Assembly: GCA_018240785.1 (NCBI GenBank) | Contig: JAFEFC010000015.1 | Span: forward strand, 1 to 64,000 | Reading direction: 5' to 3' | Origin: Pseudomonadota bacterium | Lineage (GTDB): Bacteria > Pseudomonadota > Gammaproteobacteria > Burkholderiales > Rhodocyclaceae | Length of the DNA: 64,000 nucleotides | Shown: positions 1 through 64,000 of the stretch, piece by piece | Layout of the letters: each line of letters begins with the position of its first letter | Position numbering within the stretch: the stretch's first letter is position 1 | Notes under the pieces: model-generated | Database searches by the model: none | Told to the model about the DNA's origin: nothing | What the model saw: only the letters and a program-made list of their open reading frames with translations | Program-made: the position numbers and the translations under genes

Positions 1-21
1 CGCTCCGAATAACAAGTCACA

Positions 22-136
22 GTCTGACGACCATAGCTTTTTGGAACCACCCCTTCCCATCCCGAACAAGACCGTGTAACAAGTCCGCACCGATCATAGT
101 GAGGCCCGCCCTCGTGAAAGTAGGTCATCGTCAGAC
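22..136 (+). rRNA. rrf: 5S ribosomal RNA
   Basis: The ends pair as GTCTGACG and CGTCAGAC (helix I). The interior carries the conserved 5S blocks CCCATCCCGAAC and GAAAGTAGGTCATCG in the right order and spacing. The length of about 115 nt is normal. The first 20 bases of the window would be the 23S-5S spacer. This is the last gene of an rRNA operon entering from the left. Confidence 0.93.
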
Positions 137-150
137 TAACCCCATCCCCC

Positions 151-182
151 AACGCCCGAGACAAATACACGTCTCGGGCGTT
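151..182 (+). terminator. rRNA operon terminator hairpin
   Basis: A perfect 12-bp inverted repeat, AACGCCCGAGAC and GTCTCGGGCGTT, encloses an 8-nt loop 14 bp after the 5S gene. There is no long U-tract, but position and stem strength fit the end of the rRNA operon. Confidence 0.8.
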
Positions 183-260
183 CGTGCGTGTACCGGCCGA
201 GCGTGACGCAATCGAGTCCGTTCGGCAAAATGGTGCGCTTGAGCAGCTAGCGGAGCGCAG

Positions 261-1424
261 ATGAAGTTCGATGTGATCGTGGTGGGAGGCGGCCTCGCCG
301 GTGCCGCGCTTGCCGTGGCGTTGCGGAAGACGCGGCTGCGGGTTGCGCTGATCGACGCACAGGCGCCCACGCGTCCGCAAGGCTGGGATGCGCGTATCTA
401 CGCCTACAGTCCGTCCAATGCTGCGTTCCTCGAAGAACTGGGTATCTGGCAGCATCTTGATCCGCAGCGTTTAAGTGCGATCCATGAAATGCGGATATTC
501 GGTGACGCCGGGGGCGAGCTGAGTTTCTCGGCGTACCACAGCGGTGTGGGTGAACTGGCCTGGATTGGCGAGTCGAGCCTCGTGCATCTGGAACTGTGGG
601 AGAGCCTCAAGCGTCAGCACAACGTCACCCTGCTATGTCCGGCGCGGCCCGCTGCGCTCGAGCAGGGCGACGATGCTGTCAGGCTGCGGCTCGACGACGG
701 GCGGCACATCGAGGCAGCGCTGCTCGTCGGTGCCGACGGGCGCGATTCATGGGTGCGCGAGCAGGCAGGGATTGCAGCAACGGTCAGGCCTTATGAGGAG
801 TCCGGGGTCGTTGCCAACTTCACGTGTGAGCGATCGCATGGGCAGACCGCGTACCAGTGGTTCATGCGCGAAGGCATTCTTGCCTGGCTCCCGCTGCCCG
901 GCAAGCAGATCTCCATTGTCTGGTCAGCGAGGTCGGACTTTGCTGATGAACTGATGGCGCTGGACGATTTGGCGTTTTCGGAGCGGGTGGCAGCGGCCGG
1001 CGGACATCGACTGGGGCGCTTGTCGCTGATGACGAAGCGCGCCGCCTTCCCGTTGCGGCTGTTGCGGGTATCGCAGATGGTGCGCCCGCGTGTTGCCCTC
1101 GTGGGCGATGCGGCGCATGCCATCCATCCGCTTTCCGGGCATGGCATCAATCTCGGCTTTCAGGACGTCAAGGCGCTCGCTGGACGGCTCGAGCGGATGC
1201 AGCCGTGGGAAGATCCCGGCGATCTTTCGGTCCTGCGCGCCTATGCGAGAAGTCGTGCGGAAGAGCCTTTCGTGCTGCAGTACGCGACGCATGGGCTGAA
1301 TCGGTTGTTTGCCGCCCGGACGCCCTTTCTGAGCGATCTCAGGAACGCTGGAATGAACCTCACCTCGCATCTGCCGGTCGTAGGTGACGCACTGGTGCGC
1401 TATGCCATCAACGGCAGATTTTGA
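261..1424 (+). CDS. UbiH/UbiF/COQ6-family FAD-dependent hydroxylase
   Basis: A 387-residue aromatic-ring monooxygenase, most likely one of the hydroxylases of ubiquinone biosynthesis. An N-terminal Rossmann FAD motif (VVGGGLAGAALAV, about residues 7-19) is followed by the mid-protein LVGADGRDSWVR (DG motif) and the C-terminal VALVGDAAHAIHP with GHGINLGFQD, which together define the UbiH/VisC group. The length matches the family. A GGAG lies just before the ATG. dsbC starts 16 bp downstream and is probably co-transcribed. Which ring position it hydroxylates (UbiH, UbiF or UbiI) cannot be told from the sequence. Confidence 0.88.
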   Translation: MKFDVIVVGGGLAGAALAVALRKTRLRVALIDAQAPTRPQGWDARIYAYSPSNAAFLEELGIWQHLDPQRLSAIHEMRIFGDAGGELSFSAYHSGVGELAWIGESSLVHLELWESLKRQHNVTLLCPARPAALEQGDDAVRLRLDDGRHIEAALLVGADGRDSWVREQAGIAATVRPYEESGVVANFTCERSHGQTAYQWFMREGILAWLPLPGKQISIVWSARSDFADELMALDDLAFSERVAAAGGHRLGRLSLMTKRAAFPLRLLRVSQMVRPRVALVGDAAHAIHPLSGHGINLGFQDVKALAGRLERMQPWEDPGDLSVLRAYARSRAEEPFVLQYATHGLNRLFAARTPFLSDLRNAGMNLTSHLPVVGDALVRYAINGRF

Positions 1425-1440
1425 TTACCCGGAGAGATTG

Positions 1441-2169
1441 ATGAAATTTTCCCCCAGAGGCGGCGCCATGAAGGTCCTGCTGGCGACCCTGGCGCTGGGC
1501 CTGACGGCTGGCGCGTACGCAAACGAAGACGCGGTGAAGAAGGCTGTCGAGGGCTTCGTTGGTGCGGCTGCAGTGGACAGTGTCGCGAAGACGTCTTACG
1601 GTGGTCTTTACGAGGTCGTGCTCAAGAGCGGGGAACTGGTCTATACGGACGAAAAGGCGAGCTTCATCATCGATGGCCGCGTCATCGATACGCGGACGCG
1701 AAAGGATGTGACCCAGGAGCGTCTGGCGAAGCTTTCGGCCATCGACTTCTCGACACTGCCCCTCAGCCAGGCGATCAAGCAGGTCAAGGGCAATGGCAAG
1801 CGCGTCATGGCCACCTTTGAAGACCCGAATTGCGCCTACTGCAAGCGGCTTGGCAAGGAGCTGGCGCAGATGAGCGATGTGACGATCTACACCTTTCTGT
1901 ATCCGATCCTGACTCCTGACTCGACGACGAAGTCCAACAACATCTGGTGCGCGAAGGACAAGGCCAAGGTGTGGAACGACTGGATCGTGGACGCGAAGGT
2001 TCCCACCACCGCAAGCTGTGACACGGCAGCAGTGGAGAAGAACGTGGCGCTCGGGCACAAGCTGCGCATCAGCGGCACGCCGACGATCTTCCTGGCCGAC
2101 GGCACGCGAATCGGCGGATTCCTGCCGGCGGCGGAGCTTGAAAAGGCTATTGCGGCTGCCACGAAGTAA
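1441..2169 (+). CDS. dsbC: Thiol:disulfide interchange protein DsbC
   Basis: A 242-residue periplasmic disulfide isomerase. A signal peptide (hydrophobic stretch MKVLLATLALGLTAGAYA) is followed by a dimerisation domain and a thioredoxin fold with the active site NCAYCKRL (CxxC) and the cis-proline segment SGTPTIFLADG near the C-terminus. The start at 1441 has GGAGAG 4 nt upstream. A second in-frame ATG at 1468 would give a more usual signal peptide, so the extra nine residues are uncertain. The reading frame stays open upstream into the hydroxylase gene, but that extension is not a plausible start. Confidence 0.92.
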   Translation: MKFSPRGGAMKVLLATLALGLTAGAYANEDAVKKAVEGFVGAAAVDSVAKTSYGGLYEVVLKSGELVYTDEKASFIIDGRVIDTRTRKDVTQERLAKLSAIDFSTLPLSQAIKQVKGNGKRVMATFEDPNCAYCKRLGKELAQMSDVTIYTFLYPILTPDSTTKSNNIWCAKDKAKVWNDWIVDAKVPTTASCDTAAVEKNVALGHKLRISGTPTIFLADGTRIGGFLPAAELEKAIAAATK

Positions 2170-2188
2170 GGCAGGAATCGTCCGGATT

Positions 2189-2215
2189 GCGGCCCCGGCC
2201 CTTGGCTGGGGCCGC
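2189..2215. terminator. Hairpin between convergent dsbC and mltA
   Basis: GCGGCCCCGGCC and GGCTGGGGCCGC can pair (one G-U) around a 3-nt loop between two convergent genes. It lacks a U-tract, so its strength as an intrinsic terminator is uncertain. Confidence 0.6.
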
Positions 2216-2244
2216 GCCAGATCGGGGTGCGCCAGCGTGTGCGC

Positions 2245-3513
2245 TTATTGCCCCTTGGGTGGTGTCACGCCGCGTGGCAGTAGCAGCCACATCTTGCCCT
2301 GCTGGCGCATGCGCCCTGCTTCGGCGCCTGCCTGCGGCCCCAGTCCCCAGAAGAAGTCGGCACGTACCGCGCCCTTGATTGCGCTGCCAGTGTCCTGTGC
2401 GAGCATCAGCCGCCTCAGCGGTGCGTTGCTGAGCGGACGCGTGGTAGAGAGAAAGACAGGGGCACCCAGCGGCACGTAGCGGGGGTCGACCGCGATGCTG
2501 CGCCCGGCGCTGAGCGGAACGCCCAGCGCACCGAGCGGGCCATCGTCCGACGGTGGCAGTTCGCGGAAGAAGACATAGCTCGGATTTGCATTCAGCAGTT
2601 CCGGCAAGCGGCCGGGATTGTCCTGCACCCAGCGCTTGATGCCGTCCATCGAGGCCTTCTCCAGCGGGAGTTCGCCCCTGGCGACCAACCAGCGTCCGAT
2701 CGACTGGTACGGGTAGCCGTTCTGGTCAGCGTAGCCGATACGCACCGTTTTGCCGTCGGGCAATTCCACCCGGCCCGACCCCTGAACCTGCAGGAAGAAA
2801 AGGTCGATCGGATCGCTCGCCCACAACAGGACTTTTGCCGGAATCCGGTCCTGCTTTTGCGTCAGCTCCTCGCGCGACCAGTAAGGCAGCACCTTGTTGC
2901 CGACGAGGCGTCCGCGCAGGCGGAGCGGCTTGAGTTCGGGATAGATGTCGCCAAGCTCGATCGTCAGCATGTCGTCCGGCCGCCCATGGATCGGCCAGGC
3001 ATAGGCGCCGGCTCGGGTGCGACTGCCCTTGATCACCGGCTCGTAATAACCAGTGATGAGGCCGTCTGGCGAGTGATCCGCGTTGGTCAGGCGCCAGGGG
3101 ACGAAGTGCTGCTCGAAGAACTGGCGCGTCGCGTTCGCGCTGGGGCGTGGGCCGAGCGCGAGCGCGGCGTCGCAGGCGGACTTCCAGGCCGGCTGGCGCG
3201 CCAGCACCGAGCAGGAGATTTGCAGCGCTGGTGCAGCGGCTGCGGGATCGTCCTCGTTCCAGCCCTCCACCGCGCCCCAGTTAGACAGTTCGGCGCCGCC
3301 TGGAGCGGCGTCGGCCGAGGGCAGCGCTGCGGGCACCCGGGGCGCTACCGGCTTCGCTGCGGGAGCGCAGTTGGGGCACGGTCCGCTGGTCTGTTGCGGA
3401 ATGTTGTCTACCTTTCCGGGCGCGGGCGGCTCGTGCGCGCAGCCGGCGAGGATGAGAAGGGATAGCAGCAACGACGCGCCCGGTGCGTACCGCCGGGCAG
3501 GGAAGTGAATCAT
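2245..3513 (-). CDS. mltA: Membrane-bound lytic murein transglycosylase A (lipoprotein)
   Basis: A 422-residue outer-membrane lipoprotein that cleaves peptidoglycan to 1,6-anhydro-muropeptides. The N-terminus is a lipoprotein signal (LLLSLLILAGC, lipobox LAGC at about residues 22-25). After a Pro/Ala-rich linker comes the MltA domain (GYYEPVIKGS) and the 3D domain with the catalytic Asp region MLAQDTGSAIKGAVRADFF. The ATG has no recognisable Shine-Dalgarno, but no other start preserves the lipobox. It is divergent from the 42-residue ORF and DUF815 pair. Confidence 0.92.
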   Translation of the reverse strand: MIHFPARRYAPGASLLLSLLILAGCAHEPPAPGKVDNIPQQTSGPCPNCAPAAKPVAPRVPAALPSADAAPGGAELSNWGAVEGWNEDDPAAAAPALQISCSVLARQPAWKSACDAALALGPRPSANATRQFFEQHFVPWRLTNADHSPDGLITGYYEPVIKGSRTRAGAYAWPIHGRPDDMLTIELGDIYPELKPLRLRGRLVGNKVLPYWSREELTQKQDRIPAKVLLWASDPIDLFFLQVQGSGRVELPDGKTVRIGYADQNGYPYQSIGRWLVARGELPLEKASMDGIKRWVQDNPGRLPELLNANPSYVFFRELPPSDDGPLGALGVPLSAGRSIAVDPRYVPLGAPVFLSTTRPLSNAPLRRLMLAQDTGSAIKGAVRADFFWGLGPQAGAEAGRMRQQGKMWLLLPRGVTPPKGQ

Positions 3514-3587
3514 GAGGGGATCGGTTAAACTTGAATGCTTGAGACCCGAGTATACCGGGACTGACCGACCTTCCCGCGAGGTTTGCC

Positions 3588-3716
3588 ATGTGGGTGATCT
3601 TTCTCGAAGCCGGGCTTGCCTTGCTGTTGCTGCTCATCATCGTTTGGGCAACGTGGCCCCGACGCGGGCAAGCGCAGCAGAACAACCTTCCGTCAGAAGA
3701 AAAGCGCGACGAATGA
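3588..3716 (+). CDS. Small single-helix membrane protein (42 aa)
   Basis: A 42-residue ORF with one strongly hydrophobic helix (VIFLEAGLALLLLLIIVWAT, residues 3-22), an Arg-containing flank and a hydrophilic acidic tail. GAGG sits 7 nt before its ATG. Its stop overlaps the next gene's start as ATGA (3713-3716), which suggests translational coupling to the DUF815 ATPase. I do not recognise the family. The N-out or N-in orientation cannot be fixed; the positive residues after the helix favour the C-terminus in the cytoplasm. Confidence 0.72.
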   Translation: MWVIFLEAGLALLLLLIIVWATWPRRGQAQQNNLPSEEKRDE

Positions 3717-4585
3717 ACGACTTCGCCCGACTCGTCGACCGCGCCGAGCGCCTGCTCGAGCGGCTCGAAGCCCTTTTGCCCGGCACGGCCAGCGAGCCCG
3801 ACTGGGCTGCCGCCATCGCCTTCCGGTGGCGCCGCCGCCATGGCCGCGCTTCCCTGGTGCCGGTGCCGACGCTGCACCGCATCCGTCTTGTCGACCTTCA
3901 GGATGTGGATGATCAGAAGGCGCGCATCGACCGCAATACGCGACAGTTCCTCGCCGGGCGCCGCGCCAACAACGTGTTGCTGACGGGCGCGCGCGGCACG
4001 GGCAAGTCTTCGTTGATCAAGGCCCTGCTCAATGAATACGCGGCGCAGGGGTTGCGCCTGATCGAGGTCGACAAGGCCGATCTCGTCGATCTGCCGGAGA
4101 TCGTCGACCTCGTCGCCGGCCGACCGGAGCGTTTCATCCTGTTCTGCGATGACCTCTCCTTCGAGGAGGGCGAAGACGCCTACAAGGCGCTCAAGAGCGT
4201 ACTCGACGGCTCGGTATCCGCGGTTTCCGACAACGTCCTGGTATATGCGACGTCGAACAGGCGCCACCTGATGCCTGAATACCACGACGAGAATCTGCAG
4301 ACCCGCCACGTCGATGGCGAGATCCATCCGGGGGAAGCCGTCGAGGAGAAGATCTCGCTGTCCGAACGCTTCGGCCTGTGGATTTCCTTCTATCCGTTCA
4401 GCCAGGACGAATACCTCGATATCGTCGCCCACTGGCTGTCCAGCTTCGGCGTGCCCGAGGACGCCATCGATGGCGCCCGCCCCGAGGCCCTGCAATGGGC
4501 GCTGATGCGCGGTTCGCGCTCCGGCCGCGTCGCCTGGCAGTTCGCGCGCGACTTCGCCGGGCAGCGCGAGGACCCGCGTCCATGA
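3713..4585 (+). CDS. DUF815-family AAA+-type ATPase
   Basis: A 290-residue predicted P-loop ATPase. Walker A is GARGTGKSSLIKA (about residues 84-96), Walker B is the ILFCDDLSFE stretch, and YATSNRRHLMPEY is the sensor-like segment typical of DUF815. The family is widespread in proteobacteria with no settled function. The start MNDFARLVDRAE is preferred over a long upstream extension because the extension reads through the small membrane ORF in another frame. The gene overlaps its neighbours by 4 bp at both ends (ATGA), so the three genes 3588-5529 form one coupled unit. Confidence 0.85.
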   Translation: MNDFARLVDRAERLLERLEALLPGTASEPDWAAAIAFRWRRRHGRASLVPVPTLHRIRLVDLQDVDDQKARIDRNTRQFLAGRRANNVLLTGARGTGKSSLIKALLNEYAAQGLRLIEVDKADLVDLPEIVDLVAGRPERFILFCDDLSFEEGEDAYKALKSVLDGSVSAVSDNVLVYATSNRRHLMPEYHDENLQTRHVDGEIHPGEAVEEKISLSERFGLWISFYPFSQDEYLDIVAHWLSSFGVPEDAIDGARPEALQWALMRGSRSGRVAWQFARDFAGQREDPRP

Positions 4586-5529
4586 CCCGCAAGCGCGTGG
4601 AAGTGGCTGCCGGCGTGCTGACGCTGCCCGACGGCCGCTACCTGCTCGGACAGCGGGCTGGCGACACCGTCTATGCCGGCTACTGGGAGTTCCCCGGTGG
4701 CAAGGTCGAGGCCGGCGAGTCCGCGGCCCAGGCCTTGTGCCGCGAACTCGACGAGGAACTCGGCATCCGCGTCACTCACCTGCGTCCGTGGTTGCGGCGG
4801 GAACATGTTTACGAGCACGCGCATGTCGCGCTCAACTTCTTCGAGGTCACTGCGTGGGAAGGCGAGATTCATGACCGGGTGCACGGCGCGCTGGCATGGG
4901 TTCCGCCCGACGGTGCTGCTCCCGAGCCGATGTTGCCCGCCAACGGCCCGATCCTGAAGGCCCTGCGGTTGCCGCACGTGATGGGCATCACCCATGCAGG
5001 CGAGCTGGGAATCGATGCCCAGCTCGCAGCGCTGGACATGGCGCTTGCCGATGGATTGCGCCTGGTTCAGGTGCGCGAGGCCGGACTGGAAACCACACTT
5101 CGGGCCGATTTCGCCCGCGAGGTGGTACGGCGGGTGCATGCGCGTGAGGGGCTGGTGCTGATCAATGGCGATTCCGGGCTCGCGCGTGAAGTGGGGGCGG
5201 ACGGTGTCCACCTGCCCGCGCGTGAGCTCGCCGGGCTGTCAGCGCGACCGGATTTGCCGTGGGTCGGCGCCTCCTGCCACGAACGCGGCGAACTCGAACG
5301 GGCGGCAGCGATGGGGCTCGATTACGCGCTGCTCGGGCCAGTGGCGCCGACGCTCAGCCATCCCGGCCAGCCCGGGCTCGGCTGGCTGCGTTTCAGCGAG
5401 CTTGCAGCCGGCCTGCCGCTGCCGGTGTTTGCCCTCGGCGGGCTCGATGCGTCGGCCATGGAGGTGGCGCGTGATGCGGGTGCACACGGCATCGCCGGTA
5501 TTCGAGGGGTGTGGCAAAGAGCTGGCTGA
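4582..5529 (+). CDS. Nudix hydrolase fused to thiamine-phosphate-synthase-like domain
   Basis: A 315-residue two-domain protein. Residues 1-130 are a MutT-like Nudix domain with an intact Nudix box (GGKVEAGES followed by RELDEELG), which would hydrolyse oxidised dNTPs such as 8-oxo-dGTP. Residues about 140-315 resemble ThiE/TenI: VQVREAGL, GADGVHLPARE, GASCH and DYALLGPVAPT. The usual ThiE substrate segment (NDR/D) reads INGDSG here, so synthase activity is doubtful. The fusion is known in beta- and gammaproteobacteria. The start overlaps the DUF815 stop. Confidence 0.87.
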   Translation: MTRKRVEVAAGVLTLPDGRYLLGQRAGDTVYAGYWEFPGGKVEAGESAAQALCRELDEELGIRVTHLRPWLRREHVYEHAHVALNFFEVTAWEGEIHDRVHGALAWVPPDGAAPEPMLPANGPILKALRLPHVMGITHAGELGIDAQLAALDMALADGLRLVQVREAGLETTLRADFAREVVRRVHAREGLVLINGDSGLAREVGADGVHLPARELAGLSARPDLPWVGASCHERGELERAAAMGLDYALLGPVAPTLSHPGQPGLGWLRFSELAAGLPLPVFALGGLDASAMEVARDAGAHGIAGIRGVWQRAG

Positions 5530-5568
5530 GACCCTGCGGCGCGATCCGGCCACAATGGAGAACTCCGC

Positions 5569-5775
5569 TCAGCGCGACTTTGGAGACACGTCGTCGCTTT
5601 CCGGCAGTTCGGCGTCCGGCGGTGCTGTCGGTACCCGATACGTCTCGGATGCCCAGGCGCCCAGGTCAATCTGCTTGCAGCGTTCCGAGCAGAAGGGGCG
5701 GAAACGGTTCTCTGCCTTCCATTCGACCTCCTTGCCGCAGGTCGGGCAGCGGACGGCTCGCACGGACTTGGTCAT
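5569..5775 (-). CDS. yacG: DNA gyrase inhibitor YacG (zinc finger)
   Basis: A 68-residue protein with the YacG zinc-binding pattern CPTCGK, 15 residues, then [13 protein letters not shown]. YacG binds GyrB and protects gyrase. The start is taken at MTKSVRAV; the open frame continues 18 codons upstream into zapD without family support. It lies 7 bp after zapD, the usual coaE-zapD-yacG order. Confidence 0.92.
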
Positions 5776-5782
5776 CGCGTGC

Positions 5783-6538
5783 TCAGAGGCTGCAGAAAGT
5801 GAGCTCGAAAGCCACATCGCGCTCGGCAATTCGCGGCCGCGCCACGGTCTCCGGCAGCAGGAAGCGGATGTTCAGGGCGTATTTGTTGGCGCTGATCTCG
5901 GGCACCACCGGTTCGCTGCGCGGAATCCGCACGCGCAGCATCTGCGCGCTGCGCCCGGCCATCGTCAGTTGATACGCGCCGGCCCGCGCGAGTTGGTTCT
6001 CGGGGTGGCCGCTGGCGCGCAGCAGTCGCAGCACGATCTCGAGGCCGTCGCGAATCGGTGCCATCGGATTGAGCCAGCCCTCGATGTCACGCCGTCGCAC
6101 TTCCGGCTCGCGGTTGAGCCAGTAGTGGTATGACGGCAGGTCGAACTCGCAGACTCCGCCCGGAATCGCCGCACGGCTGCGTATGCTCATCAGCCATTCG
6201 TTCTCGCGCAGGTACTGGCCGATCTTGCCGGCCATGGCCAGCAGCCCGGTTGAGGCCTGTTCGATCTCGTAGAGCGCGCCGGCCAGCGCCTCCTCGGAAA
6301 TTTCGGGATTGTTGCGGAAGGAGACCAGGATCTGCCGCTGTCGCTCGAGCTCCTGCACCAGATCGACCTTGAGGTCGGCCCGGCTCGCCACTTCGAGCGT
6401 TTCGAAGAGGGTCAGCAGCGCAATGTGATGATCCTGCGAGCCGTTGTTGGCGATGAAGTGCGCCAGCTTGAGAAAAAGATCCTCAAGGCGCAGCAGCGTG
6501 CGGATACGCTCGTTGAGGGGATATTCGTAGCTGATCAC
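5783..6538 (-). CDS. zapD: Cell division protein ZapD
   Basis: A 251-residue cytoplasmic protein that cross-links FtsZ filaments. The start is a GTG at 6538, giving (V/M)[18 protein letters not shown], the conserved ZapD N-terminus; the upstream open frame to 6721 has no family character. The central ELERQRQIL helix and the C-terminal [16 protein letters not shown] strand fit the family. It lies 106 bp downstream of coaE. Confidence 0.92.
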
Positions 6539-6644
6539 CGCACACAGTCCGCCAGTTTGGGTCCCGGATTTTTGCGTGGATGATAGCACAGGGCCCGCGG
6601 CCGCCCGTCCAGACTCCGGCGCAGCCTCGCGGGCCGCGGCCGCC

Positions 6645-7277
6645 TCAGGCCAGGGCTGAAGCGCGGACATAGCGTTCGTGCAGCGCATCCACCTGCGCGT
6701 GCAGTTGATCGAGCGTTCCACCGTTGTCGACGATGTCGTCGGCTACCGCACGGCGCTCGTCGCGGCTTGCCTGTGCAGCCATGATGGCGCGAACTTGCGC
6801 CTCGTCGAGGCCGTTGCGTGCCTTGACGCGTTCAAGCTGCAGTGCTTCGGGACAGTCCACCACGCAGACCCGGTCGCACCGTTCGCGGTATGTGCCGGAT
6901 TCGATCAGCAGCGGCACTGCAAGAATGACATAGGGGCTGGGCGCAGCCTCGCACTGGCGCTGGCTTTCGTCGCGGATCATCGGATGCAGGATGGCCTCGA
7001 GGCGCTTGCGCACCTGCGGATCGGCGAAGGCCGCGGCGCGCATCGCGGCGCGATCGAGGCTGCCGTCGGCGGCGACCACGGCGTCGCCGAAGGTGTCGCG
7101 GATGGCGGGCATGGCGCGCCCGCCAGCAGCGGTCAGCGCGTGGGCGATGGCGTCGGCATCGACCACGGTTGCGCCGAGAGCGGCGAAGCGGTCGGCTGCG
7201 GCGCTCTTGCCGCTGCCGATGCCGCCGGTCAGGCCGACGATGAGCGGCCGCCGTGGAGGGGACGAAATGGAGCTCAT
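6645..7277 (-). CDS. coaE: Dephospho-CoA kinase
   Basis: A 210-residue kinase for the last step of CoA synthesis. The P-loop is GLTGGIGSGKSAA (about residues 15-27), with DADAIAH and the lid/CoA region VPLLIESGTYRERCDRV. The start MSSISS is chosen because the 25 upstream codons run into the SPOR gene tail and lack family similarity. It shares an operon with coaX, which makes the first CoA intermediate. Confidence 0.93.
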   Translation of the reverse strand: MSSISSPPRRPLIVGLTGGIGSGKSAAADRFAALGATVVDADAIAHALTAAGGRAMPAIRDTFGDAVVAADGSLDRAAMRAAAFADPQVRKRLEAILHPMIRDESQRQCEAAPSPYVILAVPLLIESGTYRERCDRVCVVDCPEALQLERVKARNGLDEAQVRAIMAAQASRDERRAVADDIVDNGGTLDQLHAQVDALHERYVRASALA

Positions 7278-7287
7278 GAGATTGACC

Positions 7288-8061
7288 TCAGGGCGAACAG
7301 GTGGTGCGACGCTCGTCGAGTTGCGAGCGCCGCCCCTCCACCGCGGCGACACGTTCGCGCGGCAGGCTCGCCTGGATACGGAAACTCGCCGTCATGCGCG
7401 GTTCGATGCTTGCGTCGTGCGCGCCTTTGGCGCGCAGTTGGGCGAGCAGTTGCTGCGCGCCATTCTCGGTGCGGAACAGCCCCAGCGAGACGGCAAACTG
7501 GCTGGGGCCACTCTCTTGCACGATGAAAGTATCGGTGATGCCCATCTCATGCAGCTCGCGCACCCGCTTCTCGGCCTGTGTCCGGCCGCCCTGGGCTGGC
7601 GTCCTCACCCACCAGTTGGAGGGCGTGTCCTTGCGGCTGCGTACGTACTTGAAACCGCCAGCCTGGAGGCGGGCCGCAAGTCGATCCGCTTCGGCGGTAG
7701 ACAGGCCCGCCCAGGCAACGCAACTCGCTGGTGCGGTCGGCGGCGCGGCGGCGGCAGGCTCAAGCCTGGCGCCGACCGTTTCCGTCGGTACTGCTGCTGC
7801 AACCTCCGCCTGCGGACCCGGAGGCTCCGCAGGTGGCGAACTGCCCGGCTGCGGCTCCGTCGCTTCGTTGGGTGACGGGGCGGGGGCGGGCGTCTCTTCC
7901 GTGGCGGGCGTGATCAACCGAATCTGCTCGGCGTGCAACTGATTGGTGATGCGCTCGGGTTCTCCACCCGGCGCTGCGCTGCCCAGCCAGCCCTTGATGG
8001 CGGCGAAGGCGAGCGCGTTGAGCACGGCCAGCAGGATGAACAGGAAGCGCAGCGTCGTCAT
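7288..8061 (-). CDS. SPOR-domain membrane protein
   Basis: A 257-residue protein with an N-terminal transmembrane anchor (FLFILLAVLNALAFAAI, residues 6-22), a long Pro/Ala/Glu-rich linker (about 45-110) and a C-terminal SPOR-like domain (AGGFKYVRSRKDTPSNWWVR through FAVSLGLFRTENGAQQLLAQL). SPOR domains bind denuded septal peptidoglycan, so a role at the division site is likely, matching zapD in the same operon. The specific function is unknown. It starts 19 bp after trpB2. Confidence 0.85.
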   Translation of the reverse strand: MTTLRFLFILLAVLNALAFAAIKGWLGSAAPGGEPERITNQLHAEQIRLITPATEETPAPAPSPNEATEPQPGSSPPAEPPGPQAEVAAAVPTETVGARLEPAAAAPPTAPASCVAWAGLSTAEADRLAARLQAGGFKYVRSRKDTPSNWWVRTPAQGGRTQAEKRVRELHEMGITDTFIVQESGPSQFAVSLGLFRTENGAQQLLAQLRAKGAHDASIEPRMTASFRIQASLPRERVAAVEGRRSQLDERRTTCSP

Positions 8062-8080
8062 GGCGAAAGCTTAACCGCGA

Positions 8081-9445
8081 TCAGCCGACCTTGGGCAGAT
8101 GGGCCAGCGAGGCCGCCACCGCGTCGGCCGGATAGTCGTAGTTCTCCAGCTTGCCGCTCAAGTAGCGCTCGTAAGAGCTCATGTCGAAGTGGCCATGGCC
8201 GGTGAGGTTGAACAGGATGGTCTTCGCCTCGCCGCTCGCCTTGCATTTGAGTGCCTCGTCGATCGCCTGGCGGATCGCGTGGCAGGACTCGGGCGCGGGG
8301 ATGATGCCTTCCGTGCGCGCGAACTGCACGCCAGCCTCGAAGGTGCCGAGCTGCTGCACCGCCGACGCCTCGATCAGACCTTCATGCAGCAGTTGCGACA
8401 CCAGTGGCGACGCGCCGTGGTAGCGCAGGCCGCCGGCGTGGATGCCCGGCGGCATGAAGTCGTGGCCGAGCGTGTACATGCGCATCAGCGGCGTGAAGCC
8501 CGACGCGTCGCCGAAATCGTAGGCGTACTGCCCCTTGGTCAGCGTCGGGCAGGAGCTGGGTTCGACGGCGATGCAGCGCAGGGCTTCGGCGCGCTTGTCG
8601 CCGGCCGCCCTGTCGGCGAGGAAAGGGAAGGCGATGCCGGCGAAGCTGGAGCCGCCGCCGCAGGGTCCGATCACGACGTCGGGGTAGAGGCCGATCTTGT
8701 CGAACTGCTTCTTCGCCTCGAGACCGATGATGGTCTGGTGCATGGCGACGTGGTTGAGCACCGAACCGAGCGTGTAGTTGGTGTCGGCACGGCCGGCGGC
8801 TTCCTCGACCGCCTCGGAAATCGCGATGCCGAGCGAGCCTTCGTTGTCGGGGTTCTCGGCGAGCAGGCGGCGGCCGGTCTCGGTGAGCGGCGACGGGCTG
8901 GGATAAACCTCGGCGCCCCAGGTCTGCATCATCAGGCGGCGGTAGGGCTTCTGGTCGTAGCTGACCTTCACCATGTAGACGCGCACCTCGAGGCCGAACA
9001 TCTGGCCGGCGAAGGAAATCGACGAGCCCCACTGGCCGGCGCCCGTCTCGGTGGTGAGGCGCTTGATGCCGGCCTGCTTGTTGTAGAAGGCCTGCGGCAC
9101 CGCCGAGTTGGGCTTGTGCGAGCCGGCCGGCGACACGCCTTCGTACTTGAAGAAAATCTTCGCCGGTGTGCCCAGCGCCTGCTCCAGCCGCACCGCGCGC
9201 ACCAGCGGGCTGGGGCGCCACAGGCGGTAGATCTCGCGCACCTCCTGGGGGATCTCGATCCAGCGCTGCGCGCTCATCTCCTGTTCGAGGATGGCGCCGG
9301 GAAAGATCGCGCCCATCTGCTCCGGCGTGGCGGGCTTGCCGTCGGCGCCCAGCGGCGGGGCGGGCGGCGTCGGCAGGTCGGCGACGATGTTGTACCAGTG
9401 GGTCGGAATGTCTGCAGCGTCGAGCTGGATGCGGGTGGCTTCCAT
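8081..9445 (-). CDS. TrpB-like PLP enzyme (TrpB2 class)
   Basis: A 454-residue PLP-dependent beta-subunit-like enzyme. The PLP lysine is K111 in [13 protein letters not shown], the phosphate loop is [11 protein letters not shown], and ETGAGQWG and GLRYHGASP are hallmarks. The length and the N-terminal extension with HWYNIVADL are typical of TrpB2 rather than TrpB1. No trpA is nearby, as usual for TrpB2, which may act alone on indole and serine or phosphoserine. GGGAG precedes the ATG. It interrupts the usual coaX-SPOR adjacency. Confidence 0.9.
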
Positions 9446-9479
9446 GTTTTTTTCTCCCTTCCTTTGTTGTGGTGATCGT

Positions 9480-10232
9480 TCAGTGGCGGCTGCGCACGAT
9501 GGCCTGCAACCCCAGCAGCACCAGATTGTCGACCTGGCGCAGCGGCAGGTCGAGCAGCGGTGCGAACGCTTCGGCCGCGCCACCGGTGAGCAGGCACAGC
9601 GGGGCGGGGCGGGCGGCGATCTGGCGGAACATGCGCTCCACCGCGCCGGCCTGAGCCTGCAGGCAGCCGGAGCGGATGGCGTCGGCGGTGCAGCGCGGCG
9701 CGAGCGCGAAGCGGCCTTCCGCCAGCGGCAGTTGCGCCGTGCCGCCGGCGAGTGCGCGCTGCATCAGGTCCACGCCGGGCAGGATCAGTCCGCCCTCGAA
9801 GTGGCCTTCGGCGCTCAGCAGATCCACCGTGGTTGCGGTGCCGGCGCTCACCACCAGGCAATCGCCGGCGTGAAGCTGGCGAGCACCGATCAGCGCTGCC
9901 CAGCGGTCGGCCCCAAGTTGCGCGGGGTTGTCGTAGCCGTTGATGATGCCGGCGCAGCTTGCCTGCGGCGTCAGCCATTCGGGCGTCAGCTTCCACGGAC
10001 GAACAAGTGCAGCGATGCGCTCGGCGACGGCAGCGCCGGCGACGTTGGTGCCGATGATGCCGACCATGCGGGCCTGCTGCGCGGAACCGGCCTGGAGGCG
10101 CGATTCGATCTGTGCGCCGAGCAGGCCGATCTCGTCATGGCCGCAGGCCCCCTCGGCGTGCACGCCTGTCGCGTCGGCTCCCACCAGACGCCACTTCACG
10201 CGCGTGTTGCCGGCGTCGATCAGCAGGATCAC
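9480..10232 (-). CDS. coaX: Type III pantothenate kinase
   Basis: A 250-residue ASKHA-fold kinase for the first step of CoA synthesis. The N-terminal phosphate motif is [12 protein letters not shown], followed by [13 protein letters not shown] and [11 protein letters not shown]. It starts with GTG overlapping the birA stop (GTGA), so it is translationally coupled to birA. The open frame continues far upstream antisense-like through birA and is not coding there. Type III kinases need a monovalent cation and escape CoA feedback inhibition (family knowledge). Confidence 0.93.
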
Positions 10233-11056
10233 GCCGGTGCTCCCGTGTCCGGACGCAGCGATACGTCGCCCGCGAGGATGCGGCGCACGCCGCCGTCGGT
10301 ACGCAGCAGCAGGGCGCCATCCTCGTCGACACCGATGCAGATGCCGGTCGCCGCATCGGCTTCGCCGCAGATGCGCACCGGCAGGTCGGCGAACGCATTG
10401 CGCTGTTGCCAGGCGCCGCGCAGGGCAGCGAAGCCGGCTGCGGCGTAAGTGTCGAGCAGGCTGCGCAACTGGCCGAGGATGGCCGCCAGCAGGGCCACGC
10501 GATCGGGGGTGTGGTCGCCGAGCTCGCGCGCGACGTCGGTCACGGCGGCCTGGCCCGGGATGTGCGCATCGGGCGGAAGGCGCAGGTTCACGCCGATGCC
10601 GATCACGGCCGCGGTCGGGCGCCCCTGGCGCGCGACGAGCTCGATCAGGATCCCGGCGATCTTGCCGCCGTGCACCAGCACGTCGTTCGGCCACTTGAGC
10701 TGCACGCCCGCCACGCCCAGGTCTTCCAGCGCGCGGGCCAGCGCCAGGCCGGCTACCAGCGACAGGCCTGACGGCCCGGAGCTGGCCGGCGGAATGCGCC
10801 ACAGCGCGGAAAAAGTGAGGCTGCCGCCATCGAAGGACTGCCATTCGCGTCCGCGGCGCCCGCGTCCGGCAAGCTGCCGGTCCACGACCAGCACGGACAG
10901 ACGATCGTCTTCAGGCAGCCTGCGAGCAAGCAGCTCGGAATTGGACGACGCGCAGGTGTCGATCCATTCGATGCCGAAGGCGTCGGCATGCGCGCCCAGC
11001 GCGTCGCGCAGCGCGGACAGCTCGAAGGCGTGGTTGACTGGCGTGGTGGGCGGCAC
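10229..11056 (-). CDS. birA: Biotin-[acetyl-CoA-carboxylase] ligase
   Basis: A 275-residue biotin protein ligase. It shows the biotinyl-AMP loop GRGRRGREWQS (about residues 64-74), KWPNDVLV and the GIGVNLR strand, with a C-terminal SH3-like domain. There is no N-terminal helix-turn-helix: residues 1-25 lead straight into the catalytic core, so this is a monofunctional ligase, not the bio-operon repressor type. It heads the operon that runs to yacG. Confidence 0.93.
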   Translation of the reverse strand: MPPTTPVNHAFELSALRDALGAHADAFGIEWIDTCASSNSELLARRLPEDDRLSVLVVDRQLAGRGRRGREWQSFDGGSLTFSALWRIPPASSGPSGLSLVAGLALARALEDLGVAGVQLKWPNDVLVHGGKIAGILIELVARQGRPTAAVIGIGVNLRLPPDAHIPGQAAVTDVARELGDHTPDRVALLAAILGQLRSLLDTYAAAGFAALRGAWQQRNAFADLPVRICGEADAATGICIGVDEDGALLLRTDGGVRRILAGDVSLRPDTGAPA

Positions 11057-11145
11057 GAGGCGGTTTCCCGGCGACGGATAAGATTTCCATTATCCGTCAA
11101 CGCCGGTGCGCGCACGAGCATCGCCGATGCTCGACGCCTCCTGCC

Positions 11146-12594
11146 TCAGTGCTCCGCCTCATCCTCGTCGTGCAGCGGCTCGCCGTGGCCGCGGGCGCCG
11201 CGTTCCTCTTCCATGCCCAGTTCCTGGATCTTGCGGCTGATGGTGTTGCGGCCGATCCCCAGCAGTTGCGCGGCGTCGATGCGGCGGCCGCCGGTGGCGG
11301 CGAGCGCACGGCGGATCAGGGTGATCTCGAACTCACGCTCGAGGCGCGCGAAGACCTCTCCCGGCACCGCGGCGATGAGGCGGTCGGCCTCGAGCGCGAG
11401 GTCGTCGGTCCATCGGGTCGGCATCTCGCGCGCCGGCTGGTCACGCATTTCCGGTGGCAGGTCCGCGATCTCCACCACCTGGCCCGGTGCCATCACGGTC
11501 AGCCAGTGGCACAGGTTTTCCAGTTGGCGCACGTTGCCGGGGAAAGACTGGCCCTGCAGGTAGGCAATGGCCGTGTCCGAGATGCGCTTGCGCTCCACTC
11601 CCAGTTCCTGCGCGCTGCGCTGCAGGAAGTGGCGCACCAGCACCGGGATGTCCTCCGGCCGCTCGCGCAGCGGCGGCAGGCGCAGGCGGATGACGTTCAG
11701 GCGGTGGAACAGGTCCTCGCGGAACAGTCCAAGGCGCACGCGTTCCTCCAGATCCTGGTGCGTCGCGGCAATGACGCGCACATTGGCGCGGATCGGCTGC
11801 TGGCCGCCGACACGGTAGAAGTTGCCGTCCGACAGCACGCGCAGCAGTCGCGTCTGCAGCTCCGCCGGCATGTCGCCGATCTCGTCCAGGAACAGCGTGC
11901 CGCCGTCGGCCTGCTCGAAACGGCCGCGACGTTGCGCGGCGGCGCCGGTGAAGGCACCACGCTCGTGCCCGAAGAGTTCGGACTCGAGCAGGTCGCGCGG
12001 GATGGCGGCGGTGTTGATGGCGATGAAAGGTGCGTCCCGCCGCGGGCTGTGGCGGTGCAGCGCACGCGCGACAAGCTCCTTGCCGGTACCGGATTCGCCA
12101 TTGATCAGCACCGTGGCGTGCGACTGCGCCAGGCGACCGATGGCGCGGAACACTTCCTGCATCGCCGGCGCATGGCCGAGGATCTCGGGCGCCAGCGTGG
12201 TCTCCTCTTGTGCACCATTCTGGTGCGTTCCTTGTTCGAGGGCGCGCCGAACCAGTGCGACCGCCTGGTCCACGTCGAAGGGCTTGGGCAGGTACTCGAA
12301 CGCGCCGCCCTGGAAGGCGGCCACCGCGCTGTCGAGGTCGGAATAGGCGGTCATGATGATGACCGGCAGTTGCGGATGCGTCGCCTTCACCCGCTGCAGC
12401 AGCACCAGGCCCGATTCACCCGGCATTCGGATGTCGGAGACCAGCACGGTGGGCGGCGGCGAGGCGTGGGCGAGGGCGTCCATCGCCTCGTTGGCCGAGC
12501 TGAAGCTGCGATAGGGAATGTCCTCGCGGCCGAGGGCCTTCTCCAGCACCCAGCGGATGGAGCGGTCGTCATCAACGATCCAGACAGTATTCAT
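11146..12594 (-). CDS. glnG: Nitrogen regulation response regulator NtrC
   Basis: A 482-residue sigma54 activator. The receiver domain has acid pocket DDD and phospho-acceptor D54 (SDIRMPGESG). The AAA+ domain has Walker A GESGTGKEL, the sigma54 loop ESELFGHERGAFTGA and Walker B GGTLFLDEIGD. The C-terminal Fis-type helix-turn-helix is AAQLLGIGRNTISRKIQEL. The ATG follows the ntrB stop by 38 bp. The linker coding region carries an NtrC-like palindrome (12211-12227), and another lies just upstream of the start. Confidence 0.96.
   Translation of the reverse strand: MNTVWIVDDDRSIRWVLEKALGREDIPYRSFSSANEAMDALAHASPPPTVLVSDIRMPGESGLVLLQRVKATHPQLPVIIMTAYSDLDSAVAAFQGGAFEYLPKPFDVDQAVALVRRALEQGTHQNGAQEETTLAPEILGHAPAMQEVFRAIGRLAQSHATVLINGESGTGKELVARALHRHSPRRDAPFIAINTAAIPRDLLESELFGHERGAFTGAAAQRRGRFEQADGGTLFLDEIGDMPAELQTRLLRVLSDGNFYRVGGQQPIRANVRVIAATHQDLEERVRLGLFREDLFHRLNVIRLRLPPLRERPEDIPVLVRHFLQRSAQELGVERKRISDTAIAYLQGQSFPGNVRQLENLCHWLTVMAPGQVVEIADLPPEMRDQPAREMPTRWTDDLALEADRLIAAVPGEVFARLEREFEITLIRRALAATGGRRIDAAQLLGIGRNTISRKIQELGMEEERGARGHGEPLHDEDEAEH
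12211..12227. promoter_or_regulatory. NtrC-binding-like palindrome inside ntrC
   Basis: TGCACCATTCTGGTGCG matches the NtrC half-site arrangement TGCACCA-N3-TGGTGCA except for its last base. It falls in the sequence-tolerant interdomain linker of ntrC (codons for GTHQNGAQ). Its function as an enhancer or operator is inferred. Confidence 0.55.
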
Positions 12595-12601
12595 TTGTCG
12601 A

Positions 12602-12616
12602 GCACTATTTTGGTGC
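12602..12616. promoter_or_regulatory. NtrC-binding-like site between ntrB and ntrC
   Basis: GCACTATTTTGGTGC (GCACTA-N3-TGGTGC) lies 8 bp before the ntrC start codon, in the 38-bp ntrB-ntrC gap. It matches the E. coli-type NtrC consensus closely and would place NtrC over the ntrC translation initiation region. It could repress or fine-tune ntrC relative to ntrB. Confidence 0.55.
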
Positions 12617-12632
12617 GACGCAGCGCGAACGC

Positions 12633-13709
12633 TCACGCGCGATCGGAAATCGGCAGCAGGATGGTGAAGCAGGTCCGACCCGGACGGCTGTCCACCTCGA
12701 TCATGCCCTGGTGTTGTTCGATGAAGCTCTGCGCCAGCGACAGGCCCAGCCCGCTGCCGCCATCACGCCCCGAGACCAGCGGGTAGAAGATCGTGTCGCG
12801 GATCTCCTCCGGTATGCCGGGGCCGTTGTCGATCACTTGCAATTCCAGTGCCAGCTTGTAGCGGCGCTTGGCCAGCGTCACCTGGCGGGCGATGCGGGTG
12901 CGCAGCAGGATCTCGCCCCTGCCTGTCAGCGCCTGGGCGGCATTGCGCACGATGTTGAGGATGGCCTGGATGAGCTGCTCGCGATCAGCGGTGATTTCCG
13001 GCAGGCTGGTGTCGTAGTCGCGGCGCACGTCGACGTCCGGAAACTCGGCCAGGGTCAGGCGGCGCACGCGTTCAAGCACGTCGTGGATATTGAGCGGCGC
13101 CGGCCGCATGGTGGAATGCGAGCTGAGCAGGCGGTTCATCAGGTCCTGCAGACGGTCGGCCTCGGCGATGATCACCTCGGTATATTCGCGCAGTTGCGGA
13201 TCGTCGAGCTCGCGTTCCAGCAACTGCGCCGAGCCGCGGATGCCGCCGAGCGGGTTCTTGATCTCGTGCGCGAGGTTGCGGATCAGTTCGCGATTGGCCT
13301 GCTGTTGCTGCAGCAACTGTTCCTCGCGGGCGACGCGCAACTGGGCGTCGATCGGGCGGAATTCCAGCAGCAGGCGAACACCATCGGCCTCGACCGGGCT
13401 CACGGTGCAGTCCAGATGGATGGCCTCGGCATCGTTGCGCAGGATCTTCAGGTCCTGGCCGGTGTAGCTCCAGTTGGTGCGCAGCGCGCGCTCGAGCGCC
13501 GCACCCAGCCCGGTCGGTTCGCCCAGCAGGTTTGCCAGCGGCAGGCCGACCATCTTGCGATGACTGACCGCAAACAGGTTCTCGGCACCGGGGTTCAGGT
13601 AGCGGATGACGAGCCGCTCATCCACCAGCACGACGGCGGAAGACAGCAGTTCGAGCCCGGCGAAGGCGCCGTGGGCGGAAGAATGGAATCGGTGTGGAGT
13701 GGTGGCCAT
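12633..13709 (-). CDS. glnL: Nitrogen regulation sensor histidine kinase NtrB
   Basis: A 358-residue cytoplasmic kinase/phosphatase for NtrC, normally controlled by PII. A PAS domain (about residues 20-120) precedes the H-box NLAHEIKNPLGG with H148 and the HATPase_c boxes ILNIVRNAAQAL, DNGPGIP and GGSGLGLSLAQSFIEQHQG. There are no membrane segments. It is followed by ntrC; glnA and the DUF4124 gene lie upstream on the same strand. Confidence 0.95.
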   Translation of the reverse strand: MATTPHRFHSSAHGAFAGLELLSSAVVLVDERLVIRYLNPGAENLFAVSHRKMVGLPLANLLGEPTGLGAALERALRTNWSYTGQDLKILRNDAEAIHLDCTVSPVEADGVRLLLEFRPIDAQLRVAREEQLLQQQQANRELIRNLAHEIKNPLGGIRGSAQLLERELDDPQLREYTEVIIAEADRLQDLMNRLLSSHSTMRPAPLNIHDVLERVRRLTLAEFPDVDVRRDYDTSLPEITADREQLIQAILNIVRNAAQALTGRGEILLRTRIARQVTLAKRRYKLALELQVIDNGPGIPEEIRDTIFYPLVSGRDGGSGLGLSLAQSFIEQHQGMIEVDSRPGRTCFTILLPISDRA

Positions 13710-13765
13710 GCGCGCATCCAGAATCGCTGTGTTCGCACACGCAAGATGCGCGCCAGGCCGTCAGG

Positions 13766-14260
13766 TCACCGCAGGTTGCCGATTTCCCGACGCAGCGCCT
13801 CGATGTTGCGCTTGTGCAGCTCGACCTTGTCCTTGTATGGCTGCAGGCGGTCGAGCATCTTCTGGTAGTTACGCTCGTCGCCCATGCGCACCGATTCCTG
13901 TTCGGCGAGCTGCTTCTGAGCCTCGGCGAGAGAGGACTCCTCGGTGGCGAGTTCCTTCTCGAGCACCTGGCGGCGGGTGTCGTCGCGCGCGCGCTGGTCG
14001 CCCGGGCTCACGCGAGGAAAGCCCGACGAGGAGGAATTCTGCACCGGTGCGGGCGAGGTCCCGGCGGCTGGCGCGCGCGGTGGCGCCGGCACCGAGGTCA
14101 TCGGCAGGTCCTGCTGGATGGCCTTGCAGCCGCGGGCAATGCTGCGGTCGTTGGTGTAGGTGGTGCGACCCTCGGCATCGACACACTTGTAGATTTCGGC
14201 GTGCGCGAGCGGCGCGGCACACAGGGCGAGGATGAGCGTGAGGGGGTGAAGCTGTCTCAT
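13766..14260 (-). CDS. DUF4124-domain secreted protein
   Basis: A 164-residue protein with a signal peptide (LTLILALCAAPLAHA, cleavage before EIYKCVD) and a DUF4124 domain (IYKCVDAEGRTTYTN). A Pro/Ala/Ser linker leads to a coiled-coil-prone C-terminal half (LEKELATEESSLAEAQKQLAE). Function is unknown; such proteins often sit between glnA and ntrB in betaproteobacteria. The start is at MRQLHPL, with an AAGG upstream. Confidence 0.82.
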   Translation of the reverse strand: MRQLHPLTLILALCAAPLAHAEIYKCVDAEGRTTYTNDRSIARGCKAIQQDLPMTSVPAPPRAPAAGTSPAPVQNSSSSGFPRVSPGDQRARDDTRRQVLEKELATEESSLAEAQKQLAEQESVRMGDERNYQKMLDRLQPYKDKVELHKRNIEALRREIGNLR

Positions 14261-14344
14261 GACCTTGTCCGGAAGTCGCTTCCCTGGCCGCCGTTGCGAT
14301 GCGCCGGCGATGCCGGGGAATGAGCCCCGGATTAGACCCGATAA

Positions 14345-14373
14345 AAAAGGGACGGGCAATGCCCGTCCCTTTT
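14345..14373 (-). terminator. glnA rho-independent terminator
   Basis: On the minus strand AAAAGGGACGGGC and GCCCGTCCCTTTT form a 13-bp stem with a 3-nt loop, followed by a run of T (TTTTTTAT), 22 bp after the glnA stop. It separates glnA from the DUF4124 and ntrBC genes. Confidence 0.9.
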
Positions 14374-14395
14374 CGAGACATCGTATGCAGACAGC

Positions 14396-15805
14396 TTAGA
14401 GGCTGTAATACATGTCGAACTCCACCGGGTGGGTGGTGATGCGCAGGCGGTTGACGTCCTCGGACTTCAGCGCGATGTAGGCGTCGATGAAGTCGTTGGA
14501 GAACACGCCGCCGCGGGTCAGGAACTCGCGATCCTTGTCGAGGTAATCCAGCGCCTGGTCGAGGCTGGTGCACACGGTCGGGATCAGCGCGTCTTCTTCC
14601 GGCGGCAGGTCGTACAGGTTCTTGTCGGCCGGGTCGCCCGGGTGGATCTTGTTCTGGATGCCGTCCAGGCCCGCCATCATCAGCGCCGAGAAGGCGAGGT
14701 AGGGGTTGGCCAGGGGATCCGGGAAGCGCGCTTCGATGCGGCGGCCCTTCGGGTTGCTGGTGTAGGGGATGCGGATCGAGGCCGAACGGTTGCGGGCCGA
14801 GTAGGCGAGCTTGGTCGGGGCCTCGTAGTGCGGCACCAGGCGCTTGTACGAGTTCGTACCGGGGTTGGTGATCGCGTTCAGCGCGCGCGCGTGCTTGATG
14901 ATGCCGCCGATGTAGTACAGGGCCATGTCGGACAGGCCGGCATAGCCGTTGCCCGCGAACAGGTTCTGGCCGTTGCTCCAGATCGACTGGTGCACGTGCA
15001 TGCCCGAACCGTTGTCGCCGACGATGGGCTTGGGCATGAAGGTTGCCGTCTTGCCGTACTGATGGGCGACGTTGTGCACGATGTACTTCAGCACCTGGGT
15101 CCAGTCAGCGCGCTGCGTCAGCGTGCTGAACTTGGTGCCGATCTCGCACTGGCCAGCGTTGGCCACTTCGTGGTGGTGCACCTCGACGGGCACGCCGCAG
15201 GCTTCGAGTGCGAGCACCATGGCGGCGCGCACGTCGTTCAGGCTGTCGACCGGCGGCACCGGGAAGTAGCCGCCTTTCACGCGCGGACGATGGCCGGTGT
15301 TGCCGCCTTCGAACTTGTCGGCGGTGGACCAGGCGGCTTCTTCCGAGATGATCTTGCTATAGACGCCCGACATGTCGACCGACCATTCGACCGAGTCGAA
15401 TATGAAGAACTCGGGCTCCGGGCCGAAGAAGGCCGTGTCGCCGATGCCGGTGCTCTTGAGGTAGGCCTCGGCGCGCTTGGCGATCGAGCGCGGGTCGCGG
15501 TCGTAGCCCTTGCCGTCGGACGGTTCGATGACGTCGCAGGTCAGCACCAGCGTCGTTTCGTCGAAGAACGGGTCAACGTAGGCGGTGGAGGCTTCCGGCA
15601 GCAGGATCATGTCGGATGCCTGGATGCCCTTCCAGCCCGCCAGCGACGAGCCGTCGAAGGGGTGGCCGTGCTCGAAGTGCTCTTCCTCGAACGCCGAGAT
15701 CGGCAGACCGACGTGGTGTTCCTTGCCGTGGGTATCGGTAAAGCGCAGGTCGACGAAGCGGACTTCGTTCTCCTGGATCATCTTCATGACGTCTTGAGCG
15801 TTCAT
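14396..15805 (-). CDS. glnA: Glutamine synthetase type I
   Basis: A 469-residue GSI-beta enzyme that condenses ammonia and glutamate. It shows [12 protein letters not shown], the metal/glutamate motif [11 protein letters not shown], the ATP motif [16 protein letters not shown], and the adenylylation-site context [10 protein letters not shown] (Tyr near residue 397). The ATG at 15805 has AGGAG 5 nt upstream; a GTG two codons earlier overlaps that SD and is rejected. Transcription probably starts from the sigma54 promoter at 15881-15897 under NtrC control. Confidence 0.97.
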
Positions 15806-15880
15806 ATTCACTCCTGGTGAGATGAGGCGGTGTCTGTTGAAAATCGGTCGGTGACGGCGTCAATTTCCGGTGACGATCAA

Positions 15881-15897
15881 AAGCAGAAATCGTGCCA
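15881..15897 (-). promoter_or_regulatory. Sigma54 promoter of glnA
   Basis: The minus strand reads TGGCACGATTTCTGCTT, with GG and GC ten bases apart, matching the -24/-12 consensus TGGCACG-N4-TTGCW at all key positions but one. It lies about 76 bp upstream of the glnA ATG, with two NtrC-type sites 75-135 bp further upstream. Confidence 0.85.
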
Positions 15898-15970
15898 AGT
15901 CTGGTGCGGCAAGAATTCCATTGTGCCACAAGGGGACAGCGGGCAGTGCTCGCGCCGGCGGGCGCAGTTG

Positions 15971-15987
15971 CGCACCAAAATGGTTCG
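15971..15987. promoter_or_regulatory. Second NtrC site (weaker) upstream of glnA
   Basis: CGCACCAAAATGGTTCG matches TGCACCA-N3-TGGTGCA at 11 of 14 positions. Its centre is 32 bp from that of the strong site, about three helical turns, as in the paired NtrC enhancer of enteric glnA. Confidence 0.6.
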
Positions 15988-16002
15988 TCTTCGAGCGCGG
16001 AA

Positions 16003-16019
16003 TGCACCATCATGGTGCA
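16003..16019. promoter_or_regulatory. NtrC enhancer site upstream of glnA
   Basis: TGCACCATCATGGTGCA is a perfect palindrome matching the NtrC consensus. It lies about 115 bp upstream of the sigma54 -24 element and spans the stop codon of the upstream cation transporter gene. Confidence 0.85.
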
Positions 16020-17203
16020 ACCTGGACGAAGAAGCTCAGCGACCGGTAGGCCGGATGTGCCTTCAGCCAATCCGTGGTGCGCCGATCGAGTGCATGGAGC
16101 CTTGCGTCAGGCACCGAGGCGGGGAGCAGGACTTCCACATCCACGCGGTCGCCGAGGTAATGGATCTGCACCCGCTTCGGTTTCGGCCCTTGCGGCCCGA
16201 GCAGGGCGGCAACGGTGGCAAGCACTTCAGCCCGCTCCGGCGCGGGGCCCGGCGGCACGCGTTGCAGCTCGGCATCGTCTTCGGGGTCGACATGCACCAG
16301 CACGTCCTGCACTTCGGGATGCGCGGCGCGTACCCGGGCGTATACCGAATCCGACACGCGATGCCCCTCGGAGACCGTCAGCCTCGGTTCGACCTGCACG
16401 TGGGCATCGCACAGCACGCGGTTGGCCATGCGGCGGGTACGCATGTCGTGCAGGCTGACGACGCCGGGGGTGTCGAGGATGGTGCGCCGCAGCCGCGTGA
16501 GTTCTTCCTCCGGCAGGCCGGTGTCGATCAACTCGCGCACCGCCTTGAGCGCGAAGCGGAAGCCCATGTGCAGGATCAGGAAGCCGACGATGGCGGCCGC
16601 CAGCGGCTCGAGGAAGGGATAGCCGGCCAGGCTGCCGCCGATGCCCGCCGCCACGACCAGCGAAGAGGCCGCGTCCGAGCGCGCATGCCAGGCGTTGGTT
16701 TCGAGCATCGGCGCCTTCAGGCGGCGCGACGACGCCAGGATGTAGCGGAACATTCCCTCCTTTGCCGCCAGCGTGAACACGGCCATGGCCAGTGCAGCCG
16801 GATGCAGCGCCGGCAGGTTGCCCATGTGCTGCAGGCGCACGCCCGAGCTCCACAGGAAGCCGAATCCCACGCCCGCCAGCACCAGGCCGAGCAGCATCGA
16901 AGTGACAGTCTCGATGCGGGCATGGCCATACGGGTGTCGCAGGTCCGCCGGGCTGGCGCTATGGCGGCCTGCGACCAGCACCAGCGCGTCCGTGACCAGG
17001 TCAGACAAGGTATGCGCCGCATCGGCGACCAGGCTGAACGCGCCGGCGAAAAGGCCGATCACGATCTGGCCGACGGTCAGCAGCGCGTTGATGGCCAGTG
17101 CGACGAACGCAACCTTCTGGATGCCGAGGCTGCGGACGGCTGCGTCCTCTGGGTTTGCGGGCGCGTTCGGGCTGCGACGCGACCGGGGGGCTGAAGCAGG
17201 CAT
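16010..17203 (-). CDS. Cation diffusion facilitator (Zn2+-type) transporter
   Basis: A 397-residue inner-membrane metal/proton antiporter with six predicted helices. The metal site pair HTLSD (helix II) and HARSD (helix V) gives the HD-HD pattern seen in zinc CDFs. The cytoplasmic C-terminal domain contains HDMRTRRMANRVLCDAHV and is extended by about 90 residues beyond a minimal CDF. An N-terminal basic tail precedes helix I. The gene ends inside the NtrC site upstream of glnA. It is divergent from the rhodanese gene. Confidence 0.9.
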   Translation of the reverse strand: MPASAPRSRRSPNAPANPEDAAVRSLGIQKVAFVALAINALLTVGQIVIGLFAGAFSLVADAAHTLSDLVTDALVLVAGRHSASPADLRHPYGHARIETVTSMLLGLVLAGVGFGFLWSSGVRLQHMGNLPALHPAALAMAVFTLAAKEGMFRYILASSRRLKAPMLETNAWHARSDAASSLVVAAGIGGSLAGYPFLEPLAAAIVGFLILHMGFRFALKAVRELIDTGLPEEELTRLRRTILDTPGVVSLHDMRTRRMANRVLCDAHVQVEPRLTVSEGHRVSDSVYARVRAAHPEVQDVLVHVDPEDDAELQRVPPGPAPERAEVLATVAALLGPQGPKPKRVQIHYLGDRVDVEVLLPASVPDARLHALDRRTTDWLKAHPAYRSLSFFVQVAP

Positions 17204-17267
17204 GTCAGGGGCCGAGGATGAGGCGCTATACTTCGAACGTTCTCAATCATTCTAGCTGGATGCACGA

Positions 17268-17720
17268 ATGGGTACCCTCTCCGACCTGCTGACGCTTGCG
17301 CGCCAGCGTGCGAGCAGGCTCGACCTGCCTTACCAGGGGGCGCTGACGCCGGCTGAGGCCTGGCAAGTGCTGCAGCTGGCGCCGGGCGCCCGCCTGGTCG
17401 ACGTGCGCACTCGGGCCGAGTGGGACTGGGTGGGCCGTGTGCCGGGGTCGGTCGAGATCGAGTGGGTCAGCTACCCCGGCAGCCAGCCCAACCCCAATTT
17501 CGTCGCCCAGCTCAGGCATCAGGTCGACCCTGAAGCGCTGGTACTGTTCCTGTGCCGCTCGGGTGCGCGCTCGGACTCCGCCGCGCGTGCCGCCTGCGCG
17601 GCCGGCTACAACAACTGCTACAACGTCCTCGAAGGTTTCGAGGGCGACAAGGATGCCAACGGCCAGCGCAACCGCGTCGGCGGCTGGCGACATGCGGGCT
17701 TGCCCTGGCAGCAGGGCTGA
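17268..17720 (+). CDS. Rhodanese-like sulfurtransferase
   Basis: A 150-residue single-domain rhodanese with active-site loop LFLCRSGARSDSAA; the Cys would carry the persulfide. LVDVRTRAEWDWVGRVPGS is the conserved second strand and CH2A-type motif. No signal peptide is seen, so it is cytosolic. The ribosome binding site is weak. nadA follows after 84 bp; a link to Fe-S supply for NadA is possible but not shown. Confidence 0.87.
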   Translation: MGTLSDLLTLARQRASRLDLPYQGALTPAEAWQVLQLAPGARLVDVRTRAEWDWVGRVPGSVEIEWVSYPGSQPNPNFVAQLRHQVDPEALVLFLCRSGARSDSAARAACAAGYNNCYNVLEGFEGDKDANGQRNRVGGWRHAGLPWQQG

Positions 17721-17804
17721 GCGGTTTGCCCGCAAGCCGGAACCGCAAATGTCGCGGCCAGTCCGATAGCGAAACCCCCAGACGAACTTTCACGAATCCG
17801 CATC

Positions 17805-18905
17805 ATGCAAGTTGCCACCATCAGCTTCGATCGCTTCAACGTGCTCGCCGACGAGGACGCCCAGGCGCGTATCCGCGCCGCGCGCGCGCGCCTCGGTGAC
17901 AAGGCGGTGCTGTTGTGCCACCACTATCAGCGCGCCGACGTCTATCAGCATGCCGATCTCACCGGCGATTCGCTCAAGCTCGCGCGCCTCGCCTCGCAGA
18001 CCGACGCCCAGTACATCGTATTCTGCGGCGTGCATTTCATGGCCGAGGTGGCCGACATCCTGTCCAAGCCCAGCCAGGTCGCCATCCTGCCCGACCTCGC
18101 GGCCGGCTGCTCGATGGCCGACATGGCCAACCTGGCCAAGGTCGAGCGCTGCTGGCGGGAACTGGCCGAGGTGCTCGACAAGCCCGACGAGCTGATCACG
18201 CCGGTCACCTACATCAACTCCGCCGCCGACCTGAAGGCCTTCTGCGGCGAGCACGGCGGCATCGTGTGCACCTCGACCAACGCCCCGACCATCCTCGACT
18301 GGGCGTTCTCGAAGCGCGAGAAGGTGCTGTTCTTCCCCGACCAGCACCTGGGGCGGTGGACGGGCTACAAGAAAGGCATCCCGCTCGACCAGATGGTGGT
18401 GTGGGACCCGGACCTGGAATACGGCGGCCTCACGCCGGAGCAGATCCGCAACGCCAGGATCCTGCTGTGGAAGGGGCATTGCTCGGTGCATCAGATGTTC
18501 CAGCCTGGCCACATCGAGCGCTGGCGCAAGCAGCACCCGGACGGCCTGGTGATCTCGCACCCCGAAAGCAGCCTCGACGTCTGCATCCAGTCCGATTATG
18601 TCGGTTCGACCGAATACATCATCCGCACCATCGAGGCGGGCGCGCCCGGCTCGCGCTGGCTGGTGGGCACCGAGCTGAACCTGGTCAACCGCCTGGCCGA
18701 GGAAATGAAGCCGCAGGGCAAGATCGTGCAGTTCATGGCACCGACGGTGTGCATGTGCTCGACGATGCAGCGCATCGACCCGCAGCACCTGGCGTGGACG
18801 CTGGAGAATCTCGCCGACGGCAACGTCGTTAACCAGATCAAGGTGCCCGAGCACGAGGCCGAGCTGGCGCGCATTGCGCTCGACCGGATGCTTGCGGTGT
18901 CCTGA
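17805..18905 (+). CDS. nadA: Quinolinate synthase NadA
   Basis: A 366-residue [4Fe-4S] enzyme that condenses iminoaspartate with dihydroxyacetone phosphate in NAD synthesis. The presumed cluster cysteines are C102 (AAGCSMAD), C226 (KGHCSVHQ) and C316 or C318 (PTVCMCSTM). HHYQRADVYQHADLTGDS, CTSTNAP and SHPESSLDVC are conserved blocks. No nadB or nadC lies in the window. Confidence 0.95.
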   Translation: MQVATISFDRFNVLADEDAQARIRAARARLGDKAVLLCHHYQRADVYQHADLTGDSLKLARLASQTDAQYIVFCGVHFMAEVADILSKPSQVAILPDLAAGCSMADMANLAKVERCWRELAEVLDKPDELITPVTYINSAADLKAFCGEHGGIVCTSTNAPTILDWAFSKREKVLFFPDQHLGRWTGYKKGIPLDQMVVWDPDLEYGGLTPEQIRNARILLWKGHCSVHQMFQPGHIERWRKQHPDGLVISHPESSLDVCIQSDYVGSTEYIIRTIEAGAPGSRWLVGTELNLVNRLAEEMKPQGKIVQFMAPTVCMCSTMQRIDPQHLAWTLENLADGNVVNQIKVPEHEAELARIALDRMLAVS

Positions 18906-18938
18906 GCGCACCAGGGACCAGCGTCCACTGGAGAGGCG

Positions 18939-19691
18939 ATGGGCGTCCTGCGCATCTGCTCCTACAACATCCACAAGGGCTTCTCGCAGTTCAACCGCCG
19001 CATGGTGGTGCATGAACTGCGGGAGCGCCTGCGCAGCCTCGATGTCGATCTCGTCTTCCTGCAGGAGGTTCAGGGGCTCAACGTCAGGCACCGGGTCCGG
19101 CACGCCGATTGGCCGCAGCAGCCGCAGCACGAGTTCCTCGCCGAGGACAACTGGGGCCAGACTGCCTATGGCCGCAACGCCGTCTACGACCACGGCCACC
19201 ACGGCAACGCCATCCTGAGCCGGCACGACATCCTCTCCGCCGCCAACGAGGACGTCTCGGCCCATCGCTTCGAGAGCCGCGGCCTGCTGCATTGCGAGGT
19301 CTCGGTGCCCGAGTTCGCCGCGCCGGTGCATTGCGTGTGCGTGCATCTGGGCCTCACTGCCGGCGGGCGGCGGCGGCAGATGCAGGCGCTGGCCGATCGC
19401 ATGGAACGGCTGGCACCGAATGGCTCGCCGCTGATCATCGCCGGCGACTTCAATGACTGGCGCAACCATGCCGACGAACTGATCGGCGCACGGCTGCGCC
19501 TCACCGAGGCCTTTGGCGTCAACCGCGGGCGGCCTGCACGCAGCTTCCCGAGCGTGCTGCCCTTCTTCCGTCTCGACCGCATCTACGTGCGCGGCTTCCG
19601 CGTGCGCCAGGCCAAGGTCCATTTCGGCGAGCCCTGGGCGCAGATATCCGACCACGCCGCGCTCACCGCCGACCTGGAGCCGGTGCCTTGA
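18939..19691 (+). CDS. Endonuclease/exonuclease/phosphatase family protein
   Basis: A 250-residue EEP-fold hydrolase with CSYNIHKGF, the metal-binding Glu in VFLQEVQG, the GDFNDWRNHADELI motif and a final SDHAALTADLE. It belongs to the group commonly paired with cardiolipin synthase B (ybhP-like). It overlaps clsB by 4 bp. Substrate unknown; a phosphodiester in lipid or nucleic acid is likely. Confidence 0.88.
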   Translation: MGVLRICSYNIHKGFSQFNRRMVVHELRERLRSLDVDLVFLQEVQGLNVRHRVRHADWPQQPQHEFLAEDNWGQTAYGRNAVYDHGHHGNAILSRHDILSAANEDVSAHRFESRGLLHCEVSVPEFAAPVHCVCVHLGLTAGGRRRQMQALADRMERLAPNGSPLIIAGDFNDWRNHADELIGARLRLTEAFGVNRGRPARSFPSVLPFFRLDRIYVRGFRVRQAKVHFGEPWAQISDHAALTADLEPVP

Positions 19692-20848
19692 CGATGGTCG
19701 TCCCCGGCAACGCGGTGGTGTTGCTGGAGAACGGGCAGGAGTATTTCCCCGCGCTGGAAGCCTCGATCGACGCCGCCGAGCGCGAGATCTTCCTGCAGAG
19801 CTACATCTTCAGCGACGACGACGTCGGCCGCAGCATCGCCGCCGCGCTGCGGCGGGCGGCCCGGCGTGGCGTGGTGGTGCGCGTGATGGTCGACGGCTTC
19901 GGCGGGCGTGAGTTCGTGCGCGACCTCATGCCGCAGCTCGCCGCCGATGGCGTCGAGGTGCTGATCTACCGCCGCGAGCTGCGCGCCCTGTCCTTGCGCC
20001 GGCATCGCCTGCGCAGGCTGCACCGCAAGGTGGTGACGATCGATGGTCGCGAGGCCTACGTCGGCGGCATCAACATCACCGACGATTTCGCGCCCAACGG
20101 CTCACCCTTTCCACGCTATGACTATGCGGTAAGAGTGCAGGGGCCGCTGCTGGACCCGATCGTCGAGTCGGCGCATCGCCTGTGGCGACTGGTGGCCTGG
20201 GCGAGTTTCCGCCGCCGCGTGCATCAGCCGCTGCTGGCGCCGCCGGTCGGCGAGGCGGCGGGATCCATCCGCGCCGCGTTCGTCGTGCGCGACAACCTGC
20301 GCTACCGGCGCGCGATCGAGGAGGCCTATCTGGCGGCGATCGAGCGCGCACGGCACGAGATCGTCATTGCCAACGCGTATTTCTTTCCCGGCCGACGCTT
20401 CCGCCACGCGCTCACCGAGGCCGCCGGGCGCGGCGTACGGGTGACGCTGCTGCTGCAAGGCGCAGGCGGCGATCATCCGCTCCAGGTCCTCGCGACGCGG
20501 GCGCTGTATCCCTTCCTGCTGCAACGCGGGGTCGAGCTGTACGAGTATCATCGCAGCCATCTGCACGCCAAGGTGGCGGTGATCGATGGCCGCTGGGCGA
20601 CGGTCGGCTCGAGCAACATCGACGCCTTCAGCCTGCTGCTGGCGCGCGAGGCGAACGTGGTGGTCGAGGACGAGGGCTTCGCCGCGCAACTGCGCGCCAG
20701 CCTGGCCGCGGCGATGCGCGACGGTGCCGAGGCGCAATTACCCGAGGACTGGCGTCGGCTGCCGCTGGTGCGGCGCATGGCGAACTGGCTGGCGTATCAA
20801 CTGGTGCGGATGGCGATCGGCATCGCCGGGTTCGGCGGCAAGCACTGA
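19688..20848 (+). CDS. clsB: Cardiolipin synthase ClsB-like (phospholipase D family)
   Basis: A 386-residue protein with two HKD motifs, HRKVVTIDGREAYVGGIN (about residues 115-132) and HLHAKVAVIDGRWATVGSSN (about 292-311), the hallmark of phospholipase D transferases that make cardiolipin. A short C-terminal hydrophobic helix may anchor it. The start is a TTG at 19688 with GGAG 8 nt upstream, overlapping the EEP gene; an ATG at 19694 is the alternative. Confidence 0.9.
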   Translation: MTMVVPGNAVVLLENGQEYFPALEASIDAAEREIFLQSYIFSDDDVGRSIAAALRRAARRGVVVRVMVDGFGGREFVRDLMPQLAADGVEVLIYRRELRALSLRRHRLRRLHRKVVTIDGREAYVGGINITDDFAPNGSPFPRYDYAVRVQGPLLDPIVESAHRLWRLVAWASFRRRVHQPLLAPPVGEAAGSIRAAFVVRDNLRYRRAIEEAYLAAIERARHEIVIANAYFFPGRRFRHALTEAAGRGVRVTLLLQGAGGDHPLQVLATRALYPFLLQRGVELYEYHRSHLHAKVAVIDGRWATVGSSNIDAFSLLLAREANVVVEDEGFAAQLRASLAAAMRDGAEAQLPEDWRRLPLVRRMANWLAYQLVRMAIGIAGFGGKH

Positions 20849-20877
20849 GCGCGGCGACAGGCACGAGCGCCGGGTAA

Positions 20878-21288
20878 TCAGCCGAGCAGAAGCCTGCGGT
20901 GCTCGATCTTGGTGCAGTGATCCATCACCACCGCCAGCCCTGCCGTTTCGGCCCGTGTCGCGGCCTCGGTCGCGATCACGCCGAGCTGCAGCCACACGGC
21001 CTTGGCGCCGACGGCGATCGCGTCCTCCACGATGGGCATCACGTCTTCGGATTTGCGGAACACGTCGACCAGGTCGATCGGCACCGGCACCTCGCGCAGG
21101 CTGGGGTAGCACTTCTCGCCCAGGATTTCCGCGCAGGCCGGATTCACCGGGATGATCGTGTAGCCCGCCCGGCGCAGGTACTGCGCGACCTCGTTGCTGG
21201 CGCGCTCGGGGTTGGCCGACATGCCGACCACGGCGATCGTGCGGGTATCCTGGAGCAGCCTGCGCAGGCCGGCGTCGTCTTCGATCAT
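20878..21288 (-). CDS. CoA-binding (YccU-type) protein
   Basis: A 136-residue Rossmann-fold CoA-binding domain: IAVVGMSANPERASNEVAQY at the N-terminus, GYTIIPVNP, and VWLQLGVI near the end. It is similar to YccU. No catalytic role is established. GAGGAGG precedes the ATG; gluQ lies 10 bp upstream in the same direction. Confidence 0.85.
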   Translation of the reverse strand: MIEDDAGLRRLLQDTRTIAVVGMSANPERASNEVAQYLRRAGYTIIPVNPACAEILGEKCYPSLREVPVPIDLVDVFRKSEDVMPIVEDAIAVGAKAVWLQLGVIATEAATRAETAGLAVVMDHCTKIEHRRLLLG

Positions 21289-21298
21289 GGAGTCCTCC

Positions 21299-22210
21299 TC
21301 AGGTGAATTCCGGCGCGAGGGCATGGCGCCGGCGCGGTACGTTGGCAAGCGACCAGTTGGCGAGCGCCCAGTCCCAGATGCGCGCCAGTGGCGCCTGCGC
21401 AAGGTCGCGCGGCGGCTGCTGGCCGAGGAAGGCCAGCGCCGCGGTGAGCGCCGCGGCCGGGGGATGGTCGTCGATGGCACGCGCCAGCGTCTGCTTGGAG
21501 AGCTTTTCGCCCGCGGCATTGGTCGCCACCGGCAGGTGGGCGTAGGCCGGCGTCGGCAGGCCGAGCAGGCGCTGCAGGTGGATCTGGCGCGCGGTCGAGT
21601 CGAGCAGGTCGGCGCCGCGCACCACATGCGTCACCCCCGCTTCGGCATCGTCCACGACGACGGCGAGCTGGTAGGCGAACAGGCCGTCCGCCCGCAGCAC
21701 GATGTAGTCGCCGACGTCGGCTTCGAGGTCTTCCTGCTGCGGGCCCTGGATGGCATCGTCGTAGCGGACCACGCCGGCTGCGCGCACCCGCCAGGCGCGC
21801 GCGCTGCGCCCCGGCGGCAGGCCGTCGCGGCAGGTGCCCGGGTAGCGGTGCGAGCCGTCGCGGGTGAGGGCGGAGTCGGCCAGTTCGCGCCGCGTGCACG
21901 CACAGGGAAAGGCGTGGCCGTCGGCCTTCAGGTGCTCGAGCGCGGCCGCGTAGGCGTCGGTACGCCGGCTCTGCCAGACGATGTCGCCGTCCCATTCGAA
22001 GCCGAAGCGAGTGAGCGTGGCGATGATCGCGTCGGCCGCGCCGGCCACCGTGCGCGGCGCATCGACGTCCTCGATGCGCAGCAGCCAGTGCCCGCCATGG
22101 CAGCGTGCCTCGAGGCAACTGCCGACGGCGGCGACCAGCGAGCCGAAATGCAGCGGGCCGCTGGGCGAGGGCGCGAAGCGGCCGATGTACCGCGATTGCG
22201 TGGCGGTCAT
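21299..22210 (-). CDS. gluQ: Glutamyl-Q tRNA(Asp) synthetase
   Basis: A 303-residue truncated GluRS paralogue that attaches glutamate to queuosine in tRNA-Asp. The HIGH-like motif is PSGPLHFGSL and the KMSKS-like motif is EKLSKQTLA. The Cys motif CACTRREL with a later CR binds zinc. The anticodon-binding domain of GluRS is absent, as expected. It overlaps the downstream end of the deacetylase gene by 4 bp. Confidence 0.94.
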   Translation of the reverse strand: MTATQSRYIGRFAPSPSGPLHFGSLVAAVGSCLEARCHGGHWLLRIEDVDAPRTVAGAADAIIATLTRFGFEWDGDIVWQSRRTDAYAAALEHLKADGHAFPCACTRRELADSALTRDGSHRYPGTCRDGLPPGRSARAWRVRAAGVVRYDDAIQGPQQEDLEADVGDYIVLRADGLFAYQLAVVVDDAEAGVTHVVRGADLLDSTARQIHLQRLLGLPTPAYAHLPVATNAAGEKLSKQTLARAIDDHPPAAALTAALAFLGQQPPRDLAQAPLARIWDWALANWSLANVPRRRHALAPEFT

Positions 22211-23100
22211 CGGTGCGAAACGTCGCTGCCGGCGAACTCGGCGAAGCGCGCCGGTCGCACGCCGGCCGTGGCGAGGTCGTCGGCGAATTCATCTGAAGCG
22301 AGGTAGGCCAGCTCCGCCTCGCGCGGCGTGGTCAGCGCATCGCAGCCAAGCAGCGCTGCGTCCACTCGGCCGGGATGGACGTGCAGCAGCGGTCGCGGGC
22401 CGAGCGCGGCCAGGAAGCGGCGCATCTTGTCGCCGAACGGGCGCGCGGTGGAGAAGTCGTGCAGGCCGCTGAAGCCATCGTTCGCCGGAATGCCCGCCGC
22501 GCGCAATTGTCGGCGCAGGCCGGCGCCCAGCGCGGAAATGAACATGGCCTTGGCGGCGGATTCGCCACGGCACAGGCAGCGCGTCGGGGGTTCGACGCAG
22601 TCTCGCGCCCACACGCGGCCGACGGGGTAGCGGCGCAGCAGCTCCGCGACCAGCGCCTCGCGCACGCCGGGAAGCACATGCACATGCTGGTGGCCATCCA
22701 CATAGTCCGGCGGCGCGCCCCAGGCGTCTTCGAAAGCGTCGAGCTGCGCGCGCAGCTCGTCGACGAGGGCGGCGGCGGGCAGAGCGTGCGCCAGCGCGCG
22801 GGGCAGCAGGCGGCCGAGCGGTGGCAGGCGGCCGTCGATCGCCAACCCACTGGCGCGGCTCAGCGGCGCCTGGTCGGTGAGCGTCAGGTGCAGGCCGACG
22901 TCGGCCGGCGCGCGGCGAACGAGCTCGCGCAAGGGCGCGGCGGCGCGGCGCCAGTCGGCCATGGTGGTCATGCAGCTCGTGGCCGACAGGCGGCCTGCAG
23001 CGATCAGCTCGGCGATGGCGTCGCTGACGCCCGCGGCGAGGCCGTAGTCGTCGGCGCACACGACGATGGGACGGGAGGAAGCGGACGAAGGTACGGCCAT
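22207..23100 (-). CDS. YdjC/ChbG/HpnK-family carbohydrate deacetylase
   Basis: A 297-residue TIM-barrel-like deacetylase. The metal motif is VVCADDYGL near the N-terminus and the second motif is DGHQHVHVLPGVREAL; HVHPG is a third His block. HpnK removes acetyl groups in hopanoid-linked glycans; ChbG acts on chitooligosaccharides. The start MAVPSSASS is preferred to a 48-codon upstream extension that is Arg-rich and non-conserved. It is divergent from the gtrB cassette, so a glycan or hopanoid-sugar substrate is plausible. Confidence 0.85.
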   Translation of the reverse strand: MAVPSSASSRPIVVCADDYGLAAGVSDAIAELIAAGRLSATSCMTTMADWRRAAAPLRELVRRAPADVGLHLTLTDQAPLSRASGLAIDGRLPPLGRLLPRALAHALPAAALVDELRAQLDAFEDAWGAPPDYVDGHQHVHVLPGVREALVAELLRRYPVGRVWARDCVEPPTRCLCRGESAAKAMFISALGAGLRRQLRAAGIPANDGFSGLHDFSTARPFGDKMRRFLAALGPRPLLHVHPGRVDAALLGCDALTTPREAELAYLASDEFADDLATAGVRPARFAEFAGSDVSHR

Positions 23101-23317
23101 GCGGGCAGGCACGAAGCACAGAGGCCGGCAGTATCGCTCAATGTCACCGCTCGGCGCGCGTGAAAAGGTGCTCGGCACGGCGGCTTTGGCCTGCTGACGG
23201 CGGCGCTTGATGCGATGCAAAATGTTGTAACCGTGCCGCTTCATTCCGCGCCTGACGGAATGGTTTATCGTTCACTGCCTCGCTCCCATCTGGAGCGTTT
23301 TTCCGGATCGTCTTGCC

Positions 23318-24328
23318 GTGTCGAACCTCGACTCACTCGATGCCCATGCCCATGCGGCATCGTCTTCTGCCGCGCAGCCCCGCCTGTCGGTGGTCATTCC
23401 CCTCTACAACGAGAGCGGCTCCCTCGGCCCGCTGCACCAGCGGCTTTCCGCGGTGCTCAAGGGTATGGCGCTGGCTTCCTACGAAGTCGTCTTCGTCGAT
23501 GACGGCAGCCGCGACAACACCTACGCCGAAGTGGCGGAGCTGTGCGCGATCGACCCGGCGCTGAAGGCGATCCGCTTCGCGCGCAATTTCGGCAAGGAAG
23601 CGGCGATGGCCGCCGGCCTGCGCGCCGCCAGCGGCGATGTGGTGGTGTTGATGGACGGCGACCTGCAGCACCCGCCCGAGCTGATCCCCGAGATGCTGGA
23701 GCGCTGGCGCGGCGGGGCGATGATGGTCACTGCGGTGCGCCGCTCGCGCGATACCGATCCCTGGCTACGGCGGCAGTTGTCGCGCGCCTTCTATGCCTTC
23801 TTCCGCAAGGTGTCGGAGGTGGCGCTTGCCGAAGGCGGCGGCGACTTCCGCATCTTCGACCGCGCGGTGGTGGATGCCATCAACAGCCTGCCGGAGCGCA
23901 CCCGCTTCATGAAGGGCATCACCAGCTGGGTGGGCTTCCGCCAGGAAGAAGTCGACTTCGAGCCCGAAGAGCGCGCCGCGGGCGCGTCCGCGTGGTCCAT
24001 GCTGCGCCTGCTGCGCTATGCCATCGATGGCCTGTCGGCCTTCAGCACATTGCCGCTGCGGGTGTGGTCGGTGATCGGCCTGGTGATGGCGGGCCTGTCG
24101 GCCCTTTACGGCGCCTGGCTGGTGGTGCGCACCATCATCTTCGGCATCGACCTCCCCGGCTACGCGTCGATCATGGTGTCGGTGCTGTTCCTGTCCGGCA
24201 TCCAGTTGATCAGCCTGGGCGTGCTGGGCGAGTACATCGGGCGCATCTTCACCGAGGTCAAGGGGCGGCCGCTGTTCCTGGTGTCCGAGCGCATCGGGTT
24301 CGGCGACGGCAGGGAGTCGCGCCGATGA
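23318..24328 (+). CDS. GtrB-type polyprenyl-phosphate glycosyltransferase
   Basis: A 336-residue GT2 enzyme with two C-terminal membrane helices. LSVVIPLYNESGSL, VVFVDDGSRDNT, RNFGKEAAM and VVLMDGDLQHPPE are the catalytic DXD-type blocks of dolichol/bactoprenol-phosphate glycosyltransferases. It starts with GTG at 23318; no in-frame ATG precedes the conserved core. The stop overlaps the next gene (ATGA). It would load a sugar on the lipid carrier at the cytoplasmic face. Confidence 0.9.
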   Translation: MSNLDSLDAHAHAASSSAAQPRLSVVIPLYNESGSLGPLHQRLSAVLKGMALASYEVVFVDDGSRDNTYAEVAELCAIDPALKAIRFARNFGKEAAMAAGLRAASGDVVVLMDGDLQHPPELIPEMLERWRGGAMMVTAVRRSRDTDPWLRRQLSRAFYAFFRKVSEVALAEGGGDFRIFDRAVVDAINSLPERTRFMKGITSWVGFRQEEVDFEPEERAAGASAWSMLRLLRYAIDGLSAFSTLPLRVWSVIGLVMAGLSALYGAWLVVRTIIFGIDLPGYASIMVSVLFLSGIQLISLGVLGEYIGRIFTEVKGRPLFLVSERIGFGDGRESRR

Positions 24329-25995
24329 GCGCTCCGGCGCGTGCGGCGGCTGTCACTGCAGGGGATGACCAAGCGGATGACGCCGCGGGCGCAGGAAGTG
24401 GCAGATGGGCCTTCGGCCTGTCGATGCTGCTCTTCGTCGCGACGGCCGCCTTCATCCTGCTGACCTTCGACCAGCACGGGCTCAGCAACGATGAGGAGGT
24501 GCAGCACGTCTATGGCCGGCTGCTGGTGGATTTCTACGCCTCCGGCCTGAGCGACCTGCGCGCCTTCGAGTACAAGAACCTCTACCTCTACGGCGGCCTG
24601 TTCGACCTCGTCGCCGCGCTGATCGAGCGCAGCGGCGTGGTCGGTTCCAGCGGGCCCGGGGTGTGGGAGATGCGCCACCTGTTGTCGGCCGGCTTCGGTC
24701 TGCTCGGGCTCGCCGGCACCTGGCTGCTGGCGCGCCGGCTCGCCGGCGAATGGGCCGCGCTGGCGGCGCTGGTCGTGCTGCTGGTCACCGGCGCATGGTC
24801 GGGCGCGATGTTCACCCACACCAAGGACGTGCCCTTCGCCACCGCGATGGTGTGGGCGCTGTACTACATCGTGCGCGTCGCCCCCAGCCTGCCGCGGCCT
24901 GCACGTGGCGACGTGATCGGGCTCGGCATCGCGCTGGGTTGTGCCTTCGGCCTGCGCATCGGCGCGGTCTTCGCGGTCTTCTACCTCGGCATGGCGGTGC
25001 TGGCGGCGGCTGCGTGGCGCGAGGGCGAGTCCGCGGGTGCGCGCGCAGCCGTCTTCGGCCGCTCCATCGTGGCGCTGCTGCCGGCGGCAGTGATCGCCTT
25101 CGCGCTGATGGGGCTGTTCTGGCCTTGGGCGGTGATGTCGACGGGCAACCTGTGGAAGGCGATGACCACCTTCTCGCACTTCTCCTTCCTGCTGCACACC
25201 ATCCTCGCCGGCAAGGTGATGCCCAATGGCGAGGTGCCGGGCATCTACCTGCTCGCCTACCTGCTCGTGCGCCTGCCCGAGATCTTCCTGCTCGGTCTCG
25301 CCCTGGCCGCCATCGGCGGGCTGCGGGCCCTGCCGATGCTGGCGAGCCCGGCCGGACGGCGCGCGGCGCTGCCCTGGCTGCCGGTGGTGCTCGCCGCGCT
25401 GTTTCCGATCGCCTACACGCTGCTCGCTGCGCCGCCGCTGTACAACGGCATCCGCCACTTCACCTTCCTGCTGCCGCCGCTCGCGGTGCTGGCGGGTGCC
25501 GGCCTGTACTCGGCCTGGCAGCGCGCGGCGCGCTGGCCGCGTGGCCGCTGGGCGGCGCTGGCCGGCTGCATGCTGCTGGTGGCAGGGCAGGTGGTCATGC
25601 TGGCGCGCCTGCATCCCTACGAATACGTCGCCTACAACGGCTTCGTCGGCGGGCTGCGCGGCACCACCGACCGCTGGGAACAGGACTACTGGGCGGACAG
25701 CCTGCGTGATGCGGCCGGGCAACTGAACGCCTTCGTCGCCCGCGAAGGGCATCCCGACAAGACCTACACCGTGGCGGTGTGCGCCGAGTCGCTGCAGGGC
25801 TCGGTGTGGCTCGACCCCCGCCTGGTGGTTACCAGGGACTGGTGGATCGCCGACTTCTTCCTGTCGCCGACTCACATGGACTGCCACACCGCAGAGAAAG
25901 GCCAGATCATCGGCACGGTGGAGCGCGAGGGGGTCACGTTGGCCGTGGTCAAGGATCGCCGCATGCTGGTGGGAGAGGAGCGCCGGCCGCGATGA
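24325..25995 (+). CDS. GT39-like membrane glycosyltransferase
   Basis: A 556-residue protein with about ten or more transmembrane segments. The first periplasmic loop holds the acidic motif LSNDEEVQHVYGR expected for a GT-C catalytic site, and THTKDVPFATA is a second loop motif found in PMT/ArnT-like proteins. It sits between gtrB and gtrA with ATGA overlaps at both ends, so it is the predicted transferase that moves the lipid-linked sugar onto an acceptor. The acceptor and sugar are unknown. Confidence 0.82.
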   Translation: MSAPARAAAVTAGDDQADDAAGAGSGRWAFGLSMLLFVATAAFILLTFDQHGLSNDEEVQHVYGRLLVDFYASGLSDLRAFEYKNLYLYGGLFDLVAALIERSGVVGSSGPGVWEMRHLLSAGFGLLGLAGTWLLARRLAGEWAALAALVVLLVTGAWSGAMFTHTKDVPFATAMVWALYYIVRVAPSLPRPARGDVIGLGIALGCAFGLRIGAVFAVFYLGMAVLAAAAWREGESAGARAAVFGRSIVALLPAAVIAFALMGLFWPWAVMSTGNLWKAMTTFSHFSFLLHTILAGKVMPNGEVPGIYLLAYLLVRLPEIFLLGLALAAIGGLRALPMLASPAGRRAALPWLPVVLAALFPIAYTLLAAPPLYNGIRHFTFLLPPLAVLAGAGLYSAWQRAARWPRGRWAALAGCMLLVAGQVVMLARLHPYEYVAYNGFVGGLRGTTDRWEQDYWADSLRDAAGQLNAFVAREGHPDKTYTVAVCAESLQGSVWLDPRLVVTRDWWIADFFLSPTHMDCHTAEKGQIIGTVEREGVTLAVVKDRRMLVGEERRPR

Positions 25996-26387
25996 ACATC
26001 CGCCGATTCATCCGCTTCGCCGCCGTCGGTGCGGTCGGCACGCTGGCGCATTACGCCCTGCTGCTGACGCTGGTGGAAGGTTTCGGCGCCAGTCCGCTGG
26101 TCGGTGCGACCGCCGGCTTCGTGCTCGGCGCGGTGGTGAATTACGCGCTCGCGCGCCTGCTGGTGTTCGATTCGGACCGCACGCACGTCGAGGCCTTGCC
26201 ACGCTTTTTCGCCGTGGCCACCATCGGGCTTGCCTGGACCGCCTTGCTGATGAAGCTGTTCGTCGATGTATTCGGACTGCACTACCTGCTTGCGCAACTG
26301 GCGACCACCGCGCTGCTGCTGTTGTGGCACTACGCCGGCAATGCGGTGTGGACCTTCCGTCATCGCGAGCGACAGGCGGAGGAGTGA
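25992..26387 (+). CDS. GtrA-family membrane protein (putative flippase)
   Basis: A 131-residue protein with four hydrophobic helices. FIRFAAVGAVGTLAHY, FVLGAVVNYALARLLVF and the C-terminal NAVWTFRHRE are GtrA signatures. The family is proposed to flip bactoprenol-linked glucose. It overlaps the GT39-like gene by 4 bp and ends the cassette. Confidence 0.9.
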   Translation: MNIRRFIRFAAVGAVGTLAHYALLLTLVEGFGASPLVGATAGFVLGAVVNYALARLLVFDSDRTHVEALPRFFAVATIGLAWTALLMKLFVDVFGLHYLLAQLATTALLLLWHYAGNAVWTFRHRERQAEE

Positions 26388-26509
26388 GGGTGGCCGTGGG
26401 CGGCCAGCGGGAATTGACGCGTATCAAGAACCTGGCGGGCACGAACCGTTAGCATTGTTTCGTTTTTCCACAAATGTTTTTCTGCCTGGACCCCTGTCGG
26501 AGACTGCCA

Positions 26510-26968
26510 ATGAAAAAGACCAACCTGATTCTCGCCGCGGCGCTTGCCGCCCTTCTTTCTGCCTGTGGTGGCCAGGATTCCGGCAAGCAGGCCGCAGCGC
26601 CGGCTGCCCCGGCGGCGCCTGCTGCTGCACCCGCGGCGCCCGCGCCCAGCGCAGCCCCTGCGGCGGCGCCTGCCGCAGCTCCGGCAACCCAGGTCGCCGC
26701 AGCACCGGCCGCGAGCGCGGGCGGTGAGAGCGTGTTCAAGAAGACCTGCTCGCTGTGCCATGCAACCGGCGTGGCTGGCGCGCCGATGGTGGGCAACAAG
26801 GATGACTGGGGTCCGCGCATCGCCCAGGGCAAGGACACGCTCTACAAGCACGCGATCGAAGGCTTCACCGGCGCCAAGGGCATGATGCCTCCGCGTGGTG
26901 GCGGCTCGTCGCTGTCTGACGACGAGGTGAAGGCTGCCGTCGATTACATGGTGTCGAAGGCGAGCTGA
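26510..26968 (+). CDS. Cytochrome c5-like lipoprotein
   Basis: A 152-residue monohaem cytochrome. A lipoprotein signal (ILAAALAALLSAC, lipobox LSAC) is followed by an Ala/Pro-rich linker (residues about 28-73) and a class I haem domain with CSLCH and, as distal Met region, GMMPPRGG. It is anchored in a membrane facing the periplasm. The ATG has CGGAG upstream. It is convergent with the nos cluster, so it may carry electrons to N2O reductase or an oxidase; this is inference. Confidence 0.87.
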   Translation: MKKTNLILAAALAALLSACGGQDSGKQAAAPAAPAAPAAAPAAPAPSAAPAAAPAAAPATQVAAAPAASAGGESVFKKTCSLCHATGVAGAPMVGNKDDWGPRIAQGKDTLYKHAIEGFTGAKGMMPPRGGGSSLSDDEVKAAVDYMVSKAS

Positions 26969-26992
26969 CTCCTGCCGGATCGTCCGCACGAA

Positions 26993-27013
26993 GTGGAGGC
27001 CCTCGCGGCCTCC
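26993..27013 (+). terminator. Terminator after the cytochrome c5-like gene
   Basis: TGGAGGCC and GGCCTCCA form an 8-bp stem with loop CTCGC, followed by TTCTCGTT, between the convergent cytochrome and NosL-like genes. Confidence 0.65.
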
Positions 27014-27056
27014 ATTCTCGTTCACGCGCATCGCGGCAAGCCGCTCCGTGCGGCGC

Positions 27057-27689
27057 TCAGTGCATGTGGCTGGCGTGGGTGGCGTCGCGCAGGCCGGCCA
27101 GCGTCTCGCCGCGGACGTCGGTGAACCTGAGCACGCGCCCGCCGCGTTCGGTGGCGAAGGCGCGGGCGGCTGCCTCGTCGGCGAAGGCGGGGAGGTCGGG
27201 GCCGCGCATCGGGCCGCGTGCGCTGGAGCCGAGCACGTAGGCCGCAGCACGCGCATCCGACCAGCCGCTGCCGTTGAAATCGCTGACATACAACGCCGCA
27301 GCCTGGTTCGGCGTATGGCTGGCGTCGAACCGCGCCGGCTCGGCGAGGAACATGAACAGGTCGACCGGCGAGTCGAAGAAGTGGGCCGAGCCATCCTCGA
27401 AGATGACCTGCGCTGCCCATTTCGAGAATCGTGCCGGGTACATGCCGCACACCGGGCAGCGTGCGTCGGCCGGAACCGGACGGGCTGCGAAGATTTCCAG
27501 CCCCGAGGCCGGATCGTAGGGGTGCGCGACGGATTGCCGCGCCGGCGGCACGATGCACACGTCCTCCGCCGGTGGCTCGAAGGCGGCCGACGGGCGGTGA
27601 GCGTATTGCCAGAACAGGCCGGCGGCTGCAGCCACGCAAAGCGCAGAGGCGCCAAGCAGCAGGCGGCGGGCGGCAGCCGGATGGCTCAT
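27057..27689 (-). CDS. NosL-like periplasmic protein (second NosL paralogue)
   Basis: A 210-residue protein with an N-terminal signal anchor (LLLGASALCVAAAAGLFW) and a NosL-like domain: CPVCGMYPARFSKWAAQVIF, then DGSAHFFDSPVDLFMFL. The CxxCGM element would bind copper. Unlike the nosL at 28343 it has no lipobox. It ends the nos operon, overlapping the preceding 124-residue ORF by 4 bp, so it probably helps deliver copper to NosZ. Confidence 0.82.
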   Translation of the reverse strand: MSHPAAARRLLLGASALCVAAAAGLFWQYAHRPSAAFEPPAEDVCIVPPARQSVAHPYDPASGLEIFAARPVPADARCPVCGMYPARFSKWAAQVIFEDGSAHFFDSPVDLFMFLAEPARFDASHTPNQAAALYVSDFNGSGWSDARAAAYVLGSSARGPMRGPDLPAFADEAAARAFATERGGRVLRFTDVRGETLAGLRDATHASHMH

Positions 27690-28060
27690 GCGGTCTTGTC
27701 CTTCATCAGCGGGTCGTGCAGCAAGGCTTCGACCAGCGCGGCGAGGTTGGCGGCCGCATTTGCGCCGACGCGGGTGACCGGATCGGGCACCACCCGGCCG
27801 TCGTCCAGGTGCAGGTGGTTCGGCGCGGTGGCCAGTTCGGGGTGGGTCGGGGCAGTGTCGATGCCCATCTCGGCCGCGTCCGGCCCGAGGCCAGTGCGCC
27901 AGCGCAGGGAGTAGGCATCTTCCGCCGCGTAATGCACGGTGAGCATCACGCCATTGTCGAGGATCAGGGTCAGCGCGTCCTGGGCGACCTGCGGCGGAGC
28001 GGCGAGGCGCCCGGGAAAAGCCTGTTCGATGTGTTCGGCGAGTTCGGGGTGGAGGCTCAT
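27686..28060 (-). CDS. Uncharacterised protein of the nos operon (124 aa)
   Basis: A 124-residue, acidic, apparently soluble protein with no signal peptide or Cys. I do not recognise a family. Features are an N-terminal HPELAEHIEQAFPGRLA helix, a strand-rich middle (LTLILDNGVMLTVHYAAED) and a C-terminal helix (AANLAALVEALLHD). It overlaps its neighbours by 1 and 4 bp, so it is translated within the nosL-end of the operon and probably serves N2O reductase maturation. Confidence 0.75.
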   Translation of the reverse strand: MSLHPELAEHIEQAFPGRLAAPPQVAQDALTLILDNGVMLTVHYAAEDAYSLRWRTGLGPDAAEMGIDTAPTHPELATAPNHLHLDDGRVVPDPVTRVGANAAANLAALVEALLHDPLMKDKTA

Positions 28061-28329
28061 CAGCGGTTCGCTTCCTTCAGGTGCTGGCTCATGGTTTCGC
28101 GCGCCGCCTCGTGCGTGTCGGCCAGGATGCGGGCAGCCAGGTAATGCTCGTAGGCAGGGTGCTCGGGGACTGCGCCGCTGGCGATGCCGGCCAGCAGGCC
28201 CTGCTCGTCGGCGGCGCCGAGCGCGTCCAGCACCTTGCGCCGGTTTTCGCGCGTTTCGTAGATGAGGCGGGCGATCTGCTCGATCTCCAGGGCGCGCTCG
28301 GGCGGCAGCGAATCGTAGATCGGGTTCAT
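28060..28329 (-). CDS. Small helical protein of the nos operon (89 aa)
   Basis: An 89-residue, mostly helical, soluble protein with no Cys and no signal. IARLIYETRENRRKVLDALG and YEHYLAARILADTHEAARE look like two long helices. Family not recognised. It starts 13 bp after nosL and its stop overlaps the next start by one base. Position suggests a nos-linked accessory role. Confidence 0.75.
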   Translation of the reverse strand: MNPIYDSLPPERALEIEQIARLIYETRENRRKVLDALGAADEQGLLAGIASGAVPEHPAYEHYLAARILADTHEAARETMSQHLKEANR

Positions 28330-28342
28330 GTGTCGGACCTCC

Positions 28343-28885
28343 TTACATCGACTGGTCGTGCAGCGCGCCGCCGTCGAGCAGCACCATGTCGGGCTTCACT
28401 TCGTCGAAGCGCAGCACCTTGCCGCCGTATTGGGCGGCGAAGGCCCTGGCGTCGGCTTCACTGGAGAAGGACGCGGCGCTCGGGCCCATCGAGCCCAGCC
28501 GCTTGGAGCCGAACACGTAGAAGGCCGTCTTCGCGTCGATCCAGTGGCCGACCGGCTTGTCCCAGTCGGTCTTGCCCATGTCCTGCACGAACATGGCCGT
28601 GACGCGGCGCGCCTGCTCGGGATTCAGATAGACGTTGAACATCTCGATCGTGTCGCAGAACCAGTCCGGCCGCGCGACACCGCCGTAGTGGACCTGCGCC
28701 TTCGGCCCGGGGTAGTCGGCAAGCAGCATGCCGTCGAGCGAGCAACTGGTGCTGCGGTCGATCTCGAGCGCCACCACGCTGCCCTTGCCGCCGCCGGATT
28801 CGCCGCCGCAGGCCGCGAGCAGCACCACCGCGGCGCAGGCGAGCAGATGGCGGCAGCGCGGGAGGGAAACAGGCATCTTGATCAT
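28343..28885 (-). CDS. nosL: NosL copper-chaperone lipoprotein
   Basis: A 180-residue lipoprotein (LLACAAVVLLAACGG, lipobox LAAC) of the NosL family. The conserved region CSLDGMLLADYPGPKAQVHY and the FYVFGSKRLGSMGPS segment match NosL, which binds Cu(I) and helps assemble the CuZ site of NosZ. A second ATG four codons in is possible. It follows nosY by 42 bp. Confidence 0.9.
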   Translation of the reverse strand: MIKMPVSLPRCRHLLACAAVVLLAACGGESGGGKGSVVALEIDRSTSCSLDGMLLADYPGPKAQVHYGGVARPDWFCDTIEMFNVYLNPEQARRVTAMFVQDMGKTDWDKPVGHWIDAKTAFYVFGSKRLGSMGPSAASFSSEADARAFAAQYGGKVLRFDEVKPDMVLLDGGALHDQSM

Positions 28886-28927
28886 GGGAAAGGGTTCTCC
28901 AGGGCACCGGCCGGCAGGCCGGCCATT

Positions 28928-29743
28928 CTATTTTCGAAAGCGCCAGGCGGCGATCACCAGCGGCAGCGCGATCCACGCCGCCATCACCAGGCCGAGCAGG
29001 TCGCTGCGCGCCAGCGCGGGCGGGAACACCGTGGCGAGGCCGTACAGCGTGCGCACGTCCTCGAGCGCGAAGATGTTGAGGATGCGGAACACGTCGGCCG
29101 GGTTCAGCAGCAGCAGGTAGGGCATCACTTCGCCGCCCCACTGCCCGCCGGATACGACCAGTGCGCCCAACAGCAGCAGGTCGAAGATCAGCACGAAGAA
29201 GAACCACATCGCGATCGCCAGGCCGGAGGCGCGGGTGCGGTCGGCGGCGAACACCGACAGCATCACCGCCAGGCTCAGGAAGGCGCAGCCGAGCAGCACC
29301 GAGCTGAGCATGAAGCCGAAGTAGTGGAACAGCGCGGCGAGGTCGAGCTGCGCAGACAAGACGAGCCCTACCAGGCCGAAGCCCGCCACGGTGGAGAAGG
29401 CGAGCGCGCCAGCCAGGCCGAGGTATTTGCCCAGCAGCAGCTCGACGCGGGTGATCGGCATCGACAGCAGCAGGTCGAGCGAGCCGCGCTCGCGCTCGCC
29501 GACGATGGCATCGAAACCCAGCACCAGCGCGATCAGCGGGATCAGGTAGATGACCAGGCTCACCAGGCTGGCGATGGTGACCTCGATCGAGCGAAAGCCC
29601 ACCGTGCCCTGCTGCGCCGCGCCGAAATAGGCGATCGACAGCGCGAAGGCGGTGAACACCAGCGCCACCGCCAGCACCCAGCGGTTGCGGATGCGATCCC
29701 AGAACTCCTTGCCGGCGACGGTGGCGATCTGTGCGAATTCCAT
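28928..29743 (-). CDS. nosY: NosY ABC transporter permease
   Basis: A 271-residue inner-membrane protein with six predicted helices and the ABC-2 motif FDAIVGERERGSLDLLLSMP. It pairs with NosF and NosD in the NosDFY complex that matures the CuZ cluster of N2O reductase. The start at MEFAQIATVAGKEFWDRIRNR is typical of NosY; it begins 10 bp after the nosF stop. Confidence 0.94.
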   Translation of the reverse strand: MEFAQIATVAGKEFWDRIRNRWVLAVALVFTAFALSIAYFGAAQQGTVGFRSIEVTIASLVSLVIYLIPLIALVLGFDAIVGERERGSLDLLLSMPITRVELLLGKYLGLAGALAFSTVAGFGLVGLVLSAQLDLAALFHYFGFMLSSVLLGCAFLSLAVMLSVFAADRTRASGLAIAMWFFFVLIFDLLLLGALVVSGGQWGGEVMPYLLLLNPADVFRILNIFALEDVRTLYGLATVFPPALARSDLLGLVMAAWIALPLVIAAWRFRK

Positions 29744-29753
29744 TTCTCGCCCC

Positions 29754-30722
29754 TCAGTCCGAAAAGCCGAAGAACACGTCTTCGAGCGAAGGTTCATGCA
29801 CGCCGAGGTCGCGCACCTTGCCGTCGAGTGTCGCCAGCGCGGCGATCACCGCCATCTTGGCTTCGCGCCGGCACTGCACCGCGATATGGTCGTCGTGCGC
29901 CTCGATCGCGCCGACGGGCAGGTGGCCGAGCGCGGCGCGCACCGCCTCGAAGTCCTCCGGCGCCACTCGCACCGAGAACCACAGCGGCAGGTCCATCTGT
30001 TCGCGTAGCGCCTGCACCGTGCCGCAGGCCTGCACCTTGCCCGCGGCCATGATCGCCAGCCGGTCCACCCGCTCCTGGATCTCGGCCAGGATGTGCGAGG
30101 TGATCACCATCGTCACGCCTTCGCCCTTGAGCCGGCGCAGGATCGCGTAGAAGCCGCGGATCGCCTCCGGGTCCAGCCCGGTAGTGGGTTCGTCGAGGAA
30201 CAGGATGCGCGGCTTGCCGAGCAGGGCCTGGGCAAAACCGAGGCGCTGCCGCATGCCCTTCGAGTATTCGCGGACGCGCCGCCGGGCCGCGTGGGTGAGG
30301 CCGACGCGCTCGAGCAGGGCGTGGTTGTCGGCTTGCGACACGCCTTTCAGCCTGGCGAAGAACTGCAGCGTCTCCAGGCCGGTGAGGTTGTCGTAGAGCA
30401 CGACGTTTTCCGGCAGGTAGCCGATCTTGCGCCGCACCGCGCGGAAATCACCGTTGGCGCCGCCGTGGCCGGCGACCATCGCGCCGTCGATGCGGATCTC
30501 GCCGGCGGTGACCGGGATCAGGCCCAGCATCATCTTGAACATCGTGCTCTTGCCGGCGCCGTTGTGGCCGATGAGGCCGAACAGCTCGCCGGCACGGACG
30601 TCCAGGTCGACGCCGTCGACCGCGTGAATCGCGCCGTAGTGCTTGTGCACGCCGCGGGCGACGATCACCGGTTCGCCTCGCGGCGAGCCGTCGTCATTCG
30701 GAGCGGGGGAAATATCTGCCAC
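29754..30722 (-). CDS. nosF: NosF ABC transporter ATP-binding protein
   Basis: A 322-residue ATPase: Walker A GHNGAGKST, signature EYSKGMRQRLGFA, Walker B ILFLDEPTTGLDP, switch His in VITSHILAE. The C-terminal part (about 230-322) is a regulatory extension typical of NosF. It powers NosDFY. Its start lies inside the 3' end of nosD (29-bp overlap), so the two are tightly coupled. Confidence 0.95.
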   Translation of the reverse strand: MADISPAPNDDGSPRGEPVIVARGVHKHYGAIHAVDGVDLDVRAGELFGLIGHNGAGKSTMFKMMLGLIPVTAGEIRIDGAMVAGHGGANGDFRAVRRKIGYLPENVVLYDNLTGLETLQFFARLKGVSQADNHALLERVGLTHAARRRVREYSKGMRQRLGFAQALLGKPRILFLDEPTTGLDPEAIRGFYAILRRLKGEGVTMVITSHILAEIQERVDRLAIMAAGKVQACGTVQALREQMDLPLWFSVRVAPEDFEAVRAALGHLPVGAIEAHDDHIAVQCRREAKMAVIAALATLDGKVRDLGVHEPSLEDVFFGFSD

Positions 30723-31980
30723 GCCATTGGCTCCAGTCAGGGTGGAAGGGCTGCATGTGCGGCTTCGGGTCGACGATGCTGGGCGCGCGCAGCAGGGGGA
30801 ACTGCTGACCCACCAGCCGCAGCGTCTGCACCGCCGGGCTCGCCAGCAGCAGCTTCATCATCGGGTGGCGCCAGGACAGGCGGTCCACCATGTCGTTGGC
30901 CTCGTACTGCACGTCGCCGATGCCGTCGCCGTTGCGGTCCCAGCCGAGGTAGTTGCTCCAGTAGTTGCCTTCCTTCTCGCCCCAGATCATGTCGCGCGCG
31001 GCGACGTAGCGGATCTGCTCGCGGTTGGCGATGAAGTCGTTGCCTTCGACCTGGTTGTTCTTGGAGCCCGCCCACAGGTGGATGCCGACGTGGTTGTCGA
31101 TGACCGAGTTGCCGCGGATCACGTTGTATTCGGCGTCGTAGATGAAGAAACCGCGCTGGTTGCCGGCGACGACGTTGTTCTCGATCACCGAGTCCTGGAT
31201 CGAGCGCAGCATGATGCCGTGGTCGGAATTGCCCCAGGCGCGATTGTTGCGCACCACCTGGTCGCGTACTTCCATCAGCGCCAGGCCGCCACGGTTGTAC
31301 CAGGTCTCGTTGTCCTCCCACACGTTGCGGTAGGACGTCATGTAGTGCGTGCCGTAGCGGCTGTGGTGCAGCTTGTTGCCGCGGAAGATGGCGTCGTGCG
31401 ACACGTCGACGTAGATCGCGTCGCGCACGAAGCTGACGTTGTTGCCGATGATGCGGGCGCGGCGCGTGTTGTACACCTGGATGCCGTTGCCGCGCTTGGG
31501 CGAATCGAAGTCGCGCTTGCCGGTGATGAGGTTGTTTTCCACCAGCACGTCGTTGGCGCCTTCGATCCACAGCCCGAAGAGGGTGTAGGAGAAGTCGCAG
31601 TTGCGCACCACCGCACGGTGCGAGCCTGGGTAGATGTAAACGCCGGCGTGCTGCTGCAGCGTGTCGCCGCCGGAGTTGGCGACGATCAGGCCTTCGATCG
31701 TCACGTTCTCGGCCTTTACGCTGATGGTGTTTTCCTTCAGCTCGCCGTCTATCGTCGGGCGCTCGATGCCGCGCAGCGTCAACGTCTTGGCGATATGCAG
31801 GGGGCCGGAATAGCGGCCGTGGGCGACCTCGACGATGTCGCCCGGCGCCGCGCGGTCGATCGCGGCCTGCACCGACTCGCCCGGTGCCACGCGCCAGCTC
31901 GCTGCGGTGGCCGGTGCAGCCAGCGCGACCAGCAGGGCGGTCACCGCAATAAAGCGCGAAACGTGGGAGCGGGAGGGCAT
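30694..31980 (-). CDS. nosD: NosD periplasmic maturation protein
   Basis: A 428-residue periplasmic right-handed beta-helix protein. A signal peptide (FIAVTALLVALAAPATA) precedes CASH-type repeats such as NGIQVYNTRRARIIGNNVSF and DGIGDVQYEANDM. NosD receives copper from NosL and hands it to NosZ with NosFY. The start MPSRSHVSRF is chosen for the signal peptide; the frame is open 34 codons further. An FNR-like box lies 58 bp upstream. Confidence 0.94.
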   Translation of the reverse strand: MPSRSHVSRFIAVTALLVALAAPATAASWRVAPGESVQAAIDRAAPGDIVEVAHGRYSGPLHIAKTLTLRGIERPTIDGELKENTISVKAENVTIEGLIVANSGGDTLQQHAGVYIYPGSHRAVVRNCDFSYTLFGLWIEGANDVLVENNLITGKRDFDSPKRGNGIQVYNTRRARIIGNNVSFVRDAIYVDVSHDAIFRGNKLHHSRYGTHYMTSYRNVWEDNETWYNRGGLALMEVRDQVVRNNRAWGNSDHGIMLRSIQDSVIENNVVAGNQRGFFIYDAEYNVIRGNSVIDNHVGIHLWAGSKNNQVEGNDFIANREQIRYVAARDMIWGEKEGNYWSNYLGWDRNGDGIGDVQYEANDMVDRLSWRHPMMKLLLASPAVQTLRLVGQQFPLLRAPSIVDPKPHMQPFHPDWSQWRGRYFPRSE

Positions 31981-32037
31981 CGGGGAAACCGGATGAGAGC
32001 GTGAAATGAAGTGTGCGGCGTAATGTCGCATCCTGCC

Positions 32038-32051
32038 TTGATCCAGGTAAA
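32038..32051 (-). promoter_or_regulatory. FNR/DNR-type site upstream of nosD
   Basis: TTGATCCAGGTAAA matches TTGAT-N4-ATCAA at 8 of 10 positions, 58 bp before the nosD start. It is almost identical to the site near nosZ (shared pattern TTGATCYAGSTWAA), which argues for one regulator. Confidence 0.6.
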
Positions 32052-32073
32052 GCGCCCCGCCGCGCCCGGCGCA

Positions 32074-32105
32074 CAAAAGCAAAGCCGCCCGCGAGCGGGC
32101 GGCTT
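32074..32105 (-). terminator. Terminator of the nosZ/nosR side of the cluster
   Basis: On the minus strand AAGCCGCCCGC and GCGGGCGGCTT form an 11-bp stem, followed by TGCTTTTGT. It lies 18 bp after the 142-residue ORF and before the nosD promoter site, so nosD-F-Y-L is probably a separate transcription unit. Confidence 0.8.
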
Positions 32106-32122
32106 CTGGGCGGGCGACGGCT

Positions 32123-32551
32123 TCAGATCACCAGCAGACCGAGGCTCTTCAGGCCGATGAACAGCGTCGCGCCGATCAGCAGGTTCTTGAAGCCGACGTA
32201 GCAGATCATGTCCATCACGCTCGCCTTGCGGTAGCGCTGACCCCACCACGGGCCCTCCTTCACATAGGGCTTGGAGCCGAGGCGTACCACCACTTCGAAC
32301 ACGCTCCAGCCGAACCACCAGCCGATGATTGCGCCGGGCGTGAGATTGTTGCCGAGCGCCGCCAGCACCCAGACCAGGGTGGCGGCGAGCGCGAGCGCCA
32401 GGCCCGCCGCCTGGATGGCGCGCTGACGCTGGAAGCCGCTGCGGCTCCAGGGCCACAGGTGGTCCCAGATTTCGGCTCCGATGTGCGCCAGGGCGCCACC
32501 GCCGACATAGGGCGGTGTCACCGGTTCGGTCATGCTGCGGGGATCGATCAT
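32123..32551 (-). CDS. Membrane protein between nosR and nosD (142 aa)
   Basis: A 142-residue protein with two or three hydrophobic helices (AAGLALALAATLVWVLAAL; TPGAIIGWWFGWSVFEVVVR; NLLIGATLFIGLKSLGLLVI). I do not recognise the family. Aromatic-rich PYVKEGPWWGQRYRKASVMD lies between helices. It starts 28 bp after nosR and precedes a terminator, so it belongs to the nosR transcript. A role in electron supply to NosZ through NosR is a guess from position only. Confidence 0.78.
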   Translation of the reverse strand: MIDPRSMTEPVTPPYVGGGALAHIGAEIWDHLWPWSRSGFQRQRAIQAAGLALALAATLVWVLAALGNNLTPGAIIGWWFGWSVFEVVVRLGSKPYVKEGPWWGQRYRKASVMDMICYVGFKNLLIGATLFIGLKSLGLLVI

Positions 32552-32579
32552 GATGCACTCCTCGTCGATGTGACGGCGC

Positions 32580-34754
32580 TCAGGCCTTGGCGGCCGGCAC
32601 CGGTTTGATCGGGATGTAGTAGCCGTCCTTGCCGATCGGCGTCAGCGGCAGGCCAGCCTTGGTGCGGCGCTTGCGCTCCTGCGCCAGCGGAGGGCAGGCG
32701 TGCTCGTCGGTGTACAGGACCATGCAGTCGAGGCAGTGCATGCATTCGCGATGATCGATGCGGCCGTGTTCGTCGATCGCCAGCGAACCGCATCCCACTG
32801 CGCAGGCCTTGCAGGTGCTGCACTCCTGCTTGCGCTTGAGACCGAACCACCTGAACGTGGAGGGCATCGCGAGCGAGGCGCCGAGCGGGCACAGGTACTT
32901 GCAGAACGGCCGCTCGATGAAGATCGACAGGCCGAGCAGCACCGCCACGAACAGGGTGTAGGGCCAGGCGCGGTTGAACATGCCGACGAGGAAGGTGGTC
33001 TTGAACGGCTCCACCTCGGCGAGCATCTCCGCCAGGCCCATCGAGAACACCGACACCGCGAGCAGGCCGAAGAACACCGCGTACTTTATCCACTTCAGCC
33101 GGTTGTGCCATTTCATCGGCAGCGCGAACTGGAAGCGCTTCAGGCCGATGGCGCCGGCGACCTTGTAGATCAGCTCGGAGAGCGAACCGAACGGGCACAT
33201 CCAGCCGCAGAACAGCCCGCGACCCCACACGAAGGTGGTGAGGATGATGAAGATCCAGAACAGGAAGATGAACGGATCGGTCAGGAACAGCTCCCACTGC
33301 CACTTGAACAGCAGCGAGTGGAACCATGTCAGCACCTGGGTGATGGAGGGCTGCGCCAGCATGCCGAAGCCGACGAAGCCGATGCTGATGATCCAGAACG
33401 TGTACTTGAAGGCATTCACCGGCCACTTGTTCTTGCGCGTCGAGCGGCGCGTCAGCGCATCGCGATTGGCATAGACGGTGGCGACTGCAACCAGCAGCGC
33501 GACGAACAGGCCGATCTCGACCGCGCGCGCCTTCCACACCTTGACCCACGGCGCATCGGGCTTGACCACCTTGGGCCGCCCACCTTCCATGTAGCGTGCC
33601 GGCACCCAGTATTCGTCGCTGAAGCTGACGAAGTCGCGGTGCCCGGTTTCGCGGTCGCGCTTGTTGGCGAGGAAGACCAGGTTCCACGGGTAGGCGGCGC
33701 TGAAACCCGGATCGCGGATGATGAAGATCGCTGATTCCTTGTATGCCGGTGCGCCGGCCGCCTTCACGCCCCACAGGTTCAGGTAGTCGAGGTCGCGGAA
33801 GGTGTAGGCGTCCATCTCCTGGCCGACCTGCACGCGGTCGAAGATGCCGCCGCGCACGAAGCCGGAGCCCTTGAAGGTGTCGGAGCCGTTCGAGATGATG
33901 AAGATCGCATGTTCGCCGGGCTTGAGCTGCGTCATCAGGCTCTGGTAGCCGTTGTCGCCCAGGATGCTGCGGCCGACGGACGGCGTGTTCAGGTAGCCGT
34001 ACTGCATGTCGACATACGGTTCTGCCGCGTGCGGCATGCCCAGCTGCTCGGGCTGCACGGTGAGGCGGCGCACGCTGCCTTCGTCGACCAGTTGCGCCCA
34101 GCTCAGCGTGTCATTGACCGCCGCGAACTTGATCTGCGGCTTCGGCTCAACCTTCAGGATGCCGACCTGGCGTGCGATCGCGACGCCCGACCGCATGATC
34201 ACCTGGTTTTCCGCGATCACGGTCACGGTGGCGCCGGTGATGGCATCGAGGCCGATCATGGCTTCGCCTTCGCGCGCCTTGCCGATCTCGATCTTGTCGC
34301 CGACGAATTTGCCGAGGTATTGCCTGATGAACCTGGTCAGCACGCTCTCGGGAATGCCCAGCAGCAGGATGGGCTCGCTGTGGCGCAGGATCTTGGTGCC
34401 GGTGATGATGCCCTTGGCGTCCATGCCGATCAGCGTGATCACCGGCTTGCCCGAGTAGGCGGGGATGTCGACGATGTCGGTGGACAGGAAGGCATAGCCG
34501 ACCAGCGTCTTCTGCCCGCCCTCGCTGCGGTAAGCCTCGACGTAGGCGGGCTTGCCCTTGCGCGGCGAGAAGCTGTCCGCGCCGGGCACCACTTCGGCGC
34601 AGGGCACATGCTTGCACAGGTCGGGATCGCTGTTGATTTCGGCCGGCAGCGGCGCCTCATAGGCGGATTCGGCAGCAGCCGGCAGCGATAGCAGGGAAGT
34701 GACGGCGAAAAACGCCGCCATGGCTGCGCCCCGCAGGGCGGAGAGGGACTTCAT
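32580..34754 (-). CDS. nosR: NosR regulatory/electron-transfer flavoprotein
   Basis: A 724-residue membrane protein needed for nosZ expression and electron flow to N2O reductase. A signal-anchor N-terminus (MAAFFAVTSLLSLPAAAES) precedes a periplasmic FMN-binding domain with LDAITGATVT, several membrane helices, the poly-ferredoxin motifs CGWMCPFGS and CKYLCPLGAS, and cytoplasmic 4Fe-4S sites CSTCKACAVGC and CMHCLDC. The start has GGAG 6 nt upstream. An FNR-like site lies 57 bp upstream. Confidence 0.95.
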   Translation of the reverse strand: MKSLSALRGAAMAAFFAVTSLLSLPAAAESAYEAPLPAEINSDPDLCKHVPCAEVVPGADSFSPRKGKPAYVEAYRSEGGQKTLVGYAFLSTDIVDIPAYSGKPVITLIGMDAKGIITGTKILRHSEPILLLGIPESVLTRFIRQYLGKFVGDKIEIGKAREGEAMIGLDAITGATVTVIAENQVIMRSGVAIARQVGILKVEPKPQIKFAAVNDTLSWAQLVDEGSVRRLTVQPEQLGMPHAAEPYVDMQYGYLNTPSVGRSILGDNGYQSLMTQLKPGEHAIFIISNGSDTFKGSGFVRGGIFDRVQVGQEMDAYTFRDLDYLNLWGVKAAGAPAYKESAIFIIRDPGFSAAYPWNLVFLANKRDRETGHRDFVSFSDEYWVPARYMEGGRPKVVKPDAPWVKVWKARAVEIGLFVALLVAVATVYANRDALTRRSTRKNKWPVNAFKYTFWIISIGFVGFGMLAQPSITQVLTWFHSLLFKWQWELFLTDPFIFLFWIFIILTTFVWGRGLFCGWMCPFGSLSELIYKVAGAIGLKRFQFALPMKWHNRLKWIKYAVFFGLLAVSVFSMGLAEMLAEVEPFKTTFLVGMFNRAWPYTLFVAVLLGLSIFIERPFCKYLCPLGASLAMPSTFRWFGLKRKQECSTCKACAVGCGSLAIDEHGRIDHRECMHCLDCMVLYTDEHACPPLAQERKRRTKAGLPLTPIGKDGYYIPIKPVPAAKA

Positions 34755-34810
34755 GGCGCACTCCATTAGAGAACCGTGATGGAGTCTAGGCGCCGGGACC
34801 ATCGCTGTAT

Positions 34811-34824
34811 TTGTTCCGCGTCAA
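34811..34824 (-). promoter_or_regulatory. FNR/DNR-type site upstream of nosR
   Basis: TTGTTCCGCGTCAA matches TTGAT-N4-ATCAA at 8 of 10 positions, 57 bp before the nosR ATG, virtually the same spacing as the site before nosD. Confidence 0.5.
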
Positions 34825-34860
34825 TTCGATGCAGGGCGATGAATTCCGGCCACCAAAAGC

Positions 34861-34886
34861 GATCGGGGGGCCTGAGCCCCCCGATC
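34861..34886 (-). terminator. nosZ terminator
   Basis: GATCGGGGGGC and GCCCCCCGATC form an 11-bp perfect stem with a 4-nt loop, 49 bp after the nosZ stop; the minus strand continues with GCTTTTGG. It separates nosZ from nosR. Confidence 0.85.
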
Positions 34887-34935
34887 CGTTCAGGCGGGGC
34901 CGATGTGCTTCCGGCCCCGTGCAACGCTGCCTGGC

Positions 34936-36891
34936 TCAGGCACGCACGATCATGCGGCTGCGCATTTCGAGGTGCAGCGCATGGCAGAAGTGCGTGCAGT
35001 AGCACCAGTACACACCCGGCTTGTCGGCCTTGAAGGTGACGGACTTGGTCTCGAGCGGGTTGCAGATGAAGTTGATGTCGTACTTCGGAATCGCGAAACC
35101 GTGGGTCAGGTCTTCGACCTTGTCGAGGTTGGTCAGGTAGATGGTCACCTCGTCACCCACCTTGACTTCGAACTCGCGCAGCGAGTACGCCGGCGCCTGC
35201 GAGGCGATGCGTACCGTGACCTTCTTGCCTTCGCGGAACACGCCGGATTCCTTCGGATCCTTCAGCGCCATCGGATGATCTTCGAGCGTGCCGACCTGCT
35301 TGGTCTTGATCAGGTCGCGCTTGACCATGACGAAGTCGTGCGGCTCGGGATGCACCGGGTGGTCGGCCAGCAGCACCATCTTCTCGCCGCGGATGTCGAT
35401 CAACTGCTCGTTTTCCGGGTGCAGCGGACCGACCGGCAGGAAGCGGTCCTTGGAGAACTTGCAGCCCACCGCGAGCAACTGGCCGTCGGCCGCCTTCGTT
35501 TCGCCCATCGTCGCGCTCAGGTGGCCCGGCTGGTAATGCACGTCGAGGCGGTCGACCACGTACTGCGCGTTCTTGTCGCCGGCGCTGAAGGCGATCGCCT
35601 TGTCGATGTTCCACTTCACGATCTGGCTGTCGAGGAACAGCGTGGTGAAGGCATTGCCGCGGCCGTCGAAGGTGGTGTGCAGCGGGCCGAGACCGACTTC
35701 GACTTCCGCGACCACCGCCTTGCGGATGTCGTCCAGCTTGCCGTCGAGGAAATCGGCGACCTTGGACACTTCGATGGTGGTGGTGGTCGGCGACAGTTTG
35801 CCGGAGCAGATGAAGTACTTGCCGTCCGGGCTGGCATTGACGCCGTGCGGGTTCTTCGGCACCGGCACGTAGGCGGTCAGCGCGGTCTTCGGATCGGGGT
35901 TGGCGGCCTTGGTGCCGTCGACCACCGGCACCTTGGAGGCGCCGATGGTGAAGGACTTGCCGTCCTTCACCGCCTTCTCGATGCGGGCGACGTCGAAGAA
36001 CACGCAGGCGTCCATCTCGGCCGACATCATGTCTTCGTAATGCGCGCCGCCTTCGGTGTTGTACTGGTTGGCAGCGGCGAAGCGGCCGTCGTACGAGGTG
36101 GCGACGAGGTCCATGTTGCCGTCGATCTTGCACTGCCACCGCACTTCCATTGTTTCGGCGTCGATGCAGGTGAAGAGGCAGTAGTACTTCTTCGGATCAT
36201 CCACGTCGTGGCCGTCGTTCGGCTGCGGGATGTGGAACTCGTTGCCGCAGAACACGCGCGTGGTGTAATTCACCGCCTGGTCGACCGGGTCGCGCTTGTC
36301 CGGGAAGATGCCGTGGAAGCCTTGGACGTTGGGGAGTTCGGTGATTGCGTCGCACTCGAACACGTCGCCGCGGATGCGGGCGATGCGGCCGTGGATCTTG
36401 TCGTTGACCCAGAAATACTTGCCGTTATAGACGCCGTCGGTGTAAGAGCCGTGGATGTGGTGCGTGTCGCCCGTCTTGTACTTGAGCTGGCCGTCGGGGC
36501 GCGTGCCGATGACTTTCCTCGATTCGTTGGTGATGCCCCAGCCGCTCATGCAGTCGATGTTGAACACCGGGATACGCTTGATCTCGCGCCCCGAGGGCAT
36601 GCCCAGCACGCGCGCCTCGCCCGAATGGCCACCCGACCACACGCCGTAGTAGGTGTCGAGCTCGCCCGGCTTCAGGTGGATGTGCATGTCGCTGGTGGCG
36701 GCGGCCGGTGCTGCGGCCGGTGCCGCGGCGGGCGCTGCGGCCGGAGCAGCGGGCTGCTGCTTGTTGCAGGCCGATAGGCCGACCGACAGGCCAGCGCCCG
36801 CCAGACCGGCAAGCGCGGCGGTGTTGAGGAACTTCCGGCGGCTCGGGTCGGGCGTGGCGTCGACCTGGTTCATCTTCGCTTCGTCTTTCAT
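34936..36891 (-). CDS. nosZ: Nitrous-oxide reductase NosZ (clade I)
   Basis: A 651-residue multicopper enzyme reducing N2O to N2 in the periplasm. A Tat signal (SRRKFLN, residues 18-24) precedes a hydrophobic segment ending in LSAC (39-42) and an Ala/Pro linker. The CuZ ligands begin at DTHHIH (142-147), with later His residues across the beta-propeller. The C-terminal cupredoxin has the CuA motif with C632, C636, H640 and M643 (CTHFCHALHLEM). The Tat signal and motifs place it in clade I. The start has GGGAG 9 nt upstream. Confidence 0.96.
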   Translation of the reverse strand: MKDEAKMNQVDATPDPSRRKFLNTAALAGLAGAGLSVGLSACNKQQPAAPAAAPAAAPAAAPAAATSDMHIHLKPGELDTYYGVWSGGHSGEARVLGMPSGREIKRIPVFNIDCMSGWGITNESRKVIGTRPDGQLKYKTGDTHHIHGSYTDGVYNGKYFWVNDKIHGRIARIRGDVFECDAITELPNVQGFHGIFPDKRDPVDQAVNYTTRVFCGNEFHIPQPNDGHDVDDPKKYYCLFTCIDAETMEVRWQCKIDGNMDLVATSYDGRFAAANQYNTEGGAHYEDMMSAEMDACVFFDVARIEKAVKDGKSFTIGASKVPVVDGTKAANPDPKTALTAYVPVPKNPHGVNASPDGKYFICSGKLSPTTTTIEVSKVADFLDGKLDDIRKAVVAEVEVGLGPLHTTFDGRGNAFTTLFLDSQIVKWNIDKAIAFSAGDKNAQYVVDRLDVHYQPGHLSATMGETKAADGQLLAVGCKFSKDRFLPVGPLHPENEQLIDIRGEKMVLLADHPVHPEPHDFVMVKRDLIKTKQVGTLEDHPMALKDPKESGVFREGKKVTVRIASQAPAYSLREFEVKVGDEVTIYLTNLDKVEDLTHGFAIPKYDINFICNPLETKSVTFKADKPGVYWCYCTHFCHALHLEMRSRMIVRA

Positions 36892-36986
36892 GATCTGTCG
36901 CTCCCGTGTCTGGCGTGATCGTATTCGTGCAGTCTTCGAGCCCGGTACGGCGCAGCTCGTGCTGCCGCGGTTGAGGCTCGAGGCCT

Positions 36987-37016
36987 GCGACAAGATGTCC
37001 TGTGGCGTTTTGTCGC
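36987..37016. promoter_or_regulatory. RegA/RegR-type binding boxes between nosZ and regBA
   Basis: GTGGCGTTTTGTCGC (37002-37016) fits the RegR box GNGRCRTTNNGNCGC, as I recall it, at every defined position. Facing it on the minus strand, AGGACATCTTGTCGC (37001-36987) fits with two mismatches. Together they form the inverted repeat CCTGCGACAA/TTGTCGCAGG at 36984-37019. The divergent intergenic location could serve nosZ, regBA or both. Confidence 0.6.
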
Positions 37017-37050
37017 AGGTGCACTGTAGATGGGGCCCTGCCCGCAAACT

Positions 37051-37064
37051 TTGATCTAGCTTAA
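37051..37064. promoter_or_regulatory. FNR/DNR-type site upstream of nosZ
   Basis: TTGATCTAGCTTAA matches TTGAT-N4-ATCAA at 8 of 10 positions, about 160 bp before nosZ and 86 bp before the kinase gene. It shares the extended sequence TTGATCYAGSTWAA with the nosD site. Confidence 0.6.
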
Positions 37065-37149
37065 AGCGCATCCAACTAGCGACGCGGATCGTGCCGGGCC
37101 GTAATCGCGGCCGTTGGCGCATGGTCTGTTCCTGCCGCCGAGGTTCCAC

Positions 37150-38490
37150 ATGCCATTGCCCGATTCGCCCGCCCATTCGCCGGCCCATTCGCCGGCCCAT
37201 TCGCCCGCCGCTTCGACAACGTCGCTGCCGCGCCGTGCCACCGTCGACCCGCTTCGCCTGTCTCAGTTGCGCTGGCTGTCGGTGGCCACCATGGCCGGGG
37301 TGTCAGGCATCGCCTTTCCGCTTCTGGCGCCGGAGCACGCGGTGGAGCCGCTGCTCGCCGTCGTGCTGGTGCTGGCGGCGGTCAACCTCGCGCTGCTCGC
37401 CGTCGGCGGCACCCCGCGCGGCGACCTGCTGGCCGGGCGCGGCGGTGCCTTCGTGCAACTGCTGGTGGACCTGTGCGCCTGGGGCGTCTTCCTGTATTTC
37501 GGCGGCGGCGTCACCAATCCGGCGACGGTGCTGTTGCTGCCGCTGGTGGCGGTCGGCGCCGCCATCCTGCCGGCACGGCTGGCGTGGATGCTGGCCGCGC
37601 TGGCGGTGGCGGAATATTCGCTGCTGTGGCATTTCCATCTGCCGGTGAATCTGGCCGACGACGTTGCGGCGATGCGCTGGCACCTCGCCGGCATGTGGCT
37701 CGGCTTTGCAGTGTCGGCGCTCACCGTGGTGTGGTTCGTGTCGCGCCTGAACGCGGAGATCGCCCATCGCGACCACGCGCTGGCGCGGGCACGCGAGGCG
37801 CAGGCGCGCGATGCCTACGTCGTCGGCCTGGGCAAGCTCGCCGCCGGCGCGGCCCACAGGCTTGGGACTCCGCTCGCTACCTTGCGCATCCTGGTGGACG
37901 AACTCGCCCGCCGCACCGACATGCCCATCGACTGCGGCGAGGATCTGGCGCTGATGCGCGAGCAGGTGGAGCACTGCAAGGCCATCCTCGGCGGGCTGAG
38001 CCGCGAGGCGGGGCAGCAGCGCGCCGAAGGCGGTGGCGTGGTGGCGGCAGGCGACTGGCTGGATGCGGTGGTCGAGCGCTGGCGCAGTCTGCGTCCGCAC
38101 GCGCGCGCCACGCTCACGATCGCCGCCGATGCACGCGCCGCCGCCATCGTCGCGGACGCCAGCCTGGGGGAGGCGGTGCACAACCTTATCGACAACGCGG
38201 CCAACGCATGCATCGCTGCGGGCAGGGAGGATACCCCGGTGGAAATCACGGCGATGCTTGCCGCCGAGGGCCTGGTGGTGGAGGTGGCCGACCGCGGCGC
38301 GGGCATTCCGCCGCAGGTGCTCGAGGTGGTGCGCAGCGGGCCGCTGCAGGAGCGCCCGGCCGGCATGGGCGTGGGCCTGTTCCTGGCGTATGCGGCAATC
38401 GAGCATCACGGCGGCGCGCTGGCGTTCCGTCCGCGGGCGGGCGGTGGCACCATTGCGCGCTTCAGCCTCGCCTTGCAGGACAAGCGATAG
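37150..38490 (+). CDS. regB: RegB/PrrB-family redox sensor histidine kinase
   Basis: A 446-residue membrane kinase with about five to six helices (residues 35-195). The H-box reads GAAHRLGTPLATL with H236; RegB proteins normally have HELGTP, so Arg237 replaces the acidic residue. The redox cysteine expected 40 residues after the His is present as C276 (EQVEHCKAIL). ATPase boxes are NLIDNAANAC, DRGAGIP and GMGVGLFLAY. GAGG lies 6 nt before the ATG. It would sense quinone or redox state and control respiratory genes with RegA. Confidence 0.88.
   Translation: MPLPDSPAHSPAHSPAHSPAASTTSLPRRATVDPLRLSQLRWLSVATMAGVSGIAFPLLAPEHAVEPLLAVVLVLAAVNLALLAVGGTPRGDLLAGRGGAFVQLLVDLCAWGVFLYFGGGVTNPATVLLLPLVAVGAAILPARLAWMLAALAVAEYSLLWHFHLPVNLADDVAAMRWHLAGMWLGFAVSALTVVWFVSRLNAEIAHRDHALARAREAQARDAYVVGLGKLAAGAAHRLGTPLATLRILVDELARRTDMPIDCGEDLALMREQVEHCKAILGGLSREAGQQRAEGGGVVAAGDWLDAVVERWRSLRPHARATLTIAADARAAAIVADASLGEAVHNLIDNAANACIAAGREDTPVEITAMLAAEGLVVEVADRGAGIPPQVLEVVRSGPLQERPAGMGVGLFLAYAAIEHHGGALAFRPRAGGGTIARFSLALQDKR
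37159..37206 (+). repeat. Four 12-bp tandem repeats in the kinase N-terminus
   Basis: Consecutive units GCCCATTCGCCG (first and last units degenerate) encode an SPAH-type tetrapeptide repeat before the first membrane helix. Copy changes keep the frame. Confidence 0.8.
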
Positions 38491-39042
38491 ATGAAACCCT
38501 CCGATCAGGCCCCCACGCTGCTGGTGGTCGACGACGACCCCGCCTTCAACCGCGTGCTGGTGCGCGCCCTGGGCCAGCGCGGCTTCGACTGCTATGGCGC
38601 CACCGACAGCGAGGGCGCGGTCGAACTGGCGCAGGACCACACGCCCGAGTTCATCGTGCTCGACCTCAACATTGGCGGCGAATCCGGCCTCAAGCTGATC
38701 CGCCCGCTGCTCGAGGCCAGCCCCGGCGCGCGCATCCTGGTACTGACCGGCTATGCCAGCATCGCCACCGCGGTGGATGCGGTGAAGCTGGGCGCCACGC
38801 AATACCTGGCCAAGCCGGCCGAGGTCGACGCCATCATCAAGGCGCTCAAGGCCGAGGATGTCGTCATCGACGATCGTGCACCGGATGCGCCGATGTCGGT
38901 GGACCAGTTGGAATGGGAGCACATCCAGCGCGTGCTCGCCGAGCATGAGGGCAACATCTCGGCCACTGCGCGCGCGCTGCACATGCACCGCCGAACGCTG
39001 CAGCGCAAGCTGGCGCGTCCGCCCGGCCAGGGTGAGCCGTGA
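38491..39042 (+). CDS. regA: RegA/PrrA/ActR-family response regulator
   Basis: A 183-residue regulator, the usual RegA length. The receiver has acid pocket DDDP, phospho-acceptor D58 (FIVLDLN) and the family-typical TGYASIATAVDAVKLGAT with YLAKPAE. A Pro-containing linker leads to the Fis-type helix-turn-helix: EWEHIQRVLAEHEGNISATA followed by MHRRTLQRKLA, very close to RegA. It follows the kinase directly and overlaps the EamA gene by 4 bp (GTGA). Confidence 0.93.
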   Translation: MKPSDQAPTLLVVDDDPAFNRVLVRALGQRGFDCYGATDSEGAVELAQDHTPEFIVLDLNIGGESGLKLIRPLLEASPGARILVLTGYASIATAVDAVKLGATQYLAKPAEVDAIIKALKAEDVVIDDRAPDAPMSVDQLEWEHIQRVLAEHEGNISATARALHMHRRTLQRKLARPPGQGEP

Positions 39043-39938
39043 GCGCGCCCGCACACCACCTCAAGGCCGACCTGCTGCTGGTCCTCACCACCCTCATCGC
39101 CGCCGCGGGTTGGATCTTCTCCAAGGAGGCGCTGGGCGGGCTGCCGCCGCTGCTGTTCGTCGGCACGCGCTTCCTGATCGCGGGCCTCGTGCTGGCGGCA
39201 TTCTCGGTGGCGCAACTGCGTGCACTCGATCGCCGCGGCTATGGCAGCGGACTGCTCGTCGGCGCACTGTTCGCCGCGGCGATGGCCTTGTGGATCCTCG
39301 GCCTGCAGCACACCCGGCACATCGGCGAGAGCTCCTTCATCGCCAGCCTGGGCATCGTGCTGGTGCCGGTGTTCGCGCGGCTCTTCTTCGGCGAGCGGCC
39401 GCCGGCGACGACCTGGGCGGCACTGCCGCTGGCGCTGGCGGGCTTTGCCTGCCTGTCGCTGGCGCATGGCTTCCGGGTCGAGCCGGGGCAGTGGTTCTTC
39501 CTCGGTGCAGCGGTGGTGTTCGCGCTGCTGTTCAACGTCAATTCGCACGTCGTGCGCAACGTGCCGGTGCTGGTGCTGAGCACCCTGCAGATGCTGGTGG
39601 TGGGCCTGCTGGTGCTGCCGGTCGCGCTGTGGTTCGAGCGCTGGCCCGACGAGGTGGCGGGGCCAGTGCTGGGCTGGCTCGCCGCCAGTGCACTGATCGC
39701 CACCACGCTGCGCTTCCTGCTGCAGCTCCACGGCCAGAGCCTGACCACGCCCAGCCACGCAGCCATCATCCTGATGCTGGAACCGGTATGGACGGCGATC
39801 CTCGCCGCGTGGTGGTTCGCCGAGACGATGACGGCGCTGCAACTGGCCGGCTGCACGCTGATCTTCGCCGCCCTGCTGATCAGCCGCTGGAACTGGATGC
39901 GCGGCCTGTTCCGCGCCTGGTTCGAAGCACGCGCCTGA
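39039..39938 (+). CDS. EamA/DMT-family transporter
   Basis: A 299-residue protein with ten predicted helices in two EamA repeats; LLVLTTLIAAAGWIFSKEAL and GTRFLIAGLVLAAF start the first, and TPSHAAIILMLEPVWTAILA closes the second. Likely a metabolite exporter of unknown substrate. It starts with GTG overlapping the regA stop, an unusually tight link between a redox regulator and an exporter. Confidence 0.88.
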   Translation: MSAPAHHLKADLLLVLTTLIAAAGWIFSKEALGGLPPLLFVGTRFLIAGLVLAAFSVAQLRALDRRGYGSGLLVGALFAAAMALWILGLQHTRHIGESSFIASLGIVLVPVFARLFFGERPPATTWAALPLALAGFACLSLAHGFRVEPGQWFFLGAAVVFALLFNVNSHVVRNVPVLVLSTLQMLVVGLLVLPVALWFERWPDEVAGPVLGWLAASALIATTLRFLLQLHGQSLTTPSHAAIILMLEPVWTAILAAWWFAETMTALQLAGCTLIFAALLISRWNWMRGLFRAWFEARA

Positions 39939-40094
39939 GGCTGACGGGGTTCGAGCCGTCACGCGATTGCCTGTTCTTCCTACCTTGCGATACAAGAAGA
40001 CGGATGCGCGGCGCGATAATGGAAACATGAAGACGCATTTATCCTGTCACGCCGATGCGCCCTGCACCGTGCGCAGGCATATGGGAGGTCGAAA

Positions 40095-41423
40095 ATGAAG
40101 AACATCAAGCTCGCCTATGCCGGGCTGCTCGCGCTGCTGAGCCTGCTGTGGTGGATGGCCGATCCGCTGCTGCCCGAGGGCTATGAGTATTTCGCGCTGC
40201 GCACGGTGGCGATCAACTACACCGGCGTCCTCGCCATGGGCGTCATGAGCGCCGGCATGCTGCTGGCGCTGCGCCCGGTGAGTTTCGAGCCGCTGCTGGG
40301 CGGCATGGACAAGGCCTACCGGCTGCACAAGTGGCTGGGCATCACCGGGCTGGTGGTCGGCATCATCCACTGGCTGTGGGCGCAGGGCACCAAGTGGGCG
40401 GTGGGCTGGGGCTGGCTGGTGAAGCCGGCGCGCGGGCCGCGACCGGAGCAGACCGACCCCATCCTGCGCTTCCTGCAGCAGCAGCGCGGGCTGGCCGAGA
40501 GCGTCGGCGAATGGGCGTTCTATGCCGCCGTGGTGCTGATCGTGCTGGCGCTGGTGAAGCGCTTCCCGTACCGGCTGTTCGTCAAGACCCATCGCCTGCT
40601 GGCGATCGTGTACCTGGCGCTGGTGTTCCACTCGGTGGTGCTGATTCCCGTCGGCTACTGGACGCAGGGCATCGGCCCGGTCATGGCGCTGCTGATGGCG
40701 GGCGGCTCGGCGAGCGCGGTCGTGTCACTGCTGCGCAGGGTGGGCGAGCAGCGCAAGGTGGTGGCGGAGATCGAGGAACTCGATCATTTCCGCGACAACC
40801 AGGTGCTCAAGGTCGGCCTGCGCCTGCAGGGGCAGTGGCCGGGGCATCAGGCCGGCCAGTTCGCCTTCGTGACTTTCGATGCGGCCGAAGGCGCGCATCC
40901 CTTCACCATTTCCTCCGGCTGGCAGGGCGACGGACGACTCGTCTTCATGATCAAGGGGCTGGGCGACTACACCTCGCGCCTGCCCGACATGCTGCGCGTC
41001 GGCGACACCGTCACGGTGGAGGGCCCCTATGGCCGCTTCGCCTTCGCAGGCGACAGGCCGCGGCAGATCTGGGTCGGCGGCGGGATCGGCATCACGCCCT
41101 TCATCGCCCGCCTGCAGGCGCTCGCGGTGCAAGCGGATGGCAAGCCGATCGATCTCTTCTACAGCACCAGCGCGCCCGATGAGATCTTCATCGCCCGCCT
41201 GCGCCGCGCGGCGGACGCCGCAAGGGCGCGGCTGCACGTGCTGGTCACGGCGAAGGACGGGCGGCTCGATGTGGCGCGCATCTGCAAGGCCGTGCCGGAA
41301 TGGGCGCAGGCTGACATCTGGTTCTGTGGTCCGGCCGGCTTCGGGCAGGCGCTGCGCGAGGGCTTCACCGCGAAGGGCCTGGAGCCGCACGACTTCCACC
41401 AGGAGCTGTTCGACATGCGGTGA
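40095..41423 (+). CDS. Ferric-reductase-like transmembrane flavoprotein
   Basis: A 442-residue protein. Residues 1-210 hold six helices with the haem-binding His of ferric-reductase domains (LHKWLGITGLVVGIIHWLW; KTHRLLAIVYLALVFHSVV). Residues about 215-442 form an FNR-type reductase: HPFTISSGW binds FAD, GGGIGITPFIA binds NAD(P)H, WFCGPAGFG closes the site. GGGAGG precedes the ATG. It would move electrons from cytosolic NAD(P)H across the membrane, to iron, oxygen or a periplasmic acceptor. Confidence 0.87.
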   Translation: MKNIKLAYAGLLALLSLLWWMADPLLPEGYEYFALRTVAINYTGVLAMGVMSAGMLLALRPVSFEPLLGGMDKAYRLHKWLGITGLVVGIIHWLWAQGTKWAVGWGWLVKPARGPRPEQTDPILRFLQQQRGLAESVGEWAFYAAVVLIVLALVKRFPYRLFVKTHRLLAIVYLALVFHSVVLIPVGYWTQGIGPVMALLMAGGSASAVVSLLRRVGEQRKVVAEIEELDHFRDNQVLKVGLRLQGQWPGHQAGQFAFVTFDAAEGAHPFTISSGWQGDGRLVFMIKGLGDYTSRLPDMLRVGDTVTVEGPYGRFAFAGDRPRQIWVGGGIGITPFIARLQALAVQADGKPIDLFYSTSAPDEIFIARLRRAADAARARLHVLVTAKDGRLDVARICKAVPEWAQADIWFCGPAGFGQALREGFTAKGLEPHDFHQELFDMR

Positions 41424-41504
41424 GGATTTCCCGCGCGTCGGTTGACATTCGCATCGCCGACGCCTTGATTGAATTCACGCGGGGAACCGATCGAGGAGGT
41501 GGAA

Positions 41505-42617
41505 ATGGATTTCCTTGTTGCGCTGGACGTGCTGCTGGGCCTGGCGCTGGTCTATCTGGTGTTCGCGTTCGCGGTGACGTCGATCAACGAGTTCGTCGCC
41601 GCAGCGCTGAGCAGCCGCGCACGCTGGCTGCGCAAGGGTATCGCCAGCCTGCTGTCGCCTGACCCGAAGGCGCTGGCCGATGACAAGGCGGACCAGGTGC
41701 TCGATTCGCCCTTCCTGTCCCACATGGGCACGCCGGGCCTGTTCAAGACCTTCCGCGCGAGCTACGTGTCGGCGTGGCCCCTGGTCCAGGGCGTCCTGGC
41801 AACCGTCGACGGCTTCAGGGCCGATGCCTTCGCCCGCGTGAGCGACATCCGCGCGCTGGCCGAAAAGCTCGACGACAAGTCGCCGATCCGCAGCATCCTC
41901 ATCGACCTCTGCGCGCGCGCCAACGGCGACCTGGCGAAGTTCCAGAAGTTGCTCGATGCGTGGTTCAAGACCTTCGAGGATCAGCTTACCGCGTGGTACC
42001 GGCAGAAGACGCAGTACGTGGTTGTCGGCCTGTCGCTGTTCGTGGCGGTGGCGATGAACGTCGACACGATCGACATTGCGCGTCAGTTGTCGACCGACCC
42101 TGCCCTGCGCAAGGAGTTGGTGAAACAGGGCGCGCAGGTGCAGGCCTTGATGGACACGACCGCGCGCGACGCGGCGAAGGAGGCCTACGACAAGGCGGTC
42201 GCCACCCGCAGGCAGGCGGAGCAGGCTGCGGGCTGCCCGGTCGTGGCAGAGGATGAGGGGCCAGCGGAAGCATGCCTGCAGGCCCATCCCGAGCTGCAGG
42301 CCGCACTCGACAACGAGGACGCGCTGCGGGATGCGCTTGACGAGGAGCGGGCGGCGGTGGACGAGCGCATCGTCGAGCAGATCGACACCCTGACGGGCGC
42401 AGGCCTGCCATTGGGCTGGGACGAGGATGAGTTCCATGAGTGGATCGGCGACCTGTTGTCGCGCGAGGGCTTCGAGAAGCTGGTCGGCCTGCTGCTGTCG
42501 GCCTTCGCGCTGGCACTGGGCGCGCCTTTCTGGTTCAACGTGCTGAAGTCGGTCGCCTCGGTGCGCTCGGTGGGTGCGAACATGCTGGAGAAGAAGAACG
42601 ACGCGGCGGCGAAGTGA
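41505..42617 (+). CDS. Uncharacterised membrane protein (370 aa)
   Basis: A 370-residue protein with an N-terminal helix (ALDVLLGLALVYLVFAFAVT), a middle helix (YVVVGLSLFVAVAMNV, about residue 183) and a C-terminal helix (LVGLLLSAFALALGAPFWF). Between the last two is an acidic, Ala/Glu-rich, coiled-coil-prone segment. I recognise it only as a conserved hypothetical type. The start has a perfect GAGGAGG. It lies 81 bp after the reductase and 114 bp before sdhC. Confidence 0.8.
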   Translation: MDFLVALDVLLGLALVYLVFAFAVTSINEFVAAALSSRARWLRKGIASLLSPDPKALADDKADQVLDSPFLSHMGTPGLFKTFRASYVSAWPLVQGVLATVDGFRADAFARVSDIRALAEKLDDKSPIRSILIDLCARANGDLAKFQKLLDAWFKTFEDQLTAWYRQKTQYVVVGLSLFVAVAMNVDTIDIARQLSTDPALRKELVKQGAQVQALMDTTARDAAKEAYDKAVATRRQAEQAAGCPVVAEDEGPAEACLQAHPELQAALDNEDALRDALDEERAAVDERIVEQIDTLTGAGLPLGWDEDEFHEWIGDLLSREGFEKLVGLLLSAFALALGAPFWFNVLKSVASVRSVGANMLEKKNDAAAK

Positions 42618-42731
42618 GCTGCGAGTCACCTGCGGGGGGCCACCGCGGCGCCGGTCTTTGGTCTAGGGTTCGGGTATGACTCGCGCCGCCGCTGTCGGCG
42701 GGGCGGAGGTTTGAACTGGGCAGGAGCCGAT

Positions 42732-43118
42732 ATGGACAGGCATTCCCGTCGCTTGCCGATGTTCCTGAATCTGGCGCAGATCCGTTTCCCGATCGGTGCG
42801 ATCGCCTCGATCGCACACCGCGTGTCGGGCGTTCTGCTGTTCATCACCCTGCCCGTCATCGCCCTTCTGCTCGATGCGTCGCTGCGCTCCGAGGAGGTTT
42901 TCGCTTTGCTGCGGAAGCTGCTTTCGTCGCCCCTCTGCGTCGTCGCGGCCACTGTGCCGGTGTGGGCGCTCGTGCATCACGTGCTGGCCGGTGTTCGCCA
43001 CCTGCTGATGGACGTCGGCGTAGGGAGCGAGCTTGCCCGGGCGCGCGCCAGTGCGAGGGTGGTCCTGCTCGCCGCCCCCGTGGTCGCGCTGCTCTTTCTC
43101 GTCTGGGGGCTGTCATGA
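42732..43118 (+). CDS. sdhC: Succinate dehydrogenase cytochrome b556 subunit
   Basis: A 128-residue inner-membrane subunit with three helices. The quinone/haem segment SIAHRVSGVLLF and the haem-ligand region HHVLAGVRHLLMDVG are SdhC signatures. The ATG has AGGAG 5 nt upstream; a TTG seven codons earlier is rejected. It overlaps sdhD by 4 bp. Confidence 0.93.
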   Translation: MDRHSRRLPMFLNLAQIRFPIGAIASIAHRVSGVLLFITLPVIALLLDASLRSEEVFALLRKLLSSPLCVVAATVPVWALVHHVLAGVRHLLMDVGVGSELARARASARVVLLAAPVVALLFLVWGLS

Positions 43119-43456
43119 GGCTGTTCGACGGTCAGCGGGCATGGGTGATCCAGCGGATCAGCGCCTTGCTGCTGCTGGTGCTGATCGTGCTCGCCACGCT
43201 CGCGCTGCCTTTTGCAGCGCCGCTCGATTTCTCCGCATGGCGCGACTTCGCTGGCGGCGTGCTGGGCGGACCGCTGATCGCGCTGCTGTTCGGCGCCCTG
43301 TGCGCGCACGCGTGGGTCGGCATGCGCGACATCGTGCTCGACTACGTCCAGCCGCGCGGGCTGCGCTTCTTCGTACTGAGCCTGATCGCGGTCGTGCTGC
43401 TCGGCGTGCTCGTGCGTGTGCTGCTGAGCCTGGCCGCGGTGGCGCTCGCCGCTTGA
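43115..43456 (+). CDS. sdhD: Succinate dehydrogenase membrane anchor subunit
   Basis: A 113-residue three-helix anchor. WVIQRISALLLLVLIVL and the haem His segment CAHAWVGMRDIVLDYV match SdhD. Its stop is followed after 18 bp by sdhB, not by sdhA as in the usual sdhCDAB order. Confidence 0.92.
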   Translation: MRLFDGQRAWVIQRISALLLLVLIVLATLALPFAAPLDFSAWRDFAGGVLGGPLIALLFGALCAHAWVGMRDIVLDYVQPRGLRFFVLSLIAVVLLGVLVRVLLSLAAVALAA

Positions 43457-43474
43457 GCGGCGAAGGGACGGGAC

Positions 43475-44170
43475 ATGAAACTGAGCATCTATCGCTTCGA
43501 CCCGGAGAGCGGGAAGCCGCCGCGGATGCAGGCCTACGAGGTGCGTCCGGAGGCGGGCGACAAGAAGCTGCTCGACCTGTTGATGCGCCTGCGCGTCCAG
43601 GACGACAGCCTGTCGTTCCGGCGCTCGTGCCGCGAGGGAGTGTGCGGCTCGGACGCGATGAACATCAACGGGCGCAACGGTCTCGCCTGCCTGACTGCGC
43701 TCGACGGCCTGAAGGAGCCGCTGGTGCTGCGCCCCCTGCCGGGCTTCCCGGTGATCCGCGACCTGATCGTGGACATGACGCAATTCTTTGCCCACTACCA
43801 CTCGATCAAGCCCTGGCTGATCAACAGCGAGCCCCTGCCGGAGCGCGAGCGGCTGCAGAGCCCGGCCGAGCGCGAGCGCCTGGACGGGCTCTATGAATGC
43901 ATCCTGTGCGCCTGCTGCAGTGCATTCTGCCCCTCCTACTGGTGGAATCCGGACAAGTTCATCGGGCCTTCGGGCCTGCTGCAGGCCTACCGCTTCATCG
44001 CTGACAGCCGCGACACTGCCACCGCCGAGCGGCTCGATTTCCTCGACGACGTCTATCGCCTCTACCGCTGCCGCACGATCATGAACTGCACCGAGGTCTG
44101 CCCGAAGGGCTTGAGTCCCTCGCATGCGATCGAGCGCATCCGGCTGGCACTGCTGCGGCGTTCGTCCTGA
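43475..44170 (+). CDS. sdhB: Succinate dehydrogenase iron-sulfur subunit
   Basis: A 231-residue subunit with all cluster motifs intact: 2Fe-2S CREGVCGSDAMNINGRNGLAC is split over residues 50-70, 4Fe-4S CILCACC with CP, and 3Fe-4S CRTIMNCTEVCPKGLSP. It would transfer electrons from the flavoprotein to quinone. No sdhA lies before or after it here; the flavoprotein must be encoded elsewhere if the complex works. Confidence 0.95.
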   Translation: MKLSIYRFDPESGKPPRMQAYEVRPEAGDKKLLDLLMRLRVQDDSLSFRRSCREGVCGSDAMNINGRNGLACLTALDGLKEPLVLRPLPGFPVIRDLIVDMTQFFAHYHSIKPWLINSEPLPERERLQSPAERERLDGLYECILCACCSAFCPSYWWNPDKFIGPSGLLQAYRFIADSRDTATAERLDFLDDVYRLYRCRTIMNCTEVCPKGLSPSHAIERIRLALLRRSS

Positions 44171-44207
44171 GACGACACGCGCGGCTGCGATCCATCCATC
44201 CATTCAT

Positions 44208-44948
44208 TCACTGCATGCGCGAACGGAAGTGCGCGCTGCAGCCTTCGAGTTCCAGCAGGTGGGGCAGCAGCTCGGAGTGCTTGTGCACGTGGAACACGAA
44301 GCGTGGCACATCCCGCCCGGTTGTCTGGGCCATGAAGGGTTCGCCCCAGAAGCTGAGCAGGGCCTCGCATCCGCCGCTGTGCTGGCTATCTGCGAGGATG
44401 AAGGAAAGCGTGCGCTCCAGCCTGCACCAGCGTGGCGGGCGCACACGCGCATGACCGGCGCAGGTGGCGATCTGTGGCGCGATCGTGCTGTCCCAGAGAG
44501 CGTGCTGGCTTTCGTCGAGCACGAACTGGATCGAACCGACCGCCGGATTGTCGAGCGCCGGGCGCAGCAGGGCATCGAACAGCGCGGGTGTGCGGTACAT
44601 CGACAGGCACACGTTGAACCAGATGGAGTCTCCGCTCATCGCGAGCAGGAAGCGGTGGTATTCCGTCTGCAATTGGCGCGGTCCGATGAGGGCCAGGCCG
44701 GGATGTTCGAGTGCAGCCTGCAGGGCGTCGACCTTGTGCGCCGTGCGCTCCACCTGCTCGGCGGTCAGCTCGTTGTTGCGGCTGTGGCGCATGAAATTGA
44801 TGAACAGCAGGCCAACCAGCGCCAGCAGGATCGGGAGGACGACCGCCTCATCGACGATGTGCAGCAGGTGCAGGACCGTCGCCACGAACGCCGCGGCGAT
44901 GCCGGCGATCGCATCCCACTCCCAGCGCATGGCCTGACGGATCTTCAT
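44208..44948 (-). CDS. Two-helix membrane protein beside the TIR cassette
   Basis: A 246-residue protein with two adjacent helices (AIAGIAAAFVATVLHLLHIV and AVVLPILLALVGLLFINFM, residues 13-55) and a soluble C-terminal domain of about 190 residues with FNVCLSMYRTPALFDALLRP, VGSIQFVLDESQ and FVFHVHKHSELLPHLLELEG. Family not recognised. GGAGG lies 7 nt before the ATG. It is 134 bp downstream of the SLOG-like ORF on the same strand, so it could be the membrane effector or sensor of the cassette; this is inferred from position only. Confidence 0.8.
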   Translation of the reverse strand: MKIRQAMRWEWDAIAGIAAAFVATVLHLLHIVDEAVVLPILLALVGLLFINFMRHSRNNELTAEQVERTAHKVDALQAALEHPGLALIGPRQLQTEYHRFLLAMSGDSIWFNVCLSMYRTPALFDALLRPALDNPAVGSIQFVLDESQHALWDSTIAPQIATCAGHARVRPPRWCRLERTLSFILADSQHSGGCEALLSFWGEPFMAQTTGRDVPRFVFHVHKHSELLPHLLELEGCSAHFRSRMQ

Positions 44949-45082
44949 CGCTTGTCCTCCACTGCTTTTCCAACATAGCACAGGGCCTGGTGGGCGCGGC
45001 GGGGCGGACGTGCTGAAGGAAAGGAATGTGTCGCGGAAAGGCGAGCCGGCTGCAGGGCCCTCATGGCGGCGGCGGTGAGGGA

Positions 45083-45859
45083 TCAGGCGGCAAGCATCAC
45101 GAACTGCTTGTTCTCGATCAGCCCCTTGTGCACCAGCGCTGCGGCGCGGCGCATGTCGCGCGTTTCCATCAGCTCGCGCGTCTCGATGTCGTCGAGGCCG
45201 GTCGCAAGGGCCTGGGGAAGCCTGCCCCTGGCGTTCTCGATCGCCGTCCCAAGCCGCGCGAGCCCGCTCTCGGTGTCGAGCACGCCGTAGGGCAGGGGCT
45301 GCATGTCCTGCAGCCTGCGCAGCGCTTCGAGCGCAGGCGCGTTCCCGAACTGCCAGTCGGCATGAAGCGTGTCGGGCAAGGGTGTTCCCGGCGGCGCGAG
45401 CAGTGCCCTGGCGACGACCTCCGCGGCGCCGCCGAAACCGCCCAGCAGGTAGAGCGGAACCCCGCGTTCGAGCGTGAGCAGGACTTCCTCGAAGATGCCC
45501 GGCAGGAAGCCGCTGAAGCCGGACATTCTGCCGCCCAGCACGATGCGCACGGACACCGGGGGTACCGATTCCGTGCGCGGCACGTCGGGGCTGGTCAGCG
45601 AGAGTCCATCCATTGCCATGCGGCGCATTGCGCTCAGGCAGATCGCGCTGTTGAGCGGGACGAGGCGCGGAGCATGCACCAGGTCGCGATCCGGGTCGAA
45701 ATCGCCGTCGGGAATGCAGGCGTCCGGGGCGATGCCGGCCATCGCCTGGTCGATGCGGAGGATCCGGCAACTGTTGATCCAGCGTGCCTCCAGCGCGGGC
45801 GTGATGCGCAGATAGTGGGGCCAGGCGCTGTAGTTGTAGAGCCGCCCGATCGGCAGCAC
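45083..45859 (-). CDS. SLOG/LOG-like nucleotide-binding protein, probably 5'-damaged
   Basis: The frame encodes GGRMSGFSGFLPGIFEEVLL followed by ERGVPLYLLGGFGGAAEVVA, the phosphate-binding glycine motifs of a SLOG-like (LOG/DprA-related) Rossmann fold. SLOG domains bind nucleotide-derived ligands and are often linked to TIR or SIR2 effectors. A GTG at 45859 is the only standard start, but the same frame stays open to 45970 with family-like sequence (GGRLQERNDNFTFDLLRLV) and no start codon. A TAA at 45971-45973 interrupts what would read SLA-Y-GGR if the stop were a Tyr codon. The gene is thus probably truncated. Confidence 0.62.
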   Translation of the reverse strand: MLPIGRLYNYSAWPHYLRITPALEARWINSCRILRIDQAMAGIAPDACIPDGDFDPDRDLVHAPRLVPLNSAICLSAMRRMAMDGLSLTSPDVPRTESVPPVSVRIVLGGRMSGFSGFLPGIFEEVLLTLERGVPLYLLGGFGGAAEVVARALLAPPGTPLPDTLHADWQFGNAPALEALRRLQDMQPLPYGVLDTESGLARLGTAIENARGRLPQALATGLDDIETRELMETRDMRRAAALVHKGLIENKQFVMLAA

Positions 45860-45970
45860 GTCGTCGGCGCCGCCCGATTGCTCGCGTTCGGCGGCCTCGT
45901 CCTGTTCGGCGCTGACCAGGCGCAGCAGGTCGAAGGTGAAGTTGTCGTTGCGCTCCTGCAGCCGCCCGCC

Positions 45971-46342
45971 TTAGGCGAGGCTGGCGCCCTGGCGCAGCAG
46001 CGGGCGCACGATGCGGTTCAGGACCGCGATGCCGATGCGGGCGAAAGCCCGCGCGTCGCGCCCGTGTCGCTTCATGATCTCGTGCGTGGTGGCGAAGAGC
46101 GAATGCAGGCTCTCCAGCGCAGTTGCCTCCACGCCCTGGCCGGGCGGCAGCGGCTGCGTGCTGATGCGTGTCGCCAGCTCGATGTAGAGCTCCCACGCCG
46201 CCTCGCGGTCGGCCTCATGGGGCGTGAATTCCGCGTCGACGAAGTGCTGCGGCAACTGCAGCTTCGCCAGGCCCCATTCGCCCGGCGCTATCCGGCTCAG
46301 CCGTCGTCGCCGGGACGTCGCGGTGGCGGCAACAGACCCCAC
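45971..46342 (-). CDS. Helical protein of the TIR cassette, probably 3'-truncated
   Basis: About 124 residues, mostly helical: LQLPQHFVDAEFTPHEADRE, WELYIELATRISTQPLP and TALESLHSLFATTHEIMKRH. The N-terminus overlaps the TIR gene's 3' end; the GTG at 46342 is a weak choice. The family is not named here, but I would expect more C-terminal sequence. The frame is continuous with the SLOG-like ORF across a single TAA. Confidence 0.6.
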   Translation of the reverse strand: MGSVAATATSRRRRLSRIAPGEWGLAKLQLPQHFVDAEFTPHEADREAAWELYIELATRISTQPLPPGQGVEATALESLHSLFATTHEIMKRHGRDARAFARIGIAVLNRIVRPLLRQGASLA

Positions 46343-46929
46343 AGGCGCCACCACGCCAGCATGATCTCGCTCGCCGCCTGCATCGCCTGTGCCGGATCGG
46401 CCATCATGCCGGGCAGGCGCTGCGCATAGCCGCCAGTCATCATCTGGTCGGCGTGGTCGAACAGCGGCGGCCGCAAGGGCACGAAATCCGCCGGCTGCAG
46501 CGGCGGGCAGGGCATCACCGCGGGCGCCTTTTCCTGCGGCAGATTCTTCCTGAGGAAGGCCTTGCGCCCGACGCGAGGCACGCTGGGGTAAAGATTCACG
46601 TAGCGGCGATCCTTCGCATACGTCTCCGCTTCGTCGTCCACCGGCCAGATGAACACGCGGCCGCGGGCACCGTCGAAGAAGCCCAACTCCCACGGCATCC
46701 AGTTCGAACCGGCGGAATGGGCCGACAGCACATAGACCAGCGACGCGCATTCGCGCATCGCCTTCAGCAAGGCGTCGGCGGTCTCCCGCGTCACCTCCTC
46801 CGGCTTCACCGCCGGCAGCGCCTCGTAATCGACGAACACGCGGTAGCCCAGCGCCTGCAGTTCATTGCGGACGAGGTCGACGATCGCGCGGTCGAGGGTG
46901 GCGTGGGACAGAAATATGTCGAATTGCAT
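46297..46929 (-). CDS. TIR-domain protein
   Basis: A 210-residue protein with an N-terminal TIR domain (residues 1-125): FDIFLSHATLDRAIVDLV opens strand A, GYRVFVDYEAL is strand B, and SAGSNWMPWELGFFDG carries the Glu expected to be the NADase catalytic residue. The C-terminal 85 residues are Pro-rich and uncharacterised. Bacterial TIR proteins cleave NAD or make cyclic ADP-ribose signals in anti-phage immunity. GGAG lies 8 nt before the ATG. It heads a minus-strand cassette with the helical and SLOG-like ORFs. Confidence 0.82.
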   Translation of the reverse strand: MQFDIFLSHATLDRAIVDLVRNELQALGYRVFVDYEALPAVKPEEVTRETADALLKAMRECASLVYVLSAHSAGSNWMPWELGFFDGARGRVFIWPVDDEAETYAKDRRYVNLYPSVPRVGRKAFLRKNLPQEKAPAVMPCPPLQPADFVPLRPPLFDHADQMMTGGYAQRLPGMMADPAQAMQAASEIMLAWWRLWGLLPPPRRPGDDG

Positions 46930-47493
46930 GGGTGATCTCCGCTCCGATCACGTTCCGGGCAAGCCGCGGCGCAAGAAAATGAATCGCGGACGGCGCTGTG
47001 CCTTGTCGTCAGAGGCCTCGCGTTTCAGGCTGCGGCACGGCAGGACCCCGTGTACCTATGTGGGAGCGTCGACACTCCCGCCCTCGAACGGCAACTGACT
47101 TTCCCCAGGGAAATCGATCGGCTCAAAAGCGTCGGGCGCATGTTGCCAGTTTGGTTGACGTGCTGCGGGTCGTGAAGATGCTGTTGATCCACGACATCGT
47201 CGAAATCGACGCGGGTGACGTCCCTTTCCAAGTGCTGGCGACGCATGCCGGCGAGGAGGAGCGCGAACGGCTGGCCGCCGAGCGCCTCTTCGGCAATGTC
47301 GGAGGGCTCGCGGTCGGTCGTCAGGTTGTCTATGTCGAAACGTGGCGGTGTGGCGATGAACCCCTTTCGGTCATTGTATTCATGTTGACCTTACGTCGCG
47401 TCATCATGGCGAAGGCTTCAAAAAGCATGAGACGGGGAGGCTCTGCCGATTTCAACTGCCGCGCGCGCCGGAGGCGGGCGCGCGGCGCGGAAG
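46930..47493. other. Mostly non-coding region upstream of the TIR cassette
   Basis: This 564-bp gap has no intact gene. It must hold the promoter of the minus-strand TIR cassette. A near-palindrome GGGAGCGTCGACACTCCC lies at 47062-47079. A hydrolase fragment (47139-47297, plus strand) is the only protein-like sequence I see. Confidence 0.7.
47139..47297 (+). pseudogene. HD-domain hydrolase fragment
   Basis: The frame reads LVDVLRVVKMLLIHDIVEID then AGD and, after 15 residues, EEERERLAAERLF, which is the core of HD-superfamily phosphohydrolases of the YfbR-like/HD_3 type (HD pair retained). There is no start codon and the frame degenerates after about 50 residues, so both ends are missing. 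Confidence 0.72.
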
Positions 47494-48042
47494 TCAGATC
47501 TTCCCGTCCAGCCCCATCTGATGGTACTTGTGAACGATCTTGTCCTGGTTCTCCAGCAGCCAGTCGATGTCGGGCTGGTTGCTCATCGCCTTCCGGATCG
47601 CCTTGAGCATGGCCTCGCGATGGATGTCGAATAGCGCCGCATGGTCGAGGTCCTTGACGGAGGTGATCTGCGGGTGCAGCCACACCGACACGATGATGCC
47701 GAGCTCGTTGGCTTTTTCCCGCGGGATGTAGCCGGCACGCACGGCGTCCAGCACGCCGTTGGCGATCGCCGCCTGAACCGTGCCCATCAGGATGTTGGTG
47801 TAGCGCTCGTCCTTCACCGTGACCTTGCTCACCATCAGCGTCAGCGGACGCACCTGGATGTCGGTGTTCAGAATGGCGAACACGCGCGTGTGGCCCTTGA
47901 CCTGATCGCCGGTCAGCGTGGCCAGCGCGGTGCCAACCGGGCCATCCAGCTCGCCGATGATCACCTCGGGCTCGGCCGCGGTGACGGCTTGTCCCGCGAC
48001 GACCAGCGCTTCGCCACTGCGGAAGAGGATGCGTTCGGACAT
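47494..48042 (-). CDS. Formaldehyde-activating-enzyme-like protein (Fae homologue)
   Basis: A 182-residue protein of the Fae fold. EALVVAGQAVTAAEPEVIIG aligns with the Fae N-terminus, and LMVSKVTVKDERYTNILMG with GYIPREKANELGIIVSVWLH follow as in Fae. Fae couples formaldehyde to tetrahydromethanopterin. The His expected in the AHIDLIIG motif reads AEPEVIIG here, so canonical activity is doubtful and a Fae2/Fae3-like role is more likely. No methanopterin genes are nearby. GGAG lies 8 nt before the ATG. Confidence 0.82.
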   Translation of the reverse strand: MSERILFRSGEALVVAGQAVTAAEPEVIIGELDGPVGTALATLTGDQVKGHTRVFAILNTDIQVRPLTLMVSKVTVKDERYTNILMGTVQAAIANGVLDAVRAGYIPREKANELGIIVSVWLHPQITSVKDLDHAALFDIHREAMLKAIRKAMSNQPDIDWLLENQDKIVHKYHQMGLDGKI

Positions 48043-48368
48043 GAGTGGGTCTCCTTCATTTGATGGGATGTCGAATCGTCTGCACGTCCCGTGCGCCGGC
48101 CTGCAGAGTCGACCCGGGCCGGGAAATGCCGTATCGATGGCCGCATCGGGCCATCAATCCAGTTCCGGACTCTAGTGCCGGGCTTTCGGCCCTGTTGTCC
48201 TGTGCCGGACATGAATTGTCGAAAAATGGCCAGGAACAACGGCCCGTGCCACGAGCCTCGCCCCCTCGCACGAGCTGCTCACCGCGGGCGACAGCCGGCC
48301 CCGCGGCCGAAGAAGGCTCGCGCGCTGTTCGCGCGACCCAAGCAGCGGCGCGGCTTCACGCCCGATCT
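48043..48368. other. Gene-free stretch between fae-like gene and SnoaL-like fragment
   Basis: I see no supported gene, RNA or repeat in these 326 bases. Short open frames on both strands are Arg/Pro-rich and look like GC-driven artefacts. Confidence 0.6.
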
Positions 48369-48521
48369 TCAGCGCCCTGCCTTGGACAACTCGGGCAGCC
48401 ACAGCGCCTTGTCGCGCAGCGGATCGGACGGGGCGGAGAAGTGCTCATGCACCACCTGCCATGTACCCTGCTGCCTTCGGAAACAGGCGCTCATGCGCAT
48501 CCAGTCCGACGCCTCCTTGCC
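48369..48521 (-). pseudogene. SnoaL-like (NTF2-fold) C-terminal fragment
   Basis: Fifty codons before a stop read WMRMSACFRRQQGTWQVVHE then HFSAPSDP, the final strands of SnoaL-like/DUF4440 proteins. The rest of the domain is absent: upstream is the GTCCG repeat and the ribbon-helix-helix gene in another frame. Confidence 0.65.
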
Positions 48522-48706
48522 GTCCGGTCCGGTCCGGTCCGGTCCCGGGCGCGGCGCACGAGTTCGCGGGCGCTGTCGCGCGACTTGATGCCATAGAAGT
48601 CCAGGCTCTCTTCGATCAATTGCCCGATGGTCTTGTTGCGTTGCGCGGACGTCTCCTTGAGTGCCCGATAGCGCTCCTGTGACAGGGTGATGGTCAGGCG
48701 GCTCAT
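48491..48706 (-). CDS. Ribbon-helix-helix protein, 3' end altered
   Basis: A 71-residue protein whose first 45 residues form an RHH/CopG-type domain (RLTITLSQERYRALKETSAQ, then TIGQLIEESLDFYGI). The tail after SARELVRRA is Arg-rich and low-complexity because it reads through the GTCCG repeat, so the natural C-terminus has probably been lost. It could be an antitoxin-type autorepressor; no toxin gene is seen. GAGG precedes the ATG and a palindrome lies just upstream. Confidence 0.7.
   Translation of the reverse strand: MSRLTITLSQERYRALKETSAQRNKTIGQLIEESLDFYGIKSRDSARELVRRARDRTGPDRTARRRRTGCA
48522..48545 (+). repeat. Pentanucleotide repeat (GTCCG)n
   Basis: Four perfect GTCCG units and a partial fifth lie at the junction of the RHH gene and the SnoaL-like fragment. 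Loss of one unit, or gain of two, would join the two reading frames. Confidence 0.85.
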
Positions 48707-48717
48707 GTGGGCCTCGC

Positions 48718-48737
48718 ATTGGTGATGAAGCACCAAT
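48718..48737. promoter_or_regulatory. Operator-like inverted repeat upstream of the RHH gene
   Basis: ATTGGTG and CACCAAT form a perfect 7-bp inverted repeat with a 6-bp spacer, 12-31 bp before the RHH start codon. RHH repressors commonly bind such palindromes in their own promoters. Confidence 0.55.
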
Positions 48738-48995
48738 ATGCCAACGCGCCTCCCCGGCTTGTTTCATCGCGTCAGACTTCGAGACGCTTGCGCCAGCGAA
48801 GGGGCGCGATCGACGATGGATGCCCGAGATCGGCATTCGGGGAGAACGTCGCGGCGAAATGTATCGGCGAACATTTCCAAGGACATTTCTCCGCGGGTGG
48901 CCAGGGTCAGGCAGCGCGGCGATGCGCAGGCGCTGCCGGGGCCGCCATTGGCGCTCCGTCGAGCGATCCTTTCCCCCAGGGGTGGGCGAAAAACA

Positions 48996-49020
48996 GAAGC
49001 CCCGCACAGGGCGGGGCTTC
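48996..49020 (-). terminator. ychF terminator
   Basis: On the minus strand GAAGCCCCGC and GCGGGGCTTC form a 10-bp stem with a 5-nt loop, followed by TGTTTTTCG, 24 bp after the ychF stop. Confidence 0.9.
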
Positions 49021-49044
49021 GCGGAGGGACGGGGGACGTGTCGC

Positions 49045-50136
<1,092 letters not shown>

Positions 50137-50403
50137 TTGAATCCTTGATCGTTCCGGTAGCTGCGTTGCCGCATCGGAGGCTACGGCCTTGATCCGGTGT
50201 GGAAAACGCGGGATTGTACCGTGTTGTGGAGAGGCGCTCCAAAGGGGTGGAGGTTTTCCGATGGGCGGGGGCGCGCTCGGGGTGGCGCCGCGGCTGCGGG
50301 CTCGATCCGGCGACGGGGCGCGCGCGGGCATGGCCCCACGCGCACCGTCGGCCTACAATCGACGGTTGTCCATTTGTCCAAGAACAGACGGGAGGAAACC
50401 GGG

Positions 50404-51312
50404 ATGAGCATCTACTGGATCGAGGCGATCGATGCGCGTGGCGCGGCGGCGCTGGCTTCGGGGGCGCTGGTGCCAGTGCAGGCCGGGCAGGTCGAGATGG
50501 AGGATGCCGGGATGCGCTTCATCGTGCGCTGGGTGTCCTCGCTGGCGGCGAAGGATGCGAGCCGGGCGACCGCCGAGGCCGGGACGGCGAAAGGCGAGAC
50601 CACGGTGGCGATCCCGGGCGGCCCGCGCGATCCGAATTTCAACCCGTTCCTGAATCCCGATCCGGCGCTGACCGTCGGACCGATCGGCGACACCCATGTC
50701 GCCATCCTGAACAAGTTCCCGCTGTGCGAGCGTCACCTGGTGTTGGCGCGGCGCGAATTCGAGGAGCAGTTGCTGCCGCTGGCGCACAGCGACTTCGCCG
50801 CGCTCGCCGAGCTGATGGGTGAAGCGGGTGGGATCGGGCTGTACAACGGCGGCACCGCCGCCGGGGCGAGCCAGCGTCACAAGCATGTGCAGTGGATGCC
50901 GGACGACGTCAGCAACGCCAGCCTGCGGCTGTTCGCATCCGGCCTGCCGGCGGATCTGGCCGAGCACGGCGTGGCGACGCATCCCGCGCTGCCGATGCGG
51001 CATTGCTTTGTCCGCGTGCGCTGTGGCCGGGGCGAGGCGGCGAAGGACGTGGCCGAGAGCCTGCACACGGGTTTCGAGCGTGCCTGTGCGGAGCTCGGTC
51101 TCGAGGCGGGGGAGGATGGGTTGCTGCCGCCCTTCAACCTGCTCGCGAGCGAGGGCTGGCTGCTGGCGATTCCGCGCAGCCGGGAGCACTTCGAGGGCAT
51201 CTCGATGAGCGCCGTGTGCTTCGGCGGCACCCTGTACACCCGGCATCGCGAGCAGATCGAGGCGATCCGCGCGGTCGGACCGCTGCGCGCGCTGGCCGCG
51301 GTCGGGTACTGA
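50404..51312 (+). CDS. ATP adenylyltransferase (Ap4A phosphorylase)
   Basis: A 302-residue HIT-superfamily enzyme of the Apa1/Apa2 type, with catalytic motif GASQRHKHVQWMP (His-x-His-x-Gln), NKFPLCERHLVLARREFEEQ upstream and LLASEGWLLAIPRSREHFEG near the end. It phosphorolyses diadenosine tetraphosphate. GGAGG precedes the ATG. It lies on the plus strand between divergent ychF and convergent pth, breaking the conserved pth-ychF adjacency. Confidence 0.88.
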   Translation: MSIYWIEAIDARGAAALASGALVPVQAGQVEMEDAGMRFIVRWVSSLAAKDASRATAEAGTAKGETTVAIPGGPRDPNFNPFLNPDPALTVGPIGDTHVAILNKFPLCERHLVLARREFEEQLLPLAHSDFAALAELMGEAGGIGLYNGGTAAGASQRHKHVQWMPDDVSNASLRLFASGLPADLAEHGVATHPALPMRHCFVRVRCGRGEAAKDVAESLHTGFERACAELGLEAGEDGLLPPFNLLASEGWLLAIPRSREHFEGISMSAVCFGGTLYTRHREQIEAIRAVGPLRALAAVGY

Positions 51313-51318
51313 GCGGGC

Positions 51319-51999
51319 TCAGGCGCCGGAGCCGTCCGTCGCGGGCGGTTCCACGCTCGCGTCCGGCTGCGCCGGCTCGGCGGCCTTGCGCGGCTTCGGG
51401 GGCTTCGGCGGCGCGGGGCGGGCGTTGAGCCGGGTCGCCGCGGCGTTGAGCTCGCCGCGCACGATCTGCGGCCAGGCGGCGAGGGCCTTGTCGATGGCCT
51501 CGTCGATCAGCTGCTGCTCCTCGCGCCGCGCGGGCTTGAGCACGAAGTTCACGACTTCGTTGCGGTCGCCCGGATGGCCGATGCCGATGCGCAGGCGCCA
51601 GTAGTCGTGGGTGTTGAGGTGGGCCGAGGTGTCCTTCAGCCCGTTGTGGCCTCCGAGCCCGCCGCCGAATTTCAGGCGCAACTGGCCGGGCGGGATGTCG
51701 AGCTCGTCATGCACGACGAGGATCTCGGACGGCTCGATGCGGTAGAAGCGCGCCAGGGCGCCGATCGCCTGGCCGGAGCGGTTCATGAAGGTCTGTGGCA
51801 TCAGCAGCCACACACCGGCTTCGCGCGCATTGGCAACCAGGCCGTGGAAGCGGGATTCGTGCGAGAAGCGCGCGCCGAGCTTGTCGGCGAGCCGCTCACA
51901 AAACCAAAACCCGGCGTTGTGCCGGGTTTCGGAGTATTCGGCCCCCGGATTGCCGAGGCCGACGATCAGACGAGGCGGGCGCGTGGGCGCGGTACTCAT
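51319..51999 (-). CDS. pth: Peptidyl-tRNA hydrolase
   Basis: A 226-residue enzyme that recycles peptidyl-tRNA. [20 protein letters not shown] carries the catalytic His; [28 protein letters not shown] and GHNGLKD are conserved. Beyond residue 195 it has a Pro/Lys/Ala-rich tail (PKPPKPRK) longer than in the E. coli enzyme (about 194 residues). It follows rplY by 44 bp. Confidence 0.95.
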
Positions 52000-52043
52000 C
52001 GGGAGTCGGTCTCCAGCATCCGTGGGGCAGGACGGAAAGCAGC

Positions 52044-52646
52044 TTAAGCCGCTTCGCCTTCCTCGGCTTCGGCCGCGCCGCCCTTGGCGACGGTGGCGTT
52101 GGCCACGACCGGGTCGCCTTCGCCGTGGTGCACGATCTCGACGCCGGCCGGCAGCTTGAGCTGCGACATGTGGATGGTCTCACCGGCCTGCAGTGCGGAC
52201 AGGTCGACCTCGATGAACTCGGGCAGATTGGCCGGCAGGCACTGGATGTCGATCTCGTTGATCGGGTGGGCGATCATGCAGCCGCCCAGCTTGACGGCCG
52301 GCGACGCGTCGCCATTGACGAAGTGCAGCGGCACCTTCAGGTGCATCTTCTGGTTGGCGTCGATGCGCTGGAAATCGATGTGCAGCACCTGCTGCTTGAA
52401 CGGGTGCCACTGGGTGTCGCGCAGGACGACGGTCTGCTTGTTGCCATCGACGTCGATGGTCAGCACGGACGAGTGGAAGGCTTCCTTGCGCAGCAGGTGG
52501 TAGAGCTCGTTGTGGTCCATCTGCACCGGCAGGGCATCGCCCGCACCGCCATAGACGATGCCAGGAAGCTGGCCGGCGCGACGCAGGCGGCGGCTCGCAC
52601 CCGTACCCTGAGCGTCACGCTTGGTGGCCTTGAATTCGATCTGCAT
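52044..52646 (-). CDS. rplY: 50S ribosomal protein L25/general stress protein Ctc
   Basis: A 200-residue long-form L25. The N-terminal 5S-rRNA-binding domain has [20 protein letters not shown] and GIVYGG; the C-terminal TL5/Ctc domain follows ([17 protein letters not shown]). The C-terminus is acidic, ending in [10 protein letters not shown]. It sits between prs and pth as usual. Confidence 0.95.
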
Positions 52647-52732
52647 TGTGTTGCTCCTGAGTTGAAGACTCCGCCCGCGACCAGGCGGAGGGGTAAGGCC
52701 CGCGGCCGCACGAGGCGGCCACGGGCTGAAAC

Positions 52733-53683
52733 TTATTCCATGAACAGCGAGGACACCGACTCCTCGTTGCTGATGCGCAGGATGGTGTCCGCGAGCAGCG
52801 AGGCGACCGAAACCTGGCGGATGCGACCGCAGGCGCGCATTTCCTCGCGCAGCGGGATGGTGTCGGTGACGACCAGCTCGTCGAGTTCCGAATCGTTGAT
52901 GCGCGACACGGCGGCGCCGGACAGCACGGCATGCGTGCAATACGACAGCACCCGCTTGGCGCCGTGTTCCTTCAGCGCGGCGGCGGCCTTGCACAGCGTG
53001 CCGGCGGTATCGACGATGTCGTCCATGATCACGCAGGTGCGGCCTTCGACTTCGCCGATGATGTTCATCACCTCGGACACGTTGGCCTTGGGGCGGCGCT
53101 TGTCGATGATTGCCAGGTCGCACTCCATGCGCTTGGCGAAGGCACGGGCACGCACCACGCCGCCGACGTCGGGCGACACCACCAGCAGCTTGTCGTATTT
53201 CTGCTTGTCGAGGTCGGCCAGCAGCACCGGCGCGGCATAGACGTTATCGACCGGGATGTCGAAGAAGCCCTGGATCTGGTCGGCGTGCAGGTCCATCGTC
53301 AGCAGGCGCTGGACGCCAGCGGCCTGCAGCATGTTGGCGACGACCTTGGCAGTGATGGGTACGCGGGCCGAACGCGGCCGGCGATCCTGGCGCGCGTAGC
53401 CGAAGTAGGGCATGGCGGCGGTGATGCGGCCGGCCGAGGCGCGCTTGAGCGCGTCGACCATGATCAGCAGTTCCATCAGGTTCTCGTTGGTCGGAGAACA
53501 GGTGGGCTGCAGCACGAAGACGTCCTTGCCGCGGACGTTCTCGAGCAGTTCGACGTTGACTTCGCCATCCGAGAAGCGGCCGACGGTGGCGGCTCCGAGT
53601 GAAATCCCCAGACGCCGCGCGACATCCGCGCCGAGCTTGGGGTTGGCGTTGCCGGTGAAGACCATCAGGCTGCCGTGGGGCAT
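52733..53683 (-). CDS. prs: Ribose-phosphate pyrophosphokinase
   Basis: A 316-residue PRPP synthase. [35 protein letters not shown], the ATP loop [11 protein letters not shown] and the PRPP motif [13 protein letters not shown] are intact. The start MPHGSLMVF gives the usual length of 316 and has GGAG 8 nt upstream. The tRNA-Gln gene precedes it by 86 bp and rplY follows. Confidence 0.96.
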
Positions 53684-53769
53684 TACCGCTACTCCGATGC
53701 CGTAAGAATCATCGCGCAGAAACGATTCGGGCAGGCTCCGGGAAAAACCTGGGCCTGCCCGTCGTTGTA

Positions 53770-53846
53770 TGGCTGGGGAGGAAGGATTCGAACCCTCGAA
53801 TGCCGGAATCAAAATCCGGTGCCTTAACCGACTTGGCGACTCCCCA
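53770..53846 (-). tRNA. tRNA-Gln (anticodon TTG)
   Basis: The minus strand folds as a cloverleaf: acceptor TGGGGAG/CTCCCCA, anticodon stem CCGGA/TCCGG around TTTTGAT (anticodon TTG), T-arm with GTTCGAATC, discriminator G and encoded CCA. It lies between ispE and prs, its conserved place in betaproteobacteria. Confidence 0.97.
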
Positions 53847-53892
53847 AGAAACCTTTTTCGCTATCGTTTGCGTGTCGATCCGAGAACGGCCG

Positions 53893-54783
53893 CTATTGTA
53901 ACCATTCGTACAGCGGATGGCGAGCGAGGCTGACAACTTTCCATGCCTGCCAGACTGCCGGGCAGCTTTCGACGATGCGGTCGGCATCGGCTTCCGATGC
54001 GGTTTCCGCAAAGACGCAGGCGCCCGAGCCTGTCATCCGCGCCGGCGCATAATGCGCAAGCCAGTCGATCACGCGCTTGACTTCAGGAAAACGGCTGCAC
54101 GCCACTGGCTGCAGATCGTTTCGTGTCGCGCTCGTAACGAAGTCCGCTATTTTGATGGGTGTCGTGTTTCGCGTCAACTCCGGCGCGCGAAAAATTTCAG
54201 CGGTGGGCACGCTGACGCGTGGGAAGAGGATCACATAGCAGGCTGGCGGCAGGGGCAGGGGCTGCAGCGCCTCGCCCACGCCTTCGGCGAAGGCATCCCG
54301 GCCGAAGATGAAGACAGGGACGTCGGCGCCCAGTTGCAGGCCCAGCACCTGCAGCTGGGTGCGCGACAGGCCGGTGTTCCACAGGCGGTTGAGTGCGATC
54401 AGCGTGGTGGCGGCGTCCGAGCTGCCGCCGCCGATGCCGCCGCCCATCGGCAGCACCTTGTGCAGCGTGATGTCTGCACCCAGGCGGGTGCCGCTGGCCT
54501 GCTGCAGCAGGCGCGCCGCACGGATGACGAGATCGTCCGCCTCCGGCACGCCTGCGACGTCGTTCACCCGATGCAGGATGCCGTCCTCGCGCCGCGCAAA
54601 ATCCAGCGTATCGCCCCAGTCGAGCAGGCGGAACGCGGTCTGCAGCAGGTGGTAGCCGTCGGCGCGGCGGCCGACCACGTGCAGGAAGAGGTTGATCTTG
54701 GCCGGCGCGGGGCAGCCCGCGAGCCGACCGGGAAGGTCGGTGCGCGGCGGGGCAAGGTGGTGGGGGAGGGAAGCGTGGCTCAC
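53893..54783 (-). CDS. ispE: 4-diphosphocytidyl-2-C-methyl-D-erythritol kinase
   Basis: A 296-residue GHMP kinase of the MEP isoprenoid pathway. CPAPAKINLFLHVVGRRADG starts the fold, LPMGGGIGGGSSDAAT is the ATP loop and ARMTGSGACVFAE is motif 3. It starts with GTG at 54783, 8 bp after lolB; the frame is open further upstream without family support. Confidence 0.94.
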   Translation of the reverse strand: MSHASLPHHLAPPRTDLPGRLAGCPAPAKINLFLHVVGRRADGYHLLQTAFRLLDWGDTLDFARREDGILHRVNDVAGVPEADDLVIRAARLLQQASGTRLGADITLHKVLPMGGGIGGGSSDAATTLIALNRLWNTGLSRTQLQVLGLQLGADVPVFIFGRDAFAEGVGEALQPLPLPPACYVILFPRVSVPTAEIFRAPELTRNTTPIKIADFVTSATRNDLQPVACSRFPEVKRVIDWLAHYAPARMTGSGACVFAETASEADADRIVESCPAVWQAWKVVSLARHPLYEWLQ

Positions 54784-54791
54784 GCGCGTGT

Positions 54792-55403
54792 TCAGGGCAG
54801 TGGCGTCCAGGTGTCGACGATCAGGCGGATGCGTGCGTCGCCGCGCGAGATGTCGATGCGCGCGGGGGGCGCTTCCGCGCCGGGGCCCGCGTACTCGAGG
54901 TAGTCGATGCGCCAGCCCTGGTCGATCACCAGCGCGGGGCGGCCGACCGCGTCGCGGTCGCGAATTTCCGCGCCGTCGGCGGGCGTCGCCTGCACCCAGC
55001 CGGAGAGCCGCGCGACCGGCACTTCCACGCCCAGTACCTGGGGCAGCAGGGCATCGGCGTGGGATGCATCGAGCGACTGTCCGTTGGCATCGGTCAGTCG
55101 GGCGCCGCCGGCATCGCTTTGGAGGCGCGCGGCGATCTGGCCGAGCGGGGTATAGACCGTCCAGGTGTCGGAGGCCGGCGCGTGCTGCCATTCCACGCGG
55201 CCACTCGCGGCGCGGGCGCCGTCGCTGGCCGACATGCGTCCTTCAAGCTCGAAGGCTGTTGCCGCATGGCGTTCCGCGGCCGGAGCGTGGGACGGTTGCA
55301 GCGGCGCACAGGCCGACAGCGTGGCCGCGGCCAGCAGCGCGGCGAGCAGCCGCAGCGCGTCAGGGCGCAGTCGGCCCGGCGTCCTCTGGGTGGCCGCCCT
55401 CAT
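54792..55403 (-). CDS. lolB: Outer-membrane lipoprotein LolB
   Basis: A 203-residue lipoprotein with signal LLAALLAAATLSAC (lipobox LSAC). FELEGRMSASDG, WTVYTPLGQIAARLQSD and the C-terminal RIDISRGDARIRLIVDTW match LolB, the receptor that inserts lipoproteins in the outer membrane. Its start overlaps the TPR gene stop by 4 bp. Followed by ispE, the classic order. Confidence 0.9.
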   Translation of the reverse strand: MRAATQRTPGRLRPDALRLLAALLAAATLSACAPLQPSHAPAAERHAATAFELEGRMSASDGARAASGRVEWQHAPASDTWTVYTPLGQIAARLQSDAGGARLTDANGQSLDASHADALLPQVLGVEVPVARLSGWVQATPADGAEIRDRDAVGRPALVIDQGWRIDYLEYAGPGAEAPPARIDISRGDARIRLIVDTWTPLP

Positions 55404-57109
55404 CGGCTGCGCAGGCGCCGCACGGTGTCGCGAAGCTGCTTGTTGTCCGGATGGGCGGCGAGCGCCTCGTCGAACAGGCGGCTGGCTTCGTCACGCCGGC
55501 GCAGGCTCCACAACACCTCGCCGAGGTGGGCGGCGATCTCGGGGTCCTGGCGCATGCGATAGGCGCGCTCGAGATGGCCCAGCGCCCCGGCGCCGTCGCC
55601 GCGGCGAAAGCGCACCCAACCCATGCTGTCGAGGATGAAGGGATCGTCGGGCGACAGCTCCAGCGCGCGGGTGATCAGGGATTCGGCCTCCTTCAGCCGC
55701 AGGCCGCGGTCGGCCAGCGAGTAGCCGAGCGCGTTGAAGGCGTGGGCATGGTCGGGCTTGAGCGCGATCACGCGGCGCAGGCGGGTTTCCATCACCTTGA
55801 TGCGGTCGAGGCGTTCGGCCAGCATCGCCGCCTCGTAGAGCAGGTCCACATCGTCCGGCGAGCCGCGCAGCGCGGCGTCCACCACCTCCAGCGCCTCCGC
55901 GGGGCGCTCGGCGTCGCGCAGCAACTGGGCTTCGGCGAGCACGTAGCGCCGCCGGGTGGCGCCGTCGCCTTGCTCGTCCTGCAGGCGCTGCCGGGCCTCG
56001 TCGATGCGGCCCTCGCGGGCGAGGCTCTGGGCGCTGCGGATCACCGCTTCGGCGCGGTGTTCGGGCGCGCGCACTTCATCGAACCACTTGCGCGCAGTGG
56101 CACCGTCGCCGCGGCTCTCGGCGAGCTGCCCCAGGTGCAGGCGGATCAAGTCCTCTTCGGCGTGGCCGGCGGCGAGCGCGCGGGTGAATTGCGCCTCGGC
56201 GTCGGCCGTGTCGTTGAGCTGCTCCGACAGCAGGCCGGCGGCGAACAGCAGATCGCCGTCGTTCGGCGCAGCTTCGAGCAGGCGGCGGAATTCGGCGCGG
56301 GCCTCCTCGTAGCGCTTGACGCCCACCAAGGCGCGGGCGCGCGCCACCTGCAGGTTGCGGCTCTCAGGATGGCGTGCGAGCGCCGATTCGATCTGCCGCA
56401 GCGCCTCTTCTGCTGCGCCGCTGTGCTGCAGCACCTGCGCCTTTAACAGGATGGCAGGCTCCCAGTCGGGGCGCAGCCCGAGCGCGGCGTCGAGCGCTGC
56501 TGCCGCTTCCATGGGGTCCTGCGCGACCATCGCAGCCTGGGCGCGCGCGAAATGTGCCTCGGGCAGATCGAGGTAGGGGTCGGTCAGGCGGTTGATCATC
56601 GCCTGCACCGCCTGCTTGTCGTCGATGCGCGCCAGCGCGCGATTGAGACTCAGCAGGTTCTGCGCGAGGCGCTCAGGGTGGGAGGCAAGGGCGCGGGCGA
56701 GCTGTGCCTGGACTTCTTCCAGGCTGCCATTGGTGCCGGCCGACATGCTCGAAAGGATGCGGCGCGCATCGGCGGAATCGGGTGCGACTTCCGCCCACAG
56801 CCGTGCAGCCTGGCTCGTCGCCTCGAGGTTGCGCGCGAACATCGCCACCTCGGTGGCGCGCCGGGCGATGCGCGGGTCGCGCGTATTGCGGGCGAGGTCG
56901 AGGTAGAGCTGGGTGGAAAGACTGATCTGGCCGCGCGCACCTGCAATCTCGGCCAGCAACAGCTCGTAGAGCGTGCGCGCCGTGAGCTCCTGCGCGGGCA
57001 GCGGGTCTGCGGCCCTGGGCTTGTCGGCGGCGATGGATGAGGCGGAGCCCAGGCCGATTGCGATGGCCAGAGCCGTCCGGCGGGCAAAGCGGGCAAACTT
57101 GAAAGTCAT
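55400..57109 (-). CDS. TPR-repeat periplasmic protein
   Basis: A 569-residue protein with a signal peptide (TALAIAIGLGSASSIAA) and many tetratricopeptide repeats across its length, for example LDAALGLRPDWEPAILLKAQ and RALELSPDDPFILDSMGWVR. It is a scaffold of unknown partner, often found upstream of lolB-ispE in betaproteobacteria. The start is at MTFKFARFARR; the upstream 25 codons lack a signal peptide character. Confidence 0.88.
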   Translation of the reverse strand: MTFKFARFARRTALAIAIGLGSASSIAADKPRAADPLPAQELTARTLYELLLAEIAGARGQISLSTQLYLDLARNTRDPRIARRATEVAMFARNLEATSQAARLWAEVAPDSADARRILSSMSAGTNGSLEEVQAQLARALASHPERLAQNLLSLNRALARIDDKQAVQAMINRLTDPYLDLPEAHFARAQAAMVAQDPMEAAAALDAALGLRPDWEPAILLKAQVLQHSGAAEEALRQIESALARHPESRNLQVARARALVGVKRYEEARAEFRRLLEAAPNDGDLLFAAGLLSEQLNDTADAEAQFTRALAAGHAEEDLIRLHLGQLAESRGDGATARKWFDEVRAPEHRAEAVIRSAQSLAREGRIDEARQRLQDEQGDGATRRRYVLAEAQLLRDAERPAEALEVVDAALRGSPDDVDLLYEAAMLAERLDRIKVMETRLRRVIALKPDHAHAFNALGYSLADRGLRLKEAESLITRALELSPDDPFILDSMGWVRFRRGDGAGALGHLERAYRMRQDPEIAAHLGEVLWSLRRRDEASRLFDEALAAHPDNKQLRDTVRRLRSR

Positions 57110-57326
57110 GAATACGGTCCGGCGGACGAGATCGAAGCGCATCGCTTGTCCGGACGGACAAGCCGGCCGGGCGATGACGGCCATTGGATGGCTGAACTAG
57201 AATTCGGTTCGCTTCATGTTAGGCAGATTGACGCTGCGCCTGCAAGCCAGCCGCCCTCGCGTGGCTGGGGTGGGTCGCTTGTGTCCAGCCTTCCGTCCCC
57301 GCCGCCTGCATTCGTTCCGGACCGTC

Positions 57327-58145
57327 ATGCCCGAACTGCCCGAAGTCGAAACCACCTGCAATGGGGTGCGTCCGCACGCCGAGGGCCGGGTGCTGAGCGC
57401 GCTGGTGGTGCGCAACCCCCGCCTGCGCCAGCCGGTGCCCGAGGATCTGCCGGCGCGCATCGTCGGCGCGCGGCTGCAGGGCGTGTCGCGGCGCGCGAAG
57501 TACCTGCTGTTCGACTTCGGCGCGGGCGCGGTCATCGTCCACCTGGGCATGTCGGGCAGCCTGCGCGTGGTGCCGGCTGCGCAGCCGCCGGGGACGCACG
57601 ATCATGTCGACTTCGTGTTCGGCGAGCTTGCGCTGCGGCTGCGCGATCCGCGGCGCTTCGGCATGGTCGTGTGGCAGCCGGGCGACGCGGCCGCGCATCC
57701 GCTGCTCGCGCATCTCGGCCCCGAGCCGCTCGGCGACGACTTCGATGCGGCCTGGCTGCACCGCGCCACGCGCGGGCTGCGCGCGCCGATCAAGCATGTG
57801 CTGATGGACAGCCGGCGGGTGGTCGGCGTGGGCAACATCTACGCCTCCGAGAGCCTGTTCCGCGCCCGCATCCACCCGATGACGGCTGCCGGCAGGCTCG
57901 GCCCGCAGCGTTGCGCGCGCCTCGTCGAGGCGGTGCGCGAAACCCTGCGCGCGGCGATCGCCGCGGGTGGCAGCACGCTGCGCGATTTCGTCGGCGGCGA
58001 CGGCAAGCCGGGCTATTTCCAGCAGCAGTATTTCGTCTATGGCCGCGACGGCGAGCCCTGCCGCATGTGTGGCGGTCCGGTCCGTCGCGTCGTCAGCGGC
58101 CAGCGCGCGACGTATTTCTGTCCGCACTGCCAGCGGCGCGGCTGA
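57327..58145 (+). CDS. mutM: Formamidopyrimidine-DNA glycosylase
   Basis: A 272-residue bifunctional glycosylase/lyase removing 8-oxoguanine. The mature N-terminus PELPEVE supplies the catalytic Pro and Glu; RRAKYLLFD, the lysine-bearing HLGMSG and the VGVGNIYASE helix-two-turn-helix are present, and the C-terminal zinc finger is CRMCGGPVRR with CPHC. The start at MPELPE is certain from the chemistry. With the Nudix-ThiE protein it provides two arms of oxidised-guanine control in this window. Confidence 0.96.
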   Translation: MPELPEVETTCNGVRPHAEGRVLSALVVRNPRLRQPVPEDLPARIVGARLQGVSRRAKYLLFDFGAGAVIVHLGMSGSLRVVPAAQPPGTHDHVDFVFGELALRLRDPRRFGMVVWQPGDAAAHPLLAHLGPEPLGDDFDAAWLHRATRGLRAPIKHVLMDSRRVVGVGNIYASESLFRARIHPMTAAGRLGPQRCARLVEAVRETLRAAIAAGGSTLRDFVGGDGKPGYFQQQYFVYGRDGEPCRMCGGPVRRVVSGQRATYFCPHCQRRG

Positions 58146-58317
58146 GGGCATCGAGCCGCGGCTGCGGTCGCGAGCGCTCGTCGGACGCGCGGCGCCGCCG
58201 GTCCGCGGCGCGCGCGGCGAGCATGGCCGGCAAGCGCGAACATGGCTATGCTGACGCTGTATCCGGTGCGAGCCCCGTCTGCCGCATCGTGTTCCCAACC
58301 CTGCCGTAGCCTGCGCA

Positions 58318-60291
58318 ATGAACGCTCCGATCGTGAATCTGGCCGACCAGTTTTCCTCCTACAGCCGCTGGCGCAGCGGCGCCGCCGATGCGGTGGCAAG
58401 GCTGCGCAACTGGCTCACGCGCAACGAGGTGGGCGACGTGCAGGCCGACCTGCGGCTGCAGTACCTGCTCGAACGCCTGCGCGACGACAAGCTCACCGTC
58501 GCCTTCGTCGCCGAGTTCTCGCGCGGCAAGTCGGAGCTGATCAACGCGATCTTCTTCGCCAATTATCGTGACCGCATCCTGCCCTCGAGCGCGGGCCGCA
58601 CCACGATGTGCCCGACCGAGCTGCAATGGACGCGCGACGCGCAGCCCGAAGTTCGCCTGCTGCCGATCCGCACGCGCGCATCGCGGGCGCCGGTCAGCGA
58701 GCTGAAGCGCTTTGCCGAAGAGTGGCATGTGTTTCCGCTGCGCTCGCTGGAGGCGGCTGAATTGCAGGTGGCGCTCGCCCGCGTTGGCGACACCGAGCGG
58801 GTGACGCAGGCCGAGGCCGTGCAGCTTGGCTTCAGGATCGACCCCAAGGGCGAGACCGGCCTCAAGCCGGGCAGCGACGACAAGGTCGAGATCCCGAGCT
58901 GGCGTCATGCGGTGGTGCAGTTCCCGCATCCGCTGCTGGAGCAGGGGCTGGTGGTGCTCGACACGCCGGGCCTCAACGCCATCGGTGCGGAGCCGGAGCT
59001 GACGCTGTCGCTGCTGCCCAATGCGCATGCCGTGCTGTTCATCCTCGCTGCCGATACCGGTGTGACGCAAAGCGATCTGGCGGTATGGCGCGAATACGTC
59101 CATCCCGGCCAGGCCAGCCGCAAGGGACGGCTGGTGGTGCTGAACAAGATCGACGGGCTGTGGGACGGCCTGCGCGACGACGAGCAGATCGGCGAAGAGA
59201 TCGATAGCCAGGTGCGCGCCGTGGCGGACACGCTGGAGATCGACCGCGCGACGGTGTTCCCGGTGTCGGCACAGAAGGGGCTCGTCGCGCGCGTCAATGA
59301 CGATGCCGCGCTGCTGGCGCGCAGCCGCCTGCCCGAGCTCGAGCGCGCGCTGACCGAAGACCTGCTGCCGACCAAGCAGGACATCGTGCGCGACGACACG
59401 CTGGGCGAGACCCGCGACGTGGCGCGGCAGACGCGGGTGCTGCTGGAGGCGCGGCTGTCCGGGTTGCGGGAGCAACTGCAGGAGCTCACCGACCTGCGCG
59501 GCAAGAACCAGAGCGTCATCGAATACATGATGCGCAAGATCCGCACCGAGAAGGACGAATTCGAGCAGGGCCTGCAGAAGTACTACGCGGTGCGCTCGGT
59601 GTTCTCCGACCTCACCAACAGCCTGTTCGCGCACATCGGCATGGATGCGCTGCGCGACGAGACGCGGCGCACGCGCGAGGCGATGCTCGATTCCTCCTTC
59701 ACCAGGGGCCTGCGCGACGCGATGGAAGGATTCTTCACCCACCTGCGCGACAACCTGCGCCGCTCCACTGACGAGATCGGCGAGATCACCCGCATGCTGG
59801 ACGCGATGTACAGACGCTTCGCGATCGAGCACGGGCTCAAGCTCGCTTCTCCCGTCGGCTTCTCGACGCTGCGCTACGAAAAGGAAATCGACCGCCTGGA
59901 AGCGGCCTTCAACCGCCAGATCAACACCGCGCTGACCCTCGTCACCACCGAGAAGCATGCGCTGACGCAGAAGTTCTTCGAGACCATCGCGGTGCAGGCG
60001 CGACAGACCTTCGAGGTGGCCAATCGCGACATCGAACAATGGCTGCGCGCGGTGATGTCACCGCTGGAGACGCAGGTGCGCGAGTACCAGATCCAGCTCA
60101 AGCGCCGGCTCGAGAGCGTCAAGCGCATCCACCAGGCCACCGACACGCTGGAAGACCGCGTCGAGGAGCTGAAACAGGGCGAGGAGGCAGTGCTGGCGTT
60201 GATCGCCGAGCTCGACGCGCTGGAGGAGGGCATCCGCGCGGCGCTGGGTGTCGCTGCGAGCGAGGCCCCGCAGCAGGCCCGTGCGGCCTGA
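58318..60291 (+). CDS. Dynamin-like GTPase
   Basis: A 657-residue protein with a dynamin-type G domain: G1 FVAEFSRGKSELINAIF, G3 VVLDTPGLNAIG, G4 VVLNKIDGLWDG. The C-terminal half is helical and coiled-coil-prone (EARLSGLREQLQELTDLRGK; RRLESVKRIHQATDTLEDRV). No membrane segment is seen. Bacterial dynamin-like proteins remodel or repair membranes; the role here is unassigned. It stands alone after mutM, 172 bp away, with a strong terminator behind it. Confidence 0.85.
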   Translation: MNAPIVNLADQFSSYSRWRSGAADAVARLRNWLTRNEVGDVQADLRLQYLLERLRDDKLTVAFVAEFSRGKSELINAIFFANYRDRILPSSAGRTTMCPTELQWTRDAQPEVRLLPIRTRASRAPVSELKRFAEEWHVFPLRSLEAAELQVALARVGDTERVTQAEAVQLGFRIDPKGETGLKPGSDDKVEIPSWRHAVVQFPHPLLEQGLVVLDTPGLNAIGAEPELTLSLLPNAHAVLFILAADTGVTQSDLAVWREYVHPGQASRKGRLVVLNKIDGLWDGLRDDEQIGEEIDSQVRAVADTLEIDRATVFPVSAQKGLVARVNDDAALLARSRLPELERALTEDLLPTKQDIVRDDTLGETRDVARQTRVLLEARLSGLREQLQELTDLRGKNQSVIEYMMRKIRTEKDEFEQGLQKYYAVRSVFSDLTNSLFAHIGMDALRDETRRTREAMLDSSFTRGLRDAMEGFFTHLRDNLRRSTDEIGEITRMLDAMYRRFAIEHGLKLASPVGFSTLRYEKEIDRLEAAFNRQINTALTLVTTEKHALTQKFFETIAVQARQTFEVANRDIEQWLRAVMSPLETQVREYQIQLKRRLESVKRIHQATDTLEDRVEELKQGEEAVLALIAELDALEEGIRAALGVAASEAPQQARAA

Positions 60292-60321
60292 GTGCCTGGC
60301 GAAGCTTGCGCGTAGAAGTCA

Positions 60322-60347
60322 GAAAGGCCGGCGATCGCCGGCCTTTC
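60322..60347. terminator. Bidirectional terminator between GTPase and ferredoxin genes
   Basis: GAAAGGCCGGC and GCCGGCCTTTC form an 11-bp perfect stem with loop GATC between convergent genes. Confidence 0.85.
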
Positions 60348-60372
60348 GTCTGCTGGCGGGCCTGTAGCGGAA

Positions 60373-61691
<1,319 letters not shown>

Positions 61692-63098
61692 TCATTGGCG
61701 TGCAGGCGGCTCGGCGGGCGCAGTCGCCGGCGCGGCGGGCGTGGCCTGCGCGCGATCGCCGTCGCCACCGGCGATCACGGTGACGAGATGCTCCGGCCGC
61801 ACGCGGCGCGCGAAGGCATCGCGCACCTCCTCGGCGGTGACTGCCGCCACCTTGCGCGGATAGCTGTCGAGCCAGTCCAGCGGCAGGCGGTAGAAGCCGA
61901 TCATGGCCACGTAGTCGAGCACCTTGCGGTTGGAGTCCAGGCGCAGGCCGAAGCCGTTGACGAGGTTGTCCCTGGCGGCCTGCAGCTCCGCTGCGCTGGG
62001 GCCACGGGCGATGAACCCGGCCAGCACGTCGTTCACCACGCGCAGCGCATCTTCGGCCTGGCTGCCCTTGGTCTGCAGGCCGATCTGGAACGGGCCGGGA
62101 ACCTGCTGCGGCATGAAGTAGCTATACACGCTGTAGGCGTAGCCGCGCTTCTCGCGCACCTCGCGCGTCAGCCGCGACACGAAGCCGCCGCCGCCGAGCA
62201 CATAGTTGCCCACCAGCAGCGGAAAGTAGTCGGCGTCCTCGCGCGCCATGCCGGGCTGGCCCACCAGGATGTGGGCCTGGGCCGACGGGTTGGGCACATG
62301 CACGCGCTCGGCGCGCGGCTGAGCGGGCGGCGGCAGGGGGGCGGCGGCTTCGCCGGGCGGCAGCCCGCTCGTCAGGCGGACGGCGATGCGCTCCGCGGTG
62401 GCACGATCGACATCGCCGACGATGGCGATGGAGGCATTGCTCGCGCCGTAGTGCCGCCGATGAAAGGCGACGAGGTCGTCGCGGCTGATCGCTGCGAGGC
62501 TCTCCGGCGTAGTGAGCTGGCCATAGGGGTGGCCGGCATAGCTCAGCGCGGTGAAGCGCCGCTCCGCCAGCGTGGCCGGCTTGGTGAGCGCCTCCTTGAG
62601 GCCGGCGATCGCGCGTGCGCGCTCGCGTTCCAGGACCTGGGCGGGGAAGGTCGGCTGCGCCAGCAGCGTGGCCGCGAGCTCGATGGCGGCGTCACGCTCC
62701 GCCTCGGAGGACAGGCTGCGCACATTGAGGTTGGTGCGATCATCGTCGGTGCTGCCGCCGATCTGCGCGCCGATGTCGGCGCTGCGATCGGCGATCGCCT
62801 GTTCGTCGAGCGTGCCTGCGCCGGCTTCGAGCAGGCTGCGCGTCAGGCCGGCAAGCCCGGCCCTGTCCGCCGGCTCGCGTGCGCTGCCGGCGGCGAAGTC
62901 GATCTGGATGTCGACGATGGGCAGGGCATGGCTTTCGACGAACAGCACGCGTGCCCCGGTGGGTGCGGTCCATGCCTCGATGTGCGGGTTCGCCCGCGCA
63001 AGCGAGGGCAGCAGGGCGAGCGCGATGGTCAGCACCAGGCCCTGAAGGAGCGTGCCGGCATGGACGCGGATGAGGCGGGAAGTCTGTTTCTGGGTCAT
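61692..63098 (-). CDS. M16-family protein, non-peptidase subunit
   Basis: A 468-residue periplasmic protein with a signal peptide (LVLTIALALLPSLARA) and two M16 domains. The zinc motif HxxEH is absent: the corresponding helix reads DRAGLAGLTRSLLEAG. The conserved glycine-loop LGGGGFVSRLTREVREKRGY is present. It is the usual inactive partner encoded next to a catalytic M16 protein (its neighbour, 40 bp upstream). The C-terminus is Ala/Pro-rich. Confidence 0.9.
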   Translation of the reverse strand: MTQKQTSRLIRVHAGTLLQGLVLTIALALLPSLARANPHIEAWTAPTGARVLFVESHALPIVDIQIDFAAGSAREPADRAGLAGLTRSLLEAGAGTLDEQAIADRSADIGAQIGGSTDDDRTNLNVRSLSSEAERDAAIELAATLLAQPTFPAQVLERERARAIAGLKEALTKPATLAERRFTALSYAGHPYGQLTTPESLAAISRDDLVAFHRRHYGASNASIAIVGDVDRATAERIAVRLTSGLPPGEAAAPLPPPAQPRAERVHVPNPSAQAHILVGQPGMAREDADYFPLLVGNYVLGGGGFVSRLTREVREKRGYAYSVYSYFMPQQVPGPFQIGLQTKGSQAEDALRVVNDVLAGFIARGPSAAELQAARDNLVNGFGLRLDSNRKVLDYVAMIGFYRLPLDWLDSYPRKVAAVTAEEVRDAFARRVRPEHLVTVIAGGDGDRAQATPAAPATAPAEPPARQ

Positions 63099-63138
63099 GG
63101 TGATTCGGTATCCGGTTCAGCAAACGGCGGGCGGCTTG

Positions 63139-64000
63139 CTAGTGGCGCAGCGGCTGGGCCGGGCGGGGGCGGGTGGCCGTTGCCGGCTGTGGTTCCAGCC
63201 GCGCGACGGTGAGGCTGTCGTCGCCGAAGTAGCGCTTCGCCACCGCCTGCACCTCATCCGCGGTGACCGCGCGCAGGCCTTCCAGCAGGCGATCCTCGTC
63301 GCGCCACGACAGGCCGGCCGATTCCAGGTAGCCGATCTCCATCGCCTGGCCCATCAGCGAGTCGCGCTTGTACACGCGCGACGCGACGGCCTGCGCCTTC
63401 ACCCGGGCGAGTTCGGCCTCGGTCACGCCTTCGTCGCGGATGCGCTGCAGCTCAGCACGCAGTGCGCCTTCAAGCTCGGCGACGGTCTTGCCCGGCGCGG
63501 GCACGCCGTCGAGATAGAACAGCGACGGGCCGCGGCCGGAGCCGTCGTAACTGGCGCCGGCCGACACCGCCAGCCGCGCGTCGCGCACGAGGTGGCGATT
63601 CAGGCGCGCGCCGTCGTAGCCGTCGAGCACCGCGGCCAGCATCTGCAACGCGTAGGGATCGCGGTCCGAGGCCGGGTTGCGCAGCGCCGGCACATGCCAG
63701 GCCAGCGCCAGGTAGGGCAGCTCGGCGGGGCCTTTCACCACCGTCTCGCGCGGGCCGAGCTGTTCGGGTTCGGCCGATACGCGGCGCGCCGGCAGTTCCT
63801 GCGTGGCGATCCTGCCGTAATGCTCGGCCGCCATGCGGAACACCGCCTTGTGGTCCACGTCGCCTACGACCACCAGATAGGCGTTGTTGGGCGTGTACCA
63901 GCGCCGGTACCAGTCGCGCGCATCCTGCGGGCGCATGGCGTCGAGATCGGTCATCCAGCCGATCACCGGGCGGCGGTAGGGATGCGCCTGGAAAGCGGTG
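63139..64000 (-). CDS. M16-family zinc peptidase, partial at window edge
   Basis: The frame runs off the right end; at least 287 C-terminal codons are inside. WYRRWYTPNNAYLVVVGDVD, FRMAAEHYGRI and the second-domain sequence LAAVLDGYDGARLNRHLVRD are M16 features. The HxxEH motif would lie outside the window, so catalysis is inferred from pairing with the inactive subunit downstream. Confidence 0.85.
   Translation of the reverse strand, partial: TAFQAHPYRRPVIGWMTDLDAMRPQDARDWYRRWYTPNNAYLVVVGDVDHKAVFRMAAEHYGRIATQELPARRVSAEPEQLGPRETVVKGPAELPYLALAWHVPALRNPASDRDPYALQMLAAVLDGYDGARLNRHLVRDARLAVSAGASYDGSGRGPSLFYLDGVPAPGKTVAELEGALRAELQRIRDEGVTEAELARVKAQAVASRVYKRDSLMGQAMEIGYLESAGLSWRDEDRLLEGLRAVTADEVQAVAKRYFGDDSLTVARLEPQPATATRPRPAQPLRH

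Follow-up and report, generated by a model that had tools for sequence, protein, structure and literature searches.

The systems that come closest to the locus described here are Thoeris types I and II, TIR-SLOG systems, and the CARF-TIR effector Cat1. Later Thoeris types with other effectors, such as caspase-like ones, have been published, and TIR-SLOG systems (Pfam LD_cluster2) were reportedly predicted by Burroughs et al. in 2015. As described in two Thoeris studies, the SLOG domain of ThsA is a sensor and binds an isomer of cADPR made by ThsB (PMC10022894, PMC11204291). PMC9503650 mentions TIR-SLOG-based antiviral systems, citing earlier work, and describes SLOG domains as spanning a range from enzymes to sensors. 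The window analyzed here, a 64,000-nucleotide stretch of Rhodocyclaceae DNA taken as a whole, carries what we interpret as a recently decayed copy of an operon in the order TIR1-helical-TIR2-SLOG, with a probability of about 0.72 for this explanation in its entirety. As far as the literature searched extends, this kind of system is known but uncharacterized, and the copy in the window is one that has decayed.

The locus and its intact relatives

Four ORFs lie in a row on the minus strand (Table 1), and the initial annotation read them as genes for a TIR, a helical, a SLOG-like, and a membrane protein that together form a candidate nucleotide-signaling immune cassette, related to Thoeris but distinct from it, with the place of the membrane protein uncertain. 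The ORFs are present on one strand as described, but they do not amount to four complete genes, as those for the helical and SLOG proteins are truncated. The guess at the family of systems was a good one; the copy in the window, however, is a remnant from which a core partner, TIR2, has been deleted.

Table 1. Positions of the operon remnants, lesions, and neighboring ORF in the window
Feature	Position	Strand	Basis
TIR1, ThsB-like TIR protein, 210 aa, whole	46297..46929	-	ORF and profile matches
Helical gene fragment	45996..46282	-	blastn against intact homologues, 94-96% DNA identity
SLOG cluster 2 fragment, one stop	45083..46006	-	Open part 45083-45970
P0004, membrane-like neighbor, judged not a member	44208..44948	-	Neighborhood comparison
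Deletion 1 junction	46277..46283	-	blastn coordinates and junction sequence
Deletion 2 junction	45996..46006	-	blastn coordinates and junction sequence
In-frame TAA within SLOG	45971..45973	-	Stop-tolerant search and alignment

TIR1 is the only one of the four operon genes that is whole in the window. It was annotated as a TIR domain with a presumed catalytic glutamate, and the motif PWELGFF is indeed present together with a match to Pfam TIR_2 (E = 4.6e-10). Both the PADLOC ThsB model (8.2e-37) and the solved chain 8btn_B (1.4e-21 in a sequence search of solved structures) place it in the ThsB family; against this, no match to Pfam ThsB_TIR was returned for this protein (P0001) at an E value of 1. 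There are eight TIR_2 matches across the 4.7 Mb of this genome, so a TIR would be expected within 5 kb by chance in about 2% of cases.

The SLOG-like protein has the motifs GGRMSGFSG and LLGGFGG, as annotated, and belongs to SLOG cluster 2 (PF18163), which it matches at 85.5 bits (E = 5.7e-24) against a curated cut-off of 25.3, over positions 48 to 226 of 264 only. This match opens at profile position 48 on the very first residue of the ORF, and damage is therefore suspected. A stop-tolerant search covers positions 31 to 223 at 97.4 bits with one TAA inside the match, and the helical and SLOG frames prove to be a single reading frame parted by this TAA alone (45973 to 45971): the helical frame stops at 45971, and the SLOG-like frame runs from 45970 to 45083.

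Relatives were found by scanning genome contigs with the window SLOG frame, which is 92% identical to its counterpart in L034, 83% in L035 (a Thauera MAG), and 51% in L036 (an Accumulibacter MAG). The operon is complete in L034 and L035, with intact TIR1, helical, TIR2, and SLOG genes that overlap or lie close together, whereas in the window TIR2 is absent and the helical and SLOG genes are cut short; of the four, TIR2 and SLOG were the only ones found in L036. The full four-gene arrangement was observed in these two close relatives only. In both of them the helical protein has 158 aa and the SLOG protein 355 to 360 aa; TIR2 is 421 aa long, and its latter half contains a Pfam TIR domain. TIR1 of L034 is 36 aa longer than that of the window because it has lost its own stop. 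The motif WC-x-x-E is kept in all ten aligned TIR2 proteins, and we take its glutamate to be the catalytic residue. A parallel is E85 of ThsB, as given in the Thoeris literature.

SLOG cluster 2 loci and their partners

We compared 25 loci encoding SLOG cluster 2 proteins, which are those fetched and not a random draw, using five profiles that were built here, partly from the loci counted. They comprise L034 to L036, five other hits of the SLOG search, G355, G328, G565, G344, 11 plasmid hits, one of 12 E. coli hits, and one of the 276 plasmid records that match the L047 query (13 of which cover at least 80% of it), and leave out the window itself and the G667 hit. The named loci span cyanobacteria, Bacteroidota, Bacillota, Actinomycetota, and alpha- and gammaproteobacteria.

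A TIR2-type domain is found by profile in 23 of the 25, fused to the SLOG in seven and adjacent to it in 16; the match in L014 is weak (about 1e-4), and TIR2 is broken in L009. Separate TIR genes lie within 5 kb in 17 loci, 16 by the ThsB-like profiles and L082 by the TIR2 profile only, and among the eight without one by profile, L007 has an annotated TIR that the profiles missed. Six loci carry the helical gene. All ten standalone TIRs compared (from seven SLOG loci and three helical loci) match PADLOC ThsB models, with nine above the Pfam ThsB_TIR cut-off and three matching PADLOC PDC-M50B better than ThsB. TIR, helical, and SLOG homologues do recur together, as would be expected of the proposed set; the membrane gene showed no such recurrence in the seven homologue loci scanned.

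The two loci lacking TIR2, L047 and L075, both carry a SLOG-patatin protein. SLOG cluster 2 in L047 is fused to a patatin lipase (Pfam) and lies beside four TIR genes, so that one sensor class is joined to another effector, and the L075 protein, which is annotated as a CBASS phospholipase, is 87.5% identical to it over the full length. This form is present on enterobacterial plasmids, and related TIR2-SLOG genes occur on plasmids of several phyla. On one E. coli chromosome, two annotated TIRs, TIR2, and SLOG are consecutive genes, and 12 of 5,426 E. coli genomes have related TIR2-SLOG genes, with a match at 74% identity that spans half the length of the Klebsiella query. In whole-genome draws of 398 genomes, 7 had SLOG cluster 2 and 5 had a member of the helical family, the genome of the window being included in both counts.

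By analogy with ThsA, we consider it most likely that the intact operon works like Thoeris. TIR1, being ThsB-like, would sense infection and produce an NAD-derived nucleotide, which the SLOG cluster 2 protein would bind and thereby turn on TIR2; the C-terminal TIR domain of TIR2 would then destroy NAD and abort the infection, and the helical four-helix-bundle protein may regulate or link the TIR proteins. Such a relay is favored by the fusion of SLOG to effectors of two unrelated kinds (TIR2 and patatin), by the ThsB-type TIRs, often several, that adjoin it, and by the WC-x-x-E that TIR2 keeps throughout the alignment; it is weakened by the eight loci in which the profiles show no separate TIR. 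A broader reading is more tentative, and we hold it at slightly below even odds: SLOG cluster 2 would serve as ligand sensor in another, widespread class of Thoeris-like systems, reading a messenger made by standalone ThsB-type TIRs and firing an effector that is a TIR NADase in some cases and a patatin lipase in others. The helical family would then be a new TIR-specific partner, present also in stand-alone TIR-helical pairs on prophage-like contigs.

SLOG cluster 2 could instead be an enzyme, a LOG-like N-glycosidase acting on the TIR product either to destroy or to mature it, with the operon working as a switch-off module rather than a sensor-effector pair. One SLOG alignment (A1) has invariant columns for G-x-x-EE and GG, and another (A4) for PG-x-x-EE, which resemble the LOG active-site motif. 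SLOG domains with enzymatic as well as sensory roles, as covered in PMC9503650, would leave room for such an activity, but the fusions to TIR2 (7 of 25 loci) and to patatin (L047) fit an effector gate, and PMC10022894 and PMC11204291 describe a sensory role for the ThsA SLOG, so that we regard an enzymatic role as unlikely. The structure prediction for the intact SLOG P0006 (three sequences) has a mean pLDDT of 37.9 and was not used, and a sequence search of solved structures with SLOG gave nothing meaningful (best E = 0.19).

The helical protein family

The helical protein was left unassigned in the initial annotation, and it has no match of weight in Pfam, PADLOC, or NCBIfam, with none in Pfam or PADLOC at an E value of 1 for the window frame; a sequence search of solved structures likewise gave nothing meaningful (best E = 1). 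It is modeled as a four-helix bundle (pLDDT 78.5, pTM 0.73), for which a Foldseek search of the PDB returned no matches at E ≤0.001 and 241 at E ≤10. Nine aligned helical proteins are invariant at A36-W37, E42, T45-R46, R100-P101, W106-H107, and Y138.

Helical genes lie beside or near a TIR gene in L010, L019 to L026, L034, L035, L044, L076, and L048 to L050, the TIRs of L020, L025, and L026 being recognized by eye or from annotation context. L024 has a transposase between the helical gene and the TIR, and L020 has two helical copies, only one of which adjoins the TIR. There are counter-cases as well: no TIR is seen near the helical gene of L057, and that of L056 is located at the start of a contig. 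A scan of viral contigs with the helical alignment found three relatives, and no relative was confirmed in viral-contig scans with P0003, P0008, the L008 SLOG, or the TIR2 alignment. The IMG/VR contigs L048 to L050 carry TIR and helical genes, the TIRs scoring above the ThsB_TIR cut-off, with no SLOG found by profile within the contig stretches scanned; phage records gave no match to the L048 helical protein.

Decay of the copy in the window

The lesions are plain from comparison with the intact operons. Window positions 46282 to 45996 align by blastn to L034 positions 3108 to 3394, and 46006 to 41791 align to 4965 to 9160, so that 1,581 bp are absent from the window relative to L034; the L035 coordinates likewise give 1,581 bp. 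This second deletion takes the 3' end of the helical gene, the entire TIR2 gene, and the 5' end of SLOG. The first, of 111 bp relative to L034 and 95 bp relative to L035, takes the helical start codon, and both junctions sit in repeats of 6 to 7 bp, as judged by eye from the junction sequences. At the site of the TAA in SLOG, all eight relatives of alignment A2 have tyrosine, and the more distant L012, outside A2, has leucine. What is left of the helical protein matches profile positions 8 to 105 of 157, with the start codon and the C-terminal third missing, and SLOG lacks the first 30 to 47 family positions by profile, or about 50 N-terminal residues. The helical and SLOG ORFs are accordingly rejected as intact genes. 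Their remnants have dN/dS values of 0.18 to 0.22 against both L034 and L035, and the decay thus looks recent. With TIR2 gone and SLOG broken, the window copy would be unable to run the relay.

The locus may have kept a reduced function as a minimal NADase or an inhibitor, exerted by TIR1 alone or together with a shortened product of the helical and SLOG frames. The dN/dS of the intact TIR1 (0.34 against L034 and 0.24 against L035), the values near 0.2 of the remnants, and the pairs of TIR and helical genes that lack SLOG in the scanned stretches of three IMG/VR contigs are all consistent with this, but the helical remnant is without its native start and without W106, H107, L128, and Y138, which are invariant and lie downstream of R100-P101, and SLOG is both shortened at its N terminus and interrupted by a stop; we think such a function quite improbable. 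It is very unlikely that the deletion is an artifact of assembly or binning and that the organism carries an intact operon; although the assembly is in 58 contigs, there are three separate lesions, two of them with junction repeats, and TIR2 has no match elsewhere in the genome (an assembly rated 99.99% complete, searched without a positive-control genome).

P0004 follows SLOG after a gap of 134 bp; it has hydrophobic stretches by eye and no Pfam match at an E value of 1. That it forms one functional cassette with the three other listed genes is scarcely credible, in spite of the shared strand, the tight spacing, and its presence after the L034 operon, because it is absent next to the intact operon in L035, none of seven P0004-homologue loci has a TIR, helical, or SLOG gene by the profiles of the SLOG survey, and two of its supposed partners are fragments; we therefore reject it as an operon member, contrary to its tentative initial inclusion.

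Comparison with known systems

On the preferred reading, a recently decayed relay operon, the copy in the window is a probable defense operon caught early in decay. The intact operon offers an architecture that resembles Thoeris and can be put to the test, but differs from it in its class of SLOG and in its effectors, a TIR or a lipase. Should SLOG cluster 2 read TIR products, the ligand it binds may be an addition to the immune messengers already known, and some proteins at present called CBASS phospholipases would have to be renamed. TIR2, the ThsB partners, the helical partner, and the patatin variant were not found in the literature searched, which is no claim that they are absent from print; searches for "type III Thoeris" and for a combination of patatin, SLOG, and TIR found nothing of the kind in a literature from which most subscription papers were beyond reach.

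With Thoeris type II, the operon has a ThsB-type TIR in common. Type II has a ThsA with transmembrane and macro domains, whereas no macro domain matches in P0001 to P0004, P0006 to P0008, P0010, P0011, P0014, or P0015, and the membrane-like P0004 is unlinked to TIR genes elsewhere. The CRISPR-associated CARF-TIR protein Cat1 is similar in that a nucleotide-binding domain controls its TIR NADase; its sequence match to TIR2 is weak (E = 0.13), and it differs in that its sensor is CARF and its signal a cyclic oligoadenylate supplied by type III CRISPR.

The likeness to Thoeris type I lies in one or more standalone ThsB-type TIRs, often several, adjoining a SLOG-bearing unit. The effector of type I is SIR2, whereas here the candidate effector is TIR2 or patatin, and neither SIR2 nor STALD was found by Pfam in the scanned proteins of the window locus and its intact relatives, in agreement with the annotation of the locus as related to Thoeris yet not Thoeris. 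A search of the whole genome for STALD gave no match, and its control gave none either; the distant TIR-SLOG protein of L014 matches STALD, but below threshold (E = 0.032). The SLOG of type I is STALD, whereas that of the present operon is Pfam cluster 2, often on a separate polypeptide, and the operon has the helical protein in addition. With the TIR-SLOG systems said to have been predicted by Burroughs et al., it shares the pairing of TIR and SLOG itself.

Altered copies at other loci

Change is not confined to the window copy of the TIR1-helical-TIR2-SLOG cassette. The TIR1 gene of the close relative L034, encoding the standalone ThsB-like TIR, has lost its stop codon, extending the protein by 36 aa, and its branch carries 12 nonsynonymous versus 5 synonymous changes. 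Locus L009, on a Rhizobium plasmid, is a further decaying TIR2-SLOG copy, in which the TIR2 gene is split, with an IS3 element interrupting it, and the SLOG gene is intact.

Component genes and neighbors in other settings

TIR and helical genes are paired on three IMG/VR contigs. We note that recombinase-like genes, identified by eye, lie on both sides of the L049 pair, and that the L050 pair is at a contig end. The helical domain also begins an 874-aa protein in L022, adjoined by TIR genes; its GGGIRS stretch is presumably a serine-lipase-like motif.

Homologues of P0004, the membrane-like neighbor of the cassette, share 45 to 68% identity and are found on plasmids of halophilic archaea and Acidithiobacillus, as well as in order relatives; at two loci with annotation, the genes around them encode, among others, NnrS, hydroxylamine reductase, hemerythrin, and a succinate dehydrogenase subunit. 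Upstream of the window cassette is an ORF that we take to resemble a formaldehyde-activating enzyme, and directly upstream of the intact operon in L035 is a divergent TIR-nSTAND1 gene.

Features of the window and comparison loci
Feature	Location	Source or basis
TIR + helical pair	L048:5336-6444	IMG/VR
TIR + helical pair	L049:5386-6477	IMG/VR
TIR + helical pair	L050:1-1292	IMG/VR
Extended TIR1	L034:2350-3090	
Split TIR2, IS3, SLOG	L009:2254-5573	Rhizobium plasmid
Helical-domain protein	L022:4950-7574	
SLOG cluster 2-patatin-like lipase fusion	L047:5696-7312	Pfam
SLOG-patatin homologue of L047 protein	L075:6001-7617	
P0004	44208-44948 (-)	Window
Upstream ORF	47494-48042	Window
TIR-nSTAND1	L035:2-2068	

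SLOG-patatin fusions

Several ThsB-type TIR genes adjoin the SLOG-patatin protein in both L047 and L075. No CD-NTase is among the genes listed for the L075 stretch, for which the gene table is incomplete. The homologue is annotated as a CBASS cGAMP-activated phospholipase in 8 of the 10 plasmid entries listed.
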